From Halobacterium salinarum DSM 3754 (GTDB lineage Archaea > Halobacteriota > Halobacteria > Halobacteriales > Halobacteriaceae), in assembly GCF_008124605.1 (NCBI RefSeq), contig NZ_VRYN01000001.1:794772-858771 (forward strand): a stretch of DNA of 64,000 nucleotides. The letters run 5' to 3'. The translations under genes and the position numbers were made by a program. The notes beneath the pieces are model-generated. The model made no database searches. It was not told the DNA's origin and saw only the letters and a program-made list of their open reading frames with translations. Of this stretch, positions 1-64,000 are shown piece after piece. How positions within the stretch are numbered: position 1 is the first letter of the stretch; every line of letters begins with the position of its first letter.

Positions 1-224
<224 letters not shown>

Positions 225-329
225 AACGTCCGAGACTGGAGCGACGCTCCAGCTCACCGAACGACGCCGTCGTGCCCAGTTGGGCACTTACAAACCATCA
301 AGGCTAACATACCCTCCCAATCGGGAGGT

Positions 330-401
330 GGGCCCATAGCTCAGTGGTAGAGTGCCTCCTTTGCAAGGAGGATGCCCTGGGTTCGAATCCCAGTGGGTCC
401 A
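330..401 (+). tRNA. tRNA-Ala (anticodon TGC), in the 16S-23S spacer
   Basis: A full cloverleaf is visible. The acceptor stem GGGCCCA pairs with TGGGTCC and the discriminator is A. The anticodon stem CCTCC/GGAGG encloses loop TTTGCAA (anticodon TGC), and the T arm contains GGGTTCGAATCCC. The 3' CCA is not encoded. A spacer tRNA-Ala is typical of euryarchaeal rRNA operons. A short GC hairpin (CCTCCC-aatc-GGGAGG) lies immediately upstream. Confidence 0.98.
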
Positions 402-747
402 TCCCGTTCGGGGTTCATCTTGGATCGTGTCCCTTAAGTGGGAGACGGGGCAACGATGAATCGCGACGAAGACTGATGCACCACTCCGCGAAAGTGCGAG
501 TGGGAAGGGTCGATGCACGCTCCCTGTTCACCTAGGGACGTGCGATGACGGCCGTGTGTAAGTGCAATCCAGGCGCTCACTGGACTCGACCACCGTGGTC
601 GAGTACCGACTGTTAGTCACATCCGTGACTTAACAGCGCTCACCCATTGTGTGGTGAGCATTCATCGTCGTTGGCTGTTTACAGCCAACATCTCGACCAC
701 TTCGTGTGGTTGAGTACCATATTCGTCGACTGCTTTGCAGTCGACAA
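402..747 (+). other. 16S-23S spacer / pre-23S leader with processing stem and hairpin series
   Basis: This stretch of about 345 bases has no gene. Bases 557-572 and 580-592 are the 5' strand of the pre-23S processing stem (partner strand at 3681-3716). Downstream, before the mature 23S end, several hairpins follow one another: GCTCACC/GGTGAGC (637-659), GTTGGCTG/CAGCCAAC (670-689), TCGACCAC/GTGGTTGA (693-713) and GTCGACTG/CAGTCGAC (about 725-746). They probably fold the precursor leader, which is discarded. I see no convincing internal promoter here. Confidence 0.8.
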
Positions 748-3655
<2,908 letters not shown>

Positions 3656-3680
3656 CACACTCATGCACTCACCACATACG

Positions 3681-3716
3681 TGGTCGAGTCCAGGCGTTTA
3701 CTGGATTGCACTTACA
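3681..3716 (+). other. 3' strand of pre-23S processing stem (bulge-helix-bulge)
   Basis: Bases 3681-3693 are the perfect complement of 580-592 and bases 3701-3716 the perfect complement of 557-572. Between the two helices, GCGC (573-576) can pair with GCGT (3694-3697), leaving TCA (577-579) and TTA (3698-3700) as two three-base bulges. This is the canonical bulge-helix-bulge recognised by the archaeal tRNA-splicing endonuclease, which excises pre-23S rRNA. Confidence 0.9.
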
Positions 3717-3725
3717 TACGGACGT

Positions 3726-3768
3726 CCGCCGACGTCGGCGTACAACGGTTCGATTCCGTTGGTCGGTA
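3726..3768 (+). other. tRNA acceptor/T-arm mimic preceding 5S rRNA
   Basis: The 23S-5S spacer contains AACGG-TTCGATT-CCGTT (3744-3760), a T arm with the conserved TTCGATT loop. It is followed by GGTCGGT and one A (3761-3768), an acceptor 3' strand that can pair with GCCGAC near 3729-3734. No D arm or anticodon arm exists, so it is not a tRNA gene. A mini-tRNA at this place is known in Haloferax as the tRNase Z signal that frees the 5S 5' end. The same role here is inference. Confidence 0.75.
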
Positions 3769-3890
3769 TTAAGGCGGCCATAGCGGTGGGGTTACTCCCG
3801 TACCCATCCCGAACACGGAAGATAAGCCCGCCTGCGTTCCGGTCAGTACTGGAGTGCGCGAGCCTCTGGGAAATCCGGTTCGCCGCCTAC
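3769..3890 (+). rRNA. rrf: 5S ribosomal RNA
   Basis: Terminal helix strands AGGCGGCCA and CCGCCTA pair, and the internal CCCGTACCCATCCCGAACACGG is the 5S loop C/B signature. Length is 122 bases, as expected for halobacterial 5S rRNA. It directly follows the tRNA-like processing element. Confidence 0.96.
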
Positions 3891-3913
3891 TATTCATACT
3901 CTCGTTCATGCTT

Positions 3914-3944
3914 CGAACAGCAGCGGTGCTGTTCGGGGCTTTTT
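3914..3944 (+). terminator. Hairpin plus T-run after 5S rRNA
   Basis: CGAACAGCA and TGCTGTTCG form a perfect 9-bp stem around GCGG, followed by GGGC and a run of five T residues. It lies between 5S and tRNA-Cys and could end the rRNA transcript or mark a processing point. A second T-run (TTTTG) follows about 7 bases later. Confidence 0.55.
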
Positions 3945-4001
3945 GCAGTTTTGACTGGAGACCGCTACGTTTATTGGCGGGACACCGGTACGTAGTCGTG
4001 T

Positions 4002-4077
4002 GCCAAGGTGGCAGAGTTCGGCCTAACGCGGCGGCCTGCAGAGCCGCTCATCGCCGGTTCAAATCCGGCCCTTGGCT
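4002..4077 (+). tRNA. tRNA-Cys (anticodon GCA)
   Basis: Acceptor GCCAAGG pairs with CCTTGGC, discriminator T. The anticodon stem GCGGC/GCCGC encloses CTGCAGA (anticodon GCA) and the T arm holds CCGGTTCAAATCCGG. It is the last gene of the rRNA locus. A T-rich CGTTTATTG about 30 bases upstream (near 3968-3976) could give it its own promoter. Confidence 0.97.
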
Positions 4078-4206
4078 TTTCAGCAGCGAGCGACGGTTCG
4101 AGTGGCAACACAGTCGGCAGTGGTCGTGGCGCGGTGAATCGGGTGGCTATACCCGGGGTGTTCGGCCCGCGCGTGGGGTGGCTCGTTGTGGCCGCGGAAA
4201 GTAACG

Positions 4207-4212
4207 ATTATA
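4207..4212 (+). promoter_or_regulatory. TATA element for the 4237 gene
   Basis: ATTATA is centred about 27 bases before the ATG at 4237. This spacing implies a leaderless transcript starting at or next to the start codon, as is common in haloarchaea. Confidence 0.6.
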
Positions 4213-4236
4213 CGCACCCCTCCCAAGGGTTCGAGT

Positions 4237-5037
4237 ATGCAACGACGTGCTGCGGTGGTATCCGTCGCGATTTTCCTTGTGTTTGCGGTGGGGTCGTACA
4301 CGTTACTTGGGGCGGCAGAGCAGCCGTCCGTGTCGCTGGATGATCCGGAGTACAGCATCACGCAGGGCGAGCAGCGCGTGATGTCGGGGACCGAGTATAC
4401 GTTCTCGGAGGTGTCCGCGCAGTCCGCGACAGCGACGTGGGAGAACGAATCGGCGCGATACACGGCGACGTGGAGTGCAAACGATTCGGTGGCGGTGTCC
4501 GGGCAGAACTATACGGTGCGTGTGACGAACGCGTCCGTGGGGGCGTTCGAGCTGCGGGAGGTGCAGTCGGTCGATCGGCCGACCGTCGAGCGCAACGGGA
4601 CCACGTACGTGATCGTGCCCGAGGGGGAGACGCAGACGCTCGTGCCCCGCGAGGAGTATCTCCCCGAGCAGGACGTCTTGGCGTTCAGCGTCGGTGACGC
4701 GGTCACCTACGATGGCAACGACAACGAGACCGCGGTGGCGTCGGTGTCGGAGTCAGCGGTGACCGTCGAGTGGTTCGCGCCGCGGACGAACGAGCTGGAG
4801 TTCGGCAGTGGCGAGACCACTGACGTGCAGGACACCGAGTATACGGCGTACATCGAGTCGGGGTCCAGCGGCGAGCCTGTGCTTGAGTTGACGACCGATC
4901 ACGAGGATTACGCGAGCGATGTGGAGGCACAGGAGTATTTCGCCGAGCGCATGGACGGACTGCGTGGGGTTACGATCTTCTCCGGCGCGGCCGCGGTGTT
5001 GCTGGTCATGTTCTCGTTCCTCCCGTCGCGGTACTGA
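4237..5037 (+). CDS. Conserved-type membrane-anchored exported protein, unknown function
   Basis: The product has 266 residues. An N-terminal hydrophobic segment (about residues 5-25) is followed by a Ser/Thr/Asp/Glu-rich beta-type ectodomain with several N-glycosylation sequons (N-X-S/T), and a C-terminal transmembrane helix (about 245-262, AAAVLLVMFSF) with a short RY tail. This suggests a double-anchored surface protein with an extracellular middle. I recognise no catalytic motif. The inner ATG (MQRRAA) was preferred over one 51 bases upstream because it sits at leaderless distance from the TATA box. The short 65-residue membrane protein gene follows on the same strand. Confidence 0.75.
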   Translation: MQRRAAVVSVAIFLVFAVGSYTLLGAAEQPSVSLDDPEYSITQGEQRVMSGTEYTFSEVSAQSATATWENESARYTATWSANDSVAVSGQNYTVRVTNASVGAFELREVQSVDRPTVERNGTTYVIVPEGETQTLVPREEYLPEQDVLAFSVGDAVTYDGNDNETAVASVSESAVTVEWFAPRTNELEFGSGETTDVQDTEYTAYIESGSSGEPVLELTTDHEDYASDVEAQEYFAERMDGLRGVTIFSGAAAVLLVMFSFLPSRY

Positions 5038-5085
5038 GGGCGGCGATCCGTCAGGGTTAACCTAATCGGTGGTGACTGGGTCGGT

Positions 5086-5283
5086 ATGAACGGCGCTGCA
5101 GACACGCTAGATGTTCTGGGAGTTAGTGTCGGGGCGTTCGTTGCGCTGGTCGGCGCAGCGACGCTTGTCGGGATGCCGTGGCAGTACGGTCCCGGTGGTG
5201 CGGTGACAGCGTTCCAGATCAGTGGGGCCGTCGCCGCGATCGCAGTTGGTGTGGGTGTGGCGTGGCTGACGCGCGCGAACTGA
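5086..5283 (+). CDS. Small two-helix membrane protein, unknown
   Basis: The 65-residue product has two hydrophobic segments (about residues 12-28 and 44-60) separated by a Gly/Pro turn containing MPWQYGPGG. It probably sits in the cytoplasmic membrane. It lies 48 bases after the preceding membrane protein gene and before the convergent tRNA-Lys. No family is recognised. The call rests on an open frame with haloarchaeal codon use and clear hydrophobic periodicity. Confidence 0.6.
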   Translation: MNGAADTLDVLGVSVGAFVALVGAATLVGMPWQYGPGGAVTAFQISGAVAAIAVGVGVAWLTRAN

Positions 5284-5309
5284 GTCGGTCACGGAGAACA
5301 GCGGTCGAA

Positions 5310-5383
<74 letters not shown>

Positions 5384-5435
5384 ACGAGTACACGTGAGGG
5401 CGTGGTGCGGTTAAACGTTTACCATCTGTGGCGGA

Positions 5436-5567
5436 TCAGCGGTCGGGGTCGGCGGCGTCCGCCCGGTGACCGGAGAGCCGTTCCCAGATCTCCGTGCAGC
5501 CAGCGCCGTCCTCGACGTCGTCGAGGTGCGCGCGTTCTTCGCTGGCGTCGTGTTGACCGTCGGTCAT
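5436..5567 (-). CDS. Small acidic cysteine-containing protein (43 aa)
   Basis: A short reading frame starts with ATG at 5567 and ends with TGA at 5436. The product is 43 residues, rich in Asp/Glu, with a central GCTEIWERLSGHR motif. From memory, short proteins with a C-T-E-I-W-E core occur in many haloarchaea, which is why I call it a gene. Function is unknown and the single Cys could bind metal or act in redox chemistry. It lies between tRNA-Lys and the beta-CASP nuclease gene and reads in the same direction as both. Confidence 0.6.
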   Translation of the reverse strand: MTDGQHDASEERAHLDDVEDGAGCTEIWERLSGHRADAADPDR

Positions 5568-5624
5568 GTCTGCGGGGTATGCGTGGCCGCAAGTTAAGGC
5601 TATGCTCGGCGTTCTTAGTGGTTG

Positions 5625-6857
5625 TCAGACCGGACAGGTGTTGTCCCGTTCGGGGGCACGTGCGGTGAACCCTGCGTCACGAAGGGCGTCCGCGAACGCC
5701 GCACAGTCGTCGCCGTGGTTCACGAGCACGGTGGCGTCCCGGTAGTCGTCGAGGAAGGCGCGCAGGCCGGCGTGGTCGGCGTGCGCGGAGAAGTCGTACT
5801 GTTCGACCTGTGCGCTCACGGGCAGCACTCGGCCGTCGATCTCCGCGCGCCCCGAGTCGATGAGCGACCGCCCCGGGGTGCCGGCGACCTGATAGCCGGT
5901 CATCGCGATCTTGTTGACGGGGTTCGATCGGATCTCGGGGATGTACGTCATCGCGGGACCGCCAGAGAGCATGCCGCTGGTCGTGACGATCGCAGCTTGC
6001 TGGTCGGCGATGCGTTTGCGTTGTCCGTCCCGGCCCGTCACGAACCTGGCGTGGGACTTCGCGCGCCGGAGCGCATCGCCGTCACGGACGAACCCGGGGT
6101 ATTGGAGGAGCATCTCGGTGACTCGTTTCCCCATCCCGTCGACGTAACAGGGGATGTCGTGGGCGTCACAGACGAGCAGCAGCTCCTGGGTGCGTCCGAT
6201 GGCGAACGCCGGGACGACGACCGTGCCCCCCTCCCACAGCGTCGTCTTGACGCTCTCCGCGAACCGCGCCTCGACGCTGTCCCGGTCGTCGTGGGTCACG
6301 TCGCTGTACGTGCTTTCACAGACGACCACGTCGGCCTCGGGGCGTGCGGTCGTCCCCGAGACGAGGCGTTGATCGGTCGTGTGGAAATCCCCCGTGTAGA
6401 GCAGCCGGGTGTCGCCGTCGTCAACGAGGACGTGCGCGCTGCCCGGAACGTGGCCCGCGTTGTAGAACGTGACTTCGTAGCCTGCGGCGTCGAAGGGGAC
6501 GCCGTACCCGTGGGTGCGGGAGACCTCCGTGACGCGCTTGATGTCGTTCTCGATGAACGGACAGTGGTACGTTCCGCCGTGGAGCTTCAGGGTGTCGCGC
6601 GCGAGTGTGAGCGCGAGCTCGTACGTCGGTGGCGTCCAATGGATCGGGGGCCTGTGCGTGCCGGAGAGCAGTGCGGGGATCGTGCCGACGTGGTCGAGGT
6701 GGCCGTGGCTCGCCACGACGGCGTCCGGCGTGGGCGTCGACACCGGGAACTGGGGTGGCGTGTCGGCCTTCGTCCCGAAGTCAAGCAGGAGGGACTCGTC
6801 GACGAGCAGGGCACTCCGGCCGACTTCGCGTGCGCCGCCGAGGAACCGAAGGTCCAT
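5625..6857 (-). CDS. beta-CASP metallo-beta-lactamase RNase (aCPSF2-type)
   Basis: The product is 410 residues of the metallo-beta-lactamase/beta-CASP nuclease family, which processes or degrades RNA using two zinc ions. The zinc motif SHGHLDH is at residues 50-56. Later beta-CASP motifs include GRTQELLL, TSGMLSGGP, FSAHADH (about 356-362) and VLVNHGDD (about 377-384). It lacks the N-terminal KH domains of aCPSF1, so it fits the shorter aCPSF2 or RNase J-like group. The start was placed at MDLRFLGGAREVG because the family begins there. An in-frame upstream extension looks non-coding. It is divergent from the aldehyde dehydrogenase gene. Confidence 0.9.
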   Translation of the reverse strand: MDLRFLGGAREVGRSALLVDESLLLDFGTKADTPPQFPVSTPTPDAVVASHGHLDHVGTIPALLSGTHRPPIHWTPPTYELALTLARDTLKLHGGTYHCPFIENDIKRVTEVSRTHGYGVPFDAAGYEVTFYNAGHVPGSAHVLVDDGDTRLLYTGDFHTTDQRLVSGTTARPEADVVVCESTYSDVTHDDRDSVEARFAESVKTTLWEGGTVVVPAFAIGRTQELLLVCDAHDIPCYVDGMGKRVTEMLLQYPGFVRDGDALRRAKSHARFVTGRDGQRKRIADQQAAIVTTSGMLSGGPAMTYIPEIRSNPVNKIAMTGYQVAGTPGRSLIDSGRAEIDGRVLPVSAQVEQYDFSAHADHAGLRAFLDDYRDATVLVNHGDDCAAFADALRDAGFTARAPERDNTCPV

Positions 6858-6981
6858 CGTGGGAGTGTACTGCCGGGCGCTGCTTGGGTGCGTCGGTGGG
6901 TCGAAGTGTGGTTCGCGCTTCAACACTCGGTATCCGCCGCGGGGCCAAGGGTTAGGGTGGCTCGTCCCCAATTACACGTTG

Positions 6982-8451
6982 ATGTCCGACCTTGACTTCG
7001 GTGACGTCGACTGGAACGTACAGTACATCGACGGTGAGTACGTCCCGCCGGGAGATCGGGGGACGCTCGAAGTCGATGACCCATCGACACGCGAGCTGTT
7101 CACTGAGATCCCAGCCGGGACGACTGACGACGTCGACGCCGCCTACGAGGCCGCCGCGGACGCACAGACGGAGTGGGCTGACACGCCGCCCCAGGAGCGT
7201 GCGCGCATCGTTGCGGCGGCGAGCGAGATCCTCGCATCCCATCGCGACGAGGTCGTCGACCTGCTGGCGACGGAGTCCGGAACCACGTACACGAAGGGCG
7301 CGGCCGAATTCGAGGCGTCGGTCGGGATCACCGACGAGGCGGCGTCGTTCCCGACGCGGATGAACGGCGACCACAAGCAGTCCGTGGTTGAGGGCAAGGA
7401 GAACATCGTGGTGCGTGAGCCCCAGGGCGTTGTGGGGATCATCTCGCCGTGGAACTTCCCGCTGAACCTCTCGATCCGCGCGGTCGCGCCGGCGGTTGCG
7501 GCCGGCAACAGCGTCGTGCTCAAGCCGGCGTCGAACACGCCGGTGACCGGCGGCCTGCTCATCGCGAAGGTGTTCGAGGCTGCGGGGCTGCCCGAGGGCG
7601 TGTTCAACGTCGTCACGGGGAAGGGCAGCGAGATCGGTGACCGGATCGCCGGTCACCCCCACGCCGACGTGATCTCGTTCACTGGGTCGACCGCGATCGG
7701 CCGCCAGGTCGCTGCGACAGCCGGCGAGAACCTCGCGCTACCGGCGATGGAGCTCGGTGGGAACAACGTCCACATCGTCACGGAGGACGCGGACCTCGAC
7801 GACGCCGTGGACAGCGGGGTTTTCGGATCGTTCCTGCACTCCGGGCAGATCTGCATCTCGATCAACCGCCACGTCGTCCACGAGGACGTCTACGACGAGT
7901 ACGTCGAGCGCCTCACGGAGCGTGCGGCCGCGTTGCCGACCGGGACGGCCCACGACGCCGACACGGTCGTTGGCCCGATCATCGACGAGAGCCAGCGCGA
8001 TCAGATCCTGGACTACATCGAGCGGACCGTCGACGCGGGCGCGACGCTCGAGACCGGCGGGGACCACGACGGTCTCGTCGTCGAGCCGACCGTGCTCTCG
8101 GACGCCACCAACGACATGGCGGCGGCGTGCAACGAGCACTTCGGGCCGGTCGCGCCGGTGATCCCGTTCTCCGATGACGACGAAGCCGTGGAGATCGCAA
8201 ACAGCACCGAGTACGGGCTTTCGGGCAGCGTGCACGCGGGCGACACCGGTCGGGCGCGTGACATCGCCGACCGCATCGACACCGGCATGATCCACATCAA
8301 CGATCAGCCCGTCAACCAGGAGCCCCACCTTCCCTTCGGCGGGTACAAGAACTCCGGGCTCGGCCGGTACAACGGCGAGTACGTCCTCAACGAGTTCACC
8401 CAGGAGAAGTGGGTGAGCATTCAGCGCGAGACCCGCGACTACCCGTTCTAA
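6982..8451 (+). CDS. NAD(P)-dependent aldehyde dehydrogenase family protein
   Basis: The 489-residue product oxidises an aldehyde to a carboxylate. Family motifs are in order: ISPWNFPLNLS (Rossmann and substrate region), FTGSTAIGRQ (cofactor loop), ELGGNN with general base Glu257, SGQICIS with nucleophile Cys291, and EHFGPVAPV. Length is normal. The best-known relatives are succinate-semialdehyde, betaine-aldehyde and glyceraldehyde dehydrogenases, and the sequence alone does not fix the substrate. The ATG at 6982 was chosen because the family N-terminus starts a few residues later. It is transcribed alone. Confidence 0.92.
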   Translation: MSDLDFGDVDWNVQYIDGEYVPPGDRGTLEVDDPSTRELFTEIPAGTTDDVDAAYEAAADAQTEWADTPPQERARIVAAASEILASHRDEVVDLLATESGTTYTKGAAEFEASVGITDEAASFPTRMNGDHKQSVVEGKENIVVREPQGVVGIISPWNFPLNLSIRAVAPAVAAGNSVVLKPASNTPVTGGLLIAKVFEAAGLPEGVFNVVTGKGSEIGDRIAGHPHADVISFTGSTAIGRQVAATAGENLALPAMELGGNNVHIVTEDADLDDAVDSGVFGSFLHSGQICISINRHVVHEDVYDEYVERLTERAAALPTGTAHDADTVVGPIIDESQRDQILDYIERTVDAGATLETGGDHDGLVVEPTVLSDATNDMAAACNEHFGPVAPVIPFSDDDEAVEIANSTEYGLSGSVHAGDTGRARDIADRIDTGMIHINDQPVNQEPHLPFGGYKNSGLGRYNGEYVLNEFTQEKWVSIQRETRDYPF

Positions 8452-8622
8452 GCTGATCCGACGGGTGTCGTGGTGTCGTTTGCGCCGCCGCGGCGCGACA
8501 CGACCGGTGCGTTTCACCGGCCGCTTCTCGGGGTGATCCCCCGGCAGTGTGTCTGAACCCCGTTAGCGTCGCTCCTGGGCGGCTTCGACGGGTTTTTGAA
8601 TCACGCCGGACTGGTTGCACGC

Positions 8623-9018
8623 ATGGCTACGTTCCAGGTCGCCGTCGCCGACCCCGAGTCGGGACGCACCTACCAATTCGAGGTTGACGGACAGGACGCG
8701 AACCGATTCATCGGTCGCGAGATCGGCGCTGCGGTTGATGGCGGTGCCGTCGGCCTCGACGGGTACACCGTCGAAATCACGGGCGGCAGCGACGACGCCG
8801 GCCGGCCGATGCGGGAGGACGTCGACGGCAGCGACCTCATGGAAGTCCTGCTGGAGGGGGGCGCTGGATTCAACCCCGACGAGGACGGCGAGCGCAAGCG
8901 CGTCACCGTCCGCGGGAAGGAGGTCTCGGAGGCTGTCGCGCAGCTCAACGTCGCGATCGACGAACACGGCGAGGAGCCTGTCGCGGAGCTGCTGGGCGCT
9001 GACGGCGACGACGAGTAA
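8623..9018 (+). CDS. rps6e: 30S ribosomal protein S6e
   Basis: The product is 131 residues, the usual size of archaeal S6e. It shows the conserved N-terminal beta core ([18 protein letters not shown]), the [12 protein letters not shown] segment, the [18 protein letters not shown] loop typical of S6e, and [14 protein letters not shown]. It is a structural component of the small subunit. A TTTTTGAAT element about 27 bases before the ATG at 8623 looks like a leaderless promoter. The next gene starts 40 bases after the stop. Confidence 0.95.
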
Positions 9019-9058
9019 CAACGCCACGCTTTTTCGCGGTCATCGTGTATCCTGGCGC

Positions 9059-9532
9059 GTGAGCGACTACGACGCCTATCTTGCGGGCGACCGCACCGAC
9101 CACGTCGCGCTGTATCTCGCGGAGTCGTACGTGTCCGACGCTGAGACGCTGGCCGACCGCGCCGACGCCGAGCGCGTCGCCGACATCCGGGGCGCCCAGT
9201 CGGACACGCCGGGCGTCGTGCTCGTCGTCGACGGGGAGTCCGGCCGCAGCGTCTTCGAGACGCTGACCGGCATGCAGGCCATGGAGTTCGGATCGACAGC
9301 GATGCAGACGCCCGGTGACGTCGACGCCGCGCTCGTCGACGGGCGCTGTCCGAACGCCGTCGACGGGCCGGGTGAGGACCACACCGTTCAGTTCGTGTTC
9401 TCGTTCGTGGAGGCCCAGAACGAGGAGGTGGGTGGGCTCTACGCCGACGGCGACGTGATCCACGCGTACGCCTACTGTTCGTGTGGGACGGCGTACTCGG
9501 ACAAGTGGCTCGCGGGAGCCCACGACCAGTAG
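9059..9532 (+). CDS. Haloarchaeal conserved protein (DUF5807-like), unknown
   Basis: The 157-residue soluble protein begins with a GTG codon (SDYDAYLAGDRTDHVALYL). The middle holds VVLVVDGESGRSVFETLTG and the C-terminus a CSCGTAYSDKW motif, whose paired cysteines may bind metal. I associate it from memory with the halobacterial family DUF5807, and that name should be checked. It sits between the S6e gene and a PfkB kinase gene, which starts 7 bases after its stop, so the two are probably co-transcribed. Confidence 0.8.
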   Translation: MSDYDAYLAGDRTDHVALYLAESYVSDAETLADRADAERVADIRGAQSDTPGVVLVVDGESGRSVFETLTGMQAMEFGSTAMQTPGDVDAALVDGRCPNAVDGPGEDHTVQFVFSFVEAQNEEVGGLYADGDVIHAYAYCSCGTAYSDKWLAGAHDQ

Positions 9533-9538
9533 GTCCGC

Positions 9539-10450
9539 ATGGCCGCTGTTGTCGCCGTTGGAAGCGCGGTGCTCGATCGCGTGTACGGGCTGTCGAACCT
9601 CCCGGCTCCCGACGGCGGCGCGTTCGTCCGTGACTACACCGAGCGCGCGGGCGGTGTCGCTGCCAACGTCGCGTGCGCGCTTGCCGCCCTCGATCACGAC
9701 GCCGCGGTGGTGTCCCGGGTCGGCCGCGACGACGCCGGGGATCGGGTGCGCGCGTCGCTGGCCGAGTGGGGCGTCGACGCCACCCGGGTTCGGCGCGGCG
9801 ACGACGCCACGTCGTACGCGCTCGTGCTTCGTGGCCCGGAGGGCAATCGCATGATCGTCGCCGGTGGGGGCGCTGTCCCGGGGGTGGCGCTCACGAGCAG
9901 CGATCGGGACGCGCTCCGGGCGGCCGACTGCGTGTTCACGAGCGCGTACGCGCCCGACAGCGTGGTCCGCGACCTCGTGGCGCTGCGCCGCAGTGGGGCG
10001 GTGTCGGCGCTGGCGTTCGACCTCGCGGGGCCACGCGCCGAGCTCGACGGCCGCGGGGCGGCAGCCGACACCGTTGCCGCCGCTGCGGCGACGGCTGATC
10101 TGTTCGTTGCGAACGCGGGCGCCGCCGACTCCCATGTGGGCGTTGGCCCGGAGCGCGCGGCCAGTGAGTTCGCCGCCATGGGGGCGTCCCGGGTCGCTGT
10201 CACCGACGGGAGCGACGGGGCGTTTCTCGCGACGCCCGCGACCACCGTTCACGCGCCGGCCCGTGCCGTCGACGTGACCGACACGACCGGCGCCGGGGAC
10301 GCGTTCACCGCGGCGCTGGTTCACGCGTGGGTCCTCGGCGACGCCGGCGTTCGTGACGCGGGCCGGATCGCCGCGGCAGCCGCCGCGCAGAACTGCACCC
10401 GCGAGGGTGCGCGCGGTGGGCTGGCGTGCCCCAGCGACCTCCCGGATTAG
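9539..10450 (+). CDS. PfkB/ribokinase-family sugar or nucleoside kinase
   Basis: The 303-residue product phosphorylates a sugar, nucleoside or related alcohol with ATP. It shows the PfkB N-terminal AGGVAANVACALAAL signature (glycine-rich substrate lid) and the C-terminal DTTGAGDAFTAAL signature with catalytic Asp254. The exact substrate cannot be read from sequence. Its stop overlaps by four bases the stop of the convergent BtpA-like gene, and both families handle sugar or nucleoside-type substrates elsewhere, so a shared pathway is possible but unproven. Confidence 0.88.
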   Translation: MAAVVAVGSAVLDRVYGLSNLPAPDGGAFVRDYTERAGGVAANVACALAALDHDAAVVSRVGRDDAGDRVRASLAEWGVDATRVRRGDDATSYALVLRGPEGNRMIVAGGGAVPGVALTSSDRDALRAADCVFTSAYAPDSVVRDLVALRRSGAVSALAFDLAGPRAELDGRGAAADTVAAAAATADLFVANAGAADSHVGVGPERAASEFAAMGASRVAVTDGSDGAFLATPATTVHAPARAVDVTDTTGAGDAFTAALVHAWVLGDAGVRDAGRIAAAAAAQNCTREGARGGLACPSDLPD

Positions 10451-11250
10451 CGGGCTGCGTCCACGAGCGCCCGGACGCGGTCGCCGTCGACGGGCGCGGT
10501 CGTCTCGCCGTTCTCCTTGAGCGCGGTGCCGACGATCGCGCCGTCCGCGAGGTCCAGCGTGGCGCCAACCGTCTCCTTGGTGACGCCGCTGCCGACGAAG
10601 ACGGGGGCGTCGGCGTCCAGGCGGTCCCGCGCGTCGACGACCGCTTGGAGGTGGTCGTGGTCGGTGGCGTGGCCGGTGCCCGCGCCGCTGGCGATCACGC
10701 CGTCGGCGTGGCCGCGCTCCAGCAGCTCGGCGACACCCTCGCTCAGCGGGCGCTCGGCCAGCGCCGCGGAGTGTTTCACGTCGATGTCGGCGAGCATCGA
10801 GACCTCGGCGGCGTCCAGGCGGTCCCGGAGACGGACTGTTTCGGCGGCCTGGCCGTCCACGACGCCTTGATCGGTGAGTCGCGCGCCGGTGTGGACGTTC
10901 ACGCGCACGAAGTCGGCGTCCGCGGCGGCAGCGATCGAAACCGCCGCTTCGGCGTCGTTGCGCAGCACGTTCACGCCGACCGGAATCTCGGCCTCTCGGG
11001 TGATGTCACGGACGAGCGCCGCCATCGACGCCACGACGTGCTTCGGCACGTCGTCGGCGTAAAAGGGTGCGTCCCCGAAGTTCTCCACGAGGAGGGCGTC
11101 GACACCACCCGCTTCGAGGCGGCTGGCGTCCCGGAGCGCGGCGTCACGGATGGCTGGGCGGTTGCCGTCGTCGTACCCGGGCGCGCCCGGCAGGGGGGAG
11201 AGGTGTACCATCCCCACGACGGGGGTGTCGGCGTCGAAGTCCAGACTCAT
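10447..11250 (-). CDS. BtpA/SgcQ family TIM-barrel protein
   Basis: The 267-residue product shows the BtpA pattern: VGMVHLSPLPGAPG near the start, GGVDALLVENFGDAPF, PVGVNVLRNDAEAA, FVRVNVHTGA, ADIDVKHSA and VFVGSGVTKE. The family has a phosphate-binding TIM-barrel fold. In cyanobacteria BtpA affects photosystem I assembly, but the archaeal role is not photosynthetic and is likely metabolic. The RecJ-like gene lies 42 bases before its start codon on the same strand, so they may share a transcript. Confidence 0.88.
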   Translation of the reverse strand: MSLDFDADTPVVGMVHLSPLPGAPGYDDGNRPAIRDAALRDASRLEAGGVDALLVENFGDAPFYADDVPKHVVASMAALVRDITREAEIPVGVNVLRNDAEAAVSIAAAADADFVRVNVHTGARLTDQGVVDGQAAETVRLRDRLDAAEVSMLADIDVKHSAALAERPLSEGVAELLERGHADGVIASGAGTGHATDHDHLQAVVDARDRLDADAPVFVGSGVTKETVGATLDLADGAIVGTALKENGETTAPVDGDRVRALVDAAR

Positions 11251-11291
11251 GTCTGAGCGGACGGCGGCGGCGCCGAAAAACGCCCCGACAG

Positions 11292-12374
11292 CTACTCGGC
11301 GTCGGCCGGCTCGTCGGGGAGCGCGCGGAACGCGTCGAGGATGACCTGCTTTGCGGTCGTGCCCTGGCTCGTCCAGTGGGCCGCGTAGTCAAGCATGTCG
11401 TCGTAGATGTCGGGCTTGCAGCCCGCGGCCTTCGGGTGGCCGCCGCCGTTCACCTGCCCGGCGACCTCGTGGGCGCGCTCGAACGTCTCCGTGCCGCGGA
11501 TGCTCGCGCTCCCGGAGGGTTTGACGACGACGGCGGCGTCAGCGCCCTGCTCGCGGAGCGCCTCGGCGACCTCGTTCTGCGAACACCGGCCGTACGTGAC
11601 GCCGACGGTCCACTCGTCGATCTGCTTCATCGACGCGCGGTCGACCGCGCGCTCGATGAGTTCGTGTTTCTCCACGCGGCGCTGCTCGATGTACGCCAGC
11701 ACGTCGTCGGGGAAGTCCGCGCCGTACTCCTGGATGGTGTCCATGTACTCGTCGGTGTCCGCCCAGTAGGAGTAGTCAGCGAGGTCGTCGCTGCGGTCGT
11801 CGTCTTTCAGCCAGAGGTCGTGATCGCGGGTGACTTCGGCGAGCTCGCGGAAGCGCTCGGGGATGTCGGCGTCGAGGCTGCGAACCGTGACGTCGGCGGT
11901 GCATTCCTCCTCGGAGTCGCCGACCACGAGGTCGACGCCCGCGTCCCGGACGGCGGCCGCCGTCTCAGCGGTCCACTGGTGGTGGTCGAACCACCGCAGC
12001 TCGCTTGCGTGCTCGGTGGCGTCCGCGAGCTCGGTTTCGACGTACTCGAAGCGGTCGGGGCAGACGTCGCAGACGAACAGCCGGCAGTCCTCGTTGCCGT
12101 ACTCGACGGCACGCCGCAGTCCGTCCTCGATCTCGTGGGGGCCGGCGGGGATGAGCGCGGCGTCGCCGTAGACCTCCCGCAGGATGGCGGCGCACGCCAG
12201 GCCGTCGGCGTCGGGGTCCGCGACCACGATCACGTCGGCGCCCTCGACGCGCTCGCGGACCGCGTCGTCTTTCCGTGCCTCGTGGATGTCGTCGGGCACG
12301 AAAAACCCGCGTCCGGGGAGCAGGCTCTTGCGTTCCAGGGACAGGTCCTCGTCGTCGATGACCCAGTCTTCCAT
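11292..12374 (-). CDS. DHH/DHHA1 phosphoesterase, RecJ-like exonuclease
   Basis: The 360-residue product belongs to the DHH superfamily. Motif I DPDADG is at residues 53-58, a further acidic motif CDVCPD is near 102-107, the name-giving DHH is at 130-132, and the DHHA1 domain GGGHPKAAGC is near 310-319. These residues bind manganese and cleave phosphodiester bonds in single-stranded nucleic acid or small oligonucleotides. Haloarchaea carry several RecJ-like paralogues. Which one this is, and whether it acts on DNA, RNA or oligonucleotides, cannot be told. The start is a unique ATG. Confidence 0.88.
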   Translation of the reverse strand: MEDWVIDDEDLSLERKSLLPGRGFFVPDDIHEARKDDAVRERVEGADVIVVADPDADGLACAAILREVYGDAALIPAGPHEIEDGLRRAVEYGNEDCRLFVCDVCPDRFEYVETELADATEHASELRWFDHHQWTAETAAAVRDAGVDLVVGDSEEECTADVTVRSLDADIPERFRELAEVTRDHDLWLKDDDRSDDLADYSYWADTDEYMDTIQEYGADFPDDVLAYIEQRRVEKHELIERAVDRASMKQIDEWTVGVTYGRCSQNEVAEALREQGADAAVVVKPSGSASIRGTETFERAHEVAGQVNGGGHPKAAGCKPDIYDDMLDYAAHWTSQGTTAKQVILDAFRALPDEPADAE

Positions 12375-12433
12375 ACACCAGCCTGGGGTGCGCTGGTGAA
12401 GAACCCCGCGGTTAGGGCGCGCTGTGGCGGCGA

Positions 12434-12883
12434 TTACGCGGTCGTCTGCTCGGCGTCGGTGTCCGCCAGCTGCCGAACGGTCAACACCGGGACCGGGCAG
12501 GTGCGAACGACGCGCTCGGCCACGCTCCCGATGAGAAACCGGTTCTCGCCGTGCCGGCCCCGGGTGCCGGTTGCGACCGCGTCGGCGTCCACATCGCGGG
12601 CGTACTGGCTGATCTCCGCGGGCGGCCGCCCCGCGCGGACGGCGGTCGTCACGGACACGTCGGCGCGGTCGGCAACCGCGCTGACGGCGTCCTTGCCGCG
12701 CTCTTCGAGGGCGTCCCGCATGTCCGTTCTGACCTCGTCGGGGGCCGACTCCACGTCGCTCGCCTCCAGCACGTAGAGCGCGTGGACGGCGGCGTCGAAC
12801 CGCGCCGCCACGTCCAGGGCCACGTCGACAGCGCGCCCGACGCTCTCCGAGCCGTCGGTCGCGATGACAACCGTGTCTATCAT
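12434..12883 (-). CDS. UspA-family universal stress protein, ATP-binding type
   Basis: The 149-residue product begins MIDTVVIATDGSESVGRA, the usual UspA opening with the first ATP-binding Asp. It ends with the nucleotide loop GTRGRHGENRFLIGS, which fits the G-2x-G-9x-G-S/T pattern. An upstream in-frame ATG eight codons earlier was rejected because the fold starts at the inner Met. It is divergent from a second Usp-like gene with only 75 bases between their starts. Confidence 0.9.
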   Translation of the reverse strand: MIDTVVIATDGSESVGRAVDVALDVAARFDAAVHALYVLEASDVESAPDEVRTDMRDALEERGKDAVSAVADRADVSVTTAVRAGRPPAEISQYARDVDADAVATGTRGRHGENRFLIGSVAERVVRTCPVPVLTVRQLADTDAEQTTA

Positions 12884-12958
12884 GGCCGTGTGTTTCCCGC
12901 GGGGCATCTTAAACCCTCACGCGGAGCGCTTTAGTACCCCGACGGCGCACGCTCACGT

Positions 12959-13402
12959 ATGCCCCTCACCGTCGACACCGTGCTCGCCCCCGTTGATGGC
13001 ACGGACGCCTCGGTTACAGCCGCCGAGTACGCTGTTACGGTCGCCGACCGGTACGACGCCGACGCTCACGCGTTGTACGTGCTCGGGGAGACGGTGACCC
13101 GCGCCATCGGAACCGGTGACGTCGCCGAAGACGACGTGGCTGCGGGCACGAACACGTTCCTCAACGAGATCGCAGCCCTCGCCCCGGACGGCGTCGCCGT
13201 CGACTCCTCGATCGCGTACGGCTTTTCGACCTCGCGCAAGCGCCAACACCCCGGCAGCGTGATCCTCGACGCGGCCGCAGACATCGACGCCGACTTCGTC
13301 GTGATCCCCCGCGAGGGGATGCGCGAGGAGACCGGGGACGTCCTAGAGCGGGCCGCCGAGTACGTCCTGTTGTACGCCAGCCAACCCGTGTTGTCCGTCT
13401 GA
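12959..13402 (+). CDS. UspA-like protein with degenerate ATP loop
   Basis: The 147-residue protein has the UspA fold signature at its N-terminus (TVLAPVDGTDASVTAAEYAV) and C-terminus (AAEYVLLYASQPVLSV). The glycine-rich ATP loop is replaced by IPREGMREETGDVLE, so ATP binding by the usual mode is unlikely. It pairs divergently with a canonical UspA gene and may be a heterodimer partner or an independent sensor. Confidence 0.8.
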   Translation: MPLTVDTVLAPVDGTDASVTAAEYAVTVADRYDADAHALYVLGETVTRAIGTGDVAEDDVAAGTNTFLNEIAALAPDGVAVDSSIAYGFSTSRKRQHPGSVILDAAADIDADFVVIPREGMREETGDVLERAAEYVLLYASQPVLSV

Positions 13403-13416
13403 GCCGCCCCGACCGG

Positions 13417-13968
13417 CTACCCGGTGTCGTCGTTCAGCCGGATCGCCATCTCCATCTCGAAGCTCTCGGCGGACGCCGTCTCGAAGCCGACTTTCTCGTA
13501 GAGCGCGACCGCCGGCCGGTTCCAGCGCTCCACGCTCAGCCACACGAGCGCCGCGCCGCTCGCTTGCGCGTGCCCCAGCAGGGCGTTGATGAGCTCGGTT
13601 CCGATGCCGGCGCCCTGGTAGGTCTGGTGGACGAAGATCGCCAGCTCGTAGGTCGCGTCGTCGTCCGGGACGAGCGTGGCGTGACCCGCGATCTCCTCGC
13701 CGTGCCACGCCACCACGTCGAACCCGTCCTGCTCGAGGAGGCTGGCAACCCACTCCCGGATGCGCGACTCACCGACCGGCGGCACGCCCTGTGCGCGATC
13801 CTCCGGGTCGAAGTCGTCGTACATCGCGACGAGCGCGTCGATCTCCGCGTCGGCGTCGCCCGTGAACGCGTCCACGGTGATCTCGCGGCCGTCGCTGTCG
13901 GTGATCCGGAGCGGTGGTGTCGGGAACGAGCCGGCGGCGTCCTCCGGGTAGACGCGCTCACCCGGCAT
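13417..13968 (-). CDS. GNAT-family N-acetyltransferase
   Basis: The 183-residue product carries the acetyl-CoA binding motif A: YELAIFVHQTYQGAGIGTEL (Q/R-x-x-G-x-G/A). It is followed by a conserved WLSVERWNRPAVALYEKVGF motif B. It transfers an acetyl group to an unidentified amine. The ATG at 13968 overlaps the end of the upstream Usp gene by 11 bases, so translation is probably coupled. A GTG two codons earlier is an alternative start. Confidence 0.85.
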   Translation of the reverse strand: MPGERVYPEDAAGSFPTPPLRITDSDGREITVDAFTGDADAEIDALVAMYDDFDPEDRAQGVPPVGESRIREWVASLLEQDGFDVVAWHGEEIAGHATLVPDDDATYELAIFVHQTYQGAGIGTELINALLGHAQASGAALVWLSVERWNRPAVALYEKVGFETASAESFEMEMAIRLNDDTG

Positions 13969-14338
13969 CGTCACGCACCAGCTTCACCGAGGTTCGGGAG
14001 TTCAACAACACGAACTCGGCGATGTGTCCGAGCTTGATCTTCCCCATCGGGCTCCGCTTCCCGCCGCCCAGCACGATCTGGTCGAAATCCTCCGATTCGG
14101 CCACCTCGACCAACGCACTCCCCGGATCGCCGGACAGCTCCCGCACGTCCGTCGGGAGCCCGGCGTCGGCCAGCGCCGCGGTCGCGGCGTCGACGAGCGC
14201 GCTTGGATCCCGGTTGCTCTCCGGGTTCGCGACCACACCGACGGTCAGCGAGTCCCCGGTGTCGACGGCCCGGCGCACGCTCTCTTCGAGCGCAACCAGC
14301 GAGTCGTCTGCACCCCCAATCCCGACCAGCACTTTCAT
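13958..14338 (-). CDS. UspA-family protein (short)
   Basis: The 126-residue product starts MKVLVGIGGADDSLVALEES and keeps a glycine loop, LGGGKRSPMGKIKLG, near the C-terminus before AEFVLLNSRTSVKLV. It is the third Usp-type gene within two kilobases. The inner ATG at 14338 is preferred to upstream in-frame starts because the family begins at MKVLVGI. It is first in a two-gene unit with the acetyltransferase and divergent from the 14438 gene. Confidence 0.85.
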   Translation of the reverse strand: MKVLVGIGGADDSLVALEESVRRAVDTGDSLTVGVVANPESNRDPSALVDAATAALADAGLPTDVRELSGDPGSALVEVAESEDFDQIVLGGGKRSPMGKIKLGHIAEFVLLNSRTSVKLVRDDAG

Positions 14339-14437
14339 ATCGTGAGTGTCACCATCCCTCATCAAAAACGTTCGGCACTCCGACCGGTCGGTGACGGCGA
14401 CACGTTTTTGCGCGAACCACAGCAAACCCGGACCAGT

Positions 14438-15058
14438 ATGCCAGATCAGCGGCCGTCACCAGACGAGTGGGACGCCGAACCGGTGGCCGTGCCCGTCGAC
14501 CACGGCGACGGCGAGTCCGACACCACGGAGCCGCCCGCCGACGTGCGGACCTACGACCGCTTCTCGAAGATGGACGGCGCGCAGTACGACCGCGTCAACG
14601 ACTTCCTCCGGGAGCGCACGTACATCACCGCCCGCGAGTGGGCGATCGCGCGGCTGTGCGCGGACTTCCGCACGGAGACCGGCGTCGAGATGACGAAGAT
14701 CGGACGCAACCTCCCGGACCTCGTGTCGTTCATGACCGACACGTACAGCCCGCAGGCGGTCAACCAGGCGCGCGCGTCCTTCGAGGAGAAAGTCGAGCTA
14801 GCGGGTGCGACGTTCCTCTACGGGGCGATGTGTGATTTCTTCACCGCGGACGAACTCGACGACCTGATGTACGAGGTGACGGAGGTCGCGAAATTCCTCC
14901 TGGAGGTCGAAGGCGTCGACCTCGCGGTCGACGACGAGCTCGCGGCCGAGGAGCGGATCTCGTCGGTGATGCGCGACGTGCGCGCGGCAAGCGATGCGCT
15001 CCGCCACGACGGCGTCGAGTGCCCGAACTGCGGGCACACGATCGAGCACGGTGGTTAG
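14438..15058 (+). CDS. Haloarchaeal conserved protein (DUF5806-like)
   Basis: The 206-residue soluble protein has an acidic, disordered N-terminal tail (about 1-35), then a well-ordered mostly helical domain starting RTYDRFSKMDGAQYDRVNDF, with FEEKVELAGATFLYGAMCDF in the middle. It ends in ECPNCGHTIEHGG, a single CxxC knuckle. From memory it matches the halobacterial family DUF5806. Function is unknown. The domain is likely very conserved because its core is unusually free of low-complexity sequence. Its stop overlaps the convergent 15055 gene by 4 bases. Confidence 0.85.
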   Translation: MPDQRPSPDEWDAEPVAVPVDHGDGESDTTEPPADVRTYDRFSKMDGAQYDRVNDFLRERTYITAREWAIARLCADFRTETGVEMTKIGRNLPDLVSFMTDTYSPQAVNQARASFEEKVELAGATFLYGAMCDFFTADELDDLMYEVTEVAKFLLEVEGVDLAVDDELAAEERISSVMRDVRAASDALRHDGVECPNCGHTIEHGG

Positions 15059-15570
15059 TCCCCGTCGGGGAGCAACAGCTCGGGGGCGTCGTGTGCGAAC
15101 GTGAGGACGCGGCGCTCGTCGAGCGGGCGGACGTGGAGGCGCACGCTGCCCGCCGCCGAGCGCAGGTGTGTCGTGAACGACTCGTGTTCGGGTGGACTGT
15201 AGTAGGCGGGCACCAGGACGGCGGTCTCCGTGGCCGCCGCCTCCACGGCGGCGACGAAGAACACCGTGCCGCTGGTGTCCGCGCGGAACACGCGCGTGGT
15301 GTCGAAGCCGTCGGCGGCGTCGAATGCGGCCGCCACGGGCTCGAACTCGTTGTCCGGCACCAGCAACTCGATGCCGCCGCGCCCGGCGGCGTCGTCCGTG
15401 GGCGCGGAGACGTTGACATCGCCCGGGTGGAGTTCGTGGGCGCTCCAGCCACGATCGCGGTAGTCGTCGGCGATCGCGGCCATGTCGTCCATGAGCGCGT
15501 CCCAGCTTGATGGGGGGTCGGCTGCGGCCGACGGGGACGCGCCGGCGTCGCTGGTGTCGTGTGGTGGCAT
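15055..15570 (-). CDS. Haloarchaeal conserved protein, unknown
   Basis: The 171-residue acidic protein has a disordered start. An alpha/beta domain begins at SSWDALMDDMAAIADDYRDRGW and contains HELHPGDVNV, FRADTSGTVFFVAAVEA and a C-terminal LTFAHDAPELLLPDGD. No membrane segment or catalytic motif is seen. The start is placed at the ATG at 15570, since the twelve upstream in-frame codons include no typical haloarchaeal N-terminus. It is divergent from the dipeptide transporter operon. Confidence 0.75.
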   Translation of the reverse strand: MPPHDTSDAGASPSAAADPPSSWDALMDDMAAIADDYRDRGWSAHELHPGDVNVSAPTDDAAGRGGIELLVPDNEFEPVAAAFDAADGFDTTRVFRADTSGTVFFVAAVEAAATETAVLVPAYYSPPEHESFTTHLRSAAGSVRLHVRPLDERRVLTFAHDAPELLLPDGD

Positions 15571-15672
15571 TGGCGGTGGGTCTGCGTGTGAGACGAAACC
15601 CCACACGCAAAACGCTTCCGTCTCGGTGTCTGGCGGAAGCTATATGCCTCCGCTTCACACAGTTGGCGGCCA

Positions 15673-18504
15673 ATGAGTGACATCCTCTCTCTCTCGAATC
15701 TCCGCACCCAGTTCGACACCGACCGGGGCGCGGTGAAGGCCGTCGACGGGGTCGATCTGGACATCAGTGACGGGGAAACGGTCGGACTGGTCGGGGAGAG
15801 CGGCTCCGGGAAGAGCGTCACCGCGCTGTCCGCGATGCAACTCGTCGACGACCCGGGGGACGTTGTCGGCGGCGGGGTCACGATCACCGACCCCGACATC
15901 GCCGCCAGGGTGCTCGCGGCCCACGCGGACGCGGCCGCCACCTATCCGTTCGCCGTCGTGTCCGCGTGCCGCGAGCTCGCGGCCGATCTCTGTGGCGACG
16001 ACGCCGTCGACGCGGCCCCACGCGAGCTCCGCGGGATCGCCGCCGACCTCGAAGCCGACCCCGGCGGCCTCGGTCCACGACTCCACGAGTTCGCCGACCG
16101 AATCGACGCCTCCGGCCCCGACGACGACACCAGGGCCATCGGCGACGAGTTGGACGCGGCCGTCCTGGACGCCCTCGATGGCTTCGTGTTTTTCACCGCC
16201 GCCACCGTGGACACCGACGATCCCGCCGTCGACGCCTCCGCCGACCCCCTGGACGTGCTCCGCGACCGGCCGGACGGCGCTGCGCACGTCCGACTCACGG
16301 ATGCGCGCGTCGACCTCACTGCCGCCCCCGAGCGCGCCATGCGGGATCTCCGCGGCGGCGAGATGGGCATGATCTTCCAGGACCCGATGACGTCGCTGAA
16401 CCCGTCGCTCACCGTCGGCGAACAGGTCGCCGAGAGCCTCCGCCTCCATCGCTACGGCGAACAGCCCACTGACTCGTGGCTGAACGGCCTCCGGGCGGCG
16501 ATCTCGCGGGGCGACACCGACGAGCAAGTGGTCGCCGACGTCGTCGACGTGCTGGACGCGGTGGGCATCCCGGAGCCGGAGACGCGCCTCGACGAGTACC
16601 CCCACGAGTTCTCCGGCGGGATGCGCCAGCGCGTGCTCATCGCCATCGCGCTGGCGTGTCGCCCCCGGCTGCTCATCGCCGACGAACCCACGACCGCCCT
16701 CGACGTCACGATTCAGGCCCAGATCCTGGACCGCATCAGCGACCTCCAGGACGAGTTCGGGATGTCCGTGCTGTTCATCACCCACGACCTCGGCGTCGTC
16801 GCCGAGACGTGTGATCGCGTGGCCGTGATGTACGCCGGCGAGATCGTCGAAGAGGGGCCCGTCGAGGAGATCTTCCACAACCCAAGCCACCCCTACACGT
16901 ACGCGCTCTTGGAGTCGATTCCCCGCGACGACGCCGACCGCCTCCACCCCATCGAGGGGAACGTCCCGGACCTCATCGACCTGCCCTCGGGGTGTCACTT
17001 CGAGGCGCGGTGTCCGTGGGCCAGCGACGCCTGCGTCGGCGACGACATCCCGTACATGGAACACGGGCCCGACGACGTATCCCACCGGTCGAAATGCGTC
17101 GAGGAGTCGTTCGACACCGACGCCTACGGCGTGGACGACGGCGCCGTCACCGCGGCGTCGGCGTCGTTCGACGGGGAGCCGTTGCTGTCCTCGCGGGGGC
17201 TCGAAAAACATTTCTCGCGGGCGGACGGCTGGCTGGACTCGGTGCTGGGCGGCGACCAGGAGCCGGTGAAGGCCGTCGACGGGGTCGACCTCGACGTCTA
17301 CGAGGGCGAAACGCTCGGGCTCGTCGGGGAGTCCGGCTGCGGGAAATCAACCACCGGGCGGTCGATCCTCCGGTTGGTGGAGCCCACCGACGGCAGGGTG
17401 GTGTTCGCCGGCGACGACGTCACCGACCTCGGCGACGACGAGCTGCGCGCGACGCGCACGGACATGCAGATGATCTTTCAGGATCCGCTGTCATCGCTTG
17501 ACCCACGCCAGTCGATCGGGGACACCATTCTCGAACCCCTCCAGATCCATGACCTCCCCGCGAACCCCGGCGCGCAGTCCACCCGGCAGGCGCGCCGCGA
17601 CCGCGTGATCGATCTCATGGACGCCGTCGGTCTCGACCCGTCACAGTACGACCGGTATCCCCACGAACTCTCCGGGGGGCAGCGCCAGCGCGTCGGGATC
17701 GCTCGGGCACTGGCCGTCGACCCGGATTTCATCGTCGCCGACGAACCGGTGTCCGCGCTGGACGTCTCGGTGCAAGCACAGATCCTCAACCTCCTGGAGG
17801 ACCTCCAAGACGAGTTCGATCTCACGTACCTGTTCATCGCCCACGACCTCTCGGTCGTGCGCCACATCTGCGACCGGATCGCCGTGATGTACCTGGGCAA
17901 GATCGTCGAAACGGCGCAGACGGCACAGCTGTTCTCGACCCCGAAACACCCGTACACGAAGTCGCTGCTCTCCTCGATTCCGGACCCGGACCCGCTGGCG
18001 ACCACCGACGACCGCATCATCCTGGAGGGCGACGTGCCCAGTCCGATCGACCCGCCCTCGGGGTGCCGGTTCCGGACGCGGTGTCCGTCGGTGATCCCGC
18101 CCGCGGATCTCGACATCGAGCAGGACGCGTTCCGCGCGGTGATGGACTTCCGGGAGTCCGTCGCCGACCGCGACATCCCACTGGACGCGGTCTGGGCCGA
18201 CGCCGCGGCGGCCTCGTCGCCCGACGGCGCGGCCGCCGGCGTGCCGTCCGATGGTGGGCGGGCGGCCGACCGCGCGGCGTTCGTGGACGCGCTCTGGGAC
18301 CGCGAGTTCGATACGGAGCCCAGTGGCGACGCCCGCGAGGTCGTCGCGACCGCGTTCGACGCGCTCGCCAGGGCCGACTGGGACGCCGCCGAGGACGCGC
18401 TCGCGGCCACCTTCGAGAGCCCCTGTGAACGCACTGAGCCGGGGCTCTCGGGCGACCAGCAGCCGGTCGCCTGCCATCTCTACGACGACGCGGGCTCGGC
18501 GTAA
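15673..18504 (+). CDS. Fused DppD-DppF type ATPase of a peptide ABC importer
   Basis: The 943-residue protein carries two complete ABC ATPase domains. Domain 1 has Walker A GESGSGKS (42-49), Q-loop IFQDP (about 232), signature FSGGMRQR (about 314), Walker B LLIADEP and H-loop ITHD, followed by a Cys-rich oligopeptide-type tail ([10 protein letters not shown]). Domain 2 has Walker A GESGCGKS (552-559), signature LSGGQRQR (666) and Walker B IVADEP. An insertion of about 140 residues (roughly 77-218) separates Walker A from the Q-loop in domain 1, where relatives have about 20. A second unusual stretch follows the last Cys-rich tail. It powers import through the permeases encoded downstream. Confidence 0.92.
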
Positions 18505-18555
18505 CTCGCGGTCCGCTGTCGTCGGGTGATTCGCCGAGCGGCGCGCTCCGATATG

Positions 18556-18561
18556 TTTAAG
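18556..18561 (+). promoter_or_regulatory. TATA element before the solute-binding protein gene
   Basis: TTTAAG lies about 27 bases before the ATG at 18586. A separate promoter here would let the binding protein be made in excess over the ATPase encoded upstream, as is usual for ABC importers. Confidence 0.55.
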
Positions 18562-18585
18562 TACGCCATCGTGCCATACAGTCGT

Positions 18586-20253
18586 ATGTCAGACGATACC
18601 GTGAGCCGCCGTGGCTTCCTGAAAGCCGCCGGTGCGGCGACTGTTGTGGCGACTTCGACGGCCGGCTGCACCGACTCAGGGGGAGGCGGCGACGGTGGTG
18701 GCGACGAGCTCGTGTACTCACGGGGTGACCACCCACAGAACTACGACCCCCAGCAGACAACCAGCGGGGAAGTGTCGAAAGTCACCAACCAGATCTTCGA
18801 CACCCTGATCCAGTTCAAACCGGGCACCAGCGGCGAGCTTACGAGCGGCCTCGCCGACGACTGGACGCTCGATGGAACAACCGCCACCCTCACCCTCCGT
18901 GAGGACGCCACCTTCCACTCCGGCGCTGACCTCACGGCGACCGACGTGAAGGCGACGATCCGCCGGTTCATCGACGACGAGTACGACTACTACCTGGGGT
19001 CGGACCGCTCCGGGTACGCCTCGATCACGTTCGGCGACTGGGTCGACAGCGTCGAGGCAACCGGCGACTACGAGGTCACGATCGACCTCACCCAGCAGTA
19101 CGCGCCGTTCCTCCGGAACCTCGCGATCTTCGCGGCCGCGATCCTCTCCCGCGACCAGATCGAGAGCCTGGGTGCCGACGCCCAGCCGGAGCTGGGCACC
19201 GACCCCGTGGGCACCGGCCCCTTCGAGTTCGACCAACTCGACAACGAAACCCAGCGCGTCCGGCTCACTGCCTTCGACGACTACTGGGGTGGGGCCCCGA
19301 GCGTCAGCGCGGTCATCTTCAAAACCACCGGCTCCAACCAGACCCGCGCCCAGGGGCTGATCAACGGTGACGCCCACATCACCGACAACCTCGACGCCCA
19401 GTCCATCCAGAAGGTCTCGTCCGCGGACTCGGCGAGCGTCCGGCAGAAAAACGGCATCAACGTCGGCTACATGGCGTTCAACCACGACCGCAAACCGGCG
19501 TTCCGCGACCCACTGGTCAAGCGCGCCATCTCCATGGCGATCAACCGCGACGAGATCGTCGATTCGATCTACCAGGGGTTCGCCGCGTCCGCCAACCAGC
19601 CCCTTCCGCCGGACGTGTTGGGGCACAACGACGACATCGACTCGTACCCCTACGACCCCCAGCAGGCCGAGTCGATGCTCGCGGACGCCGGCGTCACCGA
19701 CCTGTCCTTCGAGCTTGCGACGTTCTCGAACCCGCGGGGCTACAACCCCAACCCGATCCAGACCGCGACCCAGGTGAAATCCGACCTCGCCGAGATCGGC
19801 GTGGACGTCGAGATCAATCGGTTCTCGCAGTTCAGCGCGTACCTGGAGTACACGTACGACGGCCGCCACGACGCCTGCCTGAGCGGCTGGTACACCGACA
19901 ACGCCGACCCGGACAACTTCATGTACGTGCTGTTGCATCCCGGCACGGACATCGACGACGTCCCGGCCGACCAGAACTACATCGCCTGGGAGGACAAGAA
20001 CAACGTCTCGAACGTCTCCGCGTGGGTCGACACCGACTACATGGAGTTCGTCGACAAGGGCCAACGGACCTACGACGACGCCGCCCGCCAGCAGTATTAC
20101 CATCAGGCCTCACAGATCGCCCACGATCAGGCGCCCTGGGTGTATCTCGACTACGCCGACCTCATTCGCGGCGTCAACGAGGCGGTCGTCGCGGAGTCGT
20201 ACACGCCGACGTCGGTCGGCGGGCCGTTCCTCGACCGCGTCGAGCTGGCGTGA
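18586..20253 (+). CDS. Dipeptide/oligopeptide ABC transporter substrate-binding lipoprotein
   Basis: The 555-residue family 5 solute-binding protein has a Tat signal with twin arginine (SRRGFLKAAGA, Arg8-Arg9) and a lipobox ending in Cys28 (TAGC), so it is probably exported folded and lipid-anchored. The mature part starts with a Gly/Asp linker. Family features include LVYSRGDHPQNYDP, the GTDPVGTGPFEF segment and DPLVKRAISMAINRDEIV. Substrates are likely peptides, though nickel or other small ligands occur in the family. The start is set by the Tat motif and TATA distance. Confidence 0.92.
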   Translation: MSDDTVSRRGFLKAAGAATVVATSTAGCTDSGGGGDGGGDELVYSRGDHPQNYDPQQTTSGEVSKVTNQIFDTLIQFKPGTSGELTSGLADDWTLDGTTATLTLREDATFHSGADLTATDVKATIRRFIDDEYDYYLGSDRSGYASITFGDWVDSVEATGDYEVTIDLTQQYAPFLRNLAIFAAAILSRDQIESLGADAQPELGTDPVGTGPFEFDQLDNETQRVRLTAFDDYWGGAPSVSAVIFKTTGSNQTRAQGLINGDAHITDNLDAQSIQKVSSADSASVRQKNGINVGYMAFNHDRKPAFRDPLVKRAISMAINRDEIVDSIYQGFAASANQPLPPDVLGHNDDIDSYPYDPQQAESMLADAGVTDLSFELATFSNPRGYNPNPIQTATQVKSDLAEIGVDVEINRFSQFSAYLEYTYDGRHDACLSGWYTDNADPDNFMYVLLHPGTDIDDVPADQNYIAWEDKNNVSNVSAWVDTDYMEFVDKGQRTYDDAARQQYYHQASQIAHDQAPWVYLDYADLIRGVNEAVVAESYTPTSVGGPFLDRVELA

Positions 20254-20310
20254 CCGCGCCCCGGGCGGCCGACTGACACACTGACGCCACTCATCTGACA
20301 CGCTTCATCC

Positions 20311-21354
20311 ATGGCTTCCAAGCGCTTCATCTTGAAACGGCTGCTGTTGCTCGTGCCGGTGTTGTTCGGCGTGGCGACGTTCGTCTTCGTGATCCTGCAT
20401 TTGGCGTCCGGCGACCCCGCGCGGGTCATCCTGGGGCAGCGCGCCCCCCAACAGCAGGTCATCCAACTCCGCCAGGAGCTCGGGCTGAACGACCCCGTCT
20501 ACGTCCAGTACGCTCGGTTCCTCGTCGACGCCGCCCAGTTCGACTTCGGACAGTCGTACTCGGTCGCACAGGGCACCGCCGTCCGCAGCGTGCTCGCGGA
20601 CAAGATCCCGGTCACCCTCGAGCTCGCGCTCTACGGGCAGGCCATCGGCATCCTGCTGGGCATCCCGCTGGGCGTGATCTCGGCGGTCGAACAGGACACG
20701 CTCACCGACCATTTCGGTCGCATCGGCGCGCTCTCAGGGATCTCGGTGCCGATCTACTGGTCGGGCCCGCTGTTGATCCTGGCGTTCTCGACGTTCCTGG
20801 GAGTGTTCCCGGCGTCCGGACGCATCGAGTCCACGATCTTCCTGGCGGACTCCTGGTCGCTGTTCGGTGTCACGCTCCCGCTGACCGGCATGCTCACCGT
20901 TGACACGCTCCTGTTGGGGAACGTCTCGGCGTGGGTGTCGGCGGTCATGCATCTGATCCTGCCGGCGGCGACCATCGGCATCTACTCGATGGCGCTCATC
21001 TCCCGGATGATGCGGTCGTCGATGCTGGAAGTCGTGCGCCAGGACTACATGCGGACGGCGCGCGCGAAAGGCCAAGGCTCGAAGATCACGATCATGAAAC
21101 ACGGCTTCCGGAACGCCCTGGTGCCGGTGATCACGGTCATCGGCATCCAATTCGGCAGCCTCCTCGGCGGGGCCGTCCTCACGGAAACCGTCTTCGGGAT
21201 CGAGGGCATCGGCACGATCCTCGTCAGCGCGATCAACGCCAACGACTACCCGCTCGTCCAGGGCACAGTGTTGACGTTCGCGTTGCTGTTCACGCTCGTG
21301 AACCTGCTCGTCGACGTCACGTACAGCTACCTCGACCCCCGCATCCAGCAATAA
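20311..21354 (+). CDS. dppB: Peptide ABC transporter permease, DppB type
   Basis: The 347-residue inner-membrane permease has about six helices. It opens with FILKRLLLLVPVLFGVATFVF, typical of DppB/OppB, and contains the ATPase-coupling EAA loop near RQDYMRTARAKGQG. The ending LVDVTYSYLDPRIQ is family-typical. It follows the binding protein gene by 57 bases and is separated from the partner permease gene by 6 bases. Confidence 0.93.
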   Translation: MASKRFILKRLLLLVPVLFGVATFVFVILHLASGDPARVILGQRAPQQQVIQLRQELGLNDPVYVQYARFLVDAAQFDFGQSYSVAQGTAVRSVLADKIPVTLELALYGQAIGILLGIPLGVISAVEQDTLTDHFGRIGALSGISVPIYWSGPLLILAFSTFLGVFPASGRIESTIFLADSWSLFGVTLPLTGMLTVDTLLLGNVSAWVSAVMHLILPAATIGIYSMALISRMMRSSMLEVVRQDYMRTARAKGQGSKITIMKHGFRNALVPVITVIGIQFGSLLGGAVLTETVFGIEGIGTILVSAINANDYPLVQGTVLTFALLFTLVNLLVDVTYSYLDPRIQQ

Positions 21355-21360
21355 CGACAC

Positions 21361-22308
21361 ATGAGCACGAACACCGACCAATCCACGGACGACGGCGCGC
21401 TCGCCGACCGGTCGCTGCTCGACCGGCTGCGGTCGTCGCAGTTCCTCTCGAACCTGCTGTCGAATCGGCTCGCAATCATCGGGCTGACGATCATTCTGGG
21501 GATGCTCGCCGTCGCGATCATCGCGCGGGTTTCCTACGACCTGAGCGCGCTGCGCGCGTCCAACCTCGGCACCGTCGGGGACCGGTTGGCCCCCGGTTGG
21601 GCCGGCTCCGGCGGTGCCACCCAACACCTCTTCGGCACGGACGCCGCCGGCCGCGACATCTTCAAGCGCACGCTCTACGGGGCCTGGATCGCGATCAAGT
21701 ACGGCACCGTCACGGTCGCGGCGTCGACGTTCTTGGGCGTGGCGCTCGGCATCATCGCGGCGTACTACAGCGACCTCACGGACAACGTCATCATGCGCAC
21801 GATGGACGTGCTGTTGGCGTTCCCGTCGTTGCTGTTGGCGCTGGCGCTGGTCGCCATCTTCGGTGCCGGCCTCTGGAAGGTCGTCATCGCGTTGACGCTC
21901 GTGTACACGCCGCGGTTCGCGCGCGTCGTCAGGGGGGCGGCGCTGAAAGTGCTCGAAGACGAGTACATCGAAGCCACCGAAGCCCTCGGCGCGACCGACG
22001 CCCGAGTGCTCGCCAGGCACGTGTTCCCGAACACGCTGGCGCCCGTGACCGTGCAGTCGACGCTGAACTACGGGCTGGCCATCATCGACTTCGCGGCGCT
22101 GTCGTTTCTCGGGTTCGGCGCGGCCCCCGGGGTGCCGTCGTGGGGGCTGATGCTCTCGAACGGCGTGACAAACGGCCTCCTGACCGGGAAGTGGTGGATG
22201 TCGTTGTTCCCGGGGTTGTTCCTCGCGATCCTCGTGCTCGGATTCAACCTCCTCGGGGACGGCATGCGTGACGCCTTGGACCCCCGGATGCGGGAGGCGG
22301 TCGACTGA
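21361..22308 (+). CDS. dppC: Peptide ABC transporter permease, DppC type
   Basis: The 315-residue permease partner of DppB has an N-terminal cytosolic tail and a first helix near RLAIIGLTIILGMLAVAI. The DppC signature HLFGTDAAGRDIFKRTLYGAW follows, then the coupling loop EDEYIEATEALGATDARVL and a C-terminal GDGMRDALDPRMR. Together with the fused ATPase and binding protein it completes the importer. Confidence 0.93.
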   Translation: MSTNTDQSTDDGALADRSLLDRLRSSQFLSNLLSNRLAIIGLTIILGMLAVAIIARVSYDLSALRASNLGTVGDRLAPGWAGSGGATQHLFGTDAAGRDIFKRTLYGAWIAIKYGTVTVAASTFLGVALGIIAAYYSDLTDNVIMRTMDVLLAFPSLLLALALVAIFGAGLWKVVIALTLVYTPRFARVVRGAALKVLEDEYIEATEALGATDARVLARHVFPNTLAPVTVQSTLNYGLAIIDFAALSFLGFGAAPGVPSWGLMLSNGVTNGLLTGKWWMSLFPGLFLAILVLGFNLLGDGMRDALDPRMREAVD

Positions 22309-22309
22309 G

Positions 22310-22669
22310 ATGTCACAAGCGGGCGTCGAGGCGGCGGGCCGCGACTGGGGGCTGTTCGCGCGGGCCGCCGGCTACGGCGCTGTCACGGCGTTCGCGCTGT
22401 TCTACGCGCTCCACTTCGGCGTCGGCGTGAGCCCCCGGCAGGCGAGCGGCGTCGCGTTCCCGCTTGCCGCCCTCCCGTTCGCCGTCGGTCTCATGGGGTG
22501 GTCGGGCGTGCTGCTGTCCGGGGACGCCGTCGAGGGGTTCTCGCGCGAACTCGGCGTCTCCGACACCTGGACCGCCGAGAGCGGGCGGCAGGCGATGGCG
22601 CTGGTGATCGCGTTCGGCGCTGGCGGGATGGTCGGGGCAGCGATCGCGGGCGCGCCCTACGGCGTCTGA
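22310..22669 (+). CDS. Small membrane protein coupled to the peptide transporter
   Basis: The 119-residue protein has three or four hydrophobic segments (about 20-38, 46-70 and 92-112). Its ATG follows the dppC stop after a single base, which implies translational coupling and a role near the transporter, or at least shared expression. No catalytic motif or named family is recognised with confidence. It is convergent with dihydroorotase, whose end lies 4 bases away. Confidence 0.7.
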   Translation: MSQAGVEAAGRDWGLFARAAGYGAVTAFALFYALHFGVGVSPRQASGVAFPLAALPFAVGLMGWSGVLLSGDAVEGFSRELGVSDTWTAESGRQAMALVIAFGAGGMVGAAIAGAPYGV

Positions 22670-22673
22670 GCGG

Positions 22674-23942
22674 CTACTGACGGACGTTCCGACCGTCGAA
22701 CGCCGACACCGTGTCGCCGTCCCAGACGGTCGTCCCACGGACCAGCGTCATCGCGGGGAACACGCCGACGTGTCCCTCGAAGGGCGTCCACTCGCAGTTC
22801 GAGTGCAGGTCGTCGCCGTGAATCTCCCGTGCATTGTCGGGATCGACAAGCACGAGGTCGGCGTCACGGCCGGCCGCGATGTGGCCCTTCCGCTCCAGGC
22901 CGAAGACGTCCGCGGGGTTCGCGGCCGTCACGTCGCGCACACGTTCGTAGCTCAGCTCACCGCGGTGGGCAGCCCCCAACAACAGCGGGAGCGCCGTTTC
23001 GACGCCCGGCACACCCGAGGGGGCGTCCCAGATGTCGGCGGCTTTCTCCGCGCGGGTGTGGGGGGCGTGGTCGGTCGCCACCACGTCGATGCGGCCGTCG
23101 GCGAGCCGCTCGAACAGCGCCTCGCGGCGGGGGTCGCTTCGCAGCGGCGGGTTCATGCGGCCGAACGTCCCGAGGTCGTCGAGGTCGTCACGGGAGAGGA
23201 AGAGGTGGTGGGGGGTCGCCTCGCAGGTCGCGCCGCCGGCCGCCGCGGCGTCCACGCCTTCGGGTGTCGACGTGTGCGCGATGTGGATCGTCGCGCCCGC
23301 TTCGGTCCCGACTTCGACCGCGCGCTCGACGGCGGCGGCCTCTGCTTCGGGCGTCCGGTACGCACTCCACGCGTCGGCGTCACTCCGCGACTTCGCCGCG
23401 GTGTCGAACCGGTCAGCGTCCTCCGCGTGGACGGTGACGACGACGTCCTCGCTGGCCGCCCGCTGGCAGGCGTCCCGGAACAACGCGGCGTCGATCCCCA
23501 TGTCGCCCGTGGAGTCCGCGAGGAACACCTCCCCGAGCGCGAACAGCGACCGGTCGAACAGCGACGCCGGATCCCACTCTCCGGTGACCCCGCCGTTGAC
23601 GCCCCAGTCCACGACGCTGTCGGCGGCGGCGTGGGCCGCCTTCTCGTCGACGGCGTCGCCGGTCACCGTCGGCGGGGCGGTGTTCGGTTGGTCGACGACG
23701 GTCGTCACGCCGCCAGCGGCCGCACTCCGCGACCCACTGGCCCACGTCTCCTTGTGCTCGAAGCCCGGCTGCCGGAAGTGCACGTGCGCGTCGATCATCC
23801 CCGGCAGCACCCGATAGTCCGCGTTCGCGTCCACGAACAGTTCGCCGTCGAGGGCGGTCCCGACGGCGTCGATGCGCTCGCCGTCCAGTCGGATGTCCCT
23901 GACGCGCCCGTCAGCCAGCACTGCGTCCCGGATGACTCGCAT
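22674..23942 (-). CDS. pyrC: Dihydroorotase
   Basis: The 422-residue cytosolic amidohydrolase closes carbamoyl-aspartate to dihydroorotate in pyrimidine synthesis. Zinc ligands are in GMIDAHVHFRQPG (His-x-His), with the FRQPG substrate loop typical of class I dihydroorotase. Later motifs are VHAEDAD, IHIAHTSTPEG and ATDHAPHTR (metal-binding Asp and substrate contacts). The Lys normally carbamylated in class I is not obvious by eye. The start MRVIRDAVLADG matches the family. Confidence 0.92.
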   Translation of the reverse strand: MRVIRDAVLADGRVRDIRLDGERIDAVGTALDGELFVDANADYRVLPGMIDAHVHFRQPGFEHKETWASGSRSAAAGGVTTVVDQPNTAPPTVTGDAVDEKAAHAAADSVVDWGVNGGVTGEWDPASLFDRSLFALGEVFLADSTGDMGIDAALFRDACQRAASEDVVVTVHAEDADRFDTAAKSRSDADAWSAYRTPEAEAAAVERAVEVGTEAGATIHIAHTSTPEGVDAAAAGGATCEATPHHLFLSRDDLDDLGTFGRMNPPLRSDPRREALFERLADGRIDVVATDHAPHTRAEKAADIWDAPSGVPGVETALPLLLGAAHRGELSYERVRDVTAANPADVFGLERKGHIAAGRDADLVLVDPDNAREIHGDDLHSNCEWTPFEGHVGVFPAMTLVRGTTVWDGDTVSAFDGRNVRQ

Positions 23943-23966
23943 ACTGTGGACTCGCCGCCGCCCAGC

Positions 23967-24650
23967 CTAAGTGCTGTGGACTGCGTCGACCGTGGGATCG
24001 TGGTCGCCGACGAGCGCGCGCTCGACGGCGTCCCGAGCGTCCGCGGGGTCGCCGCCGGCGGCCCGCACGCTGCCCACCGACTCAGGATCGAACGGCGCGC
24101 CGAGCGCGCCGTACACCGCGTCGAGCACGTCCGCGATCACCCGTCGGTCGTCGACCACGAGCACGCCCGACGTGAGCGCCGCGCCCCGGGTGACGCGCTG
24201 GGCGACCCCCGCGAGCTTCCCGCAGTCCGCCTGCACGGAGTGATCGCCCGGGCAGAACGACGCCGCCGGCTCGCCCGGCCTGGCTCCCGTCGCCCCGACG
24301 GCGTGCAGCGCGTCGATGACATCCCCCACCATCGCGTCGTATCGCGCGTCCAGCCCGGTGCGCATGTCCTCGGCCGGCGTGATGCGCGCGAACGCCAGCG
24401 TGGACTCCGTGTACGCCACCGCGCGCCCGCCGACGCTGCGCTCCACGGTGGGGAACTCGCGGTCGCGGGCAGCCGCGACGGCGTCCGCGTAGCCGGCCTC
24501 GTTTGCGTCCCGGCGACCGAACGCGACGACGCGGCCGGGCGGCCACACGCGCACCGCCGGCTCGCTGTTGGCCCGCACCCACTCCAGGAGGTCGCGGGTG
24601 ACGGCGGTGTCGGCGTCTCGTCCGGGTGCGCGCCCTCGAACCACTCGCAT
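23967..24650 (-). CDS. Lipoate/octanoate ligase-like protein (LplA/LipB fold)
   Basis: The 227-residue product belongs to the biotin/lipoate A/B ligase fold. RSVGGRAVAYTESTLAF matches the RRxxGGGxVxH lipoyl-binding motif in degenerate form (Ala and Tyr where His is usual). CGKLAGVAQRVTRGAAL carries the conserved nucleotide-contacting Lys. It may attach lipoate, octanoate or another acid to a carrier protein. No lipoyl-domain partner gene is adjacent. It is divergent from the 24705 gene across a 12-bp inverted repeat. Confidence 0.85.
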   Translation of the reverse strand: MRVVRGRAPGRDADTAVTRDLLEWVRANSEPAVRVWPPGRVVAFGRRDANEAGYADAVAAARDREFPTVERSVGGRAVAYTESTLAFARITPAEDMRTGLDARYDAMVGDVIDALHAVGATGARPGEPAASFCPGDHSVQADCGKLAGVAQRVTRGAALTSGVLVVDDRRVIADVLDAVYGALGAPFDPESVGSVRAAGGDPADARDAVERALVGDHDPTVDAVHST

Positions 24651-24657
24651 GGGGTCG

Positions 24658-24696
24658 GGTTGGAACCGAACCGAGTAATCCCTCTCGGTTCCAACC
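24658..24696. promoter_or_regulatory. 12-bp perfect inverted repeat in a divergent promoter
   Basis: GGTTGGAACCGA (24658-24669) is mirrored exactly by TCGGTTCCAACC (24685-24696) with a 15-base spacer. The two start codons lie 7-8 bases outside the arms, and the expected TATA position for both (about 27 bases upstream) falls on the same GAGTAATCCC spacer. The repeat is therefore placed symmetrically around a shared two-way promoter and could be the site of a dimeric regulator. Confidence 0.6.
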
Positions 24697-24704
24697 ACAC
24701 CCGC

Positions 24705-25565
24705 ATGGTTGTCCTCGACGGCAGCGTGCTCTCGCGGCTGTACCCGCGCGTGTCGCGGTATAACTCCCCGTACCCCGCCCACGACGCCGGCTGCGCCGTG
24801 GACCTCTATCCGGACGGCAGCGACGGCCCCGACGGGCGCGCGCTGGCCGCGCCCAGCCCCGTCGCCGGCGCGGTCGTCGACACCCGCACCGTGGCGTGCC
24901 CCCAGCGCCCGTACGCCACCGACACCGACCACCTCATCGTCGTCGACACCGGCGCGCATCTCGCGCGCATCCTCCACGTCGAGCCCGCGGTCAGCCCGGG
25001 GGACACGATCGCCGTCGGGGAGTCGCTCGGCAGCCTGGTTCGGTCGGGGTTTTTCGCGCCCTGGGTCACCAACCACATCCACCTGGGGTTCCGGGAGCAC
25101 GGCCAGAACGCCGTTCGCGCCTCGGGGTCGCTGCCGGTCACGCTCGACGTTGCAGTGCGGCCGGCACCCTGGGACGGCACGGCCACGGTTACGGCCGTCG
25201 GCGACACGTGGGCGCGCCTCGACGCGCCATCCCATCCGGCACCTGGCGACGGGTACGCCGGCCTGGCAACCGACGGCGGCGGTGTCGTCGACGGCGGCCT
25301 CCCCCACTACGAGACCGGCTACGCCACCACCGACGCCGACCCCGTCGCCGTCCTGGGGCGTGCGGTCGGTGACCGGGTCAGCGAGCGCACGGTCGCGTGG
25401 CGGGACACCGTCGGTGTGACCGTCGACGACACGGCCGTCCAGGGGCTGTCGCTGTGGCTCGGGCGCGACGAACTCGGGTGTACGGTCGTTGCACCCGGCC
25501 ACGACCACGCCGTCGGTGACCGCGTCGCCGTCGCCGTGGACACGCACGCAGCCGATACCGAATGA
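24705..25565 (+). CDS. M23/lysostaphin-like domain protein, function unknown
   Basis: The 286-residue protein has no signal peptide or membrane helix. The central part resembles the M23 (LytM) beta-sandwich: VVDTGAHLARILHVEP, then VSPGDTIAVGESLGSLV, then NHIHLGFREH with an H-x-H pair at His124 and His126. An early HDAGCAVDLYP could supply the other ligands (H-x6-D in M23). Archaea lack murein, so a peptidoglycan target is excluded, and it may be a metal-binding or carrier-like relative. Transcribed divergently from the lipoate-ligase-like gene. PsiE follows 42 bases downstream. Confidence 0.75.
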   Translation: MVVLDGSVLSRLYPRVSRYNSPYPAHDAGCAVDLYPDGSDGPDGRALAAPSPVAGAVVDTRTVACPQRPYATDTDHLIVVDTGAHLARILHVEPAVSPGDTIAVGESLGSLVRSGFFAPWVTNHIHLGFREHGQNAVRASGSLPVTLDVAVRPAPWDGTATVTAVGDTWARLDAPSHPAPGDGYAGLATDGGGVVDGGLPHYETGYATTDADPVAVLGRAVGDRVSERTVAWRDTVGVTVDDTAVQGLSLWLGRDELGCTVVAPGHDHAVGDRVAVAVDTHAADTE

Positions 25566-25607
25566 GTTTGGGTGGCAATTCGTGCGGGTGGCCCGCGGGC
25601 GTTGTGT

Positions 25608-26048
25608 ATGGACGTCGAAGCCCACGTCGAACTCACCGAGCGCCTCATCGGCGGCGTCGAGATCGTCGCCGCCTACGTGCTCGTGTTCCTGTTCGCCGTC
25701 GGCGTCTTCGACCTCGGACTCACCATCGGCGGGCTCATCCTCTCGGGGGCGATCACCAACGCCGGGGAGGTCGTCGCGCTCGTCGACACGGTCCTGTTGC
25801 TGTTCATCATCGTGGAAGTGTACCGAACCGTCGTGGCGTACACCCGCGAGCAAAGCGTTCTGCGGATCGTCGTCGCCACCGCCGTGATCGCCGTCACCCG
25901 CCGTGTCATCGTGTTCAAACCGGGGGACTTCTCGTCCTCGCGGGCGGCGCTGTCGGTCGCCGTCGGACTCGCGGTGTTGATCGTCGCGTTGGTCGGCGCG
26001 CTCTACCTGCTCTCCCCCGAGGAGGGCACCGACGCCGGCGTGCTCTGA
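25608..26048 (+). CDS. PsiE-like membrane protein
   Basis: The 146-residue protein has four predicted helices (near 16-38, 44-66, 78-95 and 112-134) and the polar VFKPGDFSSSRAAL segment. Layout and size fit the PsiE family (phosphate-starvation-inducible E), whose biochemical role is not established. It starts at the ATG MDVEAHVELTER. It ends 4 bases from the convergent isochorismatase-family gene. Confidence 0.8.
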   Translation: MDVEAHVELTERLIGGVEIVAAYVLVFLFAVGVFDLGLTIGGLILSGAITNAGEVVALVDTVLLLFIIVEVYRTVVAYTREQSVLRIVVATAVIAVTRRVIVFKPGDFSSSRAALSVAVGLAVLIVALVGALYLLSPEEGTDAGVL

Positions 26049-26052
26049 CGGA

Positions 26053-26625
26053 TTACGCGAACGCGATCGCCGCCCGGTCGGCGACCTCGCCGAACAGCCA
26101 CTCGGCGTGATCGAGGGTGTACTCCTTGTGTGACGCCTCGATGTAGCCGACGGCGTCGGCCGCCAGGATCGGGCGGTAGTCCCGGACGCCCGCCGAGCCC
26201 GCCGTGTGAAGCACGCAGACGTTCGCGAGCGTCCCACAGAACACCAGCTCCGTGATGCCGTGGGCGGTCAGGTAGCCGTCGAGTTCGGTCTCGTAGAACG
26301 CGTCGTAGGTGTGTTTCTCGACCACGTGGTCGTCGGCCGCGACCGTGAGCCCGTCGTGTAACTGTGCGTCCCAGGACCCCGCAGTCACGTGTTCGCCCCA
26401 CCGCTCGAACTCGTCGTAGTGGGTGGTGCGCTCGAACTGTCCCGGCGGATGCACGTCTCTGGTGTATACGATCCGCGCGCCGGCGTCCCGGGCCCGCGAC
26501 ACCAGCGCCGTCACGGCCGCGAGTGCGTCCTCGCTCGCGGGCGCGTGGAGGCTGCCGTCCGGGTGGCAGAACCCGTTTTGCATGTCCACGACGACGACCG
26601 CGGTGTGTGCTGGATCGACATCCAT
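26053..26625 (-). CDS. Isochorismatase-family cysteine hydrolase, probable nicotinamidase
   Basis: The 190-residue product keeps the family catalytic triad: Asp14 (VVVVDMQNGFCHPDG), Lys104 (VVEKHTYDAF) and Cys137 (GTLANVCVLHTA). The Y/F-D-A-F context after the Lys is typical of nicotinamidases. The probable reaction is nicotinamide to nicotinate, the step before nicotinate phosphoribosyltransferase, which is encoded about 2 kb away on the other strand. A metal-binding D-x-H is visible in TRDVHPPGQF. The inner start MDVDPAHTAVV was chosen. Confidence 0.85.
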   Translation of the reverse strand: MDVDPAHTAVVVVDMQNGFCHPDGSLHAPASEDALAAVTALVSRARDAGARIVYTRDVHPPGQFERTTHYDEFERWGEHVTAGSWDAQLHDGLTVAADDHVVEKHTYDAFYETELDGYLTAHGITELVFCGTLANVCVLHTAGSAGVRDYRPILAADAVGYIEASHKEYTLDHAEWLFGEVADRAAIAFA

Positions 26626-26715
26626 GGTCGCGTGTTCGCCGCCCCCGGCCAAGTACCTACACGTCGCGGCGATCCTGTCGACACGCCGCCGGGCCGGGTT
26701 TCCTGTTCACCTGAA

Positions 26716-26721
26716 TTTATA
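26716..26721 (+). promoter_or_regulatory. TATA element before the surface lipoprotein gene
   Basis: A consensus TTTATA lies 25 bases before the ATG at 26746, consistent with a leaderless transcript. Confidence 0.65.
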
Positions 26722-26745
26722 GTGATCGACACCGAGGATTAGCCG

Positions 26746-28275
26746 ATGGCACGGCGACTACTCGCTGTCGCAGTGGTGTGCCTCGTGGTGCTGGCCGGCT
26801 GCCAGGGTGGCATGTCCGGCGACGCCACGACGGACCCAACAACGACAGCGCCGACTACCGAACAGATGACCGACGCGGCCGGGACCACGACACAACCCGG
26901 CGCGAACGCATCGTTTAGCTACGACGACCCCGACGCCGACACGCTCGGCTGGGAGGGCGGCTACTGGTACAACGAATCGATCAGCGTCGACAGATCCGAC
27001 GGCCTCAACGACTCCGAGCTGCACACCGTCGTGAACCGGTCGATGGCTCGCGTCGAGGTGGTTCGTGGCCTCGAATTCAACCAATCAGTGCCCGTCGACG
27101 TGATCTCCCGCGAGGAGTTCGCCAACGACACGGCGGCCTCCTACGAGAACGTCACGCGCAACGGCACCCTCCACCAGAACGTGAAATGGGAGGCGATGTT
27201 CATGGTGGGCGAAGACGAGAACGCCATCGACGTGCTCGCGTCGAACCGCGCGGGCTCCGTGCTGGGCTACTACTCCCCCAGCGAGGACCGCATCGCGATC
27301 GTCTCCGAGGACACCGAGTCCCCGCAGATGGACGAGATCACGCTCTCACAGGAGCTGTTCCACGGCCTGCAAACCCACCGGTTCAACACCTCCGAGTTGA
27401 ACCAGTCCACGCAGGAACTGCACAACGCCAAAGACGGCATCATCGAGGGCGACGGCAACTACGTCGACCACCGCTACCAGCAGCGCTGTGAGCGCGACTG
27501 GGACTGCCTGCGGCCGACCGACTCCGAGTCGCCGTCCGGCAGCGACCGCCACACCGGCATCGCGCTGACGCGGCTCCAGCCGTACAGCGACGGCCCCGTG
27601 TTCGTCGAGCAACTCTACGAGTCCGGCGGCTGGGACGCGGTCAACGACGTCTACGAGAACCCGCCGGCGAGCACCGAGCAGACCATCCACCCCGACCGCT
27701 ACGGCGTCGACGAGCCGACGCCGGTGTCGGTTGCCGACACGTCCACTGACGCGTGGACGGTGCCCGAGATGGGCAACGACAGCGTCGACTTCGCGTCGTT
27801 CGGCGAGGCCGGCCTGTTCACGATGCTGTGGTATCCGAGCTACGTCGAAACGCAGGCCACCGGTCAGCCGGCAGACGTGGTCATCCCGACGGCCCACCTG
27901 CTGGCGCCCGCACGGAACAACGACACACTCGACCTCTACAACTACAGCCACCCGTACACCGACGGCTGGGACGGCGACAAACTCGTCCCGTACGCGGCCA
28001 GTGACTCGCTGAACACCAGCGAGACCGCGTACGTGTGGGCGTCCACGTGGGATTCGGCCAGTGACGCCACGGAGTTCGCCGACGCCTACCGGGAGCTCCT
28101 CCAGTACCACGGTGCCGAACGGGTCTCCGACGCCGGCCCGAACGTCTGGCGCATCCCCGACGACAGTGACAGCGGCTACGCCGACGCGTTCCGCGTCACT
28201 ACCACCGAGGGTCGCGTCACCATCGTCAACGCCCCGACCGTCGACCAACTGGACGCCGTTCACGATTCGTCGTAG
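26746..28275 (+). CDS. Surface lipoprotein, Hvo_1808-like family
   Basis: The 509-residue exported protein has a Sec-type signal ending in a lipobox (VVLAGCQGG, Cys19). A Thr-rich linker (about 28-58) likely carries O-glycans, and a large ectodomain with many N-glycosylation sequons follows. TLSQELFHGLQTHRF resembles a metallopeptidase helix (H-x3-H-like, preceded by Glu), and the family is sometimes described as peptidase-like, but activity is unproven. The call to the Hvo_1808 group is from memory. It lies between two NAD-salvage genes, with no evident functional link. Confidence 0.8.
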   Translation: MARRLLAVAVVCLVVLAGCQGGMSGDATTDPTTTAPTTEQMTDAAGTTTQPGANASFSYDDPDADTLGWEGGYWYNESISVDRSDGLNDSELHTVVNRSMARVEVVRGLEFNQSVPVDVISREEFANDTAASYENVTRNGTLHQNVKWEAMFMVGEDENAIDVLASNRAGSVLGYYSPSEDRIAIVSEDTESPQMDEITLSQELFHGLQTHRFNTSELNQSTQELHNAKDGIIEGDGNYVDHRYQQRCERDWDCLRPTDSESPSGSDRHTGIALTRLQPYSDGPVFVEQLYESGGWDAVNDVYENPPASTEQTIHPDRYGVDEPTPVSVADTSTDAWTVPEMGNDSVDFASFGEAGLFTMLWYPSYVETQATGQPADVVIPTAHLLAPARNNDTLDLYNYSHPYTDGWDGDKLVPYAASDSLNTSETAYVWASTWDSASDATEFADAYRELLQYHGAERVSDAGPNVWRIPDDSDSGYADAFRVTTTEGRVTIVNAPTVDQLDAVHDSS

Positions 28276-28405
28276 TCGGACGGCTCCGGATTGCGGACTG
28301 CTTTTTCGCCGTTGTGGGAGTGCCAGCGCAACTGGCTTCGAGGGGAGGGTTTTTCGCCCGGGCGGTTGAACGCGAGTGTATGCTGCACTCGTGGAGGGTT
28401 GCGCC

Positions 28406-29551
28406 GTGACCTTCGACATCGTGGGCGCTGACGCCATCAAGCGCGGCCGGGCGACCGACGCGTACTTCGACCGCACGCTTGAGGCATTGGAGCACGCCGA
28501 CCGCAACCCCCAGGTGGTCGCAGAGGTCACCGCGGACCAGTTCCCCACCGGGGAGTTCGAAGTACTGGCCGGCCTGCAGGACGCCGCCGAGCTGCTCGCA
28601 GACGTCCCCGTCGACGTGCACGCGCTGCCGGAGGGCACCCTCTTCGATGGCGGGCCGGTGATGCGCATCACCGGCCCCTATCAGTCGTTCGCGCGCTACG
28701 AAACGGCGCTTTTGGGGTTCCTGTCCCACGCCTCCGGGATGGCGACCGCGGCGCTTGCGGCGCGCCGAGCCGCGCCCGACAGCCACCTGTTGAGCTTCGG
28801 CGCGCGCCACGTCCACCCGTCGATCGCCGCGGTCGTCGAGCGCGCCGCCCTCATCGGCGGGTTCGACGGCTTTTCACACGTCGCCGCCGGTGACGTCCTC
28901 GACCGGGAGCCCGGCGGCACCATGCCACACGCGCTGGTGATCTGTTTCGGTCGCGGCAACCAGGAGGCCGCGTGGCGGGCGTTCACCGACGGCGTCGGGG
29001 ACGACGTCCCGCGGATCGCGCTGTGTGACACGTACAGCGACGAGAAAGACGAGGTGTTGCGTGCGGTCGACGAACTCGGCGACGACCTCGATGCGGTTCG
29101 CCTCGACACCACGTCCTCGCGGCGCGGGGATTTCCGCCACATCGCGCGGGAGGTCCAGTGGGCGCTCGACGCCGGCGGGAACAGCGACGTGTCGGTGTTC
29201 GTCTCCGGCGGCTTGACACCCACTGACCTCCGCGGCCTCCGGGATGTCGTCGACGGGTTCGGCGTCGGCGGGTTCGTCTCGAACGCCACGCCCGTGGACT
29301 TCGGGTTGGATATCGTCGAGGTCGCGGGCGAACCCGCCGCCAAGCGCGGGAAGCTCTCGGGCACGAAGGCAGTGTACCGAACCCCCGACGGCGGCCACCA
29401 CGTCGCGCTGGCGAGCCAGCCGGCCCCCGCGGACGCAACCGCGTTGCTGGAGCCGCTGCTGGTGGACGGAACGGTCAGCATGGCGTTCGACATCGATGAC
29501 GCCGCGGCGCGCGCGCGTCAGGACGCCCGTGCCGTCTCGTTCAGGCAGTAA
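28406..29551 (+). CDS. Nicotinate phosphoribosyltransferase
   Basis: The product, about 381 residues, makes nicotinate mononucleotide from nicotinate and PRPP. Recognised segments are VVAEVTADQFPTGEFEVLAG, GGPVMRITGPY, LLSFGARHVHP (with the His that is phosphorylated or catalytic), DGFSHVAAG, RLDTTSSRRGD, VSGGLTP and a family-typical end. The start is the GTG in front of TFDIVGADAIKRGRATDAYF. A GTG ten codons earlier is the alternative. A nine-codon ATG frame (28380-28409) ends across this GTG. Nicotinamidase is encoded nearby. Confidence 0.9.
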   Translation: MTFDIVGADAIKRGRATDAYFDRTLEALEHADRNPQVVAEVTADQFPTGEFEVLAGLQDAAELLADVPVDVHALPEGTLFDGGPVMRITGPYQSFARYETALLGFLSHASGMATAALAARRAAPDSHLLSFGARHVHPSIAAVVERAALIGGFDGFSHVAAGDVLDREPGGTMPHALVICFGRGNQEAAWRAFTDGVGDDVPRIALCDTYSDEKDEVLRAVDELGDDLDAVRLDTTSSRRGDFRHIAREVQWALDAGGNSDVSVFVSGGLTPTDLRGLRDVVDGFGVGGFVSNATPVDFGLDIVEVAGEPAAKRGKLSGTKAVYRTPDGGHHVALASQPAPADATALLEPLLVDGTVSMAFDIDDAAARARQDARAVSFRQ

Positions 29552-30173
29552 GTTCTTCGACGGGGTCGTCCTCGTCGCCGGTCTCTCGGAACACCTGGCC
29601 TTCGAAGAGTGTCACCATCACGTCCTCGTCCTGCCACGCGCCGTCCGGGAGGTTCGCCTTCCGGCACGTGCGGTCGAGGTATTCGAACACGCTCCAGTCG
29701 TTCTCGACGGGGAGCGTGGGGTACATCCAGCCGTGTTGGCCGTCGCCGTCGATGGCGACGCCGTGGACGCCGAGCTCGATGTCCTCGATCGGGTCGTCAG
29801 TCAGTACGAGATTCGAAACCGTGCAGACGGAGACACGGATGTTCGGCAGTTCGGCGTCTTCGACCTCGGAGCCACAGGACGCCTCCGACGCCGCCTCGAT
29901 GGCGGCCTCGACGATCGCGTGCCCGAGTTGCTGGTCGTGGTTGCCGAGTTCATGGATGGAGCCGTGAGCGCCCGCACAGCCGCGCAGTCGACCCCGGCCC
30001 CTGGTGGATTCGAGGCGCACGAACGCGCTGGTGCGGTTGTAGAATGCGTCTCGCATGCTCCCTGGCTGTTCCCGTTGGCCGTTCTGGACGAACGCTTCCA
30101 CGGACTCCCGCGCGAGCTCGACCGTTCGAGCGCCGTCTTCGAAGGAAAGGATTACTGACTGGCCTTGGCCCAT
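29541..30173 (-). CDS. AMMECR1-domain protein
   Basis: The 210-residue soluble protein has the AMMECR1 layout: an N-terminal ARESVEAFVQNG helix, TSAFVRLESTRGRGRLRGCAGA (variant of the L-R-G-C-I-G motif), a middle IRVSVCTVSNLV strand and a C-terminal WMYPTLPVENDWSVFEYLDRT. The family is nearly universal in archaea and eukaryotes and probably enzymatic or RNA-related, but its role is unknown. The start MGQGQSVILSFEDGA is chosen by family length. Its 3' end overlaps the end of the convergent phosphoribosyltransferase gene by 11 bases. Confidence 0.87.
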   Translation of the reverse strand: MGQGQSVILSFEDGARTVELARESVEAFVQNGQREQPGSMRDAFYNRTSAFVRLESTRGRGRLRGCAGAHGSIHELGNHDQQLGHAIVEAAIEAASEASCGSEVEDAELPNIRVSVCTVSNLVLTDDPIEDIELGVHGVAIDGDGQHGWMYPTLPVENDWSVFEYLDRTCRKANLPDGAWQDEDVMVTLFEGQVFRETGDEDDPVEELTA

Positions 30174-30393
30174 ACGAAGCCTATTACGCCAACCACGGAC
30201 TTCAAGCCTTCCCTTGGTACTCAAAACCGTGAACAATTCCTATCTGGTATCTGTTACTTCTTGACGGAGTAAATATCCGACGACTGGAGAAGGGTGGTCG
30301 ACGTTTGATCCCGATACTGTTTTCTTCCAGTTCATTCTTCCTTCATATTTTTTGACGTGGTTGCGCCAGCCGTCCGGCTCACGGAACCGAACT
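30174..30393. other. AT-rich divergent intergenic region
   Basis: These 220 bases between the AMMECR1 gene and RNase P RNA contain no gene. They are clearly richer in A+T than the surroundings, with TTCATATTTTTTGACG at 30343-30358. CTTGAAG near 30200, read on the minus strand, is at promoter distance from the AMMECR1 start. No repeat or regulatory palindrome is evident. Confidence 0.6.
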
Positions 30394-30400
30394 GCTTAAC
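30394..30400 (+). promoter_or_regulatory. TATA element for RNase P RNA
   Basis: GCTTAAC lies about 25 bases before the estimated 5' end of RNase P RNA. Confidence 0.5.
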
Positions 30401-30417
30401 GACACACCGCTCATACA

Positions 30418-30795
30418 CTGACTGGGCAGAGGGAGCCCGGCTCCCGTGCCGTGAGGCATGAGGAAAGTCCCCCCACCCGTTCGGGCACGCGGCCGGACAC
30501 ACGTCCGGGGCGGGAGACCGCCGGCACTGGAACAGACACGACACGTCCCTCCCACACCGATGAGGCGCGCGACCCACCCCGAAAGGGACGGCAGTTAACC
30601 CGCCGAGGGCGTGGCCGCCACACCGGCGGCCACGGACCGGTGATCGACACCCCAATGGGAGGGGAGCGATGGAACGGCCAACCCCCGCCGGTGCAAGTCC
30701 ACGCGCGCATGGTAGCCCGAACCACCCGAAAGGGGCCGCGTGGACGCTCAGCCGAATGCCGGGCCGAACAGAAGGGGGCTTACTCCCCTCAGCTC
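30418..30795 (+). ncRNA. rnpB: RNase P RNA
   Basis: This is the catalytic RNA that removes tRNA 5' leaders. The conserved region I sequence GAGGAAAGTCC is at 30460-30470 and conserved region V, GAACAGAAGGGGGCTTA, is at 30767-30782. Together these form helix P4. GC-rich paired arms lie between. The size of about 375 bases suits an archaeal type A RNase P RNA. Outer ends are estimated from CTGA/TCAG and GGGAG/CTCCC pairing and may be off by about ten bases. A hairpin, GGCGAGCC/GGCTCGCC, follows at 30812-30829. Confidence 0.92.
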
Positions 30796-30927
30796 GTATC
30801 TCTTACAGTGGCGAGCCACCGGCTCGCCGTCGTAAAACCTACGCCAAAAACCGCGACGGCGACCGGCCACGCACGCTCGCGGTACTGCGGACAGGCCGGC
30901 TCCCCGCTGTGGTCCGGTAAGCCTGCC

Positions 30928-32031
30928 TCACTCGCTGAATCCGTCCTCCCAGCGGAAGGTCCCGTTTCGCTGGACGATCTCGCCGTCGACTTCCATGTAC
31001 GAGTCTTCGCTCACGTCGGTAATCATGTCCACGTGGACCGCGGACTCGTTGGCCTCGTCCTCGCTGCCAGCAGGGAAATTCGACTCGTAGGCGCGACCCA
31101 GCGCCAGGTGAATGGTGTCCCCCATCTTCTCGTCGAAGAGGATGGAGTCGGTGAACTGATCGATGCCGCGGTTCATGCCGATGCCGAGTTCGCCCAGGCG
31201 CTTCGCGCCCGCGTCGGTCTCCAGGATCTCGCCGACGACGCCCTCGTTTTGGGCGGCCGCGTAGTCGACGACCTCGCCGTCCTCGAACGTGAGGTGGACG
31301 CCCTGCACGCGCTCACCGCGGAGCGTCATCGGCACGTCGAAGTGCACCTCCCCCTCGGTCGCCGTCGGCGCGGTGAACACCTCTCCGGACGGCAGGTTGT
31401 GCGAATCGTAGGCGACCGACGCCGCGGAGTTCACGGCCTGCCGCCCCGCGATGCGCATGGTGAGGTCGGTGTCCTCGGTCACGAGCCGGACCTCACTGCC
31501 CTCGTCGAGGATCGTCTTCATGTTCGCCATCCGGTCGGCGAGCGCCTCCCAATCGCGCAACACGGCGTCGTACACGAACTCCTGGTACGCCGCAAACGAC
31601 ATGTTCGCCTGCTGGGCCAGCGACCGCGTCGGGTGGACGGTCTTCACCCAGTCGGTGTCCATCCGGGCCTCGCGGATCTCACCGTGGGCCGTGTTGTAGG
31701 CCTCCCGGGTCGTGGCGGGCACGTCGGCCGCTGCGCTGGTGTTGCGCCCGCCGCCGATGAACAGACAGACGTCGGCGTGCTCCACGAGCGCGCGCTCGTG
31801 AGCGGGGTCCGCGTCGAAGTCCCCCTCGTGGCCCAACTGGTAGGCGCGATCGATCTCGCCGGAGGCGTACGTCGTGACGAGGTTCGCGCCGCGCTCGCCG
31901 ACCCGCTCGGCGACCGCAACGGCGAGCTCGTGGGCGTCCGGACCGACGCTCAACACGACGTTGTCGCCGGCCTCGATGCGCGCGCTCCAGTCGACCAGTA
32001 CCTCGGCGTGTTCCTCGACGCGGGGGTCCAT
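30928..32031 (-). CDS. M29-family (AmpS/AmpT) metallo-aminopeptidase
   Basis: The 367-residue product matches thermophilic-type aminopeptidases of family M29, which trim N-terminal residues from peptides in the cytosol. Family segments include NVVLSVGPDAHELAVAVAE, LPSGEVFTAPTATEG (metal-binding Glu), GRAYESNFPAGSED (His and Tyr region in relatives) and ESAVHVDMITD (metal-binding His/Asp). These contain the expected Glu, His and Asp metal ligands. With the peptide importer encoded elsewhere in the window it could take part in peptide use, but no operon link is visible. Confidence 0.9.
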   Translation of the reverse strand: MDPRVEEHAEVLVDWSARIEAGDNVVLSVGPDAHELAVAVAERVGERGANLVTTYASGEIDRAYQLGHEGDFDADPAHERALVEHADVCLFIGGGRNTSAAADVPATTREAYNTAHGEIREARMDTDWVKTVHPTRSLAQQANMSFAAYQEFVYDAVLRDWEALADRMANMKTILDEGSEVRLVTEDTDLTMRIAGRQAVNSAASVAYDSHNLPSGEVFTAPTATEGEVHFDVPMTLRGERVQGVHLTFEDGEVVDYAAAQNEGVVGEILETDAGAKRLGELGIGMNRGIDQFTDSILFDEKMGDTIHLALGRAYESNFPAGSEDEANESAVHVDMITDVSEDSYMEVDGEIVQRNGTFRWEDGFSE

Positions 32032-32087
32032 ACTCGCAGTCCGTCGGCCACCAGAAAAAGCGGTCGGGTTCCGGGCGATGGCGGTGG

Positions 32088-34733
32088 TTACTCGTAGATA
32101 ATGACGGTGCCGAACGACGCCTCGATGACGGTCACTTCCTCGCCCGAGGACGCTCGATACTCCTCGGTGACGGTCAGCCAGTCGGCGTCCAGGTCGAAGG
32201 ACTCGCCGTCGGCCTCGACGGTGACGGTGTCACCGGAATGGATCTGCGCCTGGATCGCCGCCGGGTCGGCCGCCGCGATGGCTTCCATGACGGTGCCGGC
32301 GTCGCTGCGGAACTCCGGGCCGATCTCCGAGTCGTCGCCGTCGACGTCGACGGGCACGAGTTCGACGCCCGGCCGCCCATCGATCAGTCGGATCGGGGCG
32401 TTGACCGTCTCGCTGAGGTCGTAGGTGTCCAGCCTGGCGGCGTCGTCGTCGCTGTCGTCGAAGTACAGCTCCACGCGGTCGAGGTCCGCGTTCAACGGCA
32501 TCCCCTGGTCGGATTTCCAGGCGCGGATCTCGCGGGCGACCTCCGCGATGCGTTTGCCCGCCAGCTCGGCGTCGGCGTCGCGGTACTCGACGCTCGGGAA
32601 CGTCGCGGCGTGCACGCTGCCCTCGGTGCCCGGCAGCGACTGCCAGATCTCCTCGGTGGCGTGCGGGCTGAACGGCGCGAGCAGTCGCGTGACCGCCGTC
32701 ACCGCCGTGTACAGCGTGTGCTCGGCGGCGGCGCGCTCACCCGGGCGGCCGTTGTACAGCCGCCCCTTCACGAGCTCGACGTAGTCGTCGGCGAGGTCCT
32801 CCCAAGCGAACTCCCGGAGGCTGCGCAGCGCCCGGTCGAAGCGGTACTCGCTCATGGCTTCGTCGACGTCCTCGCAGACCGTCGACAGCTCCGAGAGCAG
32901 CCAGCGGTCGGCGTCCCGGTAGGCCGGGTCCTGGATGGCGGGCGTGTCCTCGTCGAAATGCCCCGTCGAGAACTTCGTGATGTTCCAGAGCTTCGTCAGG
33001 AACCGGGAGGCGGATTTGACCTCCTTCCACTGGAACTGCACGTCGCTTCCCGGGCGGCCCCCGAGCGCCAGCGCCTGTCGCACGGCGTCCGCGGAGTACT
33101 CCGCGATCGCCTCGTCGGGCTGCACGAAGTTCCCCCGTGACTTCGACATCTTGTTGCCGTCCTCGCCGAACACCATGCCGTTGACGAGCACGTCGTCCCA
33201 GGGCTGTTCGTCGGTGAGCGCGCCCGTCCGCAGCAGCGTGTAGAACGCCCACGTGCGAATGATGTCGTGGCCCTGTGGTCGGAGATCAACCGATTCGAAC
33301 TCGTCGAGGGTGGTCCCCTCGGGCCACCCCGACAGGTGTAGGGGCGTGATCGAGGAGTCCATCCACGTGTCCATCACGTCCGTCTCACCGGCCCAGTCGT
33401 CACCGCCACACTCCGGGCAGGCCTCGACAGCCGGATCGTCCTCGGTGGGGTCGACGGGTGCCTGTTCGCGGCCGGCGATCTCCCAGTGGCCACACTCGTT
33501 GCACTCCCACGCCGGGATCGGGGTGGCGAAGACCCGCTGCCGGGAGATCACCCAGTCCCAGTCCATGCCCTCGGTCCACTCCACGAGCCGCTCGTGCATG
33601 TGCTCGGGCACCCACTCCGCGTCCGCCGCGGCGTCCAGGATGCGGTCCTGGTCGACCTCCACGAACCACTGTTCTTTCGAGAGGATCTCGATGGCGGTGT
33701 CACAGCGCCAGCAGGACCCGACGCTCTGCTCGGTGGGTTCCGTGTCGTTGAGATACCCCTGGTCGTCGAGTTCCTCGGCGACCTGGGTTTTCGCGTCGTC
33801 GATGGCGAGCCCGGCGAACTCCCCGGCGGCCTCGTTCAGGTGTCCGTCCTCGGTGAACACCGTGCGGAGGTCGAGGTCGTGGTCCATCCACCACTCGACG
33901 TCCTGTTTGTCCCCGAACGTACAGACCATGACCGCGCCCGATCCGAAGTCAGCATCGACGTCGTCGTCGGCGAGCAGTTCGACGTCCTGGCCGAACAGCG
34001 GCACCTCGAAGGTGTCCCCGATGCGGTCGGCGTAGCGGTCGTCGTCGGGGCTGACGACGATCCCGACGCAGGCCGCCAGCAGCTCGGGGCGGGTCGTCGC
34101 GATCTCGATGTCGCCGTTGTCCACGCCGTCGAACGTGACGTAATGCAGCGTTCCCTCGCGGTCGATGTTCTCGACTTCCGCGTCGGCGATGGCGGTCTCA
34201 CAGCGCGGACACCAGTTCACCGGATGTTCGTCGCGGTAGACCATGCCGGCGTCGGCCATCTCCGAGAACGACTCCTGGGTTTTCCCCCAGTACTCGGGGT
34301 CCATCGTCCGGTACTCGGAGTCCCAGTCCTGGGAGAACCCGAGTTCCTGCATCGTCGCTTTCATCTCGTCGATGCGGTCCTCGGTCCAGTCGATACACAT
34401 CTCCCGGAACTCGTCGCTGGGGACGTCCGTGCGGTGGATGTCGTTGACTTCCTCGACTTTCACCTCCGTGGGGAGGCCGTGGCAGTCCCATCCCTGCGGG
34501 AACAGCACGGCGTCGCCTTTCAGGCGGCGGTATCGGGCGACGAAGTCGATGTACGACCACCCGAGCGCGTGCCCGAGGTGGAGGTTCCCCGAGGGGTACG
34601 GCGGCGGCGTGTCGATGACGTATTGGGTGTCCGACTTGCTGGGGTCGAACCGATACACGTCGCGTTCCTGCCACTCGTCTTGCCACTTCGGTTCGATGCT
34701 GTTGGGGTCGTAGCTGTCCGGAAGCTCTGTCAT
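32088..34733 (-). CDS. valS: Valyl-tRNA synthetase
   Basis: The 881-residue class I synthetase charges tRNA-Val. The HIGH box is HLGH at 52-55 (in [15 protein letters not shown]) and the KMSKS loop is at 528-532 (KMSKSRGN). The editing domain CP1 contains [12 protein letters not shown]. Zn knuckles CPRC/C and CNECGHW plus CPECGGDDW are present. Length is normal for archaeal ValRS. The C-terminus is short without a long coiled coil, as in archaea. The gene is transcribed alone. Confidence 0.96.
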
Positions 34734-34994
34734 GGGTACCTAGCGGGGCGTCGGTCGCGCTGCTGGCCGGTGTGTCGGGTTCGCGGCCCGAGAAATCGAT
34801 TTACACACGTACTACGGTGGAACCGACGCGCATACCTCCGAAGTGCGGTGGCGCGGTGATAAACCTTCCCGTCCGTGTGCGGTTCGCCGACGGATTCGGG
34901 CGGTTGGGCTGTTGGCAGCGGTGTCTGCCGACGCTGCGCGCAGCGTTTGTGTGCGCGCTCGTGTCCCCGTTCGAAAAATCGACGCGCTTTTGTA

Positions 34995-35011
34995 TTTTAG
35001 GTGGGCCAAAA
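34995..35011 (+). promoter_or_regulatory. Putative iron-regulator operator (imperfect)
   Basis: TTTTAGGTGGGCCAAAA lies 6-22 bases before the ATG at 35017. It keeps the TTTAGG half and a CC-AAA half of the TTTAGG-N4-CCTAAA dyad seen perfectly at 44456 and 45425. Such dyads are bound by DtxR-type iron repressors (Idr/SirR in haloarchaea). Binding would block the transcription start of the importer operon. Confidence 0.6.
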
Positions 35012-35016
35012 CCAAT

Positions 35017-36153
35017 ATGCAACGACGAGCGTTCCTCAAAGCGGGCAGTGCCGCAACGCTTGCGGGTCTCCTCGCGGGCTGTTCGAGCCCGGATTCCGAC
35101 GCCGAATCCACGTCCACGGCAGCCGACTCCGCCACGGCCACCGCCGACGAAACGACCGCCGGCTCCGGGTCGTACTCCGTCTCGATGGAGCCGGTCGGCG
35201 ACGTCGAGTTCGACGCCGTCCCCGACACGGTCGCCGTCTACGAGTCCGGCTACGCCGACATGGTGGTCGCGCTCGGACACGGGGACGCCCTCACAGCCGT
35301 CGGCAACAGCGACCGCTTCCACACCGACGCCTACGACGCCCTCGACGGCGTCAGCGTCGACACGTCCGCGCTCGTCGATCTCGTCGACGCCGGCGTCACC
35401 CGTGAGACGCTGCTCGACCTCGATCCGGACGTCTACCTCATGGATCCGAACTGGCTCACGAGCACCTTCGAGTTGGACCGCGGGGACATCGACTTCCTCA
35501 CCCAACGGTCCGCACCGTTCCTCGGAAACACCATCTTCCGGCGCACCGACGCCTGGCACGACTACGACTACTACTCGCTGTACGAGGCCTTCGAGACGGT
35601 TGCGGAACTCTTCGACGAAACCGACCGGTTCGACGCCTTCCAGTCGTTCCACGACAGCGCGCTTGACCGCCTCGAAACCGCCCTCCCGAGCGAGGGGCCA
35701 CGCGGCGCGCTCGTCTGGGGCGGCTCCAACGAACCGACCTCGTTCTCGCCGTACCTCCTCAGCGGCGCTGGTACCAACAAAAAGCCGTTTCACGACCTCA
35801 ACGTCCGTGACGCCATCGCCGACTCCGGCATCGACGCGCTCTCGCAGAGCCAGCGCTCGGAGATCGACGCCGAAACGCTGCTCAACGTCGACCCTGACGT
35901 GTTGTTCGTGCGCGGCCACGAGGACAAGACCGCAGCCGAGTTCCAGGACACCGTCGTCTCGTTCCTGCAGAACCACGACACCGCGGGCCGCATCACCGCC
36001 GTCGAGAACGGCGACGTCTACCGCGGCGGCCCCATCTACCTCGGCCCCATCCAGCACCTGTTCCTCACGGAACGCCTCGCGACCGCCCTCTACGACCAGG
36101 TCACCACCACACTGTTCGACCGCACCGAACTCGCGTCGATAATCACCGACTAG
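35017..36153 (+). CDS. Iron-siderophore/corrinoid ABC transporter binding lipoprotein
   Basis: The 378-residue periplasmic-binding protein of the FecB/BtuF fold has a twin-arginine signal (MQRRAFLKAG, Arg3-Arg4) and a lipobox with Cys22 (LLAGC). The mature N-terminus is a Ser/Thr/Ala-rich linker. Fold features are DTVAVYESGYADMVVALGHG, LLDLDPDVYLMDP and LLNVDPDVLFVRGHED. The ligand is probably a ferric siderophore, judged from the iron operator. Cobalamin or heme are alternatives. It starts a three-gene operon with permease and ATPase, 7 and 2 bases apart. Confidence 0.9.
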   Translation: MQRRAFLKAGSAATLAGLLAGCSSPDSDAESTSTAADSATATADETTAGSGSYSVSMEPVGDVEFDAVPDTVAVYESGYADMVVALGHGDALTAVGNSDRFHTDAYDALDGVSVDTSALVDLVDAGVTRETLLDLDPDVYLMDPNWLTSTFELDRGDIDFLTQRSAPFLGNTIFRRTDAWHDYDYYSLYEAFETVAELFDETDRFDAFQSFHDSALDRLETALPSEGPRGALVWGGSNEPTSFSPYLLSGAGTNKKPFHDLNVRDAIADSGIDALSQSQRSEIDAETLLNVDPDVLFVRGHEDKTAAEFQDTVVSFLQNHDTAGRITAVENGDVYRGGPIYLGPIQHLFLTERLATALYDQVTTTLFDRTELASIITD

Positions 36154-36160
36154 CACCACG

Positions 36161-37282
36161 ATGTCACGCCAGTCCCGCACGCGAACCGGCCTCCGTCCCA
36201 GCTTCGACGGGGCCCTCGCCGGCATCGCCGTCGCCAGCACGGCCGCCGTCGTGCTGGGCGCGCTCGTGCAAGTCCGCTACGGCGGCTACCAGATGCCGCT
36301 GGAAACGGTGTGGCGGGCGCTGTTCGACCGCGCCGTCTGGACGAACCCCGACGTGCTCGCAACCATCCTGCTCGGCGACGGCCACGCGGAACTCCTCGGC
36401 GTCTACCACGACACCGCAGTGCTCTCGGACGCGACCGCCGTCGTCTGGACCCAGCGCCTCCCGCGAGTCGTCGTCGCCGTCTTCGTCGGCGCGAACCTCG
36501 CCGTCGCCGGCGCGATCTTCCAGGCCATCACCCGCAACGAGCTCGCCAGCCCCTACATCCTCGGCGTCTCGTCGGGTGCCGGGTTCGCCGTCGTCATCAC
36601 GATCGTGTTCTCGCTTGGCACCTCCCTCCTGCCGGTCGCGGCAGCCCTCGGCGGCACGGGCGCGTTCCTCCTCGTATACGCCGTCGCCTGGCGCGGTGGC
36701 ACCACGCCCGTCCGGCTGGTGCTTGCCGGCGTCGTCGTCGGCACCGTCTTCAACAGCCTCCAGACCGGCGTCTTCTACTTCATCGACTCCAACGGCGCGA
36801 TGCGCACCGCCGTCTCCTGGCTGGCCGGCACCCTCACGGGCGTCGGCTGGACGGACGTCGAATTGATCGTCGTTCCCACGCTGCTCGTGGTGCCGGTCGC
36901 GCTCACCGCGGCCCGCCATCTCGACGTGCTGTTGCTCGGGGAGCGCCGCGCCCGCGCGCTCGGCATGCGTGTCGAAACCATCCGGTTCGGGCTGTCGGTA
37001 CTCGCCATCCTCGCGACAGCCGCCGCCGTCTCCGTCGCCGGGCTCGTCGGGTTCGTCGGGCTCGTGGTGCCACACGCCGTCAGGACCGTCGTCGGCAGCG
37101 ACTACCGCCGGCTGCTGGTGGGCTGTCTGTTCGCCGGCCCCGCGCTCGTCGTCGTCGCGGACGTGATCGCGCGCCTGGGCCTCGGCGGCGTCCAGGTCCC
37201 CGTCGGCGTCGTCACCGGGCTCGTCGGCGGCCCGTACTTCCTGCTTTTGCTCCGCCGCACCGAATCATTCAACGAGTTCTAA
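36161..37282 (+). CDS. FecCD/BtuC-family ABC permease
   Basis: The 373-residue membrane protein has about ten helices. Hallmarks include LPRVVVAVFVGANLAVAGAI, the NELASPYILGVSSGAG segment, GERRARALGMRVE (ATPase-coupling loop) and GLVGFVGLVVPHAVR with the GGPYFL motif near the C-terminus. It forms a homodimeric channel for the substrate delivered by the upstream binding protein. Paralogous to the gene at 42212-43291. Confidence 0.93.
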   Translation: MSRQSRTRTGLRPSFDGALAGIAVASTAAVVLGALVQVRYGGYQMPLETVWRALFDRAVWTNPDVLATILLGDGHAELLGVYHDTAVLSDATAVVWTQRLPRVVVAVFVGANLAVAGAIFQAITRNELASPYILGVSSGAGFAVVITIVFSLGTSLLPVAAALGGTGAFLLVYAVAWRGGTTPVRLVLAGVVVGTVFNSLQTGVFYFIDSNGAMRTAVSWLAGTLTGVGWTDVELIVVPTLLVVPVALTAARHLDVLLLGERRARALGMRVETIRFGLSVLAILATAAAVSVAGLVGFVGLVVPHAVRTVVGSDYRRLLVGCLFAGPALVVVADVIARLGLGGVQVPVGVVTGLVGGPYFLLLLRRTESFNEF

Positions 37283-37284
37283 CC

Positions 37285-38106
37285 ATGCCACAGCGACCAC
37301 ACACCGACACCGACGAAGACCCCGTGGAGTCGGCCGCAGTGCTCGGCACCGACCTCGAACTCGGGTACGGCGACACCACCGTCGTCGACTGCGCGGACAT
37401 CGTCGTGCCCGCCGGCGAAGTCACGGCGCTCGTGGGCCCCAACGGCTCCGGCAAATCCACGCTGCTGAAGGGGTTCTCCGCGGAGCTGGCCCCGGACGCC
37501 GGCACCGTTCTGCTCGACGGGACCGCAGTCCACGACCGCTCGCCGAAACAACTCGCCAGCGAACTCGGCCTGCTCGCACAGGAGAACGACGCGCCCGGCG
37601 GGCTCACCGTCGGCGACCTCGTCACCCACGGCCGCTACCCCCATCGGGGGTTCCTCGACGCCCTCAACGACGCCGACCACGCGGCCATCGACCGCGCCAT
37701 CGACCTCGCCGGCGTCGAGCACCTCCGGGACACCGCGCTCTCGGAGCTCTCCGGCGGCCAGAAACAGCTCGCGTTCGTCGCCATGGCGCTGGCACAAGAC
37801 ACCGACGTACTGTTGTTAGACGAACCGACGACGTATCTGGACCTGCACCACCAACTCCGCGTGATGGAGGTCGTCCGCACCCTCAACGAGGACCGCGATG
37901 TGACCGTCTGTGTGGTGCTCCACGACCTCCAGCAGGCCGCGCGGTTCGCGGACTACCTCGTCGCCCTCGATGACGGCACCGTCTACGACTGGGGGCCGCC
38001 CGAGGACGTGGTCACGGAGGACCTGCTCGCGGACGTGTTCGGCGTCGACGCCGCCGTCAGCTACGACGACGAACCCCGCATCGTGCCGCGCCGGGCGCTC
38101 GACTGA
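37285..38106 (+). CDS. FecE/FhuC-family ABC ATPase
   Basis: The 273-residue ATPase has Walker A GPNGSGKS (51-58), Q-loop LLAQEND, signature LSGGQKQ, Walker B VLLLDEP with TTYLDLHHQL, and H-loop VLHDLQQA. Typical iron-siderophore/B12 type spacing. It powers import through the permease encoded just upstream. An acidic N-terminal extension of about 18 residues precedes the domain, as is common in haloarchaea. Confidence 0.94.
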   Translation: MPQRPHTDTDEDPVESAAVLGTDLELGYGDTTVVDCADIVVPAGEVTALVGPNGSGKSTLLKGFSAELAPDAGTVLLDGTAVHDRSPKQLASELGLLAQENDAPGGLTVGDLVTHGRYPHRGFLDALNDADHAAIDRAIDLAGVEHLRDTALSELSGGQKQLAFVAMALAQDTDVLLLDEPTTYLDLHHQLRVMEVVRTLNEDRDVTVCVVLHDLQQAARFADYLVALDDGTVYDWGPPEDVVTEDLLADVFGVDAAVSYDDEPRIVPRRALD

Positions 38107-38258
38107 CACTCCAGTTCGTCGACGCGGCCCCGGCGTTCTCGGAGTCCGTCGTGCAAGTCAGCCGGAGACGGCGGGCTGGTGTCTGCGGCTGTCACGCCGG
38201 CGAGCGCGGTGAGGGGCGCGGTCAGCGCGGTGGCGGCGCCGAGCACCAGCCCCCACAT
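38061..38258 (-). CDS. Possible small membrane or exported peptide
   Basis: The 65-residue frame opens with a hydrophobic segment (MWGLVLGAATALTAPLTALA) followed by a charged tail. It overlaps the end of the convergent ATPase gene by 46 bases. It occupies most of the otherwise empty 38107-38360 interval. No homologue is recalled, so it may be a chance frame in GC-rich DNA. Confidence 0.3.
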   Translation of the reverse strand: MWGLVLGAATALTAPLTALAGVTAADTSPPSPADLHDGLRERRGRVDELECQSSARRGTMRGSSS

Positions 38259-38360
38259 CGGAACGTTCGCATCCCCGAGGGCTAACGCGTCCCGGCCGTA
38301 GTTTCGCTGTGTGTCGCGACCAACCGCAACCCCTACTTACCGCGCCCGGAACTGCTACCC

Positions 38361-39278
38361 ATGGAACTCGGAGTCGTCGGCCTCGGCCGCATGGGGCGCA
38401 TCGTCGTCGACCGCTGTCTCGACGCCGGCCACGACGTGGTCGCGTTCGACATCGACGCGGCTGCGCGCGAGGACGCGGCTGACGCGGGCGCGACGCCCGC
38501 CGACACGCTGGACGCACTCGCCGCGGAGCTCGGTGCCGAAAAGCGCATCTGGCTGATGGTGCCGGCGGGCGACCCCGTTGACGCCGCCCTCGATGAACTC
38601 GCGCCACGCCTCGATTCCGACGACGTCGTCGTGGACGGCGGGAACAGCCACTTCGAGGACTCGACGCGCCGCGCCGAGGAACACGACTTCGCGTACCTCG
38701 ACTGTGGCACCTCGGGCGGCCCCGCCGGCGCGGAACTCGGGTTCTCCCTGATGGTCGGCGGCCCCGAGTGGGCGTACGACGACCTCGTGCCCGTCTTCGA
38801 CGCCGTCGCCACCGGCCCGGACGGCCACGACCGCATGGGGCCGGCAGGCGCCGGCCACTACGTCAAAATGGTGCACAACGGCGTCGAGTACGCGCTCATG
38901 CAGACCTACGGCGAGGGGTTCGAGTTGCTCCACGAGGGGCGCTACGATCTCGACCTGGAGGCCGTCGCGCGAACCTGGAACAACGGCGCCGTGATTCGGT
39001 CGTGGCTGCTGGAGCTCTGCGAGGAAGCGTTCCGCGAGGAAGGCAGCGATCTCGGCACCGTCGCCGACCACGTGGCCGGCGGCTCCACGGGCACCTGGAC
39101 CGTCCAGGAAGCCCTCGAACAGGAGGTCCCGGTGCCCCTCGTCTCCCAGGCGCTCTCCGAGCGGTTCGGCTCCCGCAGTACCGGCGGCGACACCGGCCGG
39201 TTCGCGCGCCGCCTGGCCAACCGGCTGCGCTACGGGTTCGGCCGCCACGAGGTCGCCCGCACCGGCGACGACGCCTAG
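38361..39278 (+). CDS. gnd: 6-phosphogluconate dehydrogenase, decarboxylating (short type)
   Basis: The 305-residue enzyme oxidises and decarboxylates 6-phosphogluconate to ribulose 5-phosphate. The Rossmann motif GLGRMG is at 7-12. VVDGGNSHFEDSTRRAE and DCGTSGGPAGAELGFSLMVGG are the family signatures, and HYVKMVHNGVEY holds catalytic Lys169 with the neighbouring His-Asn. It is the short GndA type found in haloarchaea and some bacteria, which lacks the long C-terminal tail of the classical enzyme. It overlaps the convergent DJ-1 family gene by 4 bases. Confidence 0.93.
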   Translation: MELGVVGLGRMGRIVVDRCLDAGHDVVAFDIDAAAREDAADAGATPADTLDALAAELGAEKRIWLMVPAGDPVDAALDELAPRLDSDDVVVDGGNSHFEDSTRRAEEHDFAYLDCGTSGGPAGAELGFSLMVGGPEWAYDDLVPVFDAVATGPDGHDRMGPAGAGHYVKMVHNGVEYALMQTYGEGFELLHEGRYDLDLEAVARTWNNGAVIRSWLLELCEEAFREEGSDLGTVADHVAGGSTGTWTVQEALEQEVPVPLVSQALSERFGSRSTGGDTGRFARRLANRLRYGFGRHEVARTGDDA

Positions 39279-39856
39279 TACGTCGACGCGTACTCGATCT
39301 CCGTGGCGACCTGTTCCGCCAGCCCCGCCGAGCACTCGCGCTCGACGACGTGCAACGCGAGGTCGATGCCCGCAGTCACGCCCGCCGCCGTGAGCACCGT
39401 GCCGTCGTCGACGTACCGCTCATCGCGCACGTCCACGTCGTACTCCGCGAGGTCATCGGCCGCGCTGGCGTGCGTGGCCGCTGGCCGCCCGTCGAGCAAC
39501 CCCGCGTCCGCCAGCAGCATCGCGCCCGTGCAGACCGAGGCGATGGTCGCGCCGCCGCCGTGAAGGGTGTCGAGTCGCTCGGGCAGGGTTTCGTTTTCGA
39601 CCTCCGACCACACGCCCGGCCGATCACGGTCGGTCCACCCGCCACCCGGCACCACGACGAGATCCGGCACCCCGAACAACACGTCGTCGGGCGCCACCGT
39701 GAGGCCGTGGCGCGCGGTCACGCCTTCGTCGGGCACGAGCGTGCGCATCGACACGTCGAGGTCGCCGCCCAGTTCCGCGGCCGTGCGGAACACCTCGTAC
39801 GGGCCGATGGCGTCCAGTTCGTCGAACCCCTCGAACAGCAGGACTGCAACGTCCAT
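39275..39856 (-). CDS. DJ-1/PfpI-family (class I glutamine amidotransferase-like) protein
   Basis: The 193-residue protein has the nucleophile elbow ASVCTGAMLLADAGLL with Cys109. The early Glu in DELDAIGPYEVF and the VVPGGGWT loop are typical of this superfamily. Possible activities are protein repair or deglycase, isonitrile hydratase-like hydrolysis, or a regulatory role. The family alone does not decide. The inner ATG at 39856 (MDVAVLLFEGF) gives the canonical start. Confidence 0.88.
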   Translation of the reverse strand: MDVAVLLFEGFDELDAIGPYEVFRTAAELGGDLDVSMRTLVPDEGVTARHGLTVAPDDVLFGVPDLVVVPGGGWTDRDRPGVWSEVENETLPERLDTLHGGGATIASVCTGAMLLADAGLLDGRPAATHASAADDLAEYDVDVRDERYVDDGTVLTAAGVTAGIDLALHVVERECSAGLAEQVATEIEYASTY

Positions 39857-39921
39857 ACCCGCCTGTCGACCCACACCCTCAAAATTCGCCCGGAGAACCG
39901 TGGTCGCGCAATCACAATACT

Positions 39922-39927
39922 GTTAAA
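39922..39927 (+). promoter_or_regulatory. TATA element before the ferredoxin gene
   Basis: GTTAAA is centred about 25 bases before the ATG at 39950 and implies a leaderless transcript. Confidence 0.55.
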
Positions 39928-39949
39928 CTGCGCTTCCATACCGCTACGC

Positions 39950-40528
39950 ATGGTTACCACACTGGGTGTCACGCTCGGCCTGGGGGTGACACTGTTGTTC
40001 GTCGTCCTGCATCTCGCGAAGGGCTCATCCAAGCCGCCCGCGGAGGACATCGCACAGGACGTCCTCGAGCACCGTGCGTCCACAGTGCCGGAGACGGACT
40101 TCCCTGAGCCGTACAACCGCTCCATCGGGGGTGGCGGGGGCGCGGGCGCTGTCGCTGGCGGTGCCGAGTCGGAACTCGAAGACGGCGAGGAGGAGGACGA
40201 CGGCTTCGATCCGGACGCGATCGCCGACGACGACGTCGAGTACTACGAGATCGAGTACGTCAAGGAAGGCGAGACCATCGAGGTCGCGAACAACGAGAGC
40301 ATCCTCGATGCCGGCGTCGACGAGGGCTGGGACCTCCCGTACGCCTGCCAGCAGGGCCAGTGTGTCTCCTGCAGTGGCCGCGTCGCTGACGGCGAGGACG
40401 CCGCCGAGTATATCCGCCACTCGAACAACGAGTCGCTGGGTGACGCCGAGATCGAAGAGGGATACATGTTGACCTGTACCGCGCACCCGACGGCGTCGTT
40501 CTCCATCGAAACCGACGAGACGCCCTGA
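39950..40528 (+). CDS. Membrane-anchored plant-type 2Fe-2S ferredoxin
   Basis: The 192-residue electron carrier is tethered to the membrane. Residues 3-23 are a hydrophobic helix (TLGVTLGLGVTLLFVVLHLA). A linker with a Gly/Ala run and a strongly acidic tract follows, and then a ferredoxin domain with cluster ligands Cys133, Cys138, Cys141 and Cys176 (C-x4-C-x2-C ... C). The soluble halobacterial ferredoxin lacks such an anchor, so this paralogue probably serves a membrane redox partner. The partner is unknown. Confidence 0.9.
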   Translation: MVTTLGVTLGLGVTLLFVVLHLAKGSSKPPAEDIAQDVLEHRASTVPETDFPEPYNRSIGGGGGAGAVAGGAESELEDGEEEDDGFDPDAIADDDVEYYEIEYVKEGETIEVANNESILDAGVDEGWDLPYACQQGQCVSCSGRVADGEDAAEYIRHSNNESLGDAEIEEGYMLTCTAHPTASFSIETDETP

Positions 40529-40584
40529 CGCACGCGGCACCCGTTTTTCCCCCGCCGCGTCGCGCCCGGGTCGACTCACAACGG

Positions 40585-40590
40585 TTATAC
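40585..40590 (+). promoter_or_regulatory. TATA element for tRNA-Arg
   Basis: TTATAC lies about 27 bases before the mature 5' end of the tRNA. Confidence 0.6.
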
Positions 40591-40615
40591 CGACCACCCT
40601 GCTATGTGCACGTGT

Positions 40616-40688
40616 GGGCGCGTAGCTCAGCGGACAGAGCACTTGGTTCCGGACCAAGATGTCAGGGGTTCAAATCCCTTCGCGCCCG
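40616..40688 (+). tRNA. tRNA-Arg (anticodon CCG)
   Basis: Acceptor GGGCGCG pairs with CGCGCCC, discriminator G. Anticodon stem CTTGG/CCAAG encloses TTCCGGA (anticodon CCG). T arm is GGGGTTCAAATCCC. No intron. Confidence 0.97.
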
Positions 40689-40747
40689 TGTTCTGCGTTC
40701 CATCGCGGCTCCTCCACCAGCTTCGGTGGTCCGCGCCCGGTGGTGTG

Positions 40748-41113
40748 TCACTCCCTGCTGGAGCGGTTGCTGTCCACCGCGTGCCCCGTCCGGAGACACC
40801 GCTCGGCGATGCCCACAACCACGAGCACCACGAGGAAAAACGGCCACGCCTCGTAGTACAGGCTGGTGAGCGATTCGGATGGGGGTGCTGTGATGCCGTT
40901 CCAGAGACACGCCCCGGTCAACACGCCCGTTGCAAGCAGCGGACAGACCGCGCCGTGGTCGGCGTACATGTGCGTGGGGATAGCGCCCAGCAGCCACGGC
41001 CCGACCAACACCAGCGCCCAGATCCCCAACACACCGAGACCACCGGACTGGTCCGCAGCGGCGGTGGCGATGATCGGCTGGCTGTGCAGGGTCATGACAG
41101 CGAGGTTCAGCAC
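40748..41113 (-). CDS. Small multi-helix membrane protein, unknown
   Basis: The 121-residue protein, if started at GTG 41113, has about three or four hydrophobic segments: near 26-44, 55-72 and 88-106. A later in-frame ATG at 41095 would give 115 residues. GATTATGA on the minus strand (41141-41148) sits at leaderless promoter distance from the GTG. No family is recognised. It lies between tRNA-Arg and the second iron importer operon. Confidence 0.6.
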   Translation of the reverse strand: MLNLAVMTLHSQPIIATAAADQSGGLGVLGIWALVLVGPWLLGAIPTHMYADHGAVCPLLATGVLTGACLWNGITAPPSESLTSLYYEAWPFFLVVLVVVGIAERCLRTGHAVDSNRSSRE

Positions 41114-41287
41114 TCCGCCCGCGACCGCGATCAGTAACAGTCATAATCTATCACGTGGTTCACCATTTTCCACCCATAGGTGTTTCTGTTTACCACGGCT
41201 GGGACACTCACACCAGCCGGTGTGCACGCCCCGGCCCCGGATCACGCGCCTGCACCGCGCCCACAGTGGGGTCCGCATCCGCCGCCC

Positions 41288-42208
41288 TCACTCCGCGGGC
41301 GGTGTCCCGCCGTCCGCAGCGGTCTCCCGGGTGGGCGTCCGGCTCCCGGGCGCGTGCTCGTGGTCGGTGCCGTCCTCGTCGTGCAACGCCTCAATGGGCA
41401 CCACTTGCATGCCGTGGCTGGTGGTCGACACCGTGGCTTCGATGTCGAACACCGTTCGCAGCGTCTCTTTCGTGACGACGTCGGCCGGCTGCCCACGGGC
41501 GTGGATCGTGCCGTCCTTGAGCGCGATCACGTGGTCGGCGTAGCGCGCGGCCTGATTGATGTCGTGTAGGACGACCACGACCGTCGTGTCGTGGTCGTCG
41601 CGTAGCGCCTGGATGATGTCCATCACTTCGAGTTGGTGGTGTGGGTCCAGGAACGTCGTCGGCTCGTCCAGCAACAACACGTCGGTGTCCTGGGCGAGCG
41701 CCATCGCGATCCAGACGAGTTGCTTCTGGCCGCCGCTCAGGCTCCCCACGTCGCGCCCGCTGAGGTGGTCGACGCCGGCCACGCGGAGCGCGTCCGTGAC
41801 GGCGGCGCGGTCCGCGTCGGTCAGCGAGTCGAAAAACCCCTGGTGGGGGTAGCGGCCGCGCTCGACGAGTTCGCGCACCGAGATCCCGCCCGGCGTGACG
41901 TTCTCCTGGGAGAGCAAGCCGAGTCGCCGCGCGAGCTCCTTGGAGCCCAGTTCGTCGATGGTGTGGCCGTCCAACAGCACTGTGCCGTCGGCCGGGCTGT
42001 GTTTGTTCGCCAGCGCGTTCAACAGCGTGCTTTTGCCGCTGCCGTTCGGCCCGATGAGCGCGGTCACGTCGCCGACCGGCACGGTCACGGACTCGCCGTC
42101 GATGACGGGGTCGTCACCGCCCGGATATCGCACCACGAGGTCCGTGCCGCTGAGTCCGCGATCGGGCGTGTCGGTTCCAGTCGCGTCGTTCGCGGGTTGT
42201 CGTGTCAT
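41288..42208 (-). CDS. FecE-family ABC ATPase (second iron importer)
   Basis: The 306-residue ATPase has Walker A GPNGSGKS (53-60), Q-loop LLSQENV, signature LSGGQKQL, Walker B VLLLDEP followed by TTFLDPHHQLEV, and H-loop VLHDINQAARYADH. The C-terminal extension after the conserved core is Asp/Glu/Thr-rich. It is the last gene of the operon 43298-42212-41288, 3 bases after the permease gene. Confidence 0.94.
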   Translation of the reverse strand: MTRQPANDATGTDTPDRGLSGTDLVVRYPGGDDPVIDGESVTVPVGDVTALIGPNGSGKSTLLNALANKHSPADGTVLLDGHTIDELGSKELARRLGLLSQENVTPGGISVRELVERGRYPHQGFFDSLTDADRAAVTDALRVAGVDHLSGRDVGSLSGGQKQLVWIAMALAQDTDVLLLDEPTTFLDPHHQLEVMDIIQALRDDHDTTVVVVLHDINQAARYADHVIALKDGTIHARGQPADVVTKETLRTVFDIEATVSTTSHGMQVVPIEALHDEDGTDHEHAPGSRTPTRETAADGGTPPAE

Positions 42209-42211
42209 GAG

Positions 42212-43291
42212 TCAGATGTCACCGAGGTTCTCCGTTCGCCGCATCAGGTACAGGAAGTACGGGCCGCCGACCAGGCCCGTGATGATGCCGACGGGCAACT
42301 GCACCGGGTCCAACGCGAGGCGCGCGCCGACGTCCGCGCCAACCAGCAGCGCCGGGCCAAGCACCACGCAGCCGGCAAGCAGGTCGCGGGTGTCGTTCCC
42401 GACGATGTTGCGCACCATGTGGGGGACGATCAGGCCGACGAAGCCGATGAGGCCCGCGACGGCGATCGCGGCCGCCGTCGAGAGGATGGCGATCCCGGCG
42501 ACGCCGAACCGCACTTTCTCAACGGGCATGCCCAGCGACTCCGCGGTCTCCTCGCCGAGCAACAGCACGTCGAGTTCGTTGGTCACGAGGAACGCAAGCG
42601 CCAGCGAAAGCACCGTGAACGGCAACGCGATGCGGACCTGCGCCCAGTCGGTCCCCAGCAGTGATCCCGACAGCCACGTTTGGGCGGACATCACGACCCC
42701 GAGGTTGTCGATGAAGAAGAACAGCGCGCGCTGCACGGAGCCGAAGACGGTGCTGACGACGACGCCGGCGAGCACCAGCCGGACGGGGTTGGTGCCGTTC
42801 TTCCACGCGATCGCGTACACGATCAGGAACGCCACTGCGCCGCCCAGCGCCGCCAGCAGCGGCATCACCGGGAGCAGCCCCGAGAACAGCGTGAGCGTGA
42901 GCAACACGACCATGCCCGCGCCGTTGCTGACGCCGAGGATGTAGGGGCTGGCGAGCTCGTTGCGGGTGACGATCTGGAAGATCGCGCCGGACACCGCGAG
43001 GTTCGCGCCCACCAGCGTGCCGACGAGAATGCGGGGGAGTCGGATGTTCCACACGACGACCTGCCGGCGGGACAGCCACTCGGGGAGCTGGCCGCCCAGC
43101 AGGAACGTCCGCCAGACGCCCGCGCTGGACCAGATTTCGGGGTCGAAGACAGTGTGCCACGCGTCCGCGATCGGGATCGGGTACGCGCCGAAGCTCACCT
43201 GCAGCAGCGTCGCGGCAAGCACCACGAGGAGGCTGCCAGCGGCGAGCGTGGCGAGCCGCCGCGTGGCCGACGCGTCCGTGTTGGCTGTCAT
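42212..43291 (-). CDS. FecCD-family ABC permease (second iron importer)
   Basis: The 359-residue permease shows LPRILVGTLVGANLAVSGAI, NELASPYILGVSNGAG, GEETAESLGMPVEKV (coupling loop), GLIGFVGLIVPHMVR and GGPYFLYLMRRTE. It is paralogous to the 36161 gene. It begins 6 bases after the binding protein gene ends. Confidence 0.94.
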   Translation of the reverse strand: MTANTDASATRRLATLAAGSLLVVLAATLLQVSFGAYPIPIADAWHTVFDPEIWSSAGVWRTFLLGGQLPEWLSRRQVVVWNIRLPRILVGTLVGANLAVSGAIFQIVTRNELASPYILGVSNGAGMVVLLTLTLFSGLLPVMPLLAALGGAVAFLIVYAIAWKNGTNPVRLVLAGVVVSTVFGSVQRALFFFIDNLGVVMSAQTWLSGSLLGTDWAQVRIALPFTVLSLALAFLVTNELDVLLLGEETAESLGMPVEKVRFGVAGIAILSTAAAIAVAGLIGFVGLIVPHMVRNIVGNDTRDLLAGCVVLGPALLVGADVGARLALDPVQLPVGIITGLVGGPYFLYLMRRTENLGDI

Positions 43292-43297
43292 CGCTGC

Positions 43298-44452
43298 CTA
43301 CAGCCCGACGCCGTTGATGGCGTCCGCGACGCGCTGTCTGTCGAAGAGGCGCTCGGACGCGGGGATCTCCGTCGGTGAGCCCGGCCACGAGCCGAAGGCG
43401 TCGGGGTAGACCATCTTCGCGAGGGCCTCCGTGGAGAACAGGTCGACGATCGGTCCCATGAACTGGCCGCCGGTGCGCACGAGGTTCCCGTTCTCGACGG
43501 CGGTGAGCTGCTGCCCGTTGGGGTTGGCTTCGAAGGGCTCGACGACGGTGTCGACGAACTCCGCGTGGGTCTGGGAGGTGAGCCCGCCGACCGCGCCGAT
43601 GTAATCCGGGTCGACGTCCAGCAGCTCCTCGTAGCCGATGGGGCCATCGGGGACGGCGCCGGCGAACGCGTCCTGCATCCCGAGGCGGCGGTAGGTGAGC
43701 GTGTTGTTCTGGTCGGGATCGAGGGGCGCGATCCGGAACTGCCCGGCGTCGGGACGGACGCCGCGCCAGATGGCCGCCACCGTGGGGCGGTCCGACTCCG
43801 GGGGGAGGCCGTCGCTGATGGTGTCCATGAGGTCGGCTTTGATGGACTGCCAGGCCTCGAAGCGGGCCCGGCGTTGGAAGATCTCGGCGGCCTTCTCGAA
43901 GGCCTCGTAGAGGTCATAGAAGGGGCCGTCACCGACGGCCGAGGAGGACGCAAACCGGATGCTGGAGCCCATGAACGGACCCGCACTGGACTCGATCGCT
44001 GCGATGTCGTCGTCGGTCCAGTTCGCGTAGAACTTCAGCATCCGCGGGTCGATGAGGTGGACGTCACAGTCCGCGGCGTAGAAGTTCTCCTTGTCGTAGC
44101 CGGATTCGGAGTCGCTCGCGAGCTGTTCGATCTCGGCTTTGTGGAACGCGACGTCCGGCAGCGCGTCGTAGAACTTCAGCGGGGCGCGGCCGAGGCTGGC
44201 GGTGGCCGACGGCTGGATGCCCAGCGCCATCCCGATGTCCATCCAGACGCTGGGGATCGCGGCGTAGGTTTCGGGCACCGACTCGAAGGTGTGTGGGGGG
44301 TTCGGTTCGACTGTCACCGTGTACGAATCGGACCCCGCGTCCGTCTGGGTGGTCGAACCGTCGTCGGTCGGCGATTGGCTGGACGTACAGCCGGCGAGAC
44401 TAGCTGCAATGAGGCTCGCGCCCCCGGCGAGGATCTGCCGTCTTCGCGCCAT
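43298..44452 (-). CDS. Iron-siderophore-type ABC binding lipoprotein (second importer)
   Basis: The 384-residue FecB-like protein has signal MARRRQILAGGASLIAASLAGC, a basic Arg-Arg-Arg start with lipobox Cys22. A Thr/Asp-rich linker follows, and then the binding fold with PETYAAIPSVWMDIGMALGI, DCDVHLIDPRML and LLDVDPDYIGAVGG. It differs a good deal from the 35017 protein, so the two importers may take different iron chelates. A perfect iron-type dyad abuts its start codon. Confidence 0.9.
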   Translation of the reverse strand: MARRRQILAGGASLIAASLAGCTSSQSPTDDGSTTQTDAGSDSYTVTVEPNPPHTFESVPETYAAIPSVWMDIGMALGIQPSATASLGRAPLKFYDALPDVAFHKAEIEQLASDSESGYDKENFYAADCDVHLIDPRMLKFYANWTDDDIAAIESSAGPFMGSSIRFASSSAVGDGPFYDLYEAFEKAAEIFQRRARFEAWQSIKADLMDTISDGLPPESDRPTVAAIWRGVRPDAGQFRIAPLDPDQNNTLTYRRLGMQDAFAGAVPDGPIGYEELLDVDPDYIGAVGGLTSQTHAEFVDTVVEPFEANPNGQQLTAVENGNLVRTGGQFMGPIVDLFSTEALAKMVYPDAFGSWPGSPTEIPASERLFDRQRVADAINGVGL

Positions 44453-44453
44453 A

Positions 44454-44473
44454 TGTTTAGGCCAACCTAAACA
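44454..44473 (-). promoter_or_regulatory. Perfect DtxR/Idr-type operator
   Basis: TGTTTAGG-CCAA-CCTAAACA has perfect 8-bp arms and starts 2 bases upstream of the start codon at 44452. It would cover the transcription start of a leaderless message, so a bound iron-loaded regulator would block the importer operon. Confidence 0.75.
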
Positions 44474-44541
44474 GCCTTAGTGATTCCTCCTGCACAGTCC
44501 ATCACGCCGCGAACACTGTTCACACCGTGTTGCGGCCACGG

Positions 44542-45405
44542 TCAGTCATCGGCACGCGCGGCCTGCGACAGCGGGACCGCTCCCGCCTGCATGGACTCGA
44601 TCGTGGCGTGGGCCCACGCAACCACGTCCGGGTGTGTCGACCGCAGAACGTCGAACCCAGCGTCCTGGTGGCGGTTCACAGTCAGAAACACCGTCTCCCC
44701 GTCGATGAGATCAACACTGCACGGGACACGCTCCCCGATCCGGTAGTACGTGGTTCGGTCGGTGCCCGCCTCGATGGCCTCCCAGCGCTCGCGCAGTGCC
44801 GCGTCCTCGGTCATGGTGGCCGCCACCTCGGCATCCGCGATCACCGTCACCGACGGCGCTGTGCCCTTCCGGACGGCCTCCCCGAAGGTGTACATCGGCA
44901 GCGAAATGAACGTCCCGAGCAGCGACCGACACGAGTCCGCCGCCCCCACCGCCCCCGCAACGACGCGCGCGGCGGCCAGCGGGTCGGCCTGCTCGGTGCC
45001 CACGTGCTCGCTGCCGGCGAGACACTGCAGGTCGAAGCCGAACCAGTCGACGGGCAGCCTGTTGATCACCGACGGCAGCGCTTGCCCGACCGCAACGGTC
45101 CCCAGCAGCCGGTCGAAGTCCCGGTACACCAGCGCGCCGAACTGCGTCAGTGTGTACGCGTTCGACGACGGGTCGTGTTCGATCAGGCTGCGCTCGGTGA
45201 GATCGTTGAGCACCCGACTCAGCGTCACCCGTGTCGCGTCGGTGTGGGCTTCGAGGTCACTCCGCGTCTGCGCGGTGCCGTCCAGCAACGCGAGGACGCC
45301 GAGTCGGTGCTCGGAGCGTGCCAGAAACGCCACCGTCTCCAGCGTTTCACCGGCTATCCCGCAGTCGTCGTGTGGTGCTGTGCACGCGTCCGTGGTGTCG
45401 TTCAT
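44542..45405 (-). CDS. Winged-helix transcription factor with FilR1-like sensor domain
   Basis: The 287-residue regulator has an N-terminal winged-helix region (LARSEHRLGVLALLDGTAQ, then TRVTLSRVLNDLTERSLIE). The C-terminal domain, AVGQALPSVINRLPVDWFG to the VNRHQDAGFDVLRST region, resembles the FilR1/TrmB-like output domain of haloarchaeal regulators. A short Cys-containing N-terminal segment (ACTAPHDDCG) precedes the helix-turn-helix. It carries its own upstream iron dyad and is encoded next to an iron importer, so iron-linked regulation is likely. Confidence 0.85.
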   Translation of the reverse strand: MNDTTDACTAPHDDCGIAGETLETVAFLARSEHRLGVLALLDGTAQTRSDLEAHTDATRVTLSRVLNDLTERSLIEHDPSSNAYTLTQFGALVYRDFDRLLGTVAVGQALPSVINRLPVDWFGFDLQCLAGSEHVGTEQADPLAAARVVAGAVGAADSCRSLLGTFISLPMYTFGEAVRKGTAPSVTVIADAEVAATMTEDAALRERWEAIEAGTDRTTYYRIGERVPCSVDLIDGETVFLTVNRHQDAGFDVLRSTHPDVVAWAHATIESMQAGAVPLSQAARADD

Positions 45406-45423
45406 AGGTCACGGCCCGCCCTA

Positions 45424-45441
45424 GTTTAGGGCCGCCTAAAC
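45424..45441 (-). promoter_or_regulatory. Perfect DtxR/Idr-type operator
   Basis: GTTTAGG-GCCG-CCTAAAC has perfect 7-bp arms. It lies 19-36 bases upstream of the start codon at 45405 and so covers the expected TATA position, which would allow an iron-responsive protein to occlude promoter recognition. Confidence 0.72.
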
Positions 45442-45668
45442 ACCTTTGTACTTCCCACACGGCGGTGTCAGCGGCGCGTGGCACTGTCCGACTTCCCACT
45501 CGGGCCCCCGCGTGGCCGACTGTCCGACGCAGTCCGGCCGGAACGCCAACCCTTATCGTGTGCCGGTCCGCTACCTCCCAGGTGACACATCCGTCCGTCT
45601 CCCGCGCCGCGCACACTCGGGGTGACCGCAACGCACAGCATGCCCAGCCAGACCCATCGTGACACCGG

Positions 45669-47216
45669 ATGCACGTCGCCGTAGACACAGTCGGCCGCGA
45701 CGTCGGCCGCATCCTCCAGGCCGTGTCGCTGCTGTCGGCCGCCTCGGTCGCCGTTGTCGCGGTCAACGGCGAGTTCTTCGCGATCCCGGCGTTCGTCGTC
45801 TCCGCAGCCGTCATGGGCGGCATCGGGACCGGGCTGGCGCGGCTCTGTCGGGGCGCCCGACCGCCGAAAAAACCCGACGCCATGGTGACCGCGGCCACCG
45901 CGTGGGCCGTCGTCGGGGTCCTGGGCGCGCTACCGTTCGTCCTGGTGGCGTGGACGATGCGCCTCCAACTGCTGCCCGGGCTGACACCGCCCCTGAACGC
46001 GACAACGCGGGTGTTCTTGCACCCGCTGAACGCCGTCTTCGAGACGATCAGCGGGTTCACTGGAACCGGCCTGACCATGGCCACCACCGAGGGCGACCTC
46101 CCGCGGGCACTCCACTGGTGGCGGTCGCTCACCGAGTGGGTTGGCGGCGTCGGCGTCATCGTGCTCACCGTCGCCATCCTGCGCCGGGGCGACGGAAGCA
46201 GCGGCTCGTACACGCTCTACGAGAGCGAGGCGCGCTCGGAGAAGATCCACCCCAGCATCATCACCACGGTCCAGGAGATCTGGCGGCTCTTCGTCGGCCT
46301 CACGCTGGGCGCGATCGCGCTGCTGCTCCTGGCCGGCATGCCACCCTGGGACGCCATCAACCACGGCATGACCGGGATCGCAACCGGCGGCTTCGCGGTG
46401 CGCGCCGGCTCCATCGGCGCGTACAACTCCCCCGCAATCGAGTACGCCACCGTCCCCATCATGATCGCGGGCAGCATCGCGTTCCCCGTCCACTACCTGC
46501 TGTTCACGGGCGACCTCAGAAACGTGTACGCGGACCTCCAGACGCGGTGGGTCGTGGCCTGGTTCGCCGTGGGGGCGGCCGTGCTGTCGGCGCTCCTGTT
46601 CTACACCGGCCAGTACGACTCGCTTGCGGCGTCGTTCCGTATCGGCCTCTTCCAGTTCGTGTCCGCCACCTCGAACACCGGGTTCGGAACCACGACGATC
46701 GGCCACGGCACCGAACGCGTCTGGCAGACCGGCCCCACGCTGTTCGCGTGCCTCGGGATGCTCACCGGCGCTGCCGCCGGCTCGACCGTCAGCGGCATCA
46801 AGCTCATCCGCGTGATCACCCTCATCAAGGGGACGGCCTGGCAGATCCGGGACGTGTTCCGCCCGGCGTCCGCGATCCGGTCACTCCGAATCGGCGACCG
46901 GAAGCTCAGCGAGCACCAAGCCCAACGCGAGTACGCCGAGGCAACGCTCGTGTTCGTGCTGTGGCTGGCGTTCCTCGCCATCGGGGTTGCCGTGTTACTG
47001 GCCGCGCTCTCACCACAGCACCCGCTTGAATACGTACTCTTCGACGTGATGAGCGCGCAGAGCAACGTCGGACTCGATGCCGGCATCACCAGCCCGGGCA
47101 TGCCCGCCCTCGCGAAGGGCATGCTCATCATCAACATGTGGGTCGGCCGCCTGGAGATCATCCCCATCGCGGTGCTCATCAGTGCCGTGCTCCGACACGG
47201 CGACTTCTACCGGTGA
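45669..47216 (+). CDS. trkH: TrkH/KtrB-family potassium transporter
   Basis: The 515-residue membrane protein has four pore-loop repeats. Their filter-like sequences are visible as ISGFTGTGLT, TGIATGGFAV, SATSNTGFGT and SAQSNVGLD, each with a central Gly. Potassium uptake balances the high internal K+ of halophiles. No TrkA regulatory subunit is adjacent. The 263-base gap upstream carries the iron dyad of the divergent regulator and a CTTATCG element near 45552. Confidence 0.92.
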   Translation: MHVAVDTVGRDVGRILQAVSLLSAASVAVVAVNGEFFAIPAFVVSAAVMGGIGTGLARLCRGARPPKKPDAMVTAATAWAVVGVLGALPFVLVAWTMRLQLLPGLTPPLNATTRVFLHPLNAVFETISGFTGTGLTMATTEGDLPRALHWWRSLTEWVGGVGVIVLTVAILRRGDGSSGSYTLYESEARSEKIHPSIITTVQEIWRLFVGLTLGAIALLLLAGMPPWDAINHGMTGIATGGFAVRAGSIGAYNSPAIEYATVPIMIAGSIAFPVHYLLFTGDLRNVYADLQTRWVVAWFAVGAAVLSALLFYTGQYDSLAASFRIGLFQFVSATSNTGFGTTTIGHGTERVWQTGPTLFACLGMLTGAAAGSTVSGIKLIRVITLIKGTAWQIRDVFRPASAIRSLRIGDRKLSEHQAQREYAEATLVFVLWLAFLAIGVAVLLAALSPQHPLEYVLFDVMSAQSNVGLDAGITSPGMPALAKGMLIINMWVGRLEIIPIAVLISAVLRHGDFYR

Positions 47217-47335
47217 GGCGTTCGCACACGCACTCCGCCGGCCCCGGGTGTGCGGTTGGCGGCCGCTCCGAGCGCGCTCTGGCGTTCTTTCATCGTGTTG
47301 CTAAGCTTTATGAACGAACCGTGCACACACAATTC
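47217..47335 (+). promoter_or_regulatory. Promoter region upstream of the CHAT gene
   Basis: GCTTTATG (47305-47312) lies about 28 bases before an ATG at 47336, a typical leaderless arrangement. The sequence from 47290 onward is clearly richer in A+T than its neighbours. No palindrome is visible. Confidence 0.5.
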
Positions 47336-47524
47336 ATGAGAATGGTCGGGGGTTTGTTATACACGCGCCGCCAGCCCGCCGGCTTCGGCTCCGGGATGCT
47401 TGCGGCCGCCGGTGCCTTGGATCGGTGTGGACTGCACGCACTCCCCCTGCGTCACCGCGTCGCCGAGTCGCTGCGACCGCCCCACAGGTGTGCCGCCACA
47501 CCCAACTGGGGGTGGACGGTGTAA
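47336..47524 (+). CDS. Small leader ORF before the CHAT gene (62 aa)
   Basis: The frame starts at an ATG placed at leaderless distance from a TATA element and ends with TAA two bases before a GTG that can begin the CHAT protein. The product is basic and Arg/Pro-rich, starting MRMVGGLLYTRRQPAG. It may be a small gene translationally coupled to the CHAT gene, or a chance frame inside its leader. Confidence 0.4.
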   Translation: MRMVGGLLYTRRQPAGFGSGMLAAAGALDRCGLHALPLRHRVAESLRPPHRCAATPNWGWTV

Positions 47525-47526
47525 CC

Positions 47527-49668
47527 GTGCCAGCGGCCAGTTGCCTCGAGATGATCGTTCCGCTGTCCGACGGCCACACCGGCCTGGCGCTGAACGACAA
47601 CATCTACAACCGACGCGTCGTCATGCGCACGCCGACCCGGGTCGCGCCGACGCCGACGGATCCGTCCACGTTCCTCTTTCCCGTCGAGGAAGCCGCGCGC
47701 GTCCACACCGACCGGCTCACTACCGCCAAGCCGAGCATGGTGTTCATCCGCGATGACGCCACGGGCGACCCCCTCGACGCCCTCACTGAACCCCAGTCGG
47801 TCACCGTCTCACACGACGACCCACGCCTCCTGGAGTTCCAAACGCCGGTCCGGACGTACGTCCGAGTGCCCGGCGGGACGACTACCACGGTGACGATGAC
47901 ACTCGACGACGTCACGGTCAGCTTCCCGGACGCACACGACCTCCAGATCGGCGTCCGGAGCCAGCACTCCCACCCGATCGGCGAGATCACAACCACCACC
48001 GACCCGGTGGACGTGATGGCGGCAGTCGAACAGTTCGGCGCGGCCCTCCAGACGCCGTCGCCAGAGCGGTCGTGGCCGACGCTTCGGGGCCACCCGCCCC
48101 GACTGACCGTCGGCCAGCCCGACTCGACCGCCCACAGCCTGTCCCGCCCGGACGTGGACGTGACTGTCGGCGTGCCGCCGGAGATCGGTGCCGTGTACGC
48201 GGTCACGCCGCTCGCGTTCTATCTGGGGGCCCGCGTCGAACCGTCGTCGACGCCGTCCGTGACCGCCGGCGGGCACCAGATCGCGACGTTCCCGCGGGAC
48301 ACGCTCGGCCGGGCCGCCGGGGCCCTCCTCAAGCACGTGTTCACGCTGGACTGCGTGGTTCGGTCCGTCGGGCTCTACGACCTGGACACGCCCGCCCGAG
48401 ACACGCTCACGGCCGCCTTCGACTGGACGCGGGACGACCTGCAGCGGCTCTATGACATGCCCCTGGCCGCTCGCCTGCAAGCGTACACCGAGTACCCCCA
48501 GGAGACGGTGCTCGCGGCGGCACCCCGGTGGCGCCATACGGTCATGGTCGCTGACGACCCTCGCCCCATCGAGCATCTGTCCTTCCTCGCGAACGACCTG
48601 GCGGTCGTCCGCACGCTTCCCGACGCCACGCCGGACTCAGCGCCCGCGCTCTCGGCGGCCGTCGACGAGTTCATGCGCTCCACGACCGACACCGCATCGG
48701 ACACCCGCGGCCACGGTGTGGTCCCCGACGAGTTCGTCGCGGTGCCCGAGACGGACACCATGGAGACGTCGTACATCGGCCCGGGGGTTCCAGTCGGCGA
48801 CACGAAGCTGATCGCCGACGCCTACGACGCCCGGTTCAGCCACTCTTCGACCGACTCCGTCTCGGTCAACGTGGTGTGCAACGAGGACGACATGTGGGAC
48901 GAATACAGCGAGTTCTCGCTGTACGGGAACCGCGACGGCCTCGAATTCGACGTTTCGGTTACGCGCAACGCTACCCGGGCGGAGCTCGCCGACGTGCTCA
49001 CGTCAATGGGTGACACCGATTTCTTTCACTACATCGGTCACGTCCGGGACGGCACCCAGTTCGTGTGCACGGACGGCGCGCTCTCGTTCGATCAGATCGC
49101 CGCCACGACGACGCCGCCACGCGTGTTCCTGTTGAACGGGTGTTCGTCGTACGAACTCGGCCGTGCGTTCATCGACGCGGGGTCCCAGGCGGGGATCATC
49201 ACAGTGCGCCCGATCGGCAACGACGCGGCGATGCTCATCGGCCAGAACATCGCCCGGTTCGTCAACCAGGGGTTTTCGCCCCGGTCCGCGCTCGCGATCG
49301 TCCAGCGGTACGGGCGTGCCGACGATAAGTACATGGTTCTCGGTGATGGGGGCTATCAGGTTGCACAGAGCAAGAGCGGCATCCCAGTGGTTGCTCACTT
49401 GACTACGGCCTCCTCAGACAGCTCTCAGCGGTATCGGTTCTCCGTTGAAATGTTCCCCTCAGAGCACGACAGCCTTGGGGGTATCTACAGCCCGAACTTC
49501 GATGCACTCTCTCAACAGCTCTACGCCGGCTGTACTCCTACCGTTACAGCGGCTGCACAGGAAGTGCAGTCGTTTCTCGATCTAGATAGTCAGATGCCGG
49601 TTGTACTGGATGGGTCCCTCCATTGGGCCCCTCCACTCGAGGTCTCTCCGTGCTCTACGGACCCTTAA
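47527..49668 (+). CDS. CHAT-type caspase-like protein (haloarchaeal family)
   Basis: The product is 713 residues from the GTG at 47527, or 705 from ATG 47551. A frame 34 codons longer is open but looks non-native. The C-terminal third carries the CHAT peptidase pattern: FFHYIGH with His505, then RVFLLNGCSSYELG with Cys539 after a hydrophobic strand. NVVCNEDDM (start of the fold) and a late IGQNIARFVNQGFSPRSALAI are also typical. The N-terminal part (about 1-400) is beta-rich and contains LRGHPPRL. No signal peptide is seen. CHAT domains are cysteine proteases, often in immunity or programmed death. The last about 100 residues use notably more A/T-ending codons. Confidence 0.78.
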   Translation: MPAASCLEMIVPLSDGHTGLALNDNIYNRRVVMRTPTRVAPTPTDPSTFLFPVEEAARVHTDRLTTAKPSMVFIRDDATGDPLDALTEPQSVTVSHDDPRLLEFQTPVRTYVRVPGGTTTTVTMTLDDVTVSFPDAHDLQIGVRSQHSHPIGEITTTTDPVDVMAAVEQFGAALQTPSPERSWPTLRGHPPRLTVGQPDSTAHSLSRPDVDVTVGVPPEIGAVYAVTPLAFYLGARVEPSSTPSVTAGGHQIATFPRDTLGRAAGALLKHVFTLDCVVRSVGLYDLDTPARDTLTAAFDWTRDDLQRLYDMPLAARLQAYTEYPQETVLAAAPRWRHTVMVADDPRPIEHLSFLANDLAVVRTLPDATPDSAPALSAAVDEFMRSTTDTASDTRGHGVVPDEFVAVPETDTMETSYIGPGVPVGDTKLIADAYDARFSHSSTDSVSVNVVCNEDDMWDEYSEFSLYGNRDGLEFDVSVTRNATRAELADVLTSMGDTDFFHYIGHVRDGTQFVCTDGALSFDQIAATTTPPRVFLLNGCSSYELGRAFIDAGSQAGIITVRPIGNDAAMLIGQNIARFVNQGFSPRSALAIVQRYGRADDKYMVLGDGGYQVAQSKSGIPVVAHLTTASSDSSQRYRFSVEMFPSEHDSLGGIYSPNFDALSQQLYAGCTPTVTAAAQEVQSFLDLDSQMPVVLDGSLHWAPPLEVSPCSTDP

Positions 49669-49970
49669 CCACAACTCCGTTCGCGGTGTGCTCGGGCGTG
49701 TTCGCTCGCTTCTTTCGTGCCGTGCGGGGGGTGTCTCGTGGCATTGCAATCGTTAGTATCCGGTCCACGTAGTTGAAATTTTCTATATTAGACTACTCAA
49801 AACTTACTTTCATTTTGCGTGCAATTATACCTGGCCAACTGATCCACTACAGCCACAGCCCCCAGTCGCGTTTCGACAAACGGGTCTCCGCCGCTTGTGC
49901 TGTGACTCACCATCGAACACGCACGCTGAAGCAGAAGTCTGAAGTACAGCCACCGGCTCAACCAGTATGC
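49669..49970. other. Low-GC gap between the CHAT gene and tRNA-Ala
   Basis: These 302 bases hold no gene I can support. Segment 49775-49835 (TTGAAATTTTCTATATTAGA and following) is strikingly A+T-rich for this genome. A 72-residue frame beginning at 49773 has no haloarchaeal character and is rejected. Bases 49868-49970 supply the leader of tRNA-Ala. GAAGTACAG near 49941 is a weak promoter candidate. Confidence 0.6.
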
Positions 49971-50042
49971 GGGCTCGTAGATCAGCGGTAGATCGCTTCC
50001 TTCGCAAGGAAGAGGCCCTGGGTTCAAATCCCAGCGAGTCCA
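49971..50042 (+). tRNA. tRNA-Ala (anticodon CGC)
   Basis: Acceptor GGGCTCG pairs with CGAGTCC (one G-T pair), discriminator A. Anticodon stem CTTCC/GGAAG encloses TTCGCAA (anticodon CGC). D stem GATC/GATC and T arm TGGGTTCAAATCCCA are complete. It is the second alanine isoacceptor in the window, near an atypical low-GC stretch. Confidence 0.96.
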
Positions 50043-50134
50043 TCCTTCTCCCATCCCATCGCCCACCAGCGCCGCCATTGTTCGGCACTGGGTCGCACAC
50101 GCCGCCCGCAGTCCACAGCCGAGTGGCCCAGGGG

Positions 50135-50596
50135 CTACGACGTGGTGAACGTGAAGTGATCGCGGTGGCCGTTGGTGTCGACGACGATCCGGGTCTCCGT
50201 GTTCGGTGCCAGATCAACAGTCACCTCCACGCGCAGCAGCGTGCCCGGCCGCCAGGTGTCAGCGTTCGCGCTCACGACCGTCGTACTCGCGGGTGTTTGA
50301 TACTCCCCATCGACGAGCACAGTGATGTCTCTGGGGTCGCTCAGGGGCGTGCTGTCCCCCGTGTTCTTCACGAGGATCGTGAGCGTATCCGTGGTGTCGT
50401 TGTAGACGCTGTTCGGCGCACCCGGATCGCTGACGACGCTGAACGCGGTGTTGGCGTGTGCGGCGTCGGTGTCGGCGGCGTCGTTGACGCTGTCGCCGAT
50501 GATGGTGGCACTGTCCGTGAGCGCACCGGCGAGCGCGGCCGAGAACAGGATCGCGGCGATAAACAACACGAGGTGGGCCGAGGAGACGGAGGCCAT
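50135..50596 (-). CDS. Archaellum FlaF/FlaG-like (ArlF/ArlG) protein, orphan
   Basis: The 153-residue protein begins MASVSSAHLVLFIAAILFSAALAGALT, a pilin-like N-terminal helix of the type in archaellum stator proteins FlaF/FlaG. It is followed by a beta-sandwich with SVYNDTTDTLTILVKNTGDS and DITVLVDGEYQT, the hallmarks of the FlaF/FlaG domain. No other archaellum gene is nearby. It could be a paralogue acting in another pilus-like structure. ATG 50596 is taken because the family starts M-A-S-V-S. Confidence 0.82.
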   Translation of the reverse strand: MASVSSAHLVLFIAAILFSAALAGALTDSATIIGDSVNDAADTDAAHANTAFSVVSDPGAPNSVYNDTTDTLTILVKNTGDSTPLSDPRDITVLVDGEYQTPASTTVVSANADTWRPGTLLRVEVTVDLAPNTETRIVVDTNGHRDHFTFTTS

Positions 50597-50722
50597 CAGT
50601 CGCTCACCCCTGTTGCCGCGGGTCGTGCCATCGTTGTTGTTCTGCAACCCGATCGGCTTGAATGTTCGTTCGCGCGCGACATCGCACGCCCAGCGTCACG
50701 CTAATGCATACTGTTTGACAAG

Positions 50723-50729
50723 CTTTACA
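50723..50729 (+). promoter_or_regulatory. TATA element before the 50755 gene
   Basis: CTTTACA lies 26-32 bases before the ATG at 50755. Confidence 0.5.
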
Positions 50730-50754
50730 TTCCACCGTTGACACGCTTGCGGTA

Positions 50755-51297
50755 ATGACTGGCATGGGAGGGGAATGCAGACCACGGGAGGCAGACGCTG
50801 TGATCGTGACCGAACCGGATGTCACTGCAGTCGACGCGGACCCACGCACGGCTTCGACGGCCGTCGGTGTGACCTACGCCTTCGACGCCGAGACCTGGAT
50901 TCGCCGGTGGGGCGCGAACAAGGACCGCGTCGCCGCAGTGACCGCCGGCAGTGGGGACGTGCGCACCGCGACCGCGCGCTCCTCGCCCGCAGCGCACACG
51001 GACGCCGCCCCGATTCAGCTTCCGGCCACGCCGCCGAACGGCTGCGACATGGCCACGGTTGGCGTCATCGTCCACGCGTATCTGGGTGCGTGGGAAACAC
51101 ACGACCCCACGGTGTATCTCGACGGACTCGAACGCAGCGTGGCTGTGACCGACCCTGAAGCGGTGTTCCGATTCCTCCACGCGCTCGTGGCCCGGGCGCG
51201 AGCCGTCGACGGCCGGCTCGTCGCCTCCATCGCGGCGCACGATCTGCCCGCGGACACGGTCAAGACGCTCCTCCCACTGTTCGACGAACGCGTGTGA
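50755..51297 (+). CDS. Haloarchaeal protein of DUF7504-like/signal-output type, unknown
   Basis: The 180-residue soluble protein has a Rossmann-like alternation: GVTYAFDAETWIRRWGANK early, MATVGVIVHAYLGAWETHDP and VYLDGLERSVAVTDPEAVFRFLHAL later, then RLVASIAAHDLPADTVKTL. The VYLDG segment resembles the Walker-B strand of RecA-like domains, but no Walker A is present. It resembles short haloarchaeal proteins often encoded near signalling genes (DUF7504-like, from memory). An ATG three codons in is an alternative start. The dCTP-deaminase-family gene converges directly with no gap. Confidence 0.65.
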   Translation: MTGMGGECRPREADAVIVTEPDVTAVDADPRTASTAVGVTYAFDAETWIRRWGANKDRVAAVTAGSGDVRTATARSSPAAHTDAAPIQLPATPPNGCDMATVGVIVHAYLGAWETHDPTVYLDGLERSVAVTDPEAVFRFLHALVARARAVDGRLVASIAAHDLPADTVKTLLPLFDERV

Positions 51298-51795
51298 CTA
51301 CTCGCCAGGACGGGTGTCCGTGCGCTCGTGCTGGTAGCTCCCGTCGTAGGTGTTTTCGTGGTCTCCGGTCGCCAACACGAGCTGGGCGACGCGTGCGCCA
51401 CGCGCGATCGTGATCTCGTGGTGCACCTCGAACAGGCCTTCGCCGCGGCCGGTGTACCCGGCGTCCCACACGGCCGAATGCAGCATACAGGAGTTCCGCA
51501 TCAGCGACGACCGTGGATAGACGAACCCAACGTGGTTCTCGGGGATGGTGATGGTCTCCGCGTACTGGAGGATGTACGTCCCGGGTTGGATCGTGACCGT
51601 GGTGTCGGTGCTGTCCTCGTCGGCGGTCGGCGTGACCGGGCTGCGGTCGCCGATGGTTTTGCCGTCGGTGTCGATGCGCCCGGGCTCGGTCTGTTCGAGG
51701 ACGGCATCGACTGTGAGGTCGACCCCGTTCGGCTGGATCTGATCGTCGGCAACCGGCTCGACGTGGTCGGCGACGAACGCCCCCCGTTCGTACAT
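51298..51795 (-). CDS. dCTP deaminase/dUTPase superfamily enzyme
   Basis: The 165-residue enzyme has the family motifs QPNGVDLTVD, YPRSSLMRNS (phosphate-binding, Arg-Ser-Ser), WDAGYTGRGE (pyrimidine pocket) and ARVAQLV. Archaeal members hydrolyse dUTP and/or deaminate dCTP to keep uracil out of DNA, and the two activities are hard to separate by eye. The Glu following the GYTGRGEG turn suits dCTP deaminase as well as dUTPase. Start is the ATG at 51795. Confidence 0.88.
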   Translation of the reverse strand: MYERGAFVADHVEPVADDQIQPNGVDLTVDAVLEQTEPGRIDTDGKTIGDRSPVTPTADEDSTDTTVTIQPGTYILQYAETITIPENHVGFVYPRSSLMRNSCMLHSAVWDAGYTGRGEGLFEVHHEITIARGARVAQLVLATGDHENTYDGSYQHERTDTRPGE

Positions 51796-51892
51796 GCCTG
51801 CCGTTCGGTGGGGCCGCCTGGAATCGGTTTCGATTCCACTCTTCGCCTGTTCATTTCAATTTATAACTATATAAATCACAGTTTCTAGCGAA

Positions 51893-51900
51893 AAATATTA
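51893..51900 (+). promoter_or_regulatory. TATA element before the halolysin gene
   Basis: AAATATTA lies about 33 bases before the ATG at 51930. A second AT-rich element (TTATAACTATATAAA, 51861-51875) is nearby, possibly serving the divergent dCTP-deaminase-family gene or a second start site. Confidence 0.5.
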
Positions 51901-51929
51901 AGTAAGTGTACACTGTTCTGGCGAGTGGG

Positions 51930-53495
51930 ATGGCAGACAATACCAACGTCACGAGGCGTAGTTTCCTGACCGCGACCGGTGCGGCCGCCGGGTCAGTCGC
52001 ACTGGTCGGCGTCAGCGCCGGGGAGTCCGACGACCCCTGGAACTCCGACCGCAGCGAGTACATCGTCGGCGTGTCCAACGTCGAAGACGACCCACAGCAG
52101 CACGTCGAGCAGTATCTGCAGGGCCAAGAGCAAGTCGGCAGCGTGCAGGAACGGCTCAACACCGCCGTTGTGGGCCTGCCAGCCGACGCCCCCGAGTCAG
52201 TGCGCAAGCAGTTCGTCGACCGACTCGAATCGCGTGACACAATCAAGTACGTCGAGCAGAACGTCGAACTGCAGGCACAACTCGTGCCCAACGACCCACG
52301 CTTCGGCGATCAGTACGCCGACCAGCAGGTCAATGCCCCCGAGGCGTGGGACACCACGACCGGCGATGCAGGCGTCACGATCGGCGTCGTCGACCAGGGT
52401 GTAAAATACGACCATCCGGACCTCGACGGCAACATCGACCGCTCGGTGTCCAACGGTGGCCGTGACTTCGTCGACGACGACGGCGACCCGTATCCGGACT
52501 CGCTGAACGAGGAGATCCACGGCACGCACGTCGCCGGCATCGCCGCTGCCGAAGTCAACAACGGCAACGGCGTCACCGGGATCGGGAATTCGAGCGTGAT
52601 CGCCGGCCGTGCTCTCTCCGAGCGTGGCTCCGGATCCACGGCGGACATCGCCGACGCAATCACGTGGGCGGCCAACGAGGGCGCTGACGTCATCAACCTC
52701 TCGCTCGGTGGCGGCGGATACACGAACACGATGCAAAACGCCGTCACGTACGCGGCCAACCAGGGCGCACTCGTCGTCGCCGCGGCCGGCAACGACGGGA
52801 GCGGCTCGGTCTCGTACCCCGCCGCGTACGGCGGTGTGCTCGCCGTGAGCGCGCTCGACCCCGACGAGTCGCTGGCGTCGTACTCCAACTACGGGCCGAA
52901 GATCGACCTGGCCGCCCCCGGGACGAACGTGTTGTCCACGTGGACGGCAGACGACTACGAATCGATCTCCGGCACGTCGATGGCCACACCCGTTGTCGCC
53001 GGTGTTGCGGGGCTCACGCTCGCACAGTGGGAGCTTTCGAACGCCGAACTCCGCAATCACCTGAAGGCAACCGCCGTCGACATCGGGCTGTCCGACCGCC
53101 AGCAGGGCGCTGGTCGCGTCGACGCCGCCAACGCCGTCAACACCGATCCCGGCTCCGGTGGTGGCGGCGGTGGCGACTCGACGTCGTCGAGCGTCTCCGG
53201 CTCGCTGCGCGGCCGTGGGGACAGCAACTGCTGGTCGTTCTCCTACGAGTACAGCAACCCGAGCCAGGTCGTCATCGAACTCGATGGCCCGGGGGACGCG
53301 GACTTCGACCTGTACGCGAACACGAGCACCAACGCCTGTCCGACCACGTCGAGCTACGAGTTCCGGTCGTGGACGACCGGCTCCCAGGAGTCGATCACCA
53401 TCGACAACCCGGACACGTCCGTGGATCTGAACGTGCTCGCGTACGCTTACAGCGGCCGCGGTGACCTCACCGTGACCGTCACCGAGTACAAGTAA
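51930..53495 (+). CDS. Secreted halolysin-type subtilisin-like serine protease
   Basis: The 521-residue exported protease has a Tat signal (TRRSFLTATGAAAGSVALVG) and an inhibitor_I9-like propeptide (YIVGVSNV to TIKYVEQNVELQA). The S8 catalytic domain has Asp155 (GVVDQGVKYDHPD), His197 (HGTHVAG) and Ser350 (GTSMATP). After a Gly-rich linker, a C-terminal extension with two Cys (SNCWSFSYEY and TNACPTTSSY) resembles the PPC-like tail of halolysins, needed for activity in salt. The ATG at 51930 puts RR near the start. An upstream in-frame ATG at 51906 lies too close to the TATA element. Confidence 0.93.
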   Translation: MADNTNVTRRSFLTATGAAAGSVALVGVSAGESDDPWNSDRSEYIVGVSNVEDDPQQHVEQYLQGQEQVGSVQERLNTAVVGLPADAPESVRKQFVDRLESRDTIKYVEQNVELQAQLVPNDPRFGDQYADQQVNAPEAWDTTTGDAGVTIGVVDQGVKYDHPDLDGNIDRSVSNGGRDFVDDDGDPYPDSLNEEIHGTHVAGIAAAEVNNGNGVTGIGNSSVIAGRALSERGSGSTADIADAITWAANEGADVINLSLGGGGYTNTMQNAVTYAANQGALVVAAAGNDGSGSVSYPAAYGGVLAVSALDPDESLASYSNYGPKIDLAAPGTNVLSTWTADDYESISGTSMATPVVAGVAGLTLAQWELSNAELRNHLKATAVDIGLSDRQQGAGRVDAANAVNTDPGSGGGGGGDSTSSSVSGSLRGRGDSNCWSFSYEYSNPSQVVIELDGPGDADFDLYANTSTNACPTTSSYEFRSWTTGSQESITIDNPDTSVDLNVLAYAYSGRGDLTVTVTEYK

Positions 53496-53633
53496 TCGAC
53501 CGGACGCGATTCTGACTGTCCTCGGCGGGGGGCGTTCCCCCGGTGCTGCGTTCTTTTGTGGGTTGTGCACATGATCCAATTAAGGACGCTCCGTGTGTAT
53601 TAGGACGGACGCTAACGCCTGAAACACACGGGA

Positions 53634-53640
53634 TTTATAA
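53634..53640 (+). promoter_or_regulatory. TATA element before aconitase
   Basis: TTTATAA lies 27-33 bases before the ATG at 53667, a consensus haloarchaeal promoter with a leaderless transcript. Confidence 0.7.
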
Positions 53641-53666
53641 TCGTAGACGGACCATTTTAGGTCGCT

Positions 53667-55652
53667 ATGGGACAGACGCTTACCGAAAAAATTCTCGATG
53701 ACCACCTCGTCGAGGGCGACCTCCAGCCCGGCGAGGAGATCGGCATCGAGATCGATCAGACGCTCTCCCAAGACACCACTGGGACGATGGTCTGGCTGCA
53801 GTTCGAGGCACTCGAAATGGACGAAGTCCAGACCGAGCTCGCCGCGCAGTACTGCGACCATCAGACCTACCAGTTCGACTTCAAGAACACCGACGACCAC
53901 CGCTTCCTGCGGTCGGCCGCCGGCACCTACGGCGCGTATTTCTCCCGGCCCGGCAACGGCATCTGCCACAACGTTCACAAGGAGAACTTCGCCGCGCCCG
54001 GCAAGACCCTGCTCGGGTCCGACAGCCACACGCCGACCCCCGGCGGTCTCGGCCAGCTCGCCATCGGCGCGGGCGGCATCGACATCGCCGTCGCGATGGG
54101 CGGCGGCGCGTACTACGTCGAGATGCCCGAGGTCGTCAACGTTCGGCTCGAAGGCGAGCTCCCCGAGTGGGCCACCGCCAAAGACGTCATCCTCGAGCTC
54201 CTGCGCCGCCTCTCCGTGAAGGGTGGCGTCGGCAAGGTGCTCGAGTACACCGGGCCTGGCGTGGAGTCGCTGTCCGTCCCGGAGCGAACCACCATCACGA
54301 ACATGGGCACCGAGCTCGGTGCGACGTCCTCGATCTTCCCGACGGACGACCGCACCGAAGACTGGCTCGCCCGGTTCGACCGCGAAGACGAGTTCGTCGA
54401 CCTCCAGGCCGACGCCGACGCCGAGTACGCCGACGAGATCGTCGTCGACCTCTCGGATCTCGAACCGCTCATCGCAGAGCCGTCGATGCCCGACAACGTC
54501 GTCCCGGTCCGCGAGGTCGCGGGCCAGGAGGTCGAACAGGTCATGGTCGGCTCCTGCACGAACGGCGCCTACGAGGACGTCCTGCCGGCCGCCAAGATGC
54601 TGGAGGGCCGCGAGGTCTCCAAGCACACCGAGATGATCGTCGCGCCGGGCTCCAAGCAGGCCTCCGAGATGCTCGCCCGCGAGGGCTGGACGGCCGAGAT
54701 GATGGCCGCCGGCGTGAACTTCAGCGAGGCGACGTGCGGTGCCTGTATCGGCATCGGTCACGTGCCGGCCTCCGATTCGGTGAGCCTCCGGACGTTCAAC
54801 CGCAACTTCGAGGGCCGGTCGGGCATCGAGGACGACTCCGTGTACCTCTGCTCGCCGGAGGTCGCGACCGCGTCGGCGATCGCCGGCGAGATCGTCGATC
54901 CGCGCGACCTCTCCGATGACCTCGGTGACCTCGAGGCCCCCGGCTTCGAGATGGGGACCTCGTACTCCGGCGGCTACGGGGCGGGCGACACCGACATCAT
55001 CACGCCCGAGGAGTCCATCGACGACGACCTCATCAAGGGCCCGAACATCTCCAGTGTACCGGTCAAAGACCCGCTGGGTGCGGACGTACGTGGTGAGACC
55101 CTGCTGAAGATGCAGGACAACATCACGACCGACCACATCATTCCGGCGACCTCCGACATCCTGAAGTTCCGCTCGAACATCGAGCGGCTCTCGGAGTTCA
55201 CCCTCTCGCGCATCGACGACACGTTCGCCGAGCGCGCGAAGGCAGCCGACAGCGGCGTGCTCGTTGCCGGGGAGAACTACGGGCAGGGGTCCTCCCGCGA
55301 GCACGCGGCGATGTGCCCGATGTTCCTCGGCGTGGAGTCCGTCCTCGCCCAGAGCTTCGCCCGCATCCACAAGGCGAACCTCTTCAACTTCGGGATCCTG
55401 CCGCTGAACATCGACGAGGAGACGTACGCCCGCATCGAGCAGGGCGACGACGTCGAGGTCGTCGACGACGTTGCGGCCGCCGTCGCGGACGGCCAGGAGG
55501 AGTTCACGGTCCGCGTGAACGACGACTGGGAGGCGACCGCGACCCTCGACGCCTCGGAGCGCGAGCGCCGCACGCTCGCCGCCGGTGGCAAGCTGTCGCT
55601 GACGAAGCAGCGCCACAGCGAGGGCTCGGGCGCCGCGCCCGCCGACGACTGA
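53667..55652 (+). CDS. acn: Aconitate hydratase
   Basis: The 661-residue enzyme isomerises citrate to isocitrate in the TCA cycle. The cluster ligands for 4Fe-4S are in GSCTNGAYEDVL and EATCGACIGIGH. LLGSDSHTPTPGGLG (substrate His), NYGQGSSREHAAM and the swivel domain at the C-terminus (GEETYARIEQGDD-like strand) are family-typical. The length is shorter than bacterial AcnA and fits the archaeal/mitochondrial-like type. A short, strongly acidic start follows MGQTLTEKIL. Confidence 0.95.
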   Translation: MGQTLTEKILDDHLVEGDLQPGEEIGIEIDQTLSQDTTGTMVWLQFEALEMDEVQTELAAQYCDHQTYQFDFKNTDDHRFLRSAAGTYGAYFSRPGNGICHNVHKENFAAPGKTLLGSDSHTPTPGGLGQLAIGAGGIDIAVAMGGGAYYVEMPEVVNVRLEGELPEWATAKDVILELLRRLSVKGGVGKVLEYTGPGVESLSVPERTTITNMGTELGATSSIFPTDDRTEDWLARFDREDEFVDLQADADAEYADEIVVDLSDLEPLIAEPSMPDNVVPVREVAGQEVEQVMVGSCTNGAYEDVLPAAKMLEGREVSKHTEMIVAPGSKQASEMLAREGWTAEMMAAGVNFSEATCGACIGIGHVPASDSVSLRTFNRNFEGRSGIEDDSVYLCSPEVATASAIAGEIVDPRDLSDDLGDLEAPGFEMGTSYSGGYGAGDTDIITPEESIDDDLIKGPNISSVPVKDPLGADVRGETLLKMQDNITTDHIIPATSDILKFRSNIERLSEFTLSRIDDTFAERAKAADSGVLVAGENYGQGSSREHAAMCPMFLGVESVLAQSFARIHKANLFNFGILPLNIDEETYARIEQGDDVEVVDDVAAAVADGQEEFTVRVNDDWEATATLDASERERRTLAAGGKLSLTKQRHSEGSGAAPADD

Positions 55653-55736
55653 CTGCCGGTAGTCGGTCCACAACGCGTTTTTCGACCACGTGTGTCGGCC
55701 GTAGGTGATAAGCCCAACCGTGACGTATGCCGCGGT

Positions 55737-56231
55737 GTGACGGCGGTTCAACGCGGTGATCCGGACGTGTGGGTTCGGCAGGCGACGCGCGCGGACCTGC
55801 TCGCCATCGTTCGTATCGAGCAGTCCGTGTTCTCGCATCCGTGGCCGTACGCGGCCTTCGAGCGGCAGCTGGACACGGCCGGGTTCCTGGTGGCGGCCGA
55901 GCAGTCCGGGCTGGACAGCGTCGCGGGCTACGTCGTCGGGGACACCATTCCGGGCCACGGGCGGCCGCTCGGCCACATCAAGGACATCGCCGTGCGCTCC
56001 ACGCGCCAGGGCGACGGCATCGGGCGGCTGTTGTTGTCGCGGGGGGTGGCGGCGCTGGCGGGGCAGGGCGCACACACCGTCAAACTCGAAGTGCGGGAGA
56101 GCAACGAGGTGGCTCGACACCTCTACGAGGAGTTCGGCTTCGAGTACATCCGGCGGCTTCCGGAGTATTACGCCGACGGGGAGGACGCCGGGGTCATGGC
56201 CGTGCGCCTGGCGGACCGTGACGGGTTTTAG
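55737..56231 (+). CDS. rimI: RimI-like N-alpha-acetyltransferase
   Basis: The 164-residue GNAT protein starts at GTG (TAVQRGDPDVWVRQATRADL). A GATAAG element lies about 27 bases upstream. Motif A reads IKDIAVRSTRQGDGIGRLLL (Q/R-x-x-G-x-G). The catalytic-type KLEVRESNEVARHLYEEFGF and RRLPEYYADGEDAGVMAV end are hallmarks of archaeal Ard1/RimI enzymes, which acetylate protein N-termini. A Met 15 codons earlier in frame is the alternative. Confidence 0.88.
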   Translation: MTAVQRGDPDVWVRQATRADLLAIVRIEQSVFSHPWPYAAFERQLDTAGFLVAAEQSGLDSVAGYVVGDTIPGHGRPLGHIKDIAVRSTRQGDGIGRLLLSRGVAALAGQGAHTVKLEVRESNEVARHLYEEFGFEYIRRLPEYYADGEDAGVMAVRLADRDGF

Positions 56232-56253
56232 CGGTGAGCCCGACGGGTGTGGT

Positions 56254-56613
56254 ATGGGATACCTGTGTCCGGTCTGCGGCGTCGAGACGGCCGACGGCGA
56301 GCACCTCGCGAACCACCTGGCGTTCACCGCCCTGACGCGGGGCGGCGACCACGAGGCGTGGCTCGACGAGCACGCCCCCGAGTGGGCGGACAGCGGCCCC
56401 GCGGAGCTGGCCGACACTGTGGTCGGCCACGCCACCGAAACCGACGCCGAGCCGGTGTCCGAGGCGCACACGCACGACACGCCCGCCGGAGCGCGCGCTT
56501 CGGTCGACGCCAGCGCTGCCGACAGCGATGACGTGCTGGCGGAGGCGCGCGAACTCACGGCCGCGATGTACGCGTCGTCAGCCGACGACAACGGCGACTC
56601 CGAAAACGAATAA
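56254..56613 (+). CDS. Zinc-finger-like haloarchaeal protein (DUF5810-like)
   Basis: The 119-residue protein opens with a C2H2-type pattern: MGYLCPVCGVETADGEHLANHL (Cys-x2-Cys ... His-x3-His). The rest is acidic with a helical end. It is probably a small zinc-binding protein of unknown role. It lies in a cluster after rimI and 24 bases before the 56638 gene. From memory, the pair corresponds to haloarchaeal DUF5810 and DUF5809. Confidence 0.8.
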   Translation: MGYLCPVCGVETADGEHLANHLAFTALTRGGDHEAWLDEHAPEWADSGPAELADTVVGHATETDAEPVSEAHTHDTPAGARASVDASAADSDDVLAEARELTAAMYASSADDNGDSENE

Positions 56614-56637
56614 GTGCCGGCCGCCGGGAACGTAGGT

Positions 56638-57060
56638 ATGACCGAGACGCGCGGCGTGTTCGCACCGGAGACAGTTGCCGACGCGAAAGCACGGTTCGAG
56701 GCGGTCGGACCCGCCGCCCAGGCAGTCACGAAAGCGACGGCCCGCGAGATGGAGTTCTCGAAAGCCGAGTACGACGACCGCGTCACCAGCAGCGTCGTCG
56801 AAACCGCTCGGGAGGCGGTGTTCGCGTCGCTGCTCGTGGTCGCGGTCGGCTCCTACGAGGAGTTCGCGGCGGCCCGCACCGAGCATCCCGACGCCGAGGT
56901 CGTCCAGCACGGCAGCCAGGACGTGGCCAACGCGGTCTGGCATTACGTGCCGTTCGCGGACGCGATCGTCGCGGCGACCTTCGAGGCGGAGGCGGACGCG
57001 GCGGTGGCGACGCTGCGGCGGATCGCGTTCGGCGAGTACTACCGGGAGGCCGTGGAGTAA
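56638..57060 (+). CDS. Haloarchaeal protein (DUF5809-like)
   Basis: The 140-residue soluble helical protein contains GPAAQAVTKATAREMEFSKA and SLLVVAVGSYEEFAAART, then HYVPFADAIVAATFEAEAD. No catalytic motif is recognised. It follows the DUF5810-like gene and likely shares its transcript. It overlaps the convergent DtxR-like gene by 22 bases. Confidence 0.8.
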   Translation: MTETRGVFAPETVADAKARFEAVGPAAQAVTKATAREMEFSKAEYDDRVTSSVVETAREAVFASLLVVAVGSYEEFAAARTEHPDAEVVQHGSQDVANAVWHYVPFADAIVAATFEAEADAAVATLRRIAFGEYYREAVE

Positions 57061-57476
57061 ACCGTACACTCGGGCAGCCGAACCGCCGGCGCCCGGCAGC
57101 CCCCCTCACACGGGTGGTCGATGTGTTCGCGGAGCGCGGCCGCGGCGTCCGCCGACAGCGCGCCGCCCAGCTCATCGGCGGTGTCGGCGGGGAGGTCCAA
57201 CTCGTCGGCGCTGAAGTGGTGTGCGAGACACCGCTTCCAGGCGAGCGTTCGGGCGATCCGCTCGCCGCGGTCTGTCAGTGTCGCGCCCTGGTAGCGCTCG
57301 TAGTCGACGAGGTCGCGCGCCGCGAGGTCACGGAACCGCTCGGTGACCGTGCTGGGAGAGACGTCGAGTTCGGCCGCGACGGCCCCGGTCTCCGCGCGGC
57401 AGTCCTCGACCGTCCCGACGACGAAGATGGCTGTGAGATAGCGATTGTCGGCCCGCGACACTGTCGCTGCTGGCAT
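57039..57476 (-). CDS. DtxR/MntR-family-like metal-dependent regulator
   Basis: The 145-residue protein has an N-terminal winged helix (YLTAIFVVGTVEDCRAETG, then SPSTVTERFRDLAARDLVDY) with the DtxR-type wing ATLTDRGERIA. A dimerisation-type helix HHFSADELDLPADTADELGG follows, but the C-terminal SH3-like domain is missing. The end HPCEGGCRAPAVRLPEC has a cysteine cluster where the family has a metal-binding C-P-H-G-like segment. It may sense iron, manganese or redox state. A TTTTTAC TATA-like element precedes it. Confidence 0.82.
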   Translation of the reverse strand: MPAATVSRADNRYLTAIFVVGTVEDCRAETGAVAAELDVSPSTVTERFRDLAARDLVDYERYQGATLTDRGERIARTLAWKRCLAHHFSADELDLPADTADELGGALSADAAAALREHIDHPCEGGCRAPAVRLPECTVYSTASR

Positions 57477-57556
57477 ATATTCGTCTTCTCAGACTGACGT
57501 AAAAATCTGTGCCTGACGTGCGTGGGGCTTAGTAACTGGGTCGTGATGGTCGCCGT

Positions 57557-58135
57557 ATGAGCCACGACTGGCCACTCGTCGAATCCCGCACCGAGTACGA
57601 GACGACCTGGTACGACGGCGGGTACGACCGCGTCGAACAGCCCGACGGCACCGAGAAACAGTATTACTGGGCTGACCTGCCCCCGGCAGTTGTCGTCGTC
57701 GCCGTCGACGACAACGACGTGCTCTTCGTCGACCAGTACCGTCCCACCATCCGCAAGCAGTGCATGGAGCTGGTCGCGGGCATCGTCGAGGAGGACACCG
57801 CCGACGCCACGCCGACCGACGCCGTTGCACCGCACCCAACCCGCGAGTCCTACGTTGCGGCGGGCCGCCGGGAACTCCGCGAGGAAACCGGCTTCGAGGC
57901 GGACACCGTCACGCTCCTGGAGGAGTTCTGGACGGCCACCGGCGTGCTCCGTCACAAGCGCGGCATCGTCTTCGCCGAGGACCTGACGGCGACCGACCGC
58001 GACCTCGACGACAACGAGTTCCTCTCCGTCGAGCGCGTCCCGGTCGCGGAGGCCCTGACGGTCGCGCGCACGCCACCCGCCAACGACGCCACCATCGAGG
58101 GGCTGTTGCTGGCCGACGCCGACGGCCACCTGTAA
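57557..58135 (+). CDS. NUDIX hydrolase, ADP-ribose pyrophosphatase-like
   Basis: The 192-residue enzyme has the NUDIX box in GIVEED ... RRELREETGF: the Gly-x5-Glu part and the REL-x-EE-TG part are separated by a polar insertion of about 14 residues (TADATPTDAVAPHPTRES). The preceding VVVVAVDDNDVLFVDQYRP strand fits the ADP-ribose pyrophosphatase subfamily. The insertion is unusual but the catalytic Glu residues are intact. Confidence 0.88.
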   Translation: MSHDWPLVESRTEYETTWYDGGYDRVEQPDGTEKQYYWADLPPAVVVVAVDDNDVLFVDQYRPTIRKQCMELVAGIVEEDTADATPTDAVAPHPTRESYVAAGRRELREETGFEADTVTLLEEFWTATGVLRHKRGIVFAEDLTATDRDLDDNEFLSVERVPVAEALTVARTPPANDATIEGLLLADADGHL

Positions 58136-58240
58136 CCGCTCTCCTCGCCGACCGATTCACACTCCAAAGCGCGGCCCGGGGCGTGGCTGTGGATTCTGAA
58201 GGGAAACCGCGAAAAACACGCCGGGCCTACACCACACTGT

Positions 58241-58435
58241 ATGACAGAGCTGACCGTCACCGACATGTCCTGTGCGCACTGCGAGCAAACCGTCACGGAC
58301 GCGCTCACCGACCTGGACGGCGTCACGGACGCGACAGCCGACGCCGACGCCGACACCGTCAGCTACGAGGGGACCGCCGACACCGACGCCGTCGTCGCGG
58401 CCATCGACGACGCGGGGTACACAGTAGCGCCGTAA
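58241..58435 (+). CDS. Heavy-metal-associated (CopZ/HMA) metallochaperone-like protein
   Basis: The 64-residue HMA-domain protein has the metal site MSCAHCEQ (M-x-C-x2-C) and the usual alpha/beta fold, ending with the YTV strand. It is likely to carry Cu(I) to P-type ATPases or regulators. It starts at the ATG MTELTVTDMS. The rhodanese gene follows 53 bases downstream on the same strand. Confidence 0.9.
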   Translation: MTELTVTDMSCAHCEQTVTDALTDLDGVTDATADADADTVSYEGTADTDAVVAAIDDAGYTVAP

Positions 58436-58488
58436 CCCGGTCGCCACGACCGGAAGCCATACGTCCGCGGACCGCCGATCCCGAGGGG

Positions 58489-58851
58489 ATGGACGGTGAA
58501 CTCTCCGCGGACGACCTCGCGGCAGTGCTGGACGACGACGCGCTCCGGATCGTCGACATCCGGACCCCGCCGGCGTTCGCCCGCGGGCACATCCCGGGCA
58601 GCGAGAACATCCCCTTCCAAGAACTCCCCCAACGGGTCGACCAGCTGGCGGGCGCCGACCGCGTCGTGACAGTCTGCCCGCACGGCAAATCCAGCAAGCA
58701 GGCCGCCCGCTTGATCGCCTCCTACGAGGGCGTCAGCGCGGACACCCAGGTCGAGAGCCTGGCGTGTGGGATCGACGGCTGGCCGGGCGACCTCGAACAG
58801 TCCTCCGACACCGCCGCCGACGAAGGCCCCGAGACGGACGCCCCGTTCTGA
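58489..58851 (+). CDS. Rhodanese-like sulfurtransferase
   Basis: The 120-residue protein has the single-domain rhodanese fold: LRIVDIRTPPAFARGHIPGSENIPF and the active-site loop VCPHGKSS with catalytic Cys, then YEGVSADTQVESLACGIDGWPG. It transfers sulfur or acts as a redox binder. The acidic C-terminal tail is typical of haloarchaea. Confidence 0.9.
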   Translation: MDGELSADDLAAVLDDDALRIVDIRTPPAFARGHIPGSENIPFQELPQRVDQLAGADRVVTVCPHGKSSKQAARLIASYEGVSADTQVESLACGIDGWPGDLEQSSDTAADEGPETDAPF

Positions 58852-58915
58852 CGGCGGCCCGGTCCAGCCGCTGTGGCGTCGGTAACTGAACGAAGAAGCG
58901 AGCGTCGACGTGGGG

Positions 58916-59241
<326 letters not shown>

Positions 59242-59361
59242 CACTATCGGCGACGAGACGGCACGCGGCTGTATTCGCCGCCGTCGACCGCCCACGGTGA
59301 TCGGTGGGCGGGGGCCACGCGGTCCCGGAGGACTCAAGACGCCAGCCACCCCAGTCGACGT

Positions 59362-59562
59362 ATGGTCTGGATCATCGACAACCTCGTCACGATGGTCGAA
59401 CATTTCACGACGGCTGCCACCACCGACCCCCTCTCGGCGATCGGCATCCTCTTCGGCGCGCTGTTCGTGACCGCCGCCGCGGGCGCGTTCGGCGCGCTCG
59501 CCGTCGGGGGGCTGATTTCGCCGCTCGTTCCCGACTCCGCGACCACCCAGCAGCGCCGCTAA
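59362..59562 (+). CDS. Small single-helix membrane protein, unknown
   Basis: The 66-residue protein opens with MVWIIDNLVTMVEHFTTAATTDP and then has one or two hydrophobic segments (about 25-52, rich in Gly/Ala). The C-terminal SATTQQRR is polar. No family is recognised. It is convergent with cofE. Confidence 0.6.
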   Translation: MVWIIDNLVTMVEHFTTAATTDPLSAIGILFGALFVTAAAGAFGALAVGGLISPLVPDSATTQQRR

Positions 59563-59571
59563 CGTCGCCGC

Positions 59572-60333
59572 TCACGCGCCGTCGAACGTCCAGTCGCGGA
59601 GCGCCTGCCGCACGAAATCACCGTCGACCGCCCGGAACAGCTGCTCGCTGCCGTCGTGGTCGCCGAACTCGAACTCCCGCACGACGACCACCGGCGTTCC
59701 GTCGTCGCCCTCGCCGGACACGAGGTTCGCGGTCGCCGCCAGCTCGTCCACGACTGCTTCCACCGTCACCGCCAGCTCGTGGCCGTCGCGGTCGGTTTCT
59801 CCGCGCCAATCCCGGGCCGCAGGCAGCCCCGCCCAGCCCAGCGCCACGCCGCGCTGTCCGTGCCTGAACGGCCGCCCCGACGTATCAGTCACCACCACAC
59901 CCACGTCGGCCGCGAGCCCCGCCTGAATCCGCGCGGCGCTCTCCGCCGGCCGTTTGGGCAACAACAGCAACTCCGCACCCCCGGTGTTCGAGCGGTCGAT
60001 GCCGGCGTTCACGCCGACGTGTCCACACGTCGTTTCCGTGAGCAGGAACGGCGCGTCCATGATGACCTCGGTCGCCTCCTCGATGACGGCCTGCGCGAAC
60101 CGCGGGTCCTTCTGCTCGCCGGTCACGTCGGCCAGCCGCGCGGCGATCTCCTCGGCCCGCGGTCCCGGCGTGAACTCCGCGAGCGCGGCCGTGCGGCCTT
60201 CGGCTTTCGACACGACCGTGCTCGCCACGCACACCACGTCCCCGTCGGTCAGGTCGGCGCGCTCGGCCACCAACGCCGCGAGATCGTCGCCGGCGTCGAT
60301 CTCCGGCAGTCCATCCACCGCGAACGCATGCAT
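59572..60333 (-). CDS. cofE: Coenzyme F420-0:L-glutamate ligase
   Basis: The 253-residue enzyme adds gamma-linked glutamates to F420-0 using GTP. Family motifs: DGDVVCVASTVVSKAEGRTAAL, ATEVIMDAPFLLTETTCGHVGVNAGIDRSN as the conserved block (the His-Val-Gly and Asn-Ala-Gly region), VVVTDTSGRPFRHGQRGVALG and GEGDDGTPVVVVREF. The start is the ATG at 60333 (MHAFAVDGLPEID). Longer in-frame upstream sequence is low-complexity and lies in a spacer. F420 is used by haloarchaea in oxidative metabolism and photolyase function. Confidence 0.92.
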   Translation of the reverse strand: MHAFAVDGLPEIDAGDDLAALVAERADLTDGDVVCVASTVVSKAEGRTAALAEFTPGPRAEEIAARLADVTGEQKDPRFAQAVIEEATEVIMDAPFLLTETTCGHVGVNAGIDRSNTGGAELLLLPKRPAESAARIQAGLAADVGVVVTDTSGRPFRHGQRGVALGWAGLPAARDWRGETDRDGHELAVTVEAVVDELAATANLVSGEGDDGTPVVVVREFEFGDHDGSEQLFRAVDGDFVRQALRDWTFDGA

Positions 60334-60525
60334 GGCTTGGCGTTGCACACACCGCCCAAAAGCCCCAGCGATACACTCGCCACCCCGGCCAGGAGTGAAA
60401 GGGTCTTGTCCACGGCCCCCCAAACCGGCGAGCGTGGGCGACGGTGACGAGGAGTTACCCCCTCCGAGCCCCTTGTGACGAGGCCGTTCTCCCGAGTCGC
60501 CCACTGTACGACTCGGCAGCGCCGG

Positions 60526-61146
60526 CTAACTGAAGAACTGCTTGAGGTCGTCGCGCTTCGCGGCGTCGAAGTGGCTGTTCACGGCGTCCTCCAGCGCGGC
60601 GATGCGGTCTTTCTTGGCCGTGATCGGCGCGATCACGTCCTGCCACTGCTCCCAGGGCGGGTACAACCCCAGGCGGTCGGCGATGTCGTTGAGCCGCTCG
60701 TCGCGGTCGTTGACCTTATCCATCTTGTTCACCGCGACCACCGGCTGGACGCCCAACTCCTCGAGCAGGTAGTACAGCTCGACCACGTGGGGGATCTCGT
60801 CCCCGCCGCTGTGCCGGTCGATGATGTCGACGGCGGCCTTCCCATCCAGCACGAGCACGCCCACCATGATGTTGTCGGCGTGCGACTCGACGTACCGGAC
60901 GACCTCGGTTTTGATCGCTTCCTCGTGGCCGTCCTCGACGCCCTGCATGTACCCGAACCCGGGCAGGTCGGTGAGCATGAAGTCCTCGCTTGCCCAGTCG
61001 AAATGGTTCGGCTGGCGGGTGACGCCGGGCTTCTGGCCGGTCGGCACCTGGTGGCCGGTGACCGCCCGCATCAGTGTCGACTTCCCGACGTTCGACCGTC
61101 CGACGAGCACGACTTCGTCGCTGCGGTCGGGCCGATCCTTGAACAT
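60526..61146 (-). CDS. engB: Ribosome-biogenesis GTPase EngB/YihA-type
   Basis: The 206-residue TRAFAC GTPase has G1 GRSNVGKS (16-23), G2/G3 region TRQPNHFDW and DLPGFGY (G3), and G4 NKMD ([11 protein letters not shown]). The G5 SA-like element is ITAKKDRI. It assists large-subunit assembly. It is divergent from the SIMPL-domain protein and lies 192 bases upstream of cofE, so separate transcripts are possible. Confidence 0.92.
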
Positions 61147-61257
61147 ACCGTTGGTAGCCCGCCAGCCCGGTTAAGTAATGCGTCCCACGCCAACAGTCAA
61201 AGCGGTGTTTGAGTCTCGGGAGAACTCAAGCCCCAGCCCCGCCAAGCCGGATCCGCA

Positions 61258-62001
61258 ATGAACGCTCGATCCACGCTCAGTGTGTGTGCCGTCGCCGCCG
61301 TCCTCGTTGTCGCCGGGATCGCGGGCGCGACCGCCCTCGGCATGGGGCCGGCGTCGGCCGACACCCACACCACCGACTCGAAAGCGATCACGGTGTCGGC
61401 CGCCGGCACCGTCGACGCAACCGCCAACCAGGCGGTCATCGATGTCGCCGTGACCGCCAGCGGGAACGACTCCACCGCCGTCCGGGAGTCGTTGGCGGCC
61501 GACGTGCAGTCCGTCCGCGACGCCCTCGCCGCCGACGGCGTCCCCGCCAACACCGTCCGCACCACGAACTTCGACATCCGACAGCAACGCGACCGCACCC
61601 CGAACGGCGTCGAATACAGCGGCTACCGCGGCGTCCACGACCTCGAAATCACGACCAACGACACGTCCGCGGCGGGCGAACTCATCGACGTCGCCGTCAC
61701 CAACGGCGCGGACACCATCGACGGCACGTCGTTCACGCTCTCCGACGCCAAACGGGACCGCCTCCACAACGACGCCCTGAACACCGCGATGGCCAACGCC
61801 AGACAGCGCGCCGACACCCTCGCGTCCGCCGGCGGGCTCGGCGTTGCCGGCGTCCACGCCATCGACTCCGCGGACACGACCGCCCATCCTCGCGCCGAGG
61901 CCGGCGGGATGGTTCCCCAGAGCACCACCGCCACCACCATCGACTCCGGCCCGGTCACCGTCACGGCCTCCGTCCAGGTGACGTACAACGCGACGGCGTA
62001 A
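61258..62001 (+). CDS. Exported SIMPL-domain (DUF541) protein
   Basis: The 247-residue protein has a Sec-type signal (SVCAVAAVLVVAGIAGATAL). The SIMPL domain then starts ITVSAAGTVDATANQAVIDV and includes SVRDALAADGVPANTVRTTNF, RGVHDLEITTNDTS and ALNTAMANARQRADTLASAGGLG. The family is periplasmic or surface-located, sometimes linked to oxidative stress, and of unclear mechanism. It probably faces the outside. A DUF389 gene follows 45 bases downstream. Confidence 0.85.
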   Translation: MNARSTLSVCAVAAVLVVAGIAGATALGMGPASADTHTTDSKAITVSAAGTVDATANQAVIDVAVTASGNDSTAVRESLAADVQSVRDALAADGVPANTVRTTNFDIRQQRDRTPNGVEYSGYRGVHDLEITTNDTSAAGELIDVAVTNGADTIDGTSFTLSDAKRDRLHNDALNTAMANARQRADTLASAGGLGVAGVHAIDSADTTAHPRAEAGGMVPQSTTATTIDSGPVTVTASVQVTYNATA

Positions 62002-62046
62002 CGCCATCAGCGAAGGCTTTTCTCCGCCGGCTGGCAACTCGATGGC

Positions 62047-63357
62047 GTGCGACTCGTCCAAGTCACGGTGCCAACCGGAAAACGCGACGCGGTGCTGGCC
62101 GCCCTCGACGACGAGGGCGTCGACTACGTCGTCACCCCCGAAACGGCAAGCACCGAATACACCGCCGTCGTGCATTTCCCGCTGCCCACCGCCGCGGTCA
62201 GCGACGTCCTCGACGCCCTCCAGGACGTGGGGCTGTCACAGGACGCCTACACCGTCGTCGTGGACGCCGAAACGGTCGTCTCCCGGCGCTTCGACGAACT
62301 GGACGCGCGCTACAGCGCCGACTCCGACGCCGCCGACGACCACATCGCCCGCGAGGAGCTGGTCGCGCGCGCCGCTGACCTCGCGCCCAACCGCGTGACG
62401 TACGCCGTGCTCACGCTCGTCAGCACCATCATCGCGACCGCGGGACTGCTGTTGGACTCGCCGGCCACCGTGGTTGGGTCGATGGTGATCGCGCCGCTGC
62501 TCGGCCCGGCGATGTCCGCCAGCGTCGGCACCGTCGTCGACGACGACGACCTGTTCGCGCGCGGCATCCGACTGCAGGTGGTCGGCGTCGCGCTCGCGGT
62601 CGTGGGCGCGGCCGCGTTCGCGTTCCTCGTGAAAACCACACACCTCGTGCCCCCCGGCCTCGACGTGTTGTCGCTGTCCGAGGTCCGGGAGCGACTCCGC
62701 CCCGACTTCCTGTCGCTCGTGGTCGCGCTCGGTTCCGGGGTTGCCGGCGTCTACAGTCTCATGTCCGGCGTCTCCTCGGCGCTGGTCGGGGTCGCCATCG
62801 CGGTGGCGCTCATCCCGCCGGCGGCCACCGTCGGCATCGGGATCGCGTGGGGGGTCCCCACACTCGCGGTCGGGTCCGCCGTGCTGGTCGCCGTGAACGT
62901 CCTCTCGATCAACCTCGCCGCGCTCGTCGGGCTCTGGTACTCCGGGTACCGCCCCCAGCGGTTCTTCGCGGTCGGCGACGCCCACGCCGCGCTCGTCAAG
63001 CGCGGCGTCACACTCGCCGTCGCCATCGCCGTTCTCTCGGCGTTCCTCGGCGGCGTTACGCTCGCCTCCGTCGAGGCAGCCGACACCGAACAGGCCGTCG
63101 ACCGCGCCATCGACGACGTGACCGCGCAGGCCGCTCACACCTCGGTCGTCGACGTCCAGTTCCAGTACGACCGCGGCCTCGTTTCGCGCCAGCCACACAC
63201 AGTCATCGTCACGCTCGGCATCCCACCTGGCCAGCAGTATCCCGCGCTCGCGCAGTCGCTGGCCAAGCGCATCGAGACCGACACCGGACGGGAGCTCGCC
63301 GTCGAAGTCCGGTACGTCGAAACCCAGCGGGTCGCGCCGTCCCGCCCCAACGAGTAA
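62047..63357 (+). CDS. DUF389/TIGR00341-family membrane protein
   Basis: The 436-residue membrane protein has an N-terminal soluble domain (about 1-115) starting VRLVQVTVPTGKRDAVLAAL from a GTG codon, two ACT-like halves included. About seven helices follow from residue 118 (VTYAVLTLVSTIIATAGLLL), with AIAVALIPPAATVGIG and a C-terminal soluble tail. The TIGR00341 group is widespread in haloarchaea and has no assigned function. Transport or sensing has been suggested by topology only. Confidence 0.85.
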   Translation: MRLVQVTVPTGKRDAVLAALDDEGVDYVVTPETASTEYTAVVHFPLPTAAVSDVLDALQDVGLSQDAYTVVVDAETVVSRRFDELDARYSADSDAADDHIAREELVARAADLAPNRVTYAVLTLVSTIIATAGLLLDSPATVVGSMVIAPLLGPAMSASVGTVVDDDDLFARGIRLQVVGVALAVVGAAAFAFLVKTTHLVPPGLDVLSLSEVRERLRPDFLSLVVALGSGVAGVYSLMSGVSSALVGVAIAVALIPPAATVGIGIAWGVPTLAVGSAVLVAVNVLSINLAALVGLWYSGYRPQRFFAVGDAHAALVKRGVTLAVAIAVLSAFLGGVTLASVEAADTEQAVDRAIDDVTAQAAHTSVVDVQFQYDRGLVSRQPHTVIVTLGIPPGQQYPALAQSLAKRIETDTGRELAVEVRYVETQRVAPSRPNE

Positions 63358-63382
63358 ATACCGGCACCGAGTACCGCGGCGC

Positions 63383-63703
63383 ATGCGCACGGAAACAGAC
63401 GAGTCCCAGGACCCGACCGCCGCGACGCTCCGGCGCCGAGTCGCGGCCACACTCGACCGCGAGTTCCCCGACCTCAGCCGCGGGACGCGAGTGGTCCAGC
63501 GGGTGAACGCGGAGACCGGCCTCGTCACGCTGTCGTTCGGCTGTGGGTGTTCCGACGGCGTCTCGCCGGACACCGAGCGCGCGATCGAGGCCACGCTCGT
63601 CGCGGACCTCGACGCCGTCACCGGCATCACAACGGACTCGGGCTGTGGCTGTGGGTCCACGGACACCAGCACGGACGACGCTGGCCCCACGGCACCGTTC
63701 TAG
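63383..63703 (+). CDS. Cysteine-rich CGC-motif protein, possible metal or Fe-S binder
   Basis: The 106-residue soluble protein has two G-C-G-C motifs: SFGCGCSDG at about 52-60 and SGCGCGS at about 86-92. The segment around VVQRVNAETGLVTLSFGCGC has a NifU-like feel but lacks the usual C-x2-C of NifU C-terminal domains. It could bind a metal ion or cluster. It follows the DUF389 gene by 25 bases. Confidence 0.65.
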   Translation: MRTETDESQDPTAATLRRRVAATLDREFPDLSRGTRVVQRVNAETGLVTLSFGCGCSDGVSPDTERAIEATLVADLDAVTGITTDSGCGCGSTDTSTDDAGPTAPF

Positions 63704-63749
63704 CGCGCGCAGTCCGCGGTTCGCGCTCGCTTCGCTCGGTCCGTCCCCG

Positions 63750-64000
63750 CTACTCCTCGAACGGCAGTTCTGGCTCGTGGCCGACCGCGTCGACGGCCGC
63801 GGTCAGCGTCTCCGTGACGCCCTCGCCGCCCTCGACGCTCATGTAGCAGTCCGCCTCGATCTCCGCCGAGAGGTCGGTCTTGCTGCAGACGGTGACCAGC
63901 GGGGCGTCGCCGAAGCGGTCGCCCACCTCCGCGCGCAGCGCCTGCTGGTCGGCGACCGGGTAGCCACACGCGGCGCTGGCGTCCACGAAGAACAGGATCA
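63750..64000 (-). CDS. NOG1-type GTPase, C-terminal fragment (cut by window edge)
   Basis: The gene runs into the right edge and only about 83 C-terminal residues are visible. VCSKTDLSAEIEADC matches the G4 (N/S-K-x-D) region and ILFFVDASAACGYPVADQQAL fits NOG1/OBG-family GTPases (start beyond the edge). Ribosome-linked function is known for the family. The partial nature limits confidence. Stop is at 63750-63752. Confidence 0.75.
   Translation of the reverse strand, partial: ILFFVDASAACGYPVADQQALRAEVGDRFGDAPLVTVCSKTDLSAEIEADCYMSVEGGEGVTETLTAAVDAVGHEPELPFEE

Follow-up and report, generated by a model that had tools for sequence, protein, structure and literature searches.

A CHAT-family caspase-like protein with a conserved His/Cys dyad is widespread in haloarchaea and may be controlled by a DUF7504 partner

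The analyzed window, i.e., the whole 64,000-nucleotide stretch of Halobacterium salinarum DSM 3754 DNA, carries a gene for a CHAT-family caspase-like protein. The large reading frame and the 62-residue frame ahead of it were both present as described in the initial annotation, and the locus comprises the following features:

47307..47312 (+), TATA-like element TTTATG, starting 29 nt before ATG 47336 (read from the sequence)
47336..47524 (+), leader ORF of 62 codons, ATG 47336 to TAA 47522-47524, most likely 5' untranslated region
47527..49668 (+), CHAT-family caspase-like protein, 713 aa if started at GTG 47527, 705 aa if at ATG 47551
47551..48618 (+), N-terminal region (residues 1-356, ATG numbering), conserved, beta-rich and then alpha/beta (AlphaFold2 model, PDB fold search)
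48856..49350 (+), CHAT/caspase-like catalytic core, approximately residues 436-600 from ATG (model secondary structure, Pfam CHAT, Foldseek)
49039..49041 (+), predicted catalytic His505 (H497 from ATG), CAC codon, motif HYIGH, invariant in 32/32 relatives
49141..49143 (+), predicted catalytic Cys539 (C531 from ATG), TGT codon, motif LNGCSSY, invariant in 32/32 relatives
50755..51297 (+), DUF7504 protein, diverged and without its C-terminal end (E = 1.4e-14), 1.1 kb downstream of the CHAT gene

The designations His505 and Cys539 count from GTG 47527. The start codon of the large protein may be either GTG 47527 or ATG 47551: the closest relative has retained both, and the aligned relatives usually start near the position of ATG 47551. 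An in-frame extension upstream to GTG 47425 (747 aa) was ruled out by its codon score of -0.38.

The leader ORF had been proposed to couple or restrain translation of the large protein. If so, it would encode a translated regulatory peptide, and termination two bases before GTG 47527 (the gap being CC) would couple translation of the protease to it. The TTTATG element, starting 29 nt before the leader ATG, lies at leaderless distance, which favors such a peptide, as does the closest relative, where a different ORF of 22 codons likewise stops two bases before the same GTG. However, the leader ORF lacks a coding signal: its codon score of -0.13 per codon is below that of every 62-codon stretch of seven trusted window genes and is surpassed by 20% of wrong-frame stretches. 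With 3% acidic and 13% basic residues, its composition is unlike that of haloarchaeal proteins. An open frame of 62 codons is ordinary in this high-GC DNA, where 81 ORFs with a length of 50 aa or more were counted over the surrounding 11 kb. No family matched the leader peptide in profile searches, and no similar peptide was present in the closest relative (64% identical), whose upstream region is mostly unalignable to the leader region of the window. Only the block T(A/G)ACCGTG is well conserved there, and since it is conserved, the stop position common to both leaders is explained without a peptide. Thus, translational coupling through the leader ORF appears most unlikely, and the region is probably an untranslated leader in which the context of the start codon is conserved.

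The identity of the large protein was analyzed by profile, conservation and structure. The window copy scored 12.7 bits with the Pfam CHAT profile (PF12770), i.e., below the curated cut-off of 24, while a paralogue in the same genome scored 27-28 bits and thus above it. In an alignment of 32 relatives drawn from other haloarchaeal genomes, Pfam CHAT matched 10 members at E <= 1 (best E = 3e-6, on residues 474-591), and peptidase C14 (p20) was absent from the Pfam matches of all 32 members. Searches of the PDB by sequence, with either the protein or the family profile, returned nothing meaningful, and NCBIfam holds no model for the haloarchaeal CHAT family. Foldseek comparison of the AlphaFold2 model (pLDDT 81, pTM 0.82) with the PDB yielded 16 matches with E values up to 1e-3, which all belong to clan CD (SAVED-CHAT, TPR-CHAT/Csx29, separase and caspases including caspase-1); among viral structures, named viral caspases ranked high. 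Thus, the CHAT/caspase-like fold postulated in the initial annotation was supported by the structure search, every PDB match at this threshold being a CHAT protein, a separase or a caspase. The proposed His505/Cys539 pair likewise held, being kept in all 32 relatives within the motifs HYIGH and LN(A/G)C.SY, and G496, N529, S533 and G537 near the dyad are also kept in active-branch relatives. In the model, H497 and C531 come after the consecutive core strands 491-495 and 525-529. The caspase-like fold and the active-site reading of this predicted protease are regarded as secure.

The best Foldseek match was the filament-forming, defense-associated SAVED-CHAT protease (PDB 8tl0; E = 2.4e-8), which has the CHAT domain in common with the haloarchaeal protein. 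The latter, in contrast, has no SAVED match, its N-terminal module is unrelated to known folds in the model-based search, and its family has a core rather than an accessory distribution. The CHAT fold is also shared with TPR-CHAT/Csx29 of type III-E CRISPR systems (7zoq, 7y85 and 8eey; E = 1.7e-4 to 8.4e-4). Csx29 is a partner-regulated protease, and the haloarchaeal protein would resemble it in its proposed control by a partner, although the candidate partner is a DUF7504 protein and not a CRISPR effector, and the modeled N-terminal region is beta-rich and then alpha/beta rather than TPR. Separase (5fby, 5fc2 and 5u1t; E = 2e-4) has the caspase-like catalytic domain in common, whereas sequence homology to it was undetectable and no pseudo-protease domain was identified in the haloarchaeal protein. 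Archaeal meta- and orthocaspases of peptidase family C14 (p20) belong to the same clan and also possess a His/Cys dyad, but the haloarchaeal CHAT family is without a C14 Pfam match, is near-universal in haloarchaea and includes a pseudo-protease clade; a p20-based survey had reported only 93 archaeal sequences and no archaeal pseudo-variants (PMC6426788).

The N-terminal region, which the initial annotation regarded as a candidate sensor, is conserved and was modeled as well folded, with a pLDDT of 84.5. A known sensor fold was not matched in the PDB fold search, and TPR proteins were not returned either. Weak likeness to the beta-sandwich of GH31 glycosidases (TM about 0.2) was taken as chance.

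Members of the family were found in 365 of the 391 sampled Halobacteria genomes, representing 78 of 86 genera. Genomes often carry two to three copies, three being present in the genome of the window, and each of the 15 Haloferax genomes searched contains exactly one. The statement in the initial annotation that there is a haloarchaeal family of this shape without described function was thus supported, since the family occurs across haloarchaea and no paper describing it was found in the open-access literature. In several genomes, additional copies are located on plasmids and are mostly annotated as 'hypothetical protein', once as 'CHAT domain-containing protein' and once as 'caspase family protein'. 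Outside the haloarchaea, one family of the same phylum also contains relatives, in four genomes (G398, G407, G416 and G425; L134-L137), and in one of these relatives, L134, the dyad is lost.

Loss of the dyad was assessed across the family. Of the 125 frames analyzed from 121 loci, 110 have both His and Cys, and the 15 exceptions are divergent paralogues, 13 of which form a single clade with a support of 1.0; the other two losses are independent. In the paralogues of this clade the N-terminal region is conserved, the CHAT domain is degenerate and both His and Cys are gone. An active copy is also present in those genomes with dead copies that were checked, and DUF7504 was not found next to any dead copy. 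Paralogues of this degenerate kind are located at L139 and L141-L151 (e.g., L142:5899-8001 (-) and L144:5668-10634 (+)), and L144 and L146 each contain two of them in tandem.

A gene for a DUF7504 protein (PF24336) is a recurrent neighbor of the CHAT gene. Of 80 named loci with 10-kb flanks, 44 have it upstream in the same orientation at a distance of at most 250 bp, but since these loci were chosen as the best matches to the window copy, they are not an unbiased sample. The arrangement occurs under 14 of 35 taxon labels. All flanks together contain only 10 other DUF7504 matches, six of which follow the CHAT gene on its own strand at a distance of 250-1000 bp. In a second, less similarity-biased set of active copies from other genomes, DUF7504 was directly upstream in 4 of 24, which is still far above chance because there are five DUF7504 genes per 2.4 Mb. 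The adjacency clusters on the tree, with 10 changes compared to 31 or more in shuffles. HalOD1 is often fused to the DUF7504 partner, and the gene order CHAT - DUF7504 - receiver-like was read from the sequences of three loci. Natronococcus and Haladaptatus loci have a divergently oriented DUF7344 gene upstream. The order HalOD1 - CHAT - HalOD1 - DUF7504 was observed in Haladaptatus litoreus (L103:9535-13771), and in Halobacterium sp. TGN-42-S1, the source of the closest relative, a HalOD1 gene (L042:12282-12710 (-)) is convergent with the CHAT gene. A link to cell shape through matches of DUF7504 partners to the 'DdfA disk-determining factor' was dismissed, as only the HalOD1 domain had matched (67-position model).

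DUF7504 itself may derive from a KaiC/ArlH-like protein, which the profile comparisons make suggestive only: hhalign gave a probability of 25% for DUF7504 against a KaiC-like family, a PDB HMM search returned ArlH/KaiC at E values of 0.6-1, and one DUF7504 copy of the own genome also matches PF06745 at 2.4e-4. An own-genome DUF7504 copy (L123, C2:167066-167593) has a near-intact P-loop, GPAMSGKR, which hints at a KaiC/ArlH-like ATPase origin. None of the open-access papers retrieved on HalOD1 or DUF7504 names DUF7504. The DUF7504 gene of the window could be the partner of the CHAT gene, but could equally belong with the neighboring archaellin-fold gene. The latter (PF01917, E = 5e-32; 50135-50647 (-)) encodes a possibly FlaG-like protein and points away from the DUF7504 gene (50755-51297).

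Taken as a whole, homology, fold, dyad conservation, distribution, neighborhood and dead paralogues form the computed basis for the reading that we consider reasonably probable, namely that the protein is a signal-controlled CHAT endopeptidase of a core haloarchaeal family, acting in host stress or housekeeping control. We infer its protease activity, its regulation by DUF7504 and its physiological role as follows. The protein would be an intracellular CHAT-type cysteine endopeptidase using the His/Cys dyad, in which an N-terminal module of about 350 residues would be connected by a flexible linker to the caspase-like catalytic domain. It would be kept inactive until a signaling partner switches it on. 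The typical switch may be the DUF7504 protein encoded just upstream, probably a degenerate RecA fold of the KaiC/ArlH type, which often carries a HalOD1 signaling-output domain or adjoins a receiver-domain gene. Once active, the protease would make specific cuts in host proteins and thereby serve stress or housekeeping control, in the style of separase or Csx29 and not by bulk degradation. Several points count against this reading. In the window, DUF7504 is neither adjacent nor complete, and among the active copies of the second sample it is directly upstream in only the 4 of 24 mentioned above. Moreover, the N-terminal region, as modeled, matches no known sensor fold, and the likeness of DUF7504 to KaiC suggested by profile comparison is weak.

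In bacteria, CHAT proteases that are partnered with gasdermin, SAVED or CRISPR components are proposed effectors of cell death or arrest. Accordingly, an involvement in programmed death or phage defense had been hinted at for the window protein: as an effector acting in regulated cell death or against viruses, it would respond to infection or damage by cleaving targets, and thereby kill or arrest the cell. The closest solved relatives, SAVED-CHAT and Csx29, do come from defense systems, and the extra copies on plasmids fit such a role. The genomic data did not point in this direction, however. Since it is near-universal, with 365/391 genomes and 15/15 in Haloferax, the family is regarded as a core and not an accessory defense gene, and the patchy, mobile, island-like distribution of defense systems was not seen. 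No PADLOC defense family matched above chance (the sole match was JetD, for one member, at E = 0.03), and there were no relatives in the viral contigs scanned. The window gene sits among housekeeping genes; trkH is upstream of both of the two closest copies, and the Haloferax gene lies near genes for TrmB and a universal stress protein, among others. A function in death or defense is therefore considered unlikely. That the protein is a catalytically silent scaffold or signaling protein, keeping the CHAT fold for binding only, is conceivable in principle because a separate clade lost the dyad and the fold can thus be kept without catalysis; yet His and Cys, together with G496, N529, S533 and G537, are strictly kept in the window copy and all active-branch relatives, which makes this reading highly improbable.

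More than 90% of the sampled haloarchaeal genomes carry this family, with a full His/Cys dyad and a recurrent operon partner, and it thus offers a concrete gene candidate for caspase-like activity that was measured in haloarchaea without assignment to a protein. Clear homologues of caspases were described as missing from archaea, and extracts of Haloferax volcanii nevertheless showed a high, basal, zVAD-FMK-sensitive caspase-like activity (LEVD/VEID/IETD-cleaving), to which no gene was assigned (PMC3615174). The activity comes from the same organism group, and an intracellular caspase-like cysteine protease would be expected to cause it. The CHAT protein, as a caspase-fold candidate present in single copy in all Haloferax genomes searched, might be this enzyme, i.e., a constitutive stress-linked protease. 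However, cleavage after Asp is not obligatory for CHAT proteases. Caspases have Gln two residues before the catalytic Cys, where the haloarchaeal CHAT alignment has an invariant Asn. Furthermore, H. volcanii is outside the named loci, Pfam CHAT gave no match in the H. volcanii control genome, and the authors also raised the proteasome, which has caspase-like sites, as a source of the activity (PMC3615174). The identification is accordingly judged improbable. It also seems doubtful, at a similarly low level, that a lineage-wide, endogenous caspase-like proteolytic signaling system, made up of core CHAT proteases, a degenerate RecA/KaiC-like DUF7504 regulator with HalOD1 or receiver domains and a pseudo-protease clade, explains archaeal caspase-like activity. 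Since exactly one copy is present per Haloferax genome searched and the genus is tractable, a single deletion can test both the role in core physiology and the link to the activity. In this genus, the single CHAT gene is followed, about 1.1 kb downstream, by the gene of the TrmB sugar regulator (PF11495; L061:13106-14200 (-)), which is conserved in Haloferax species.
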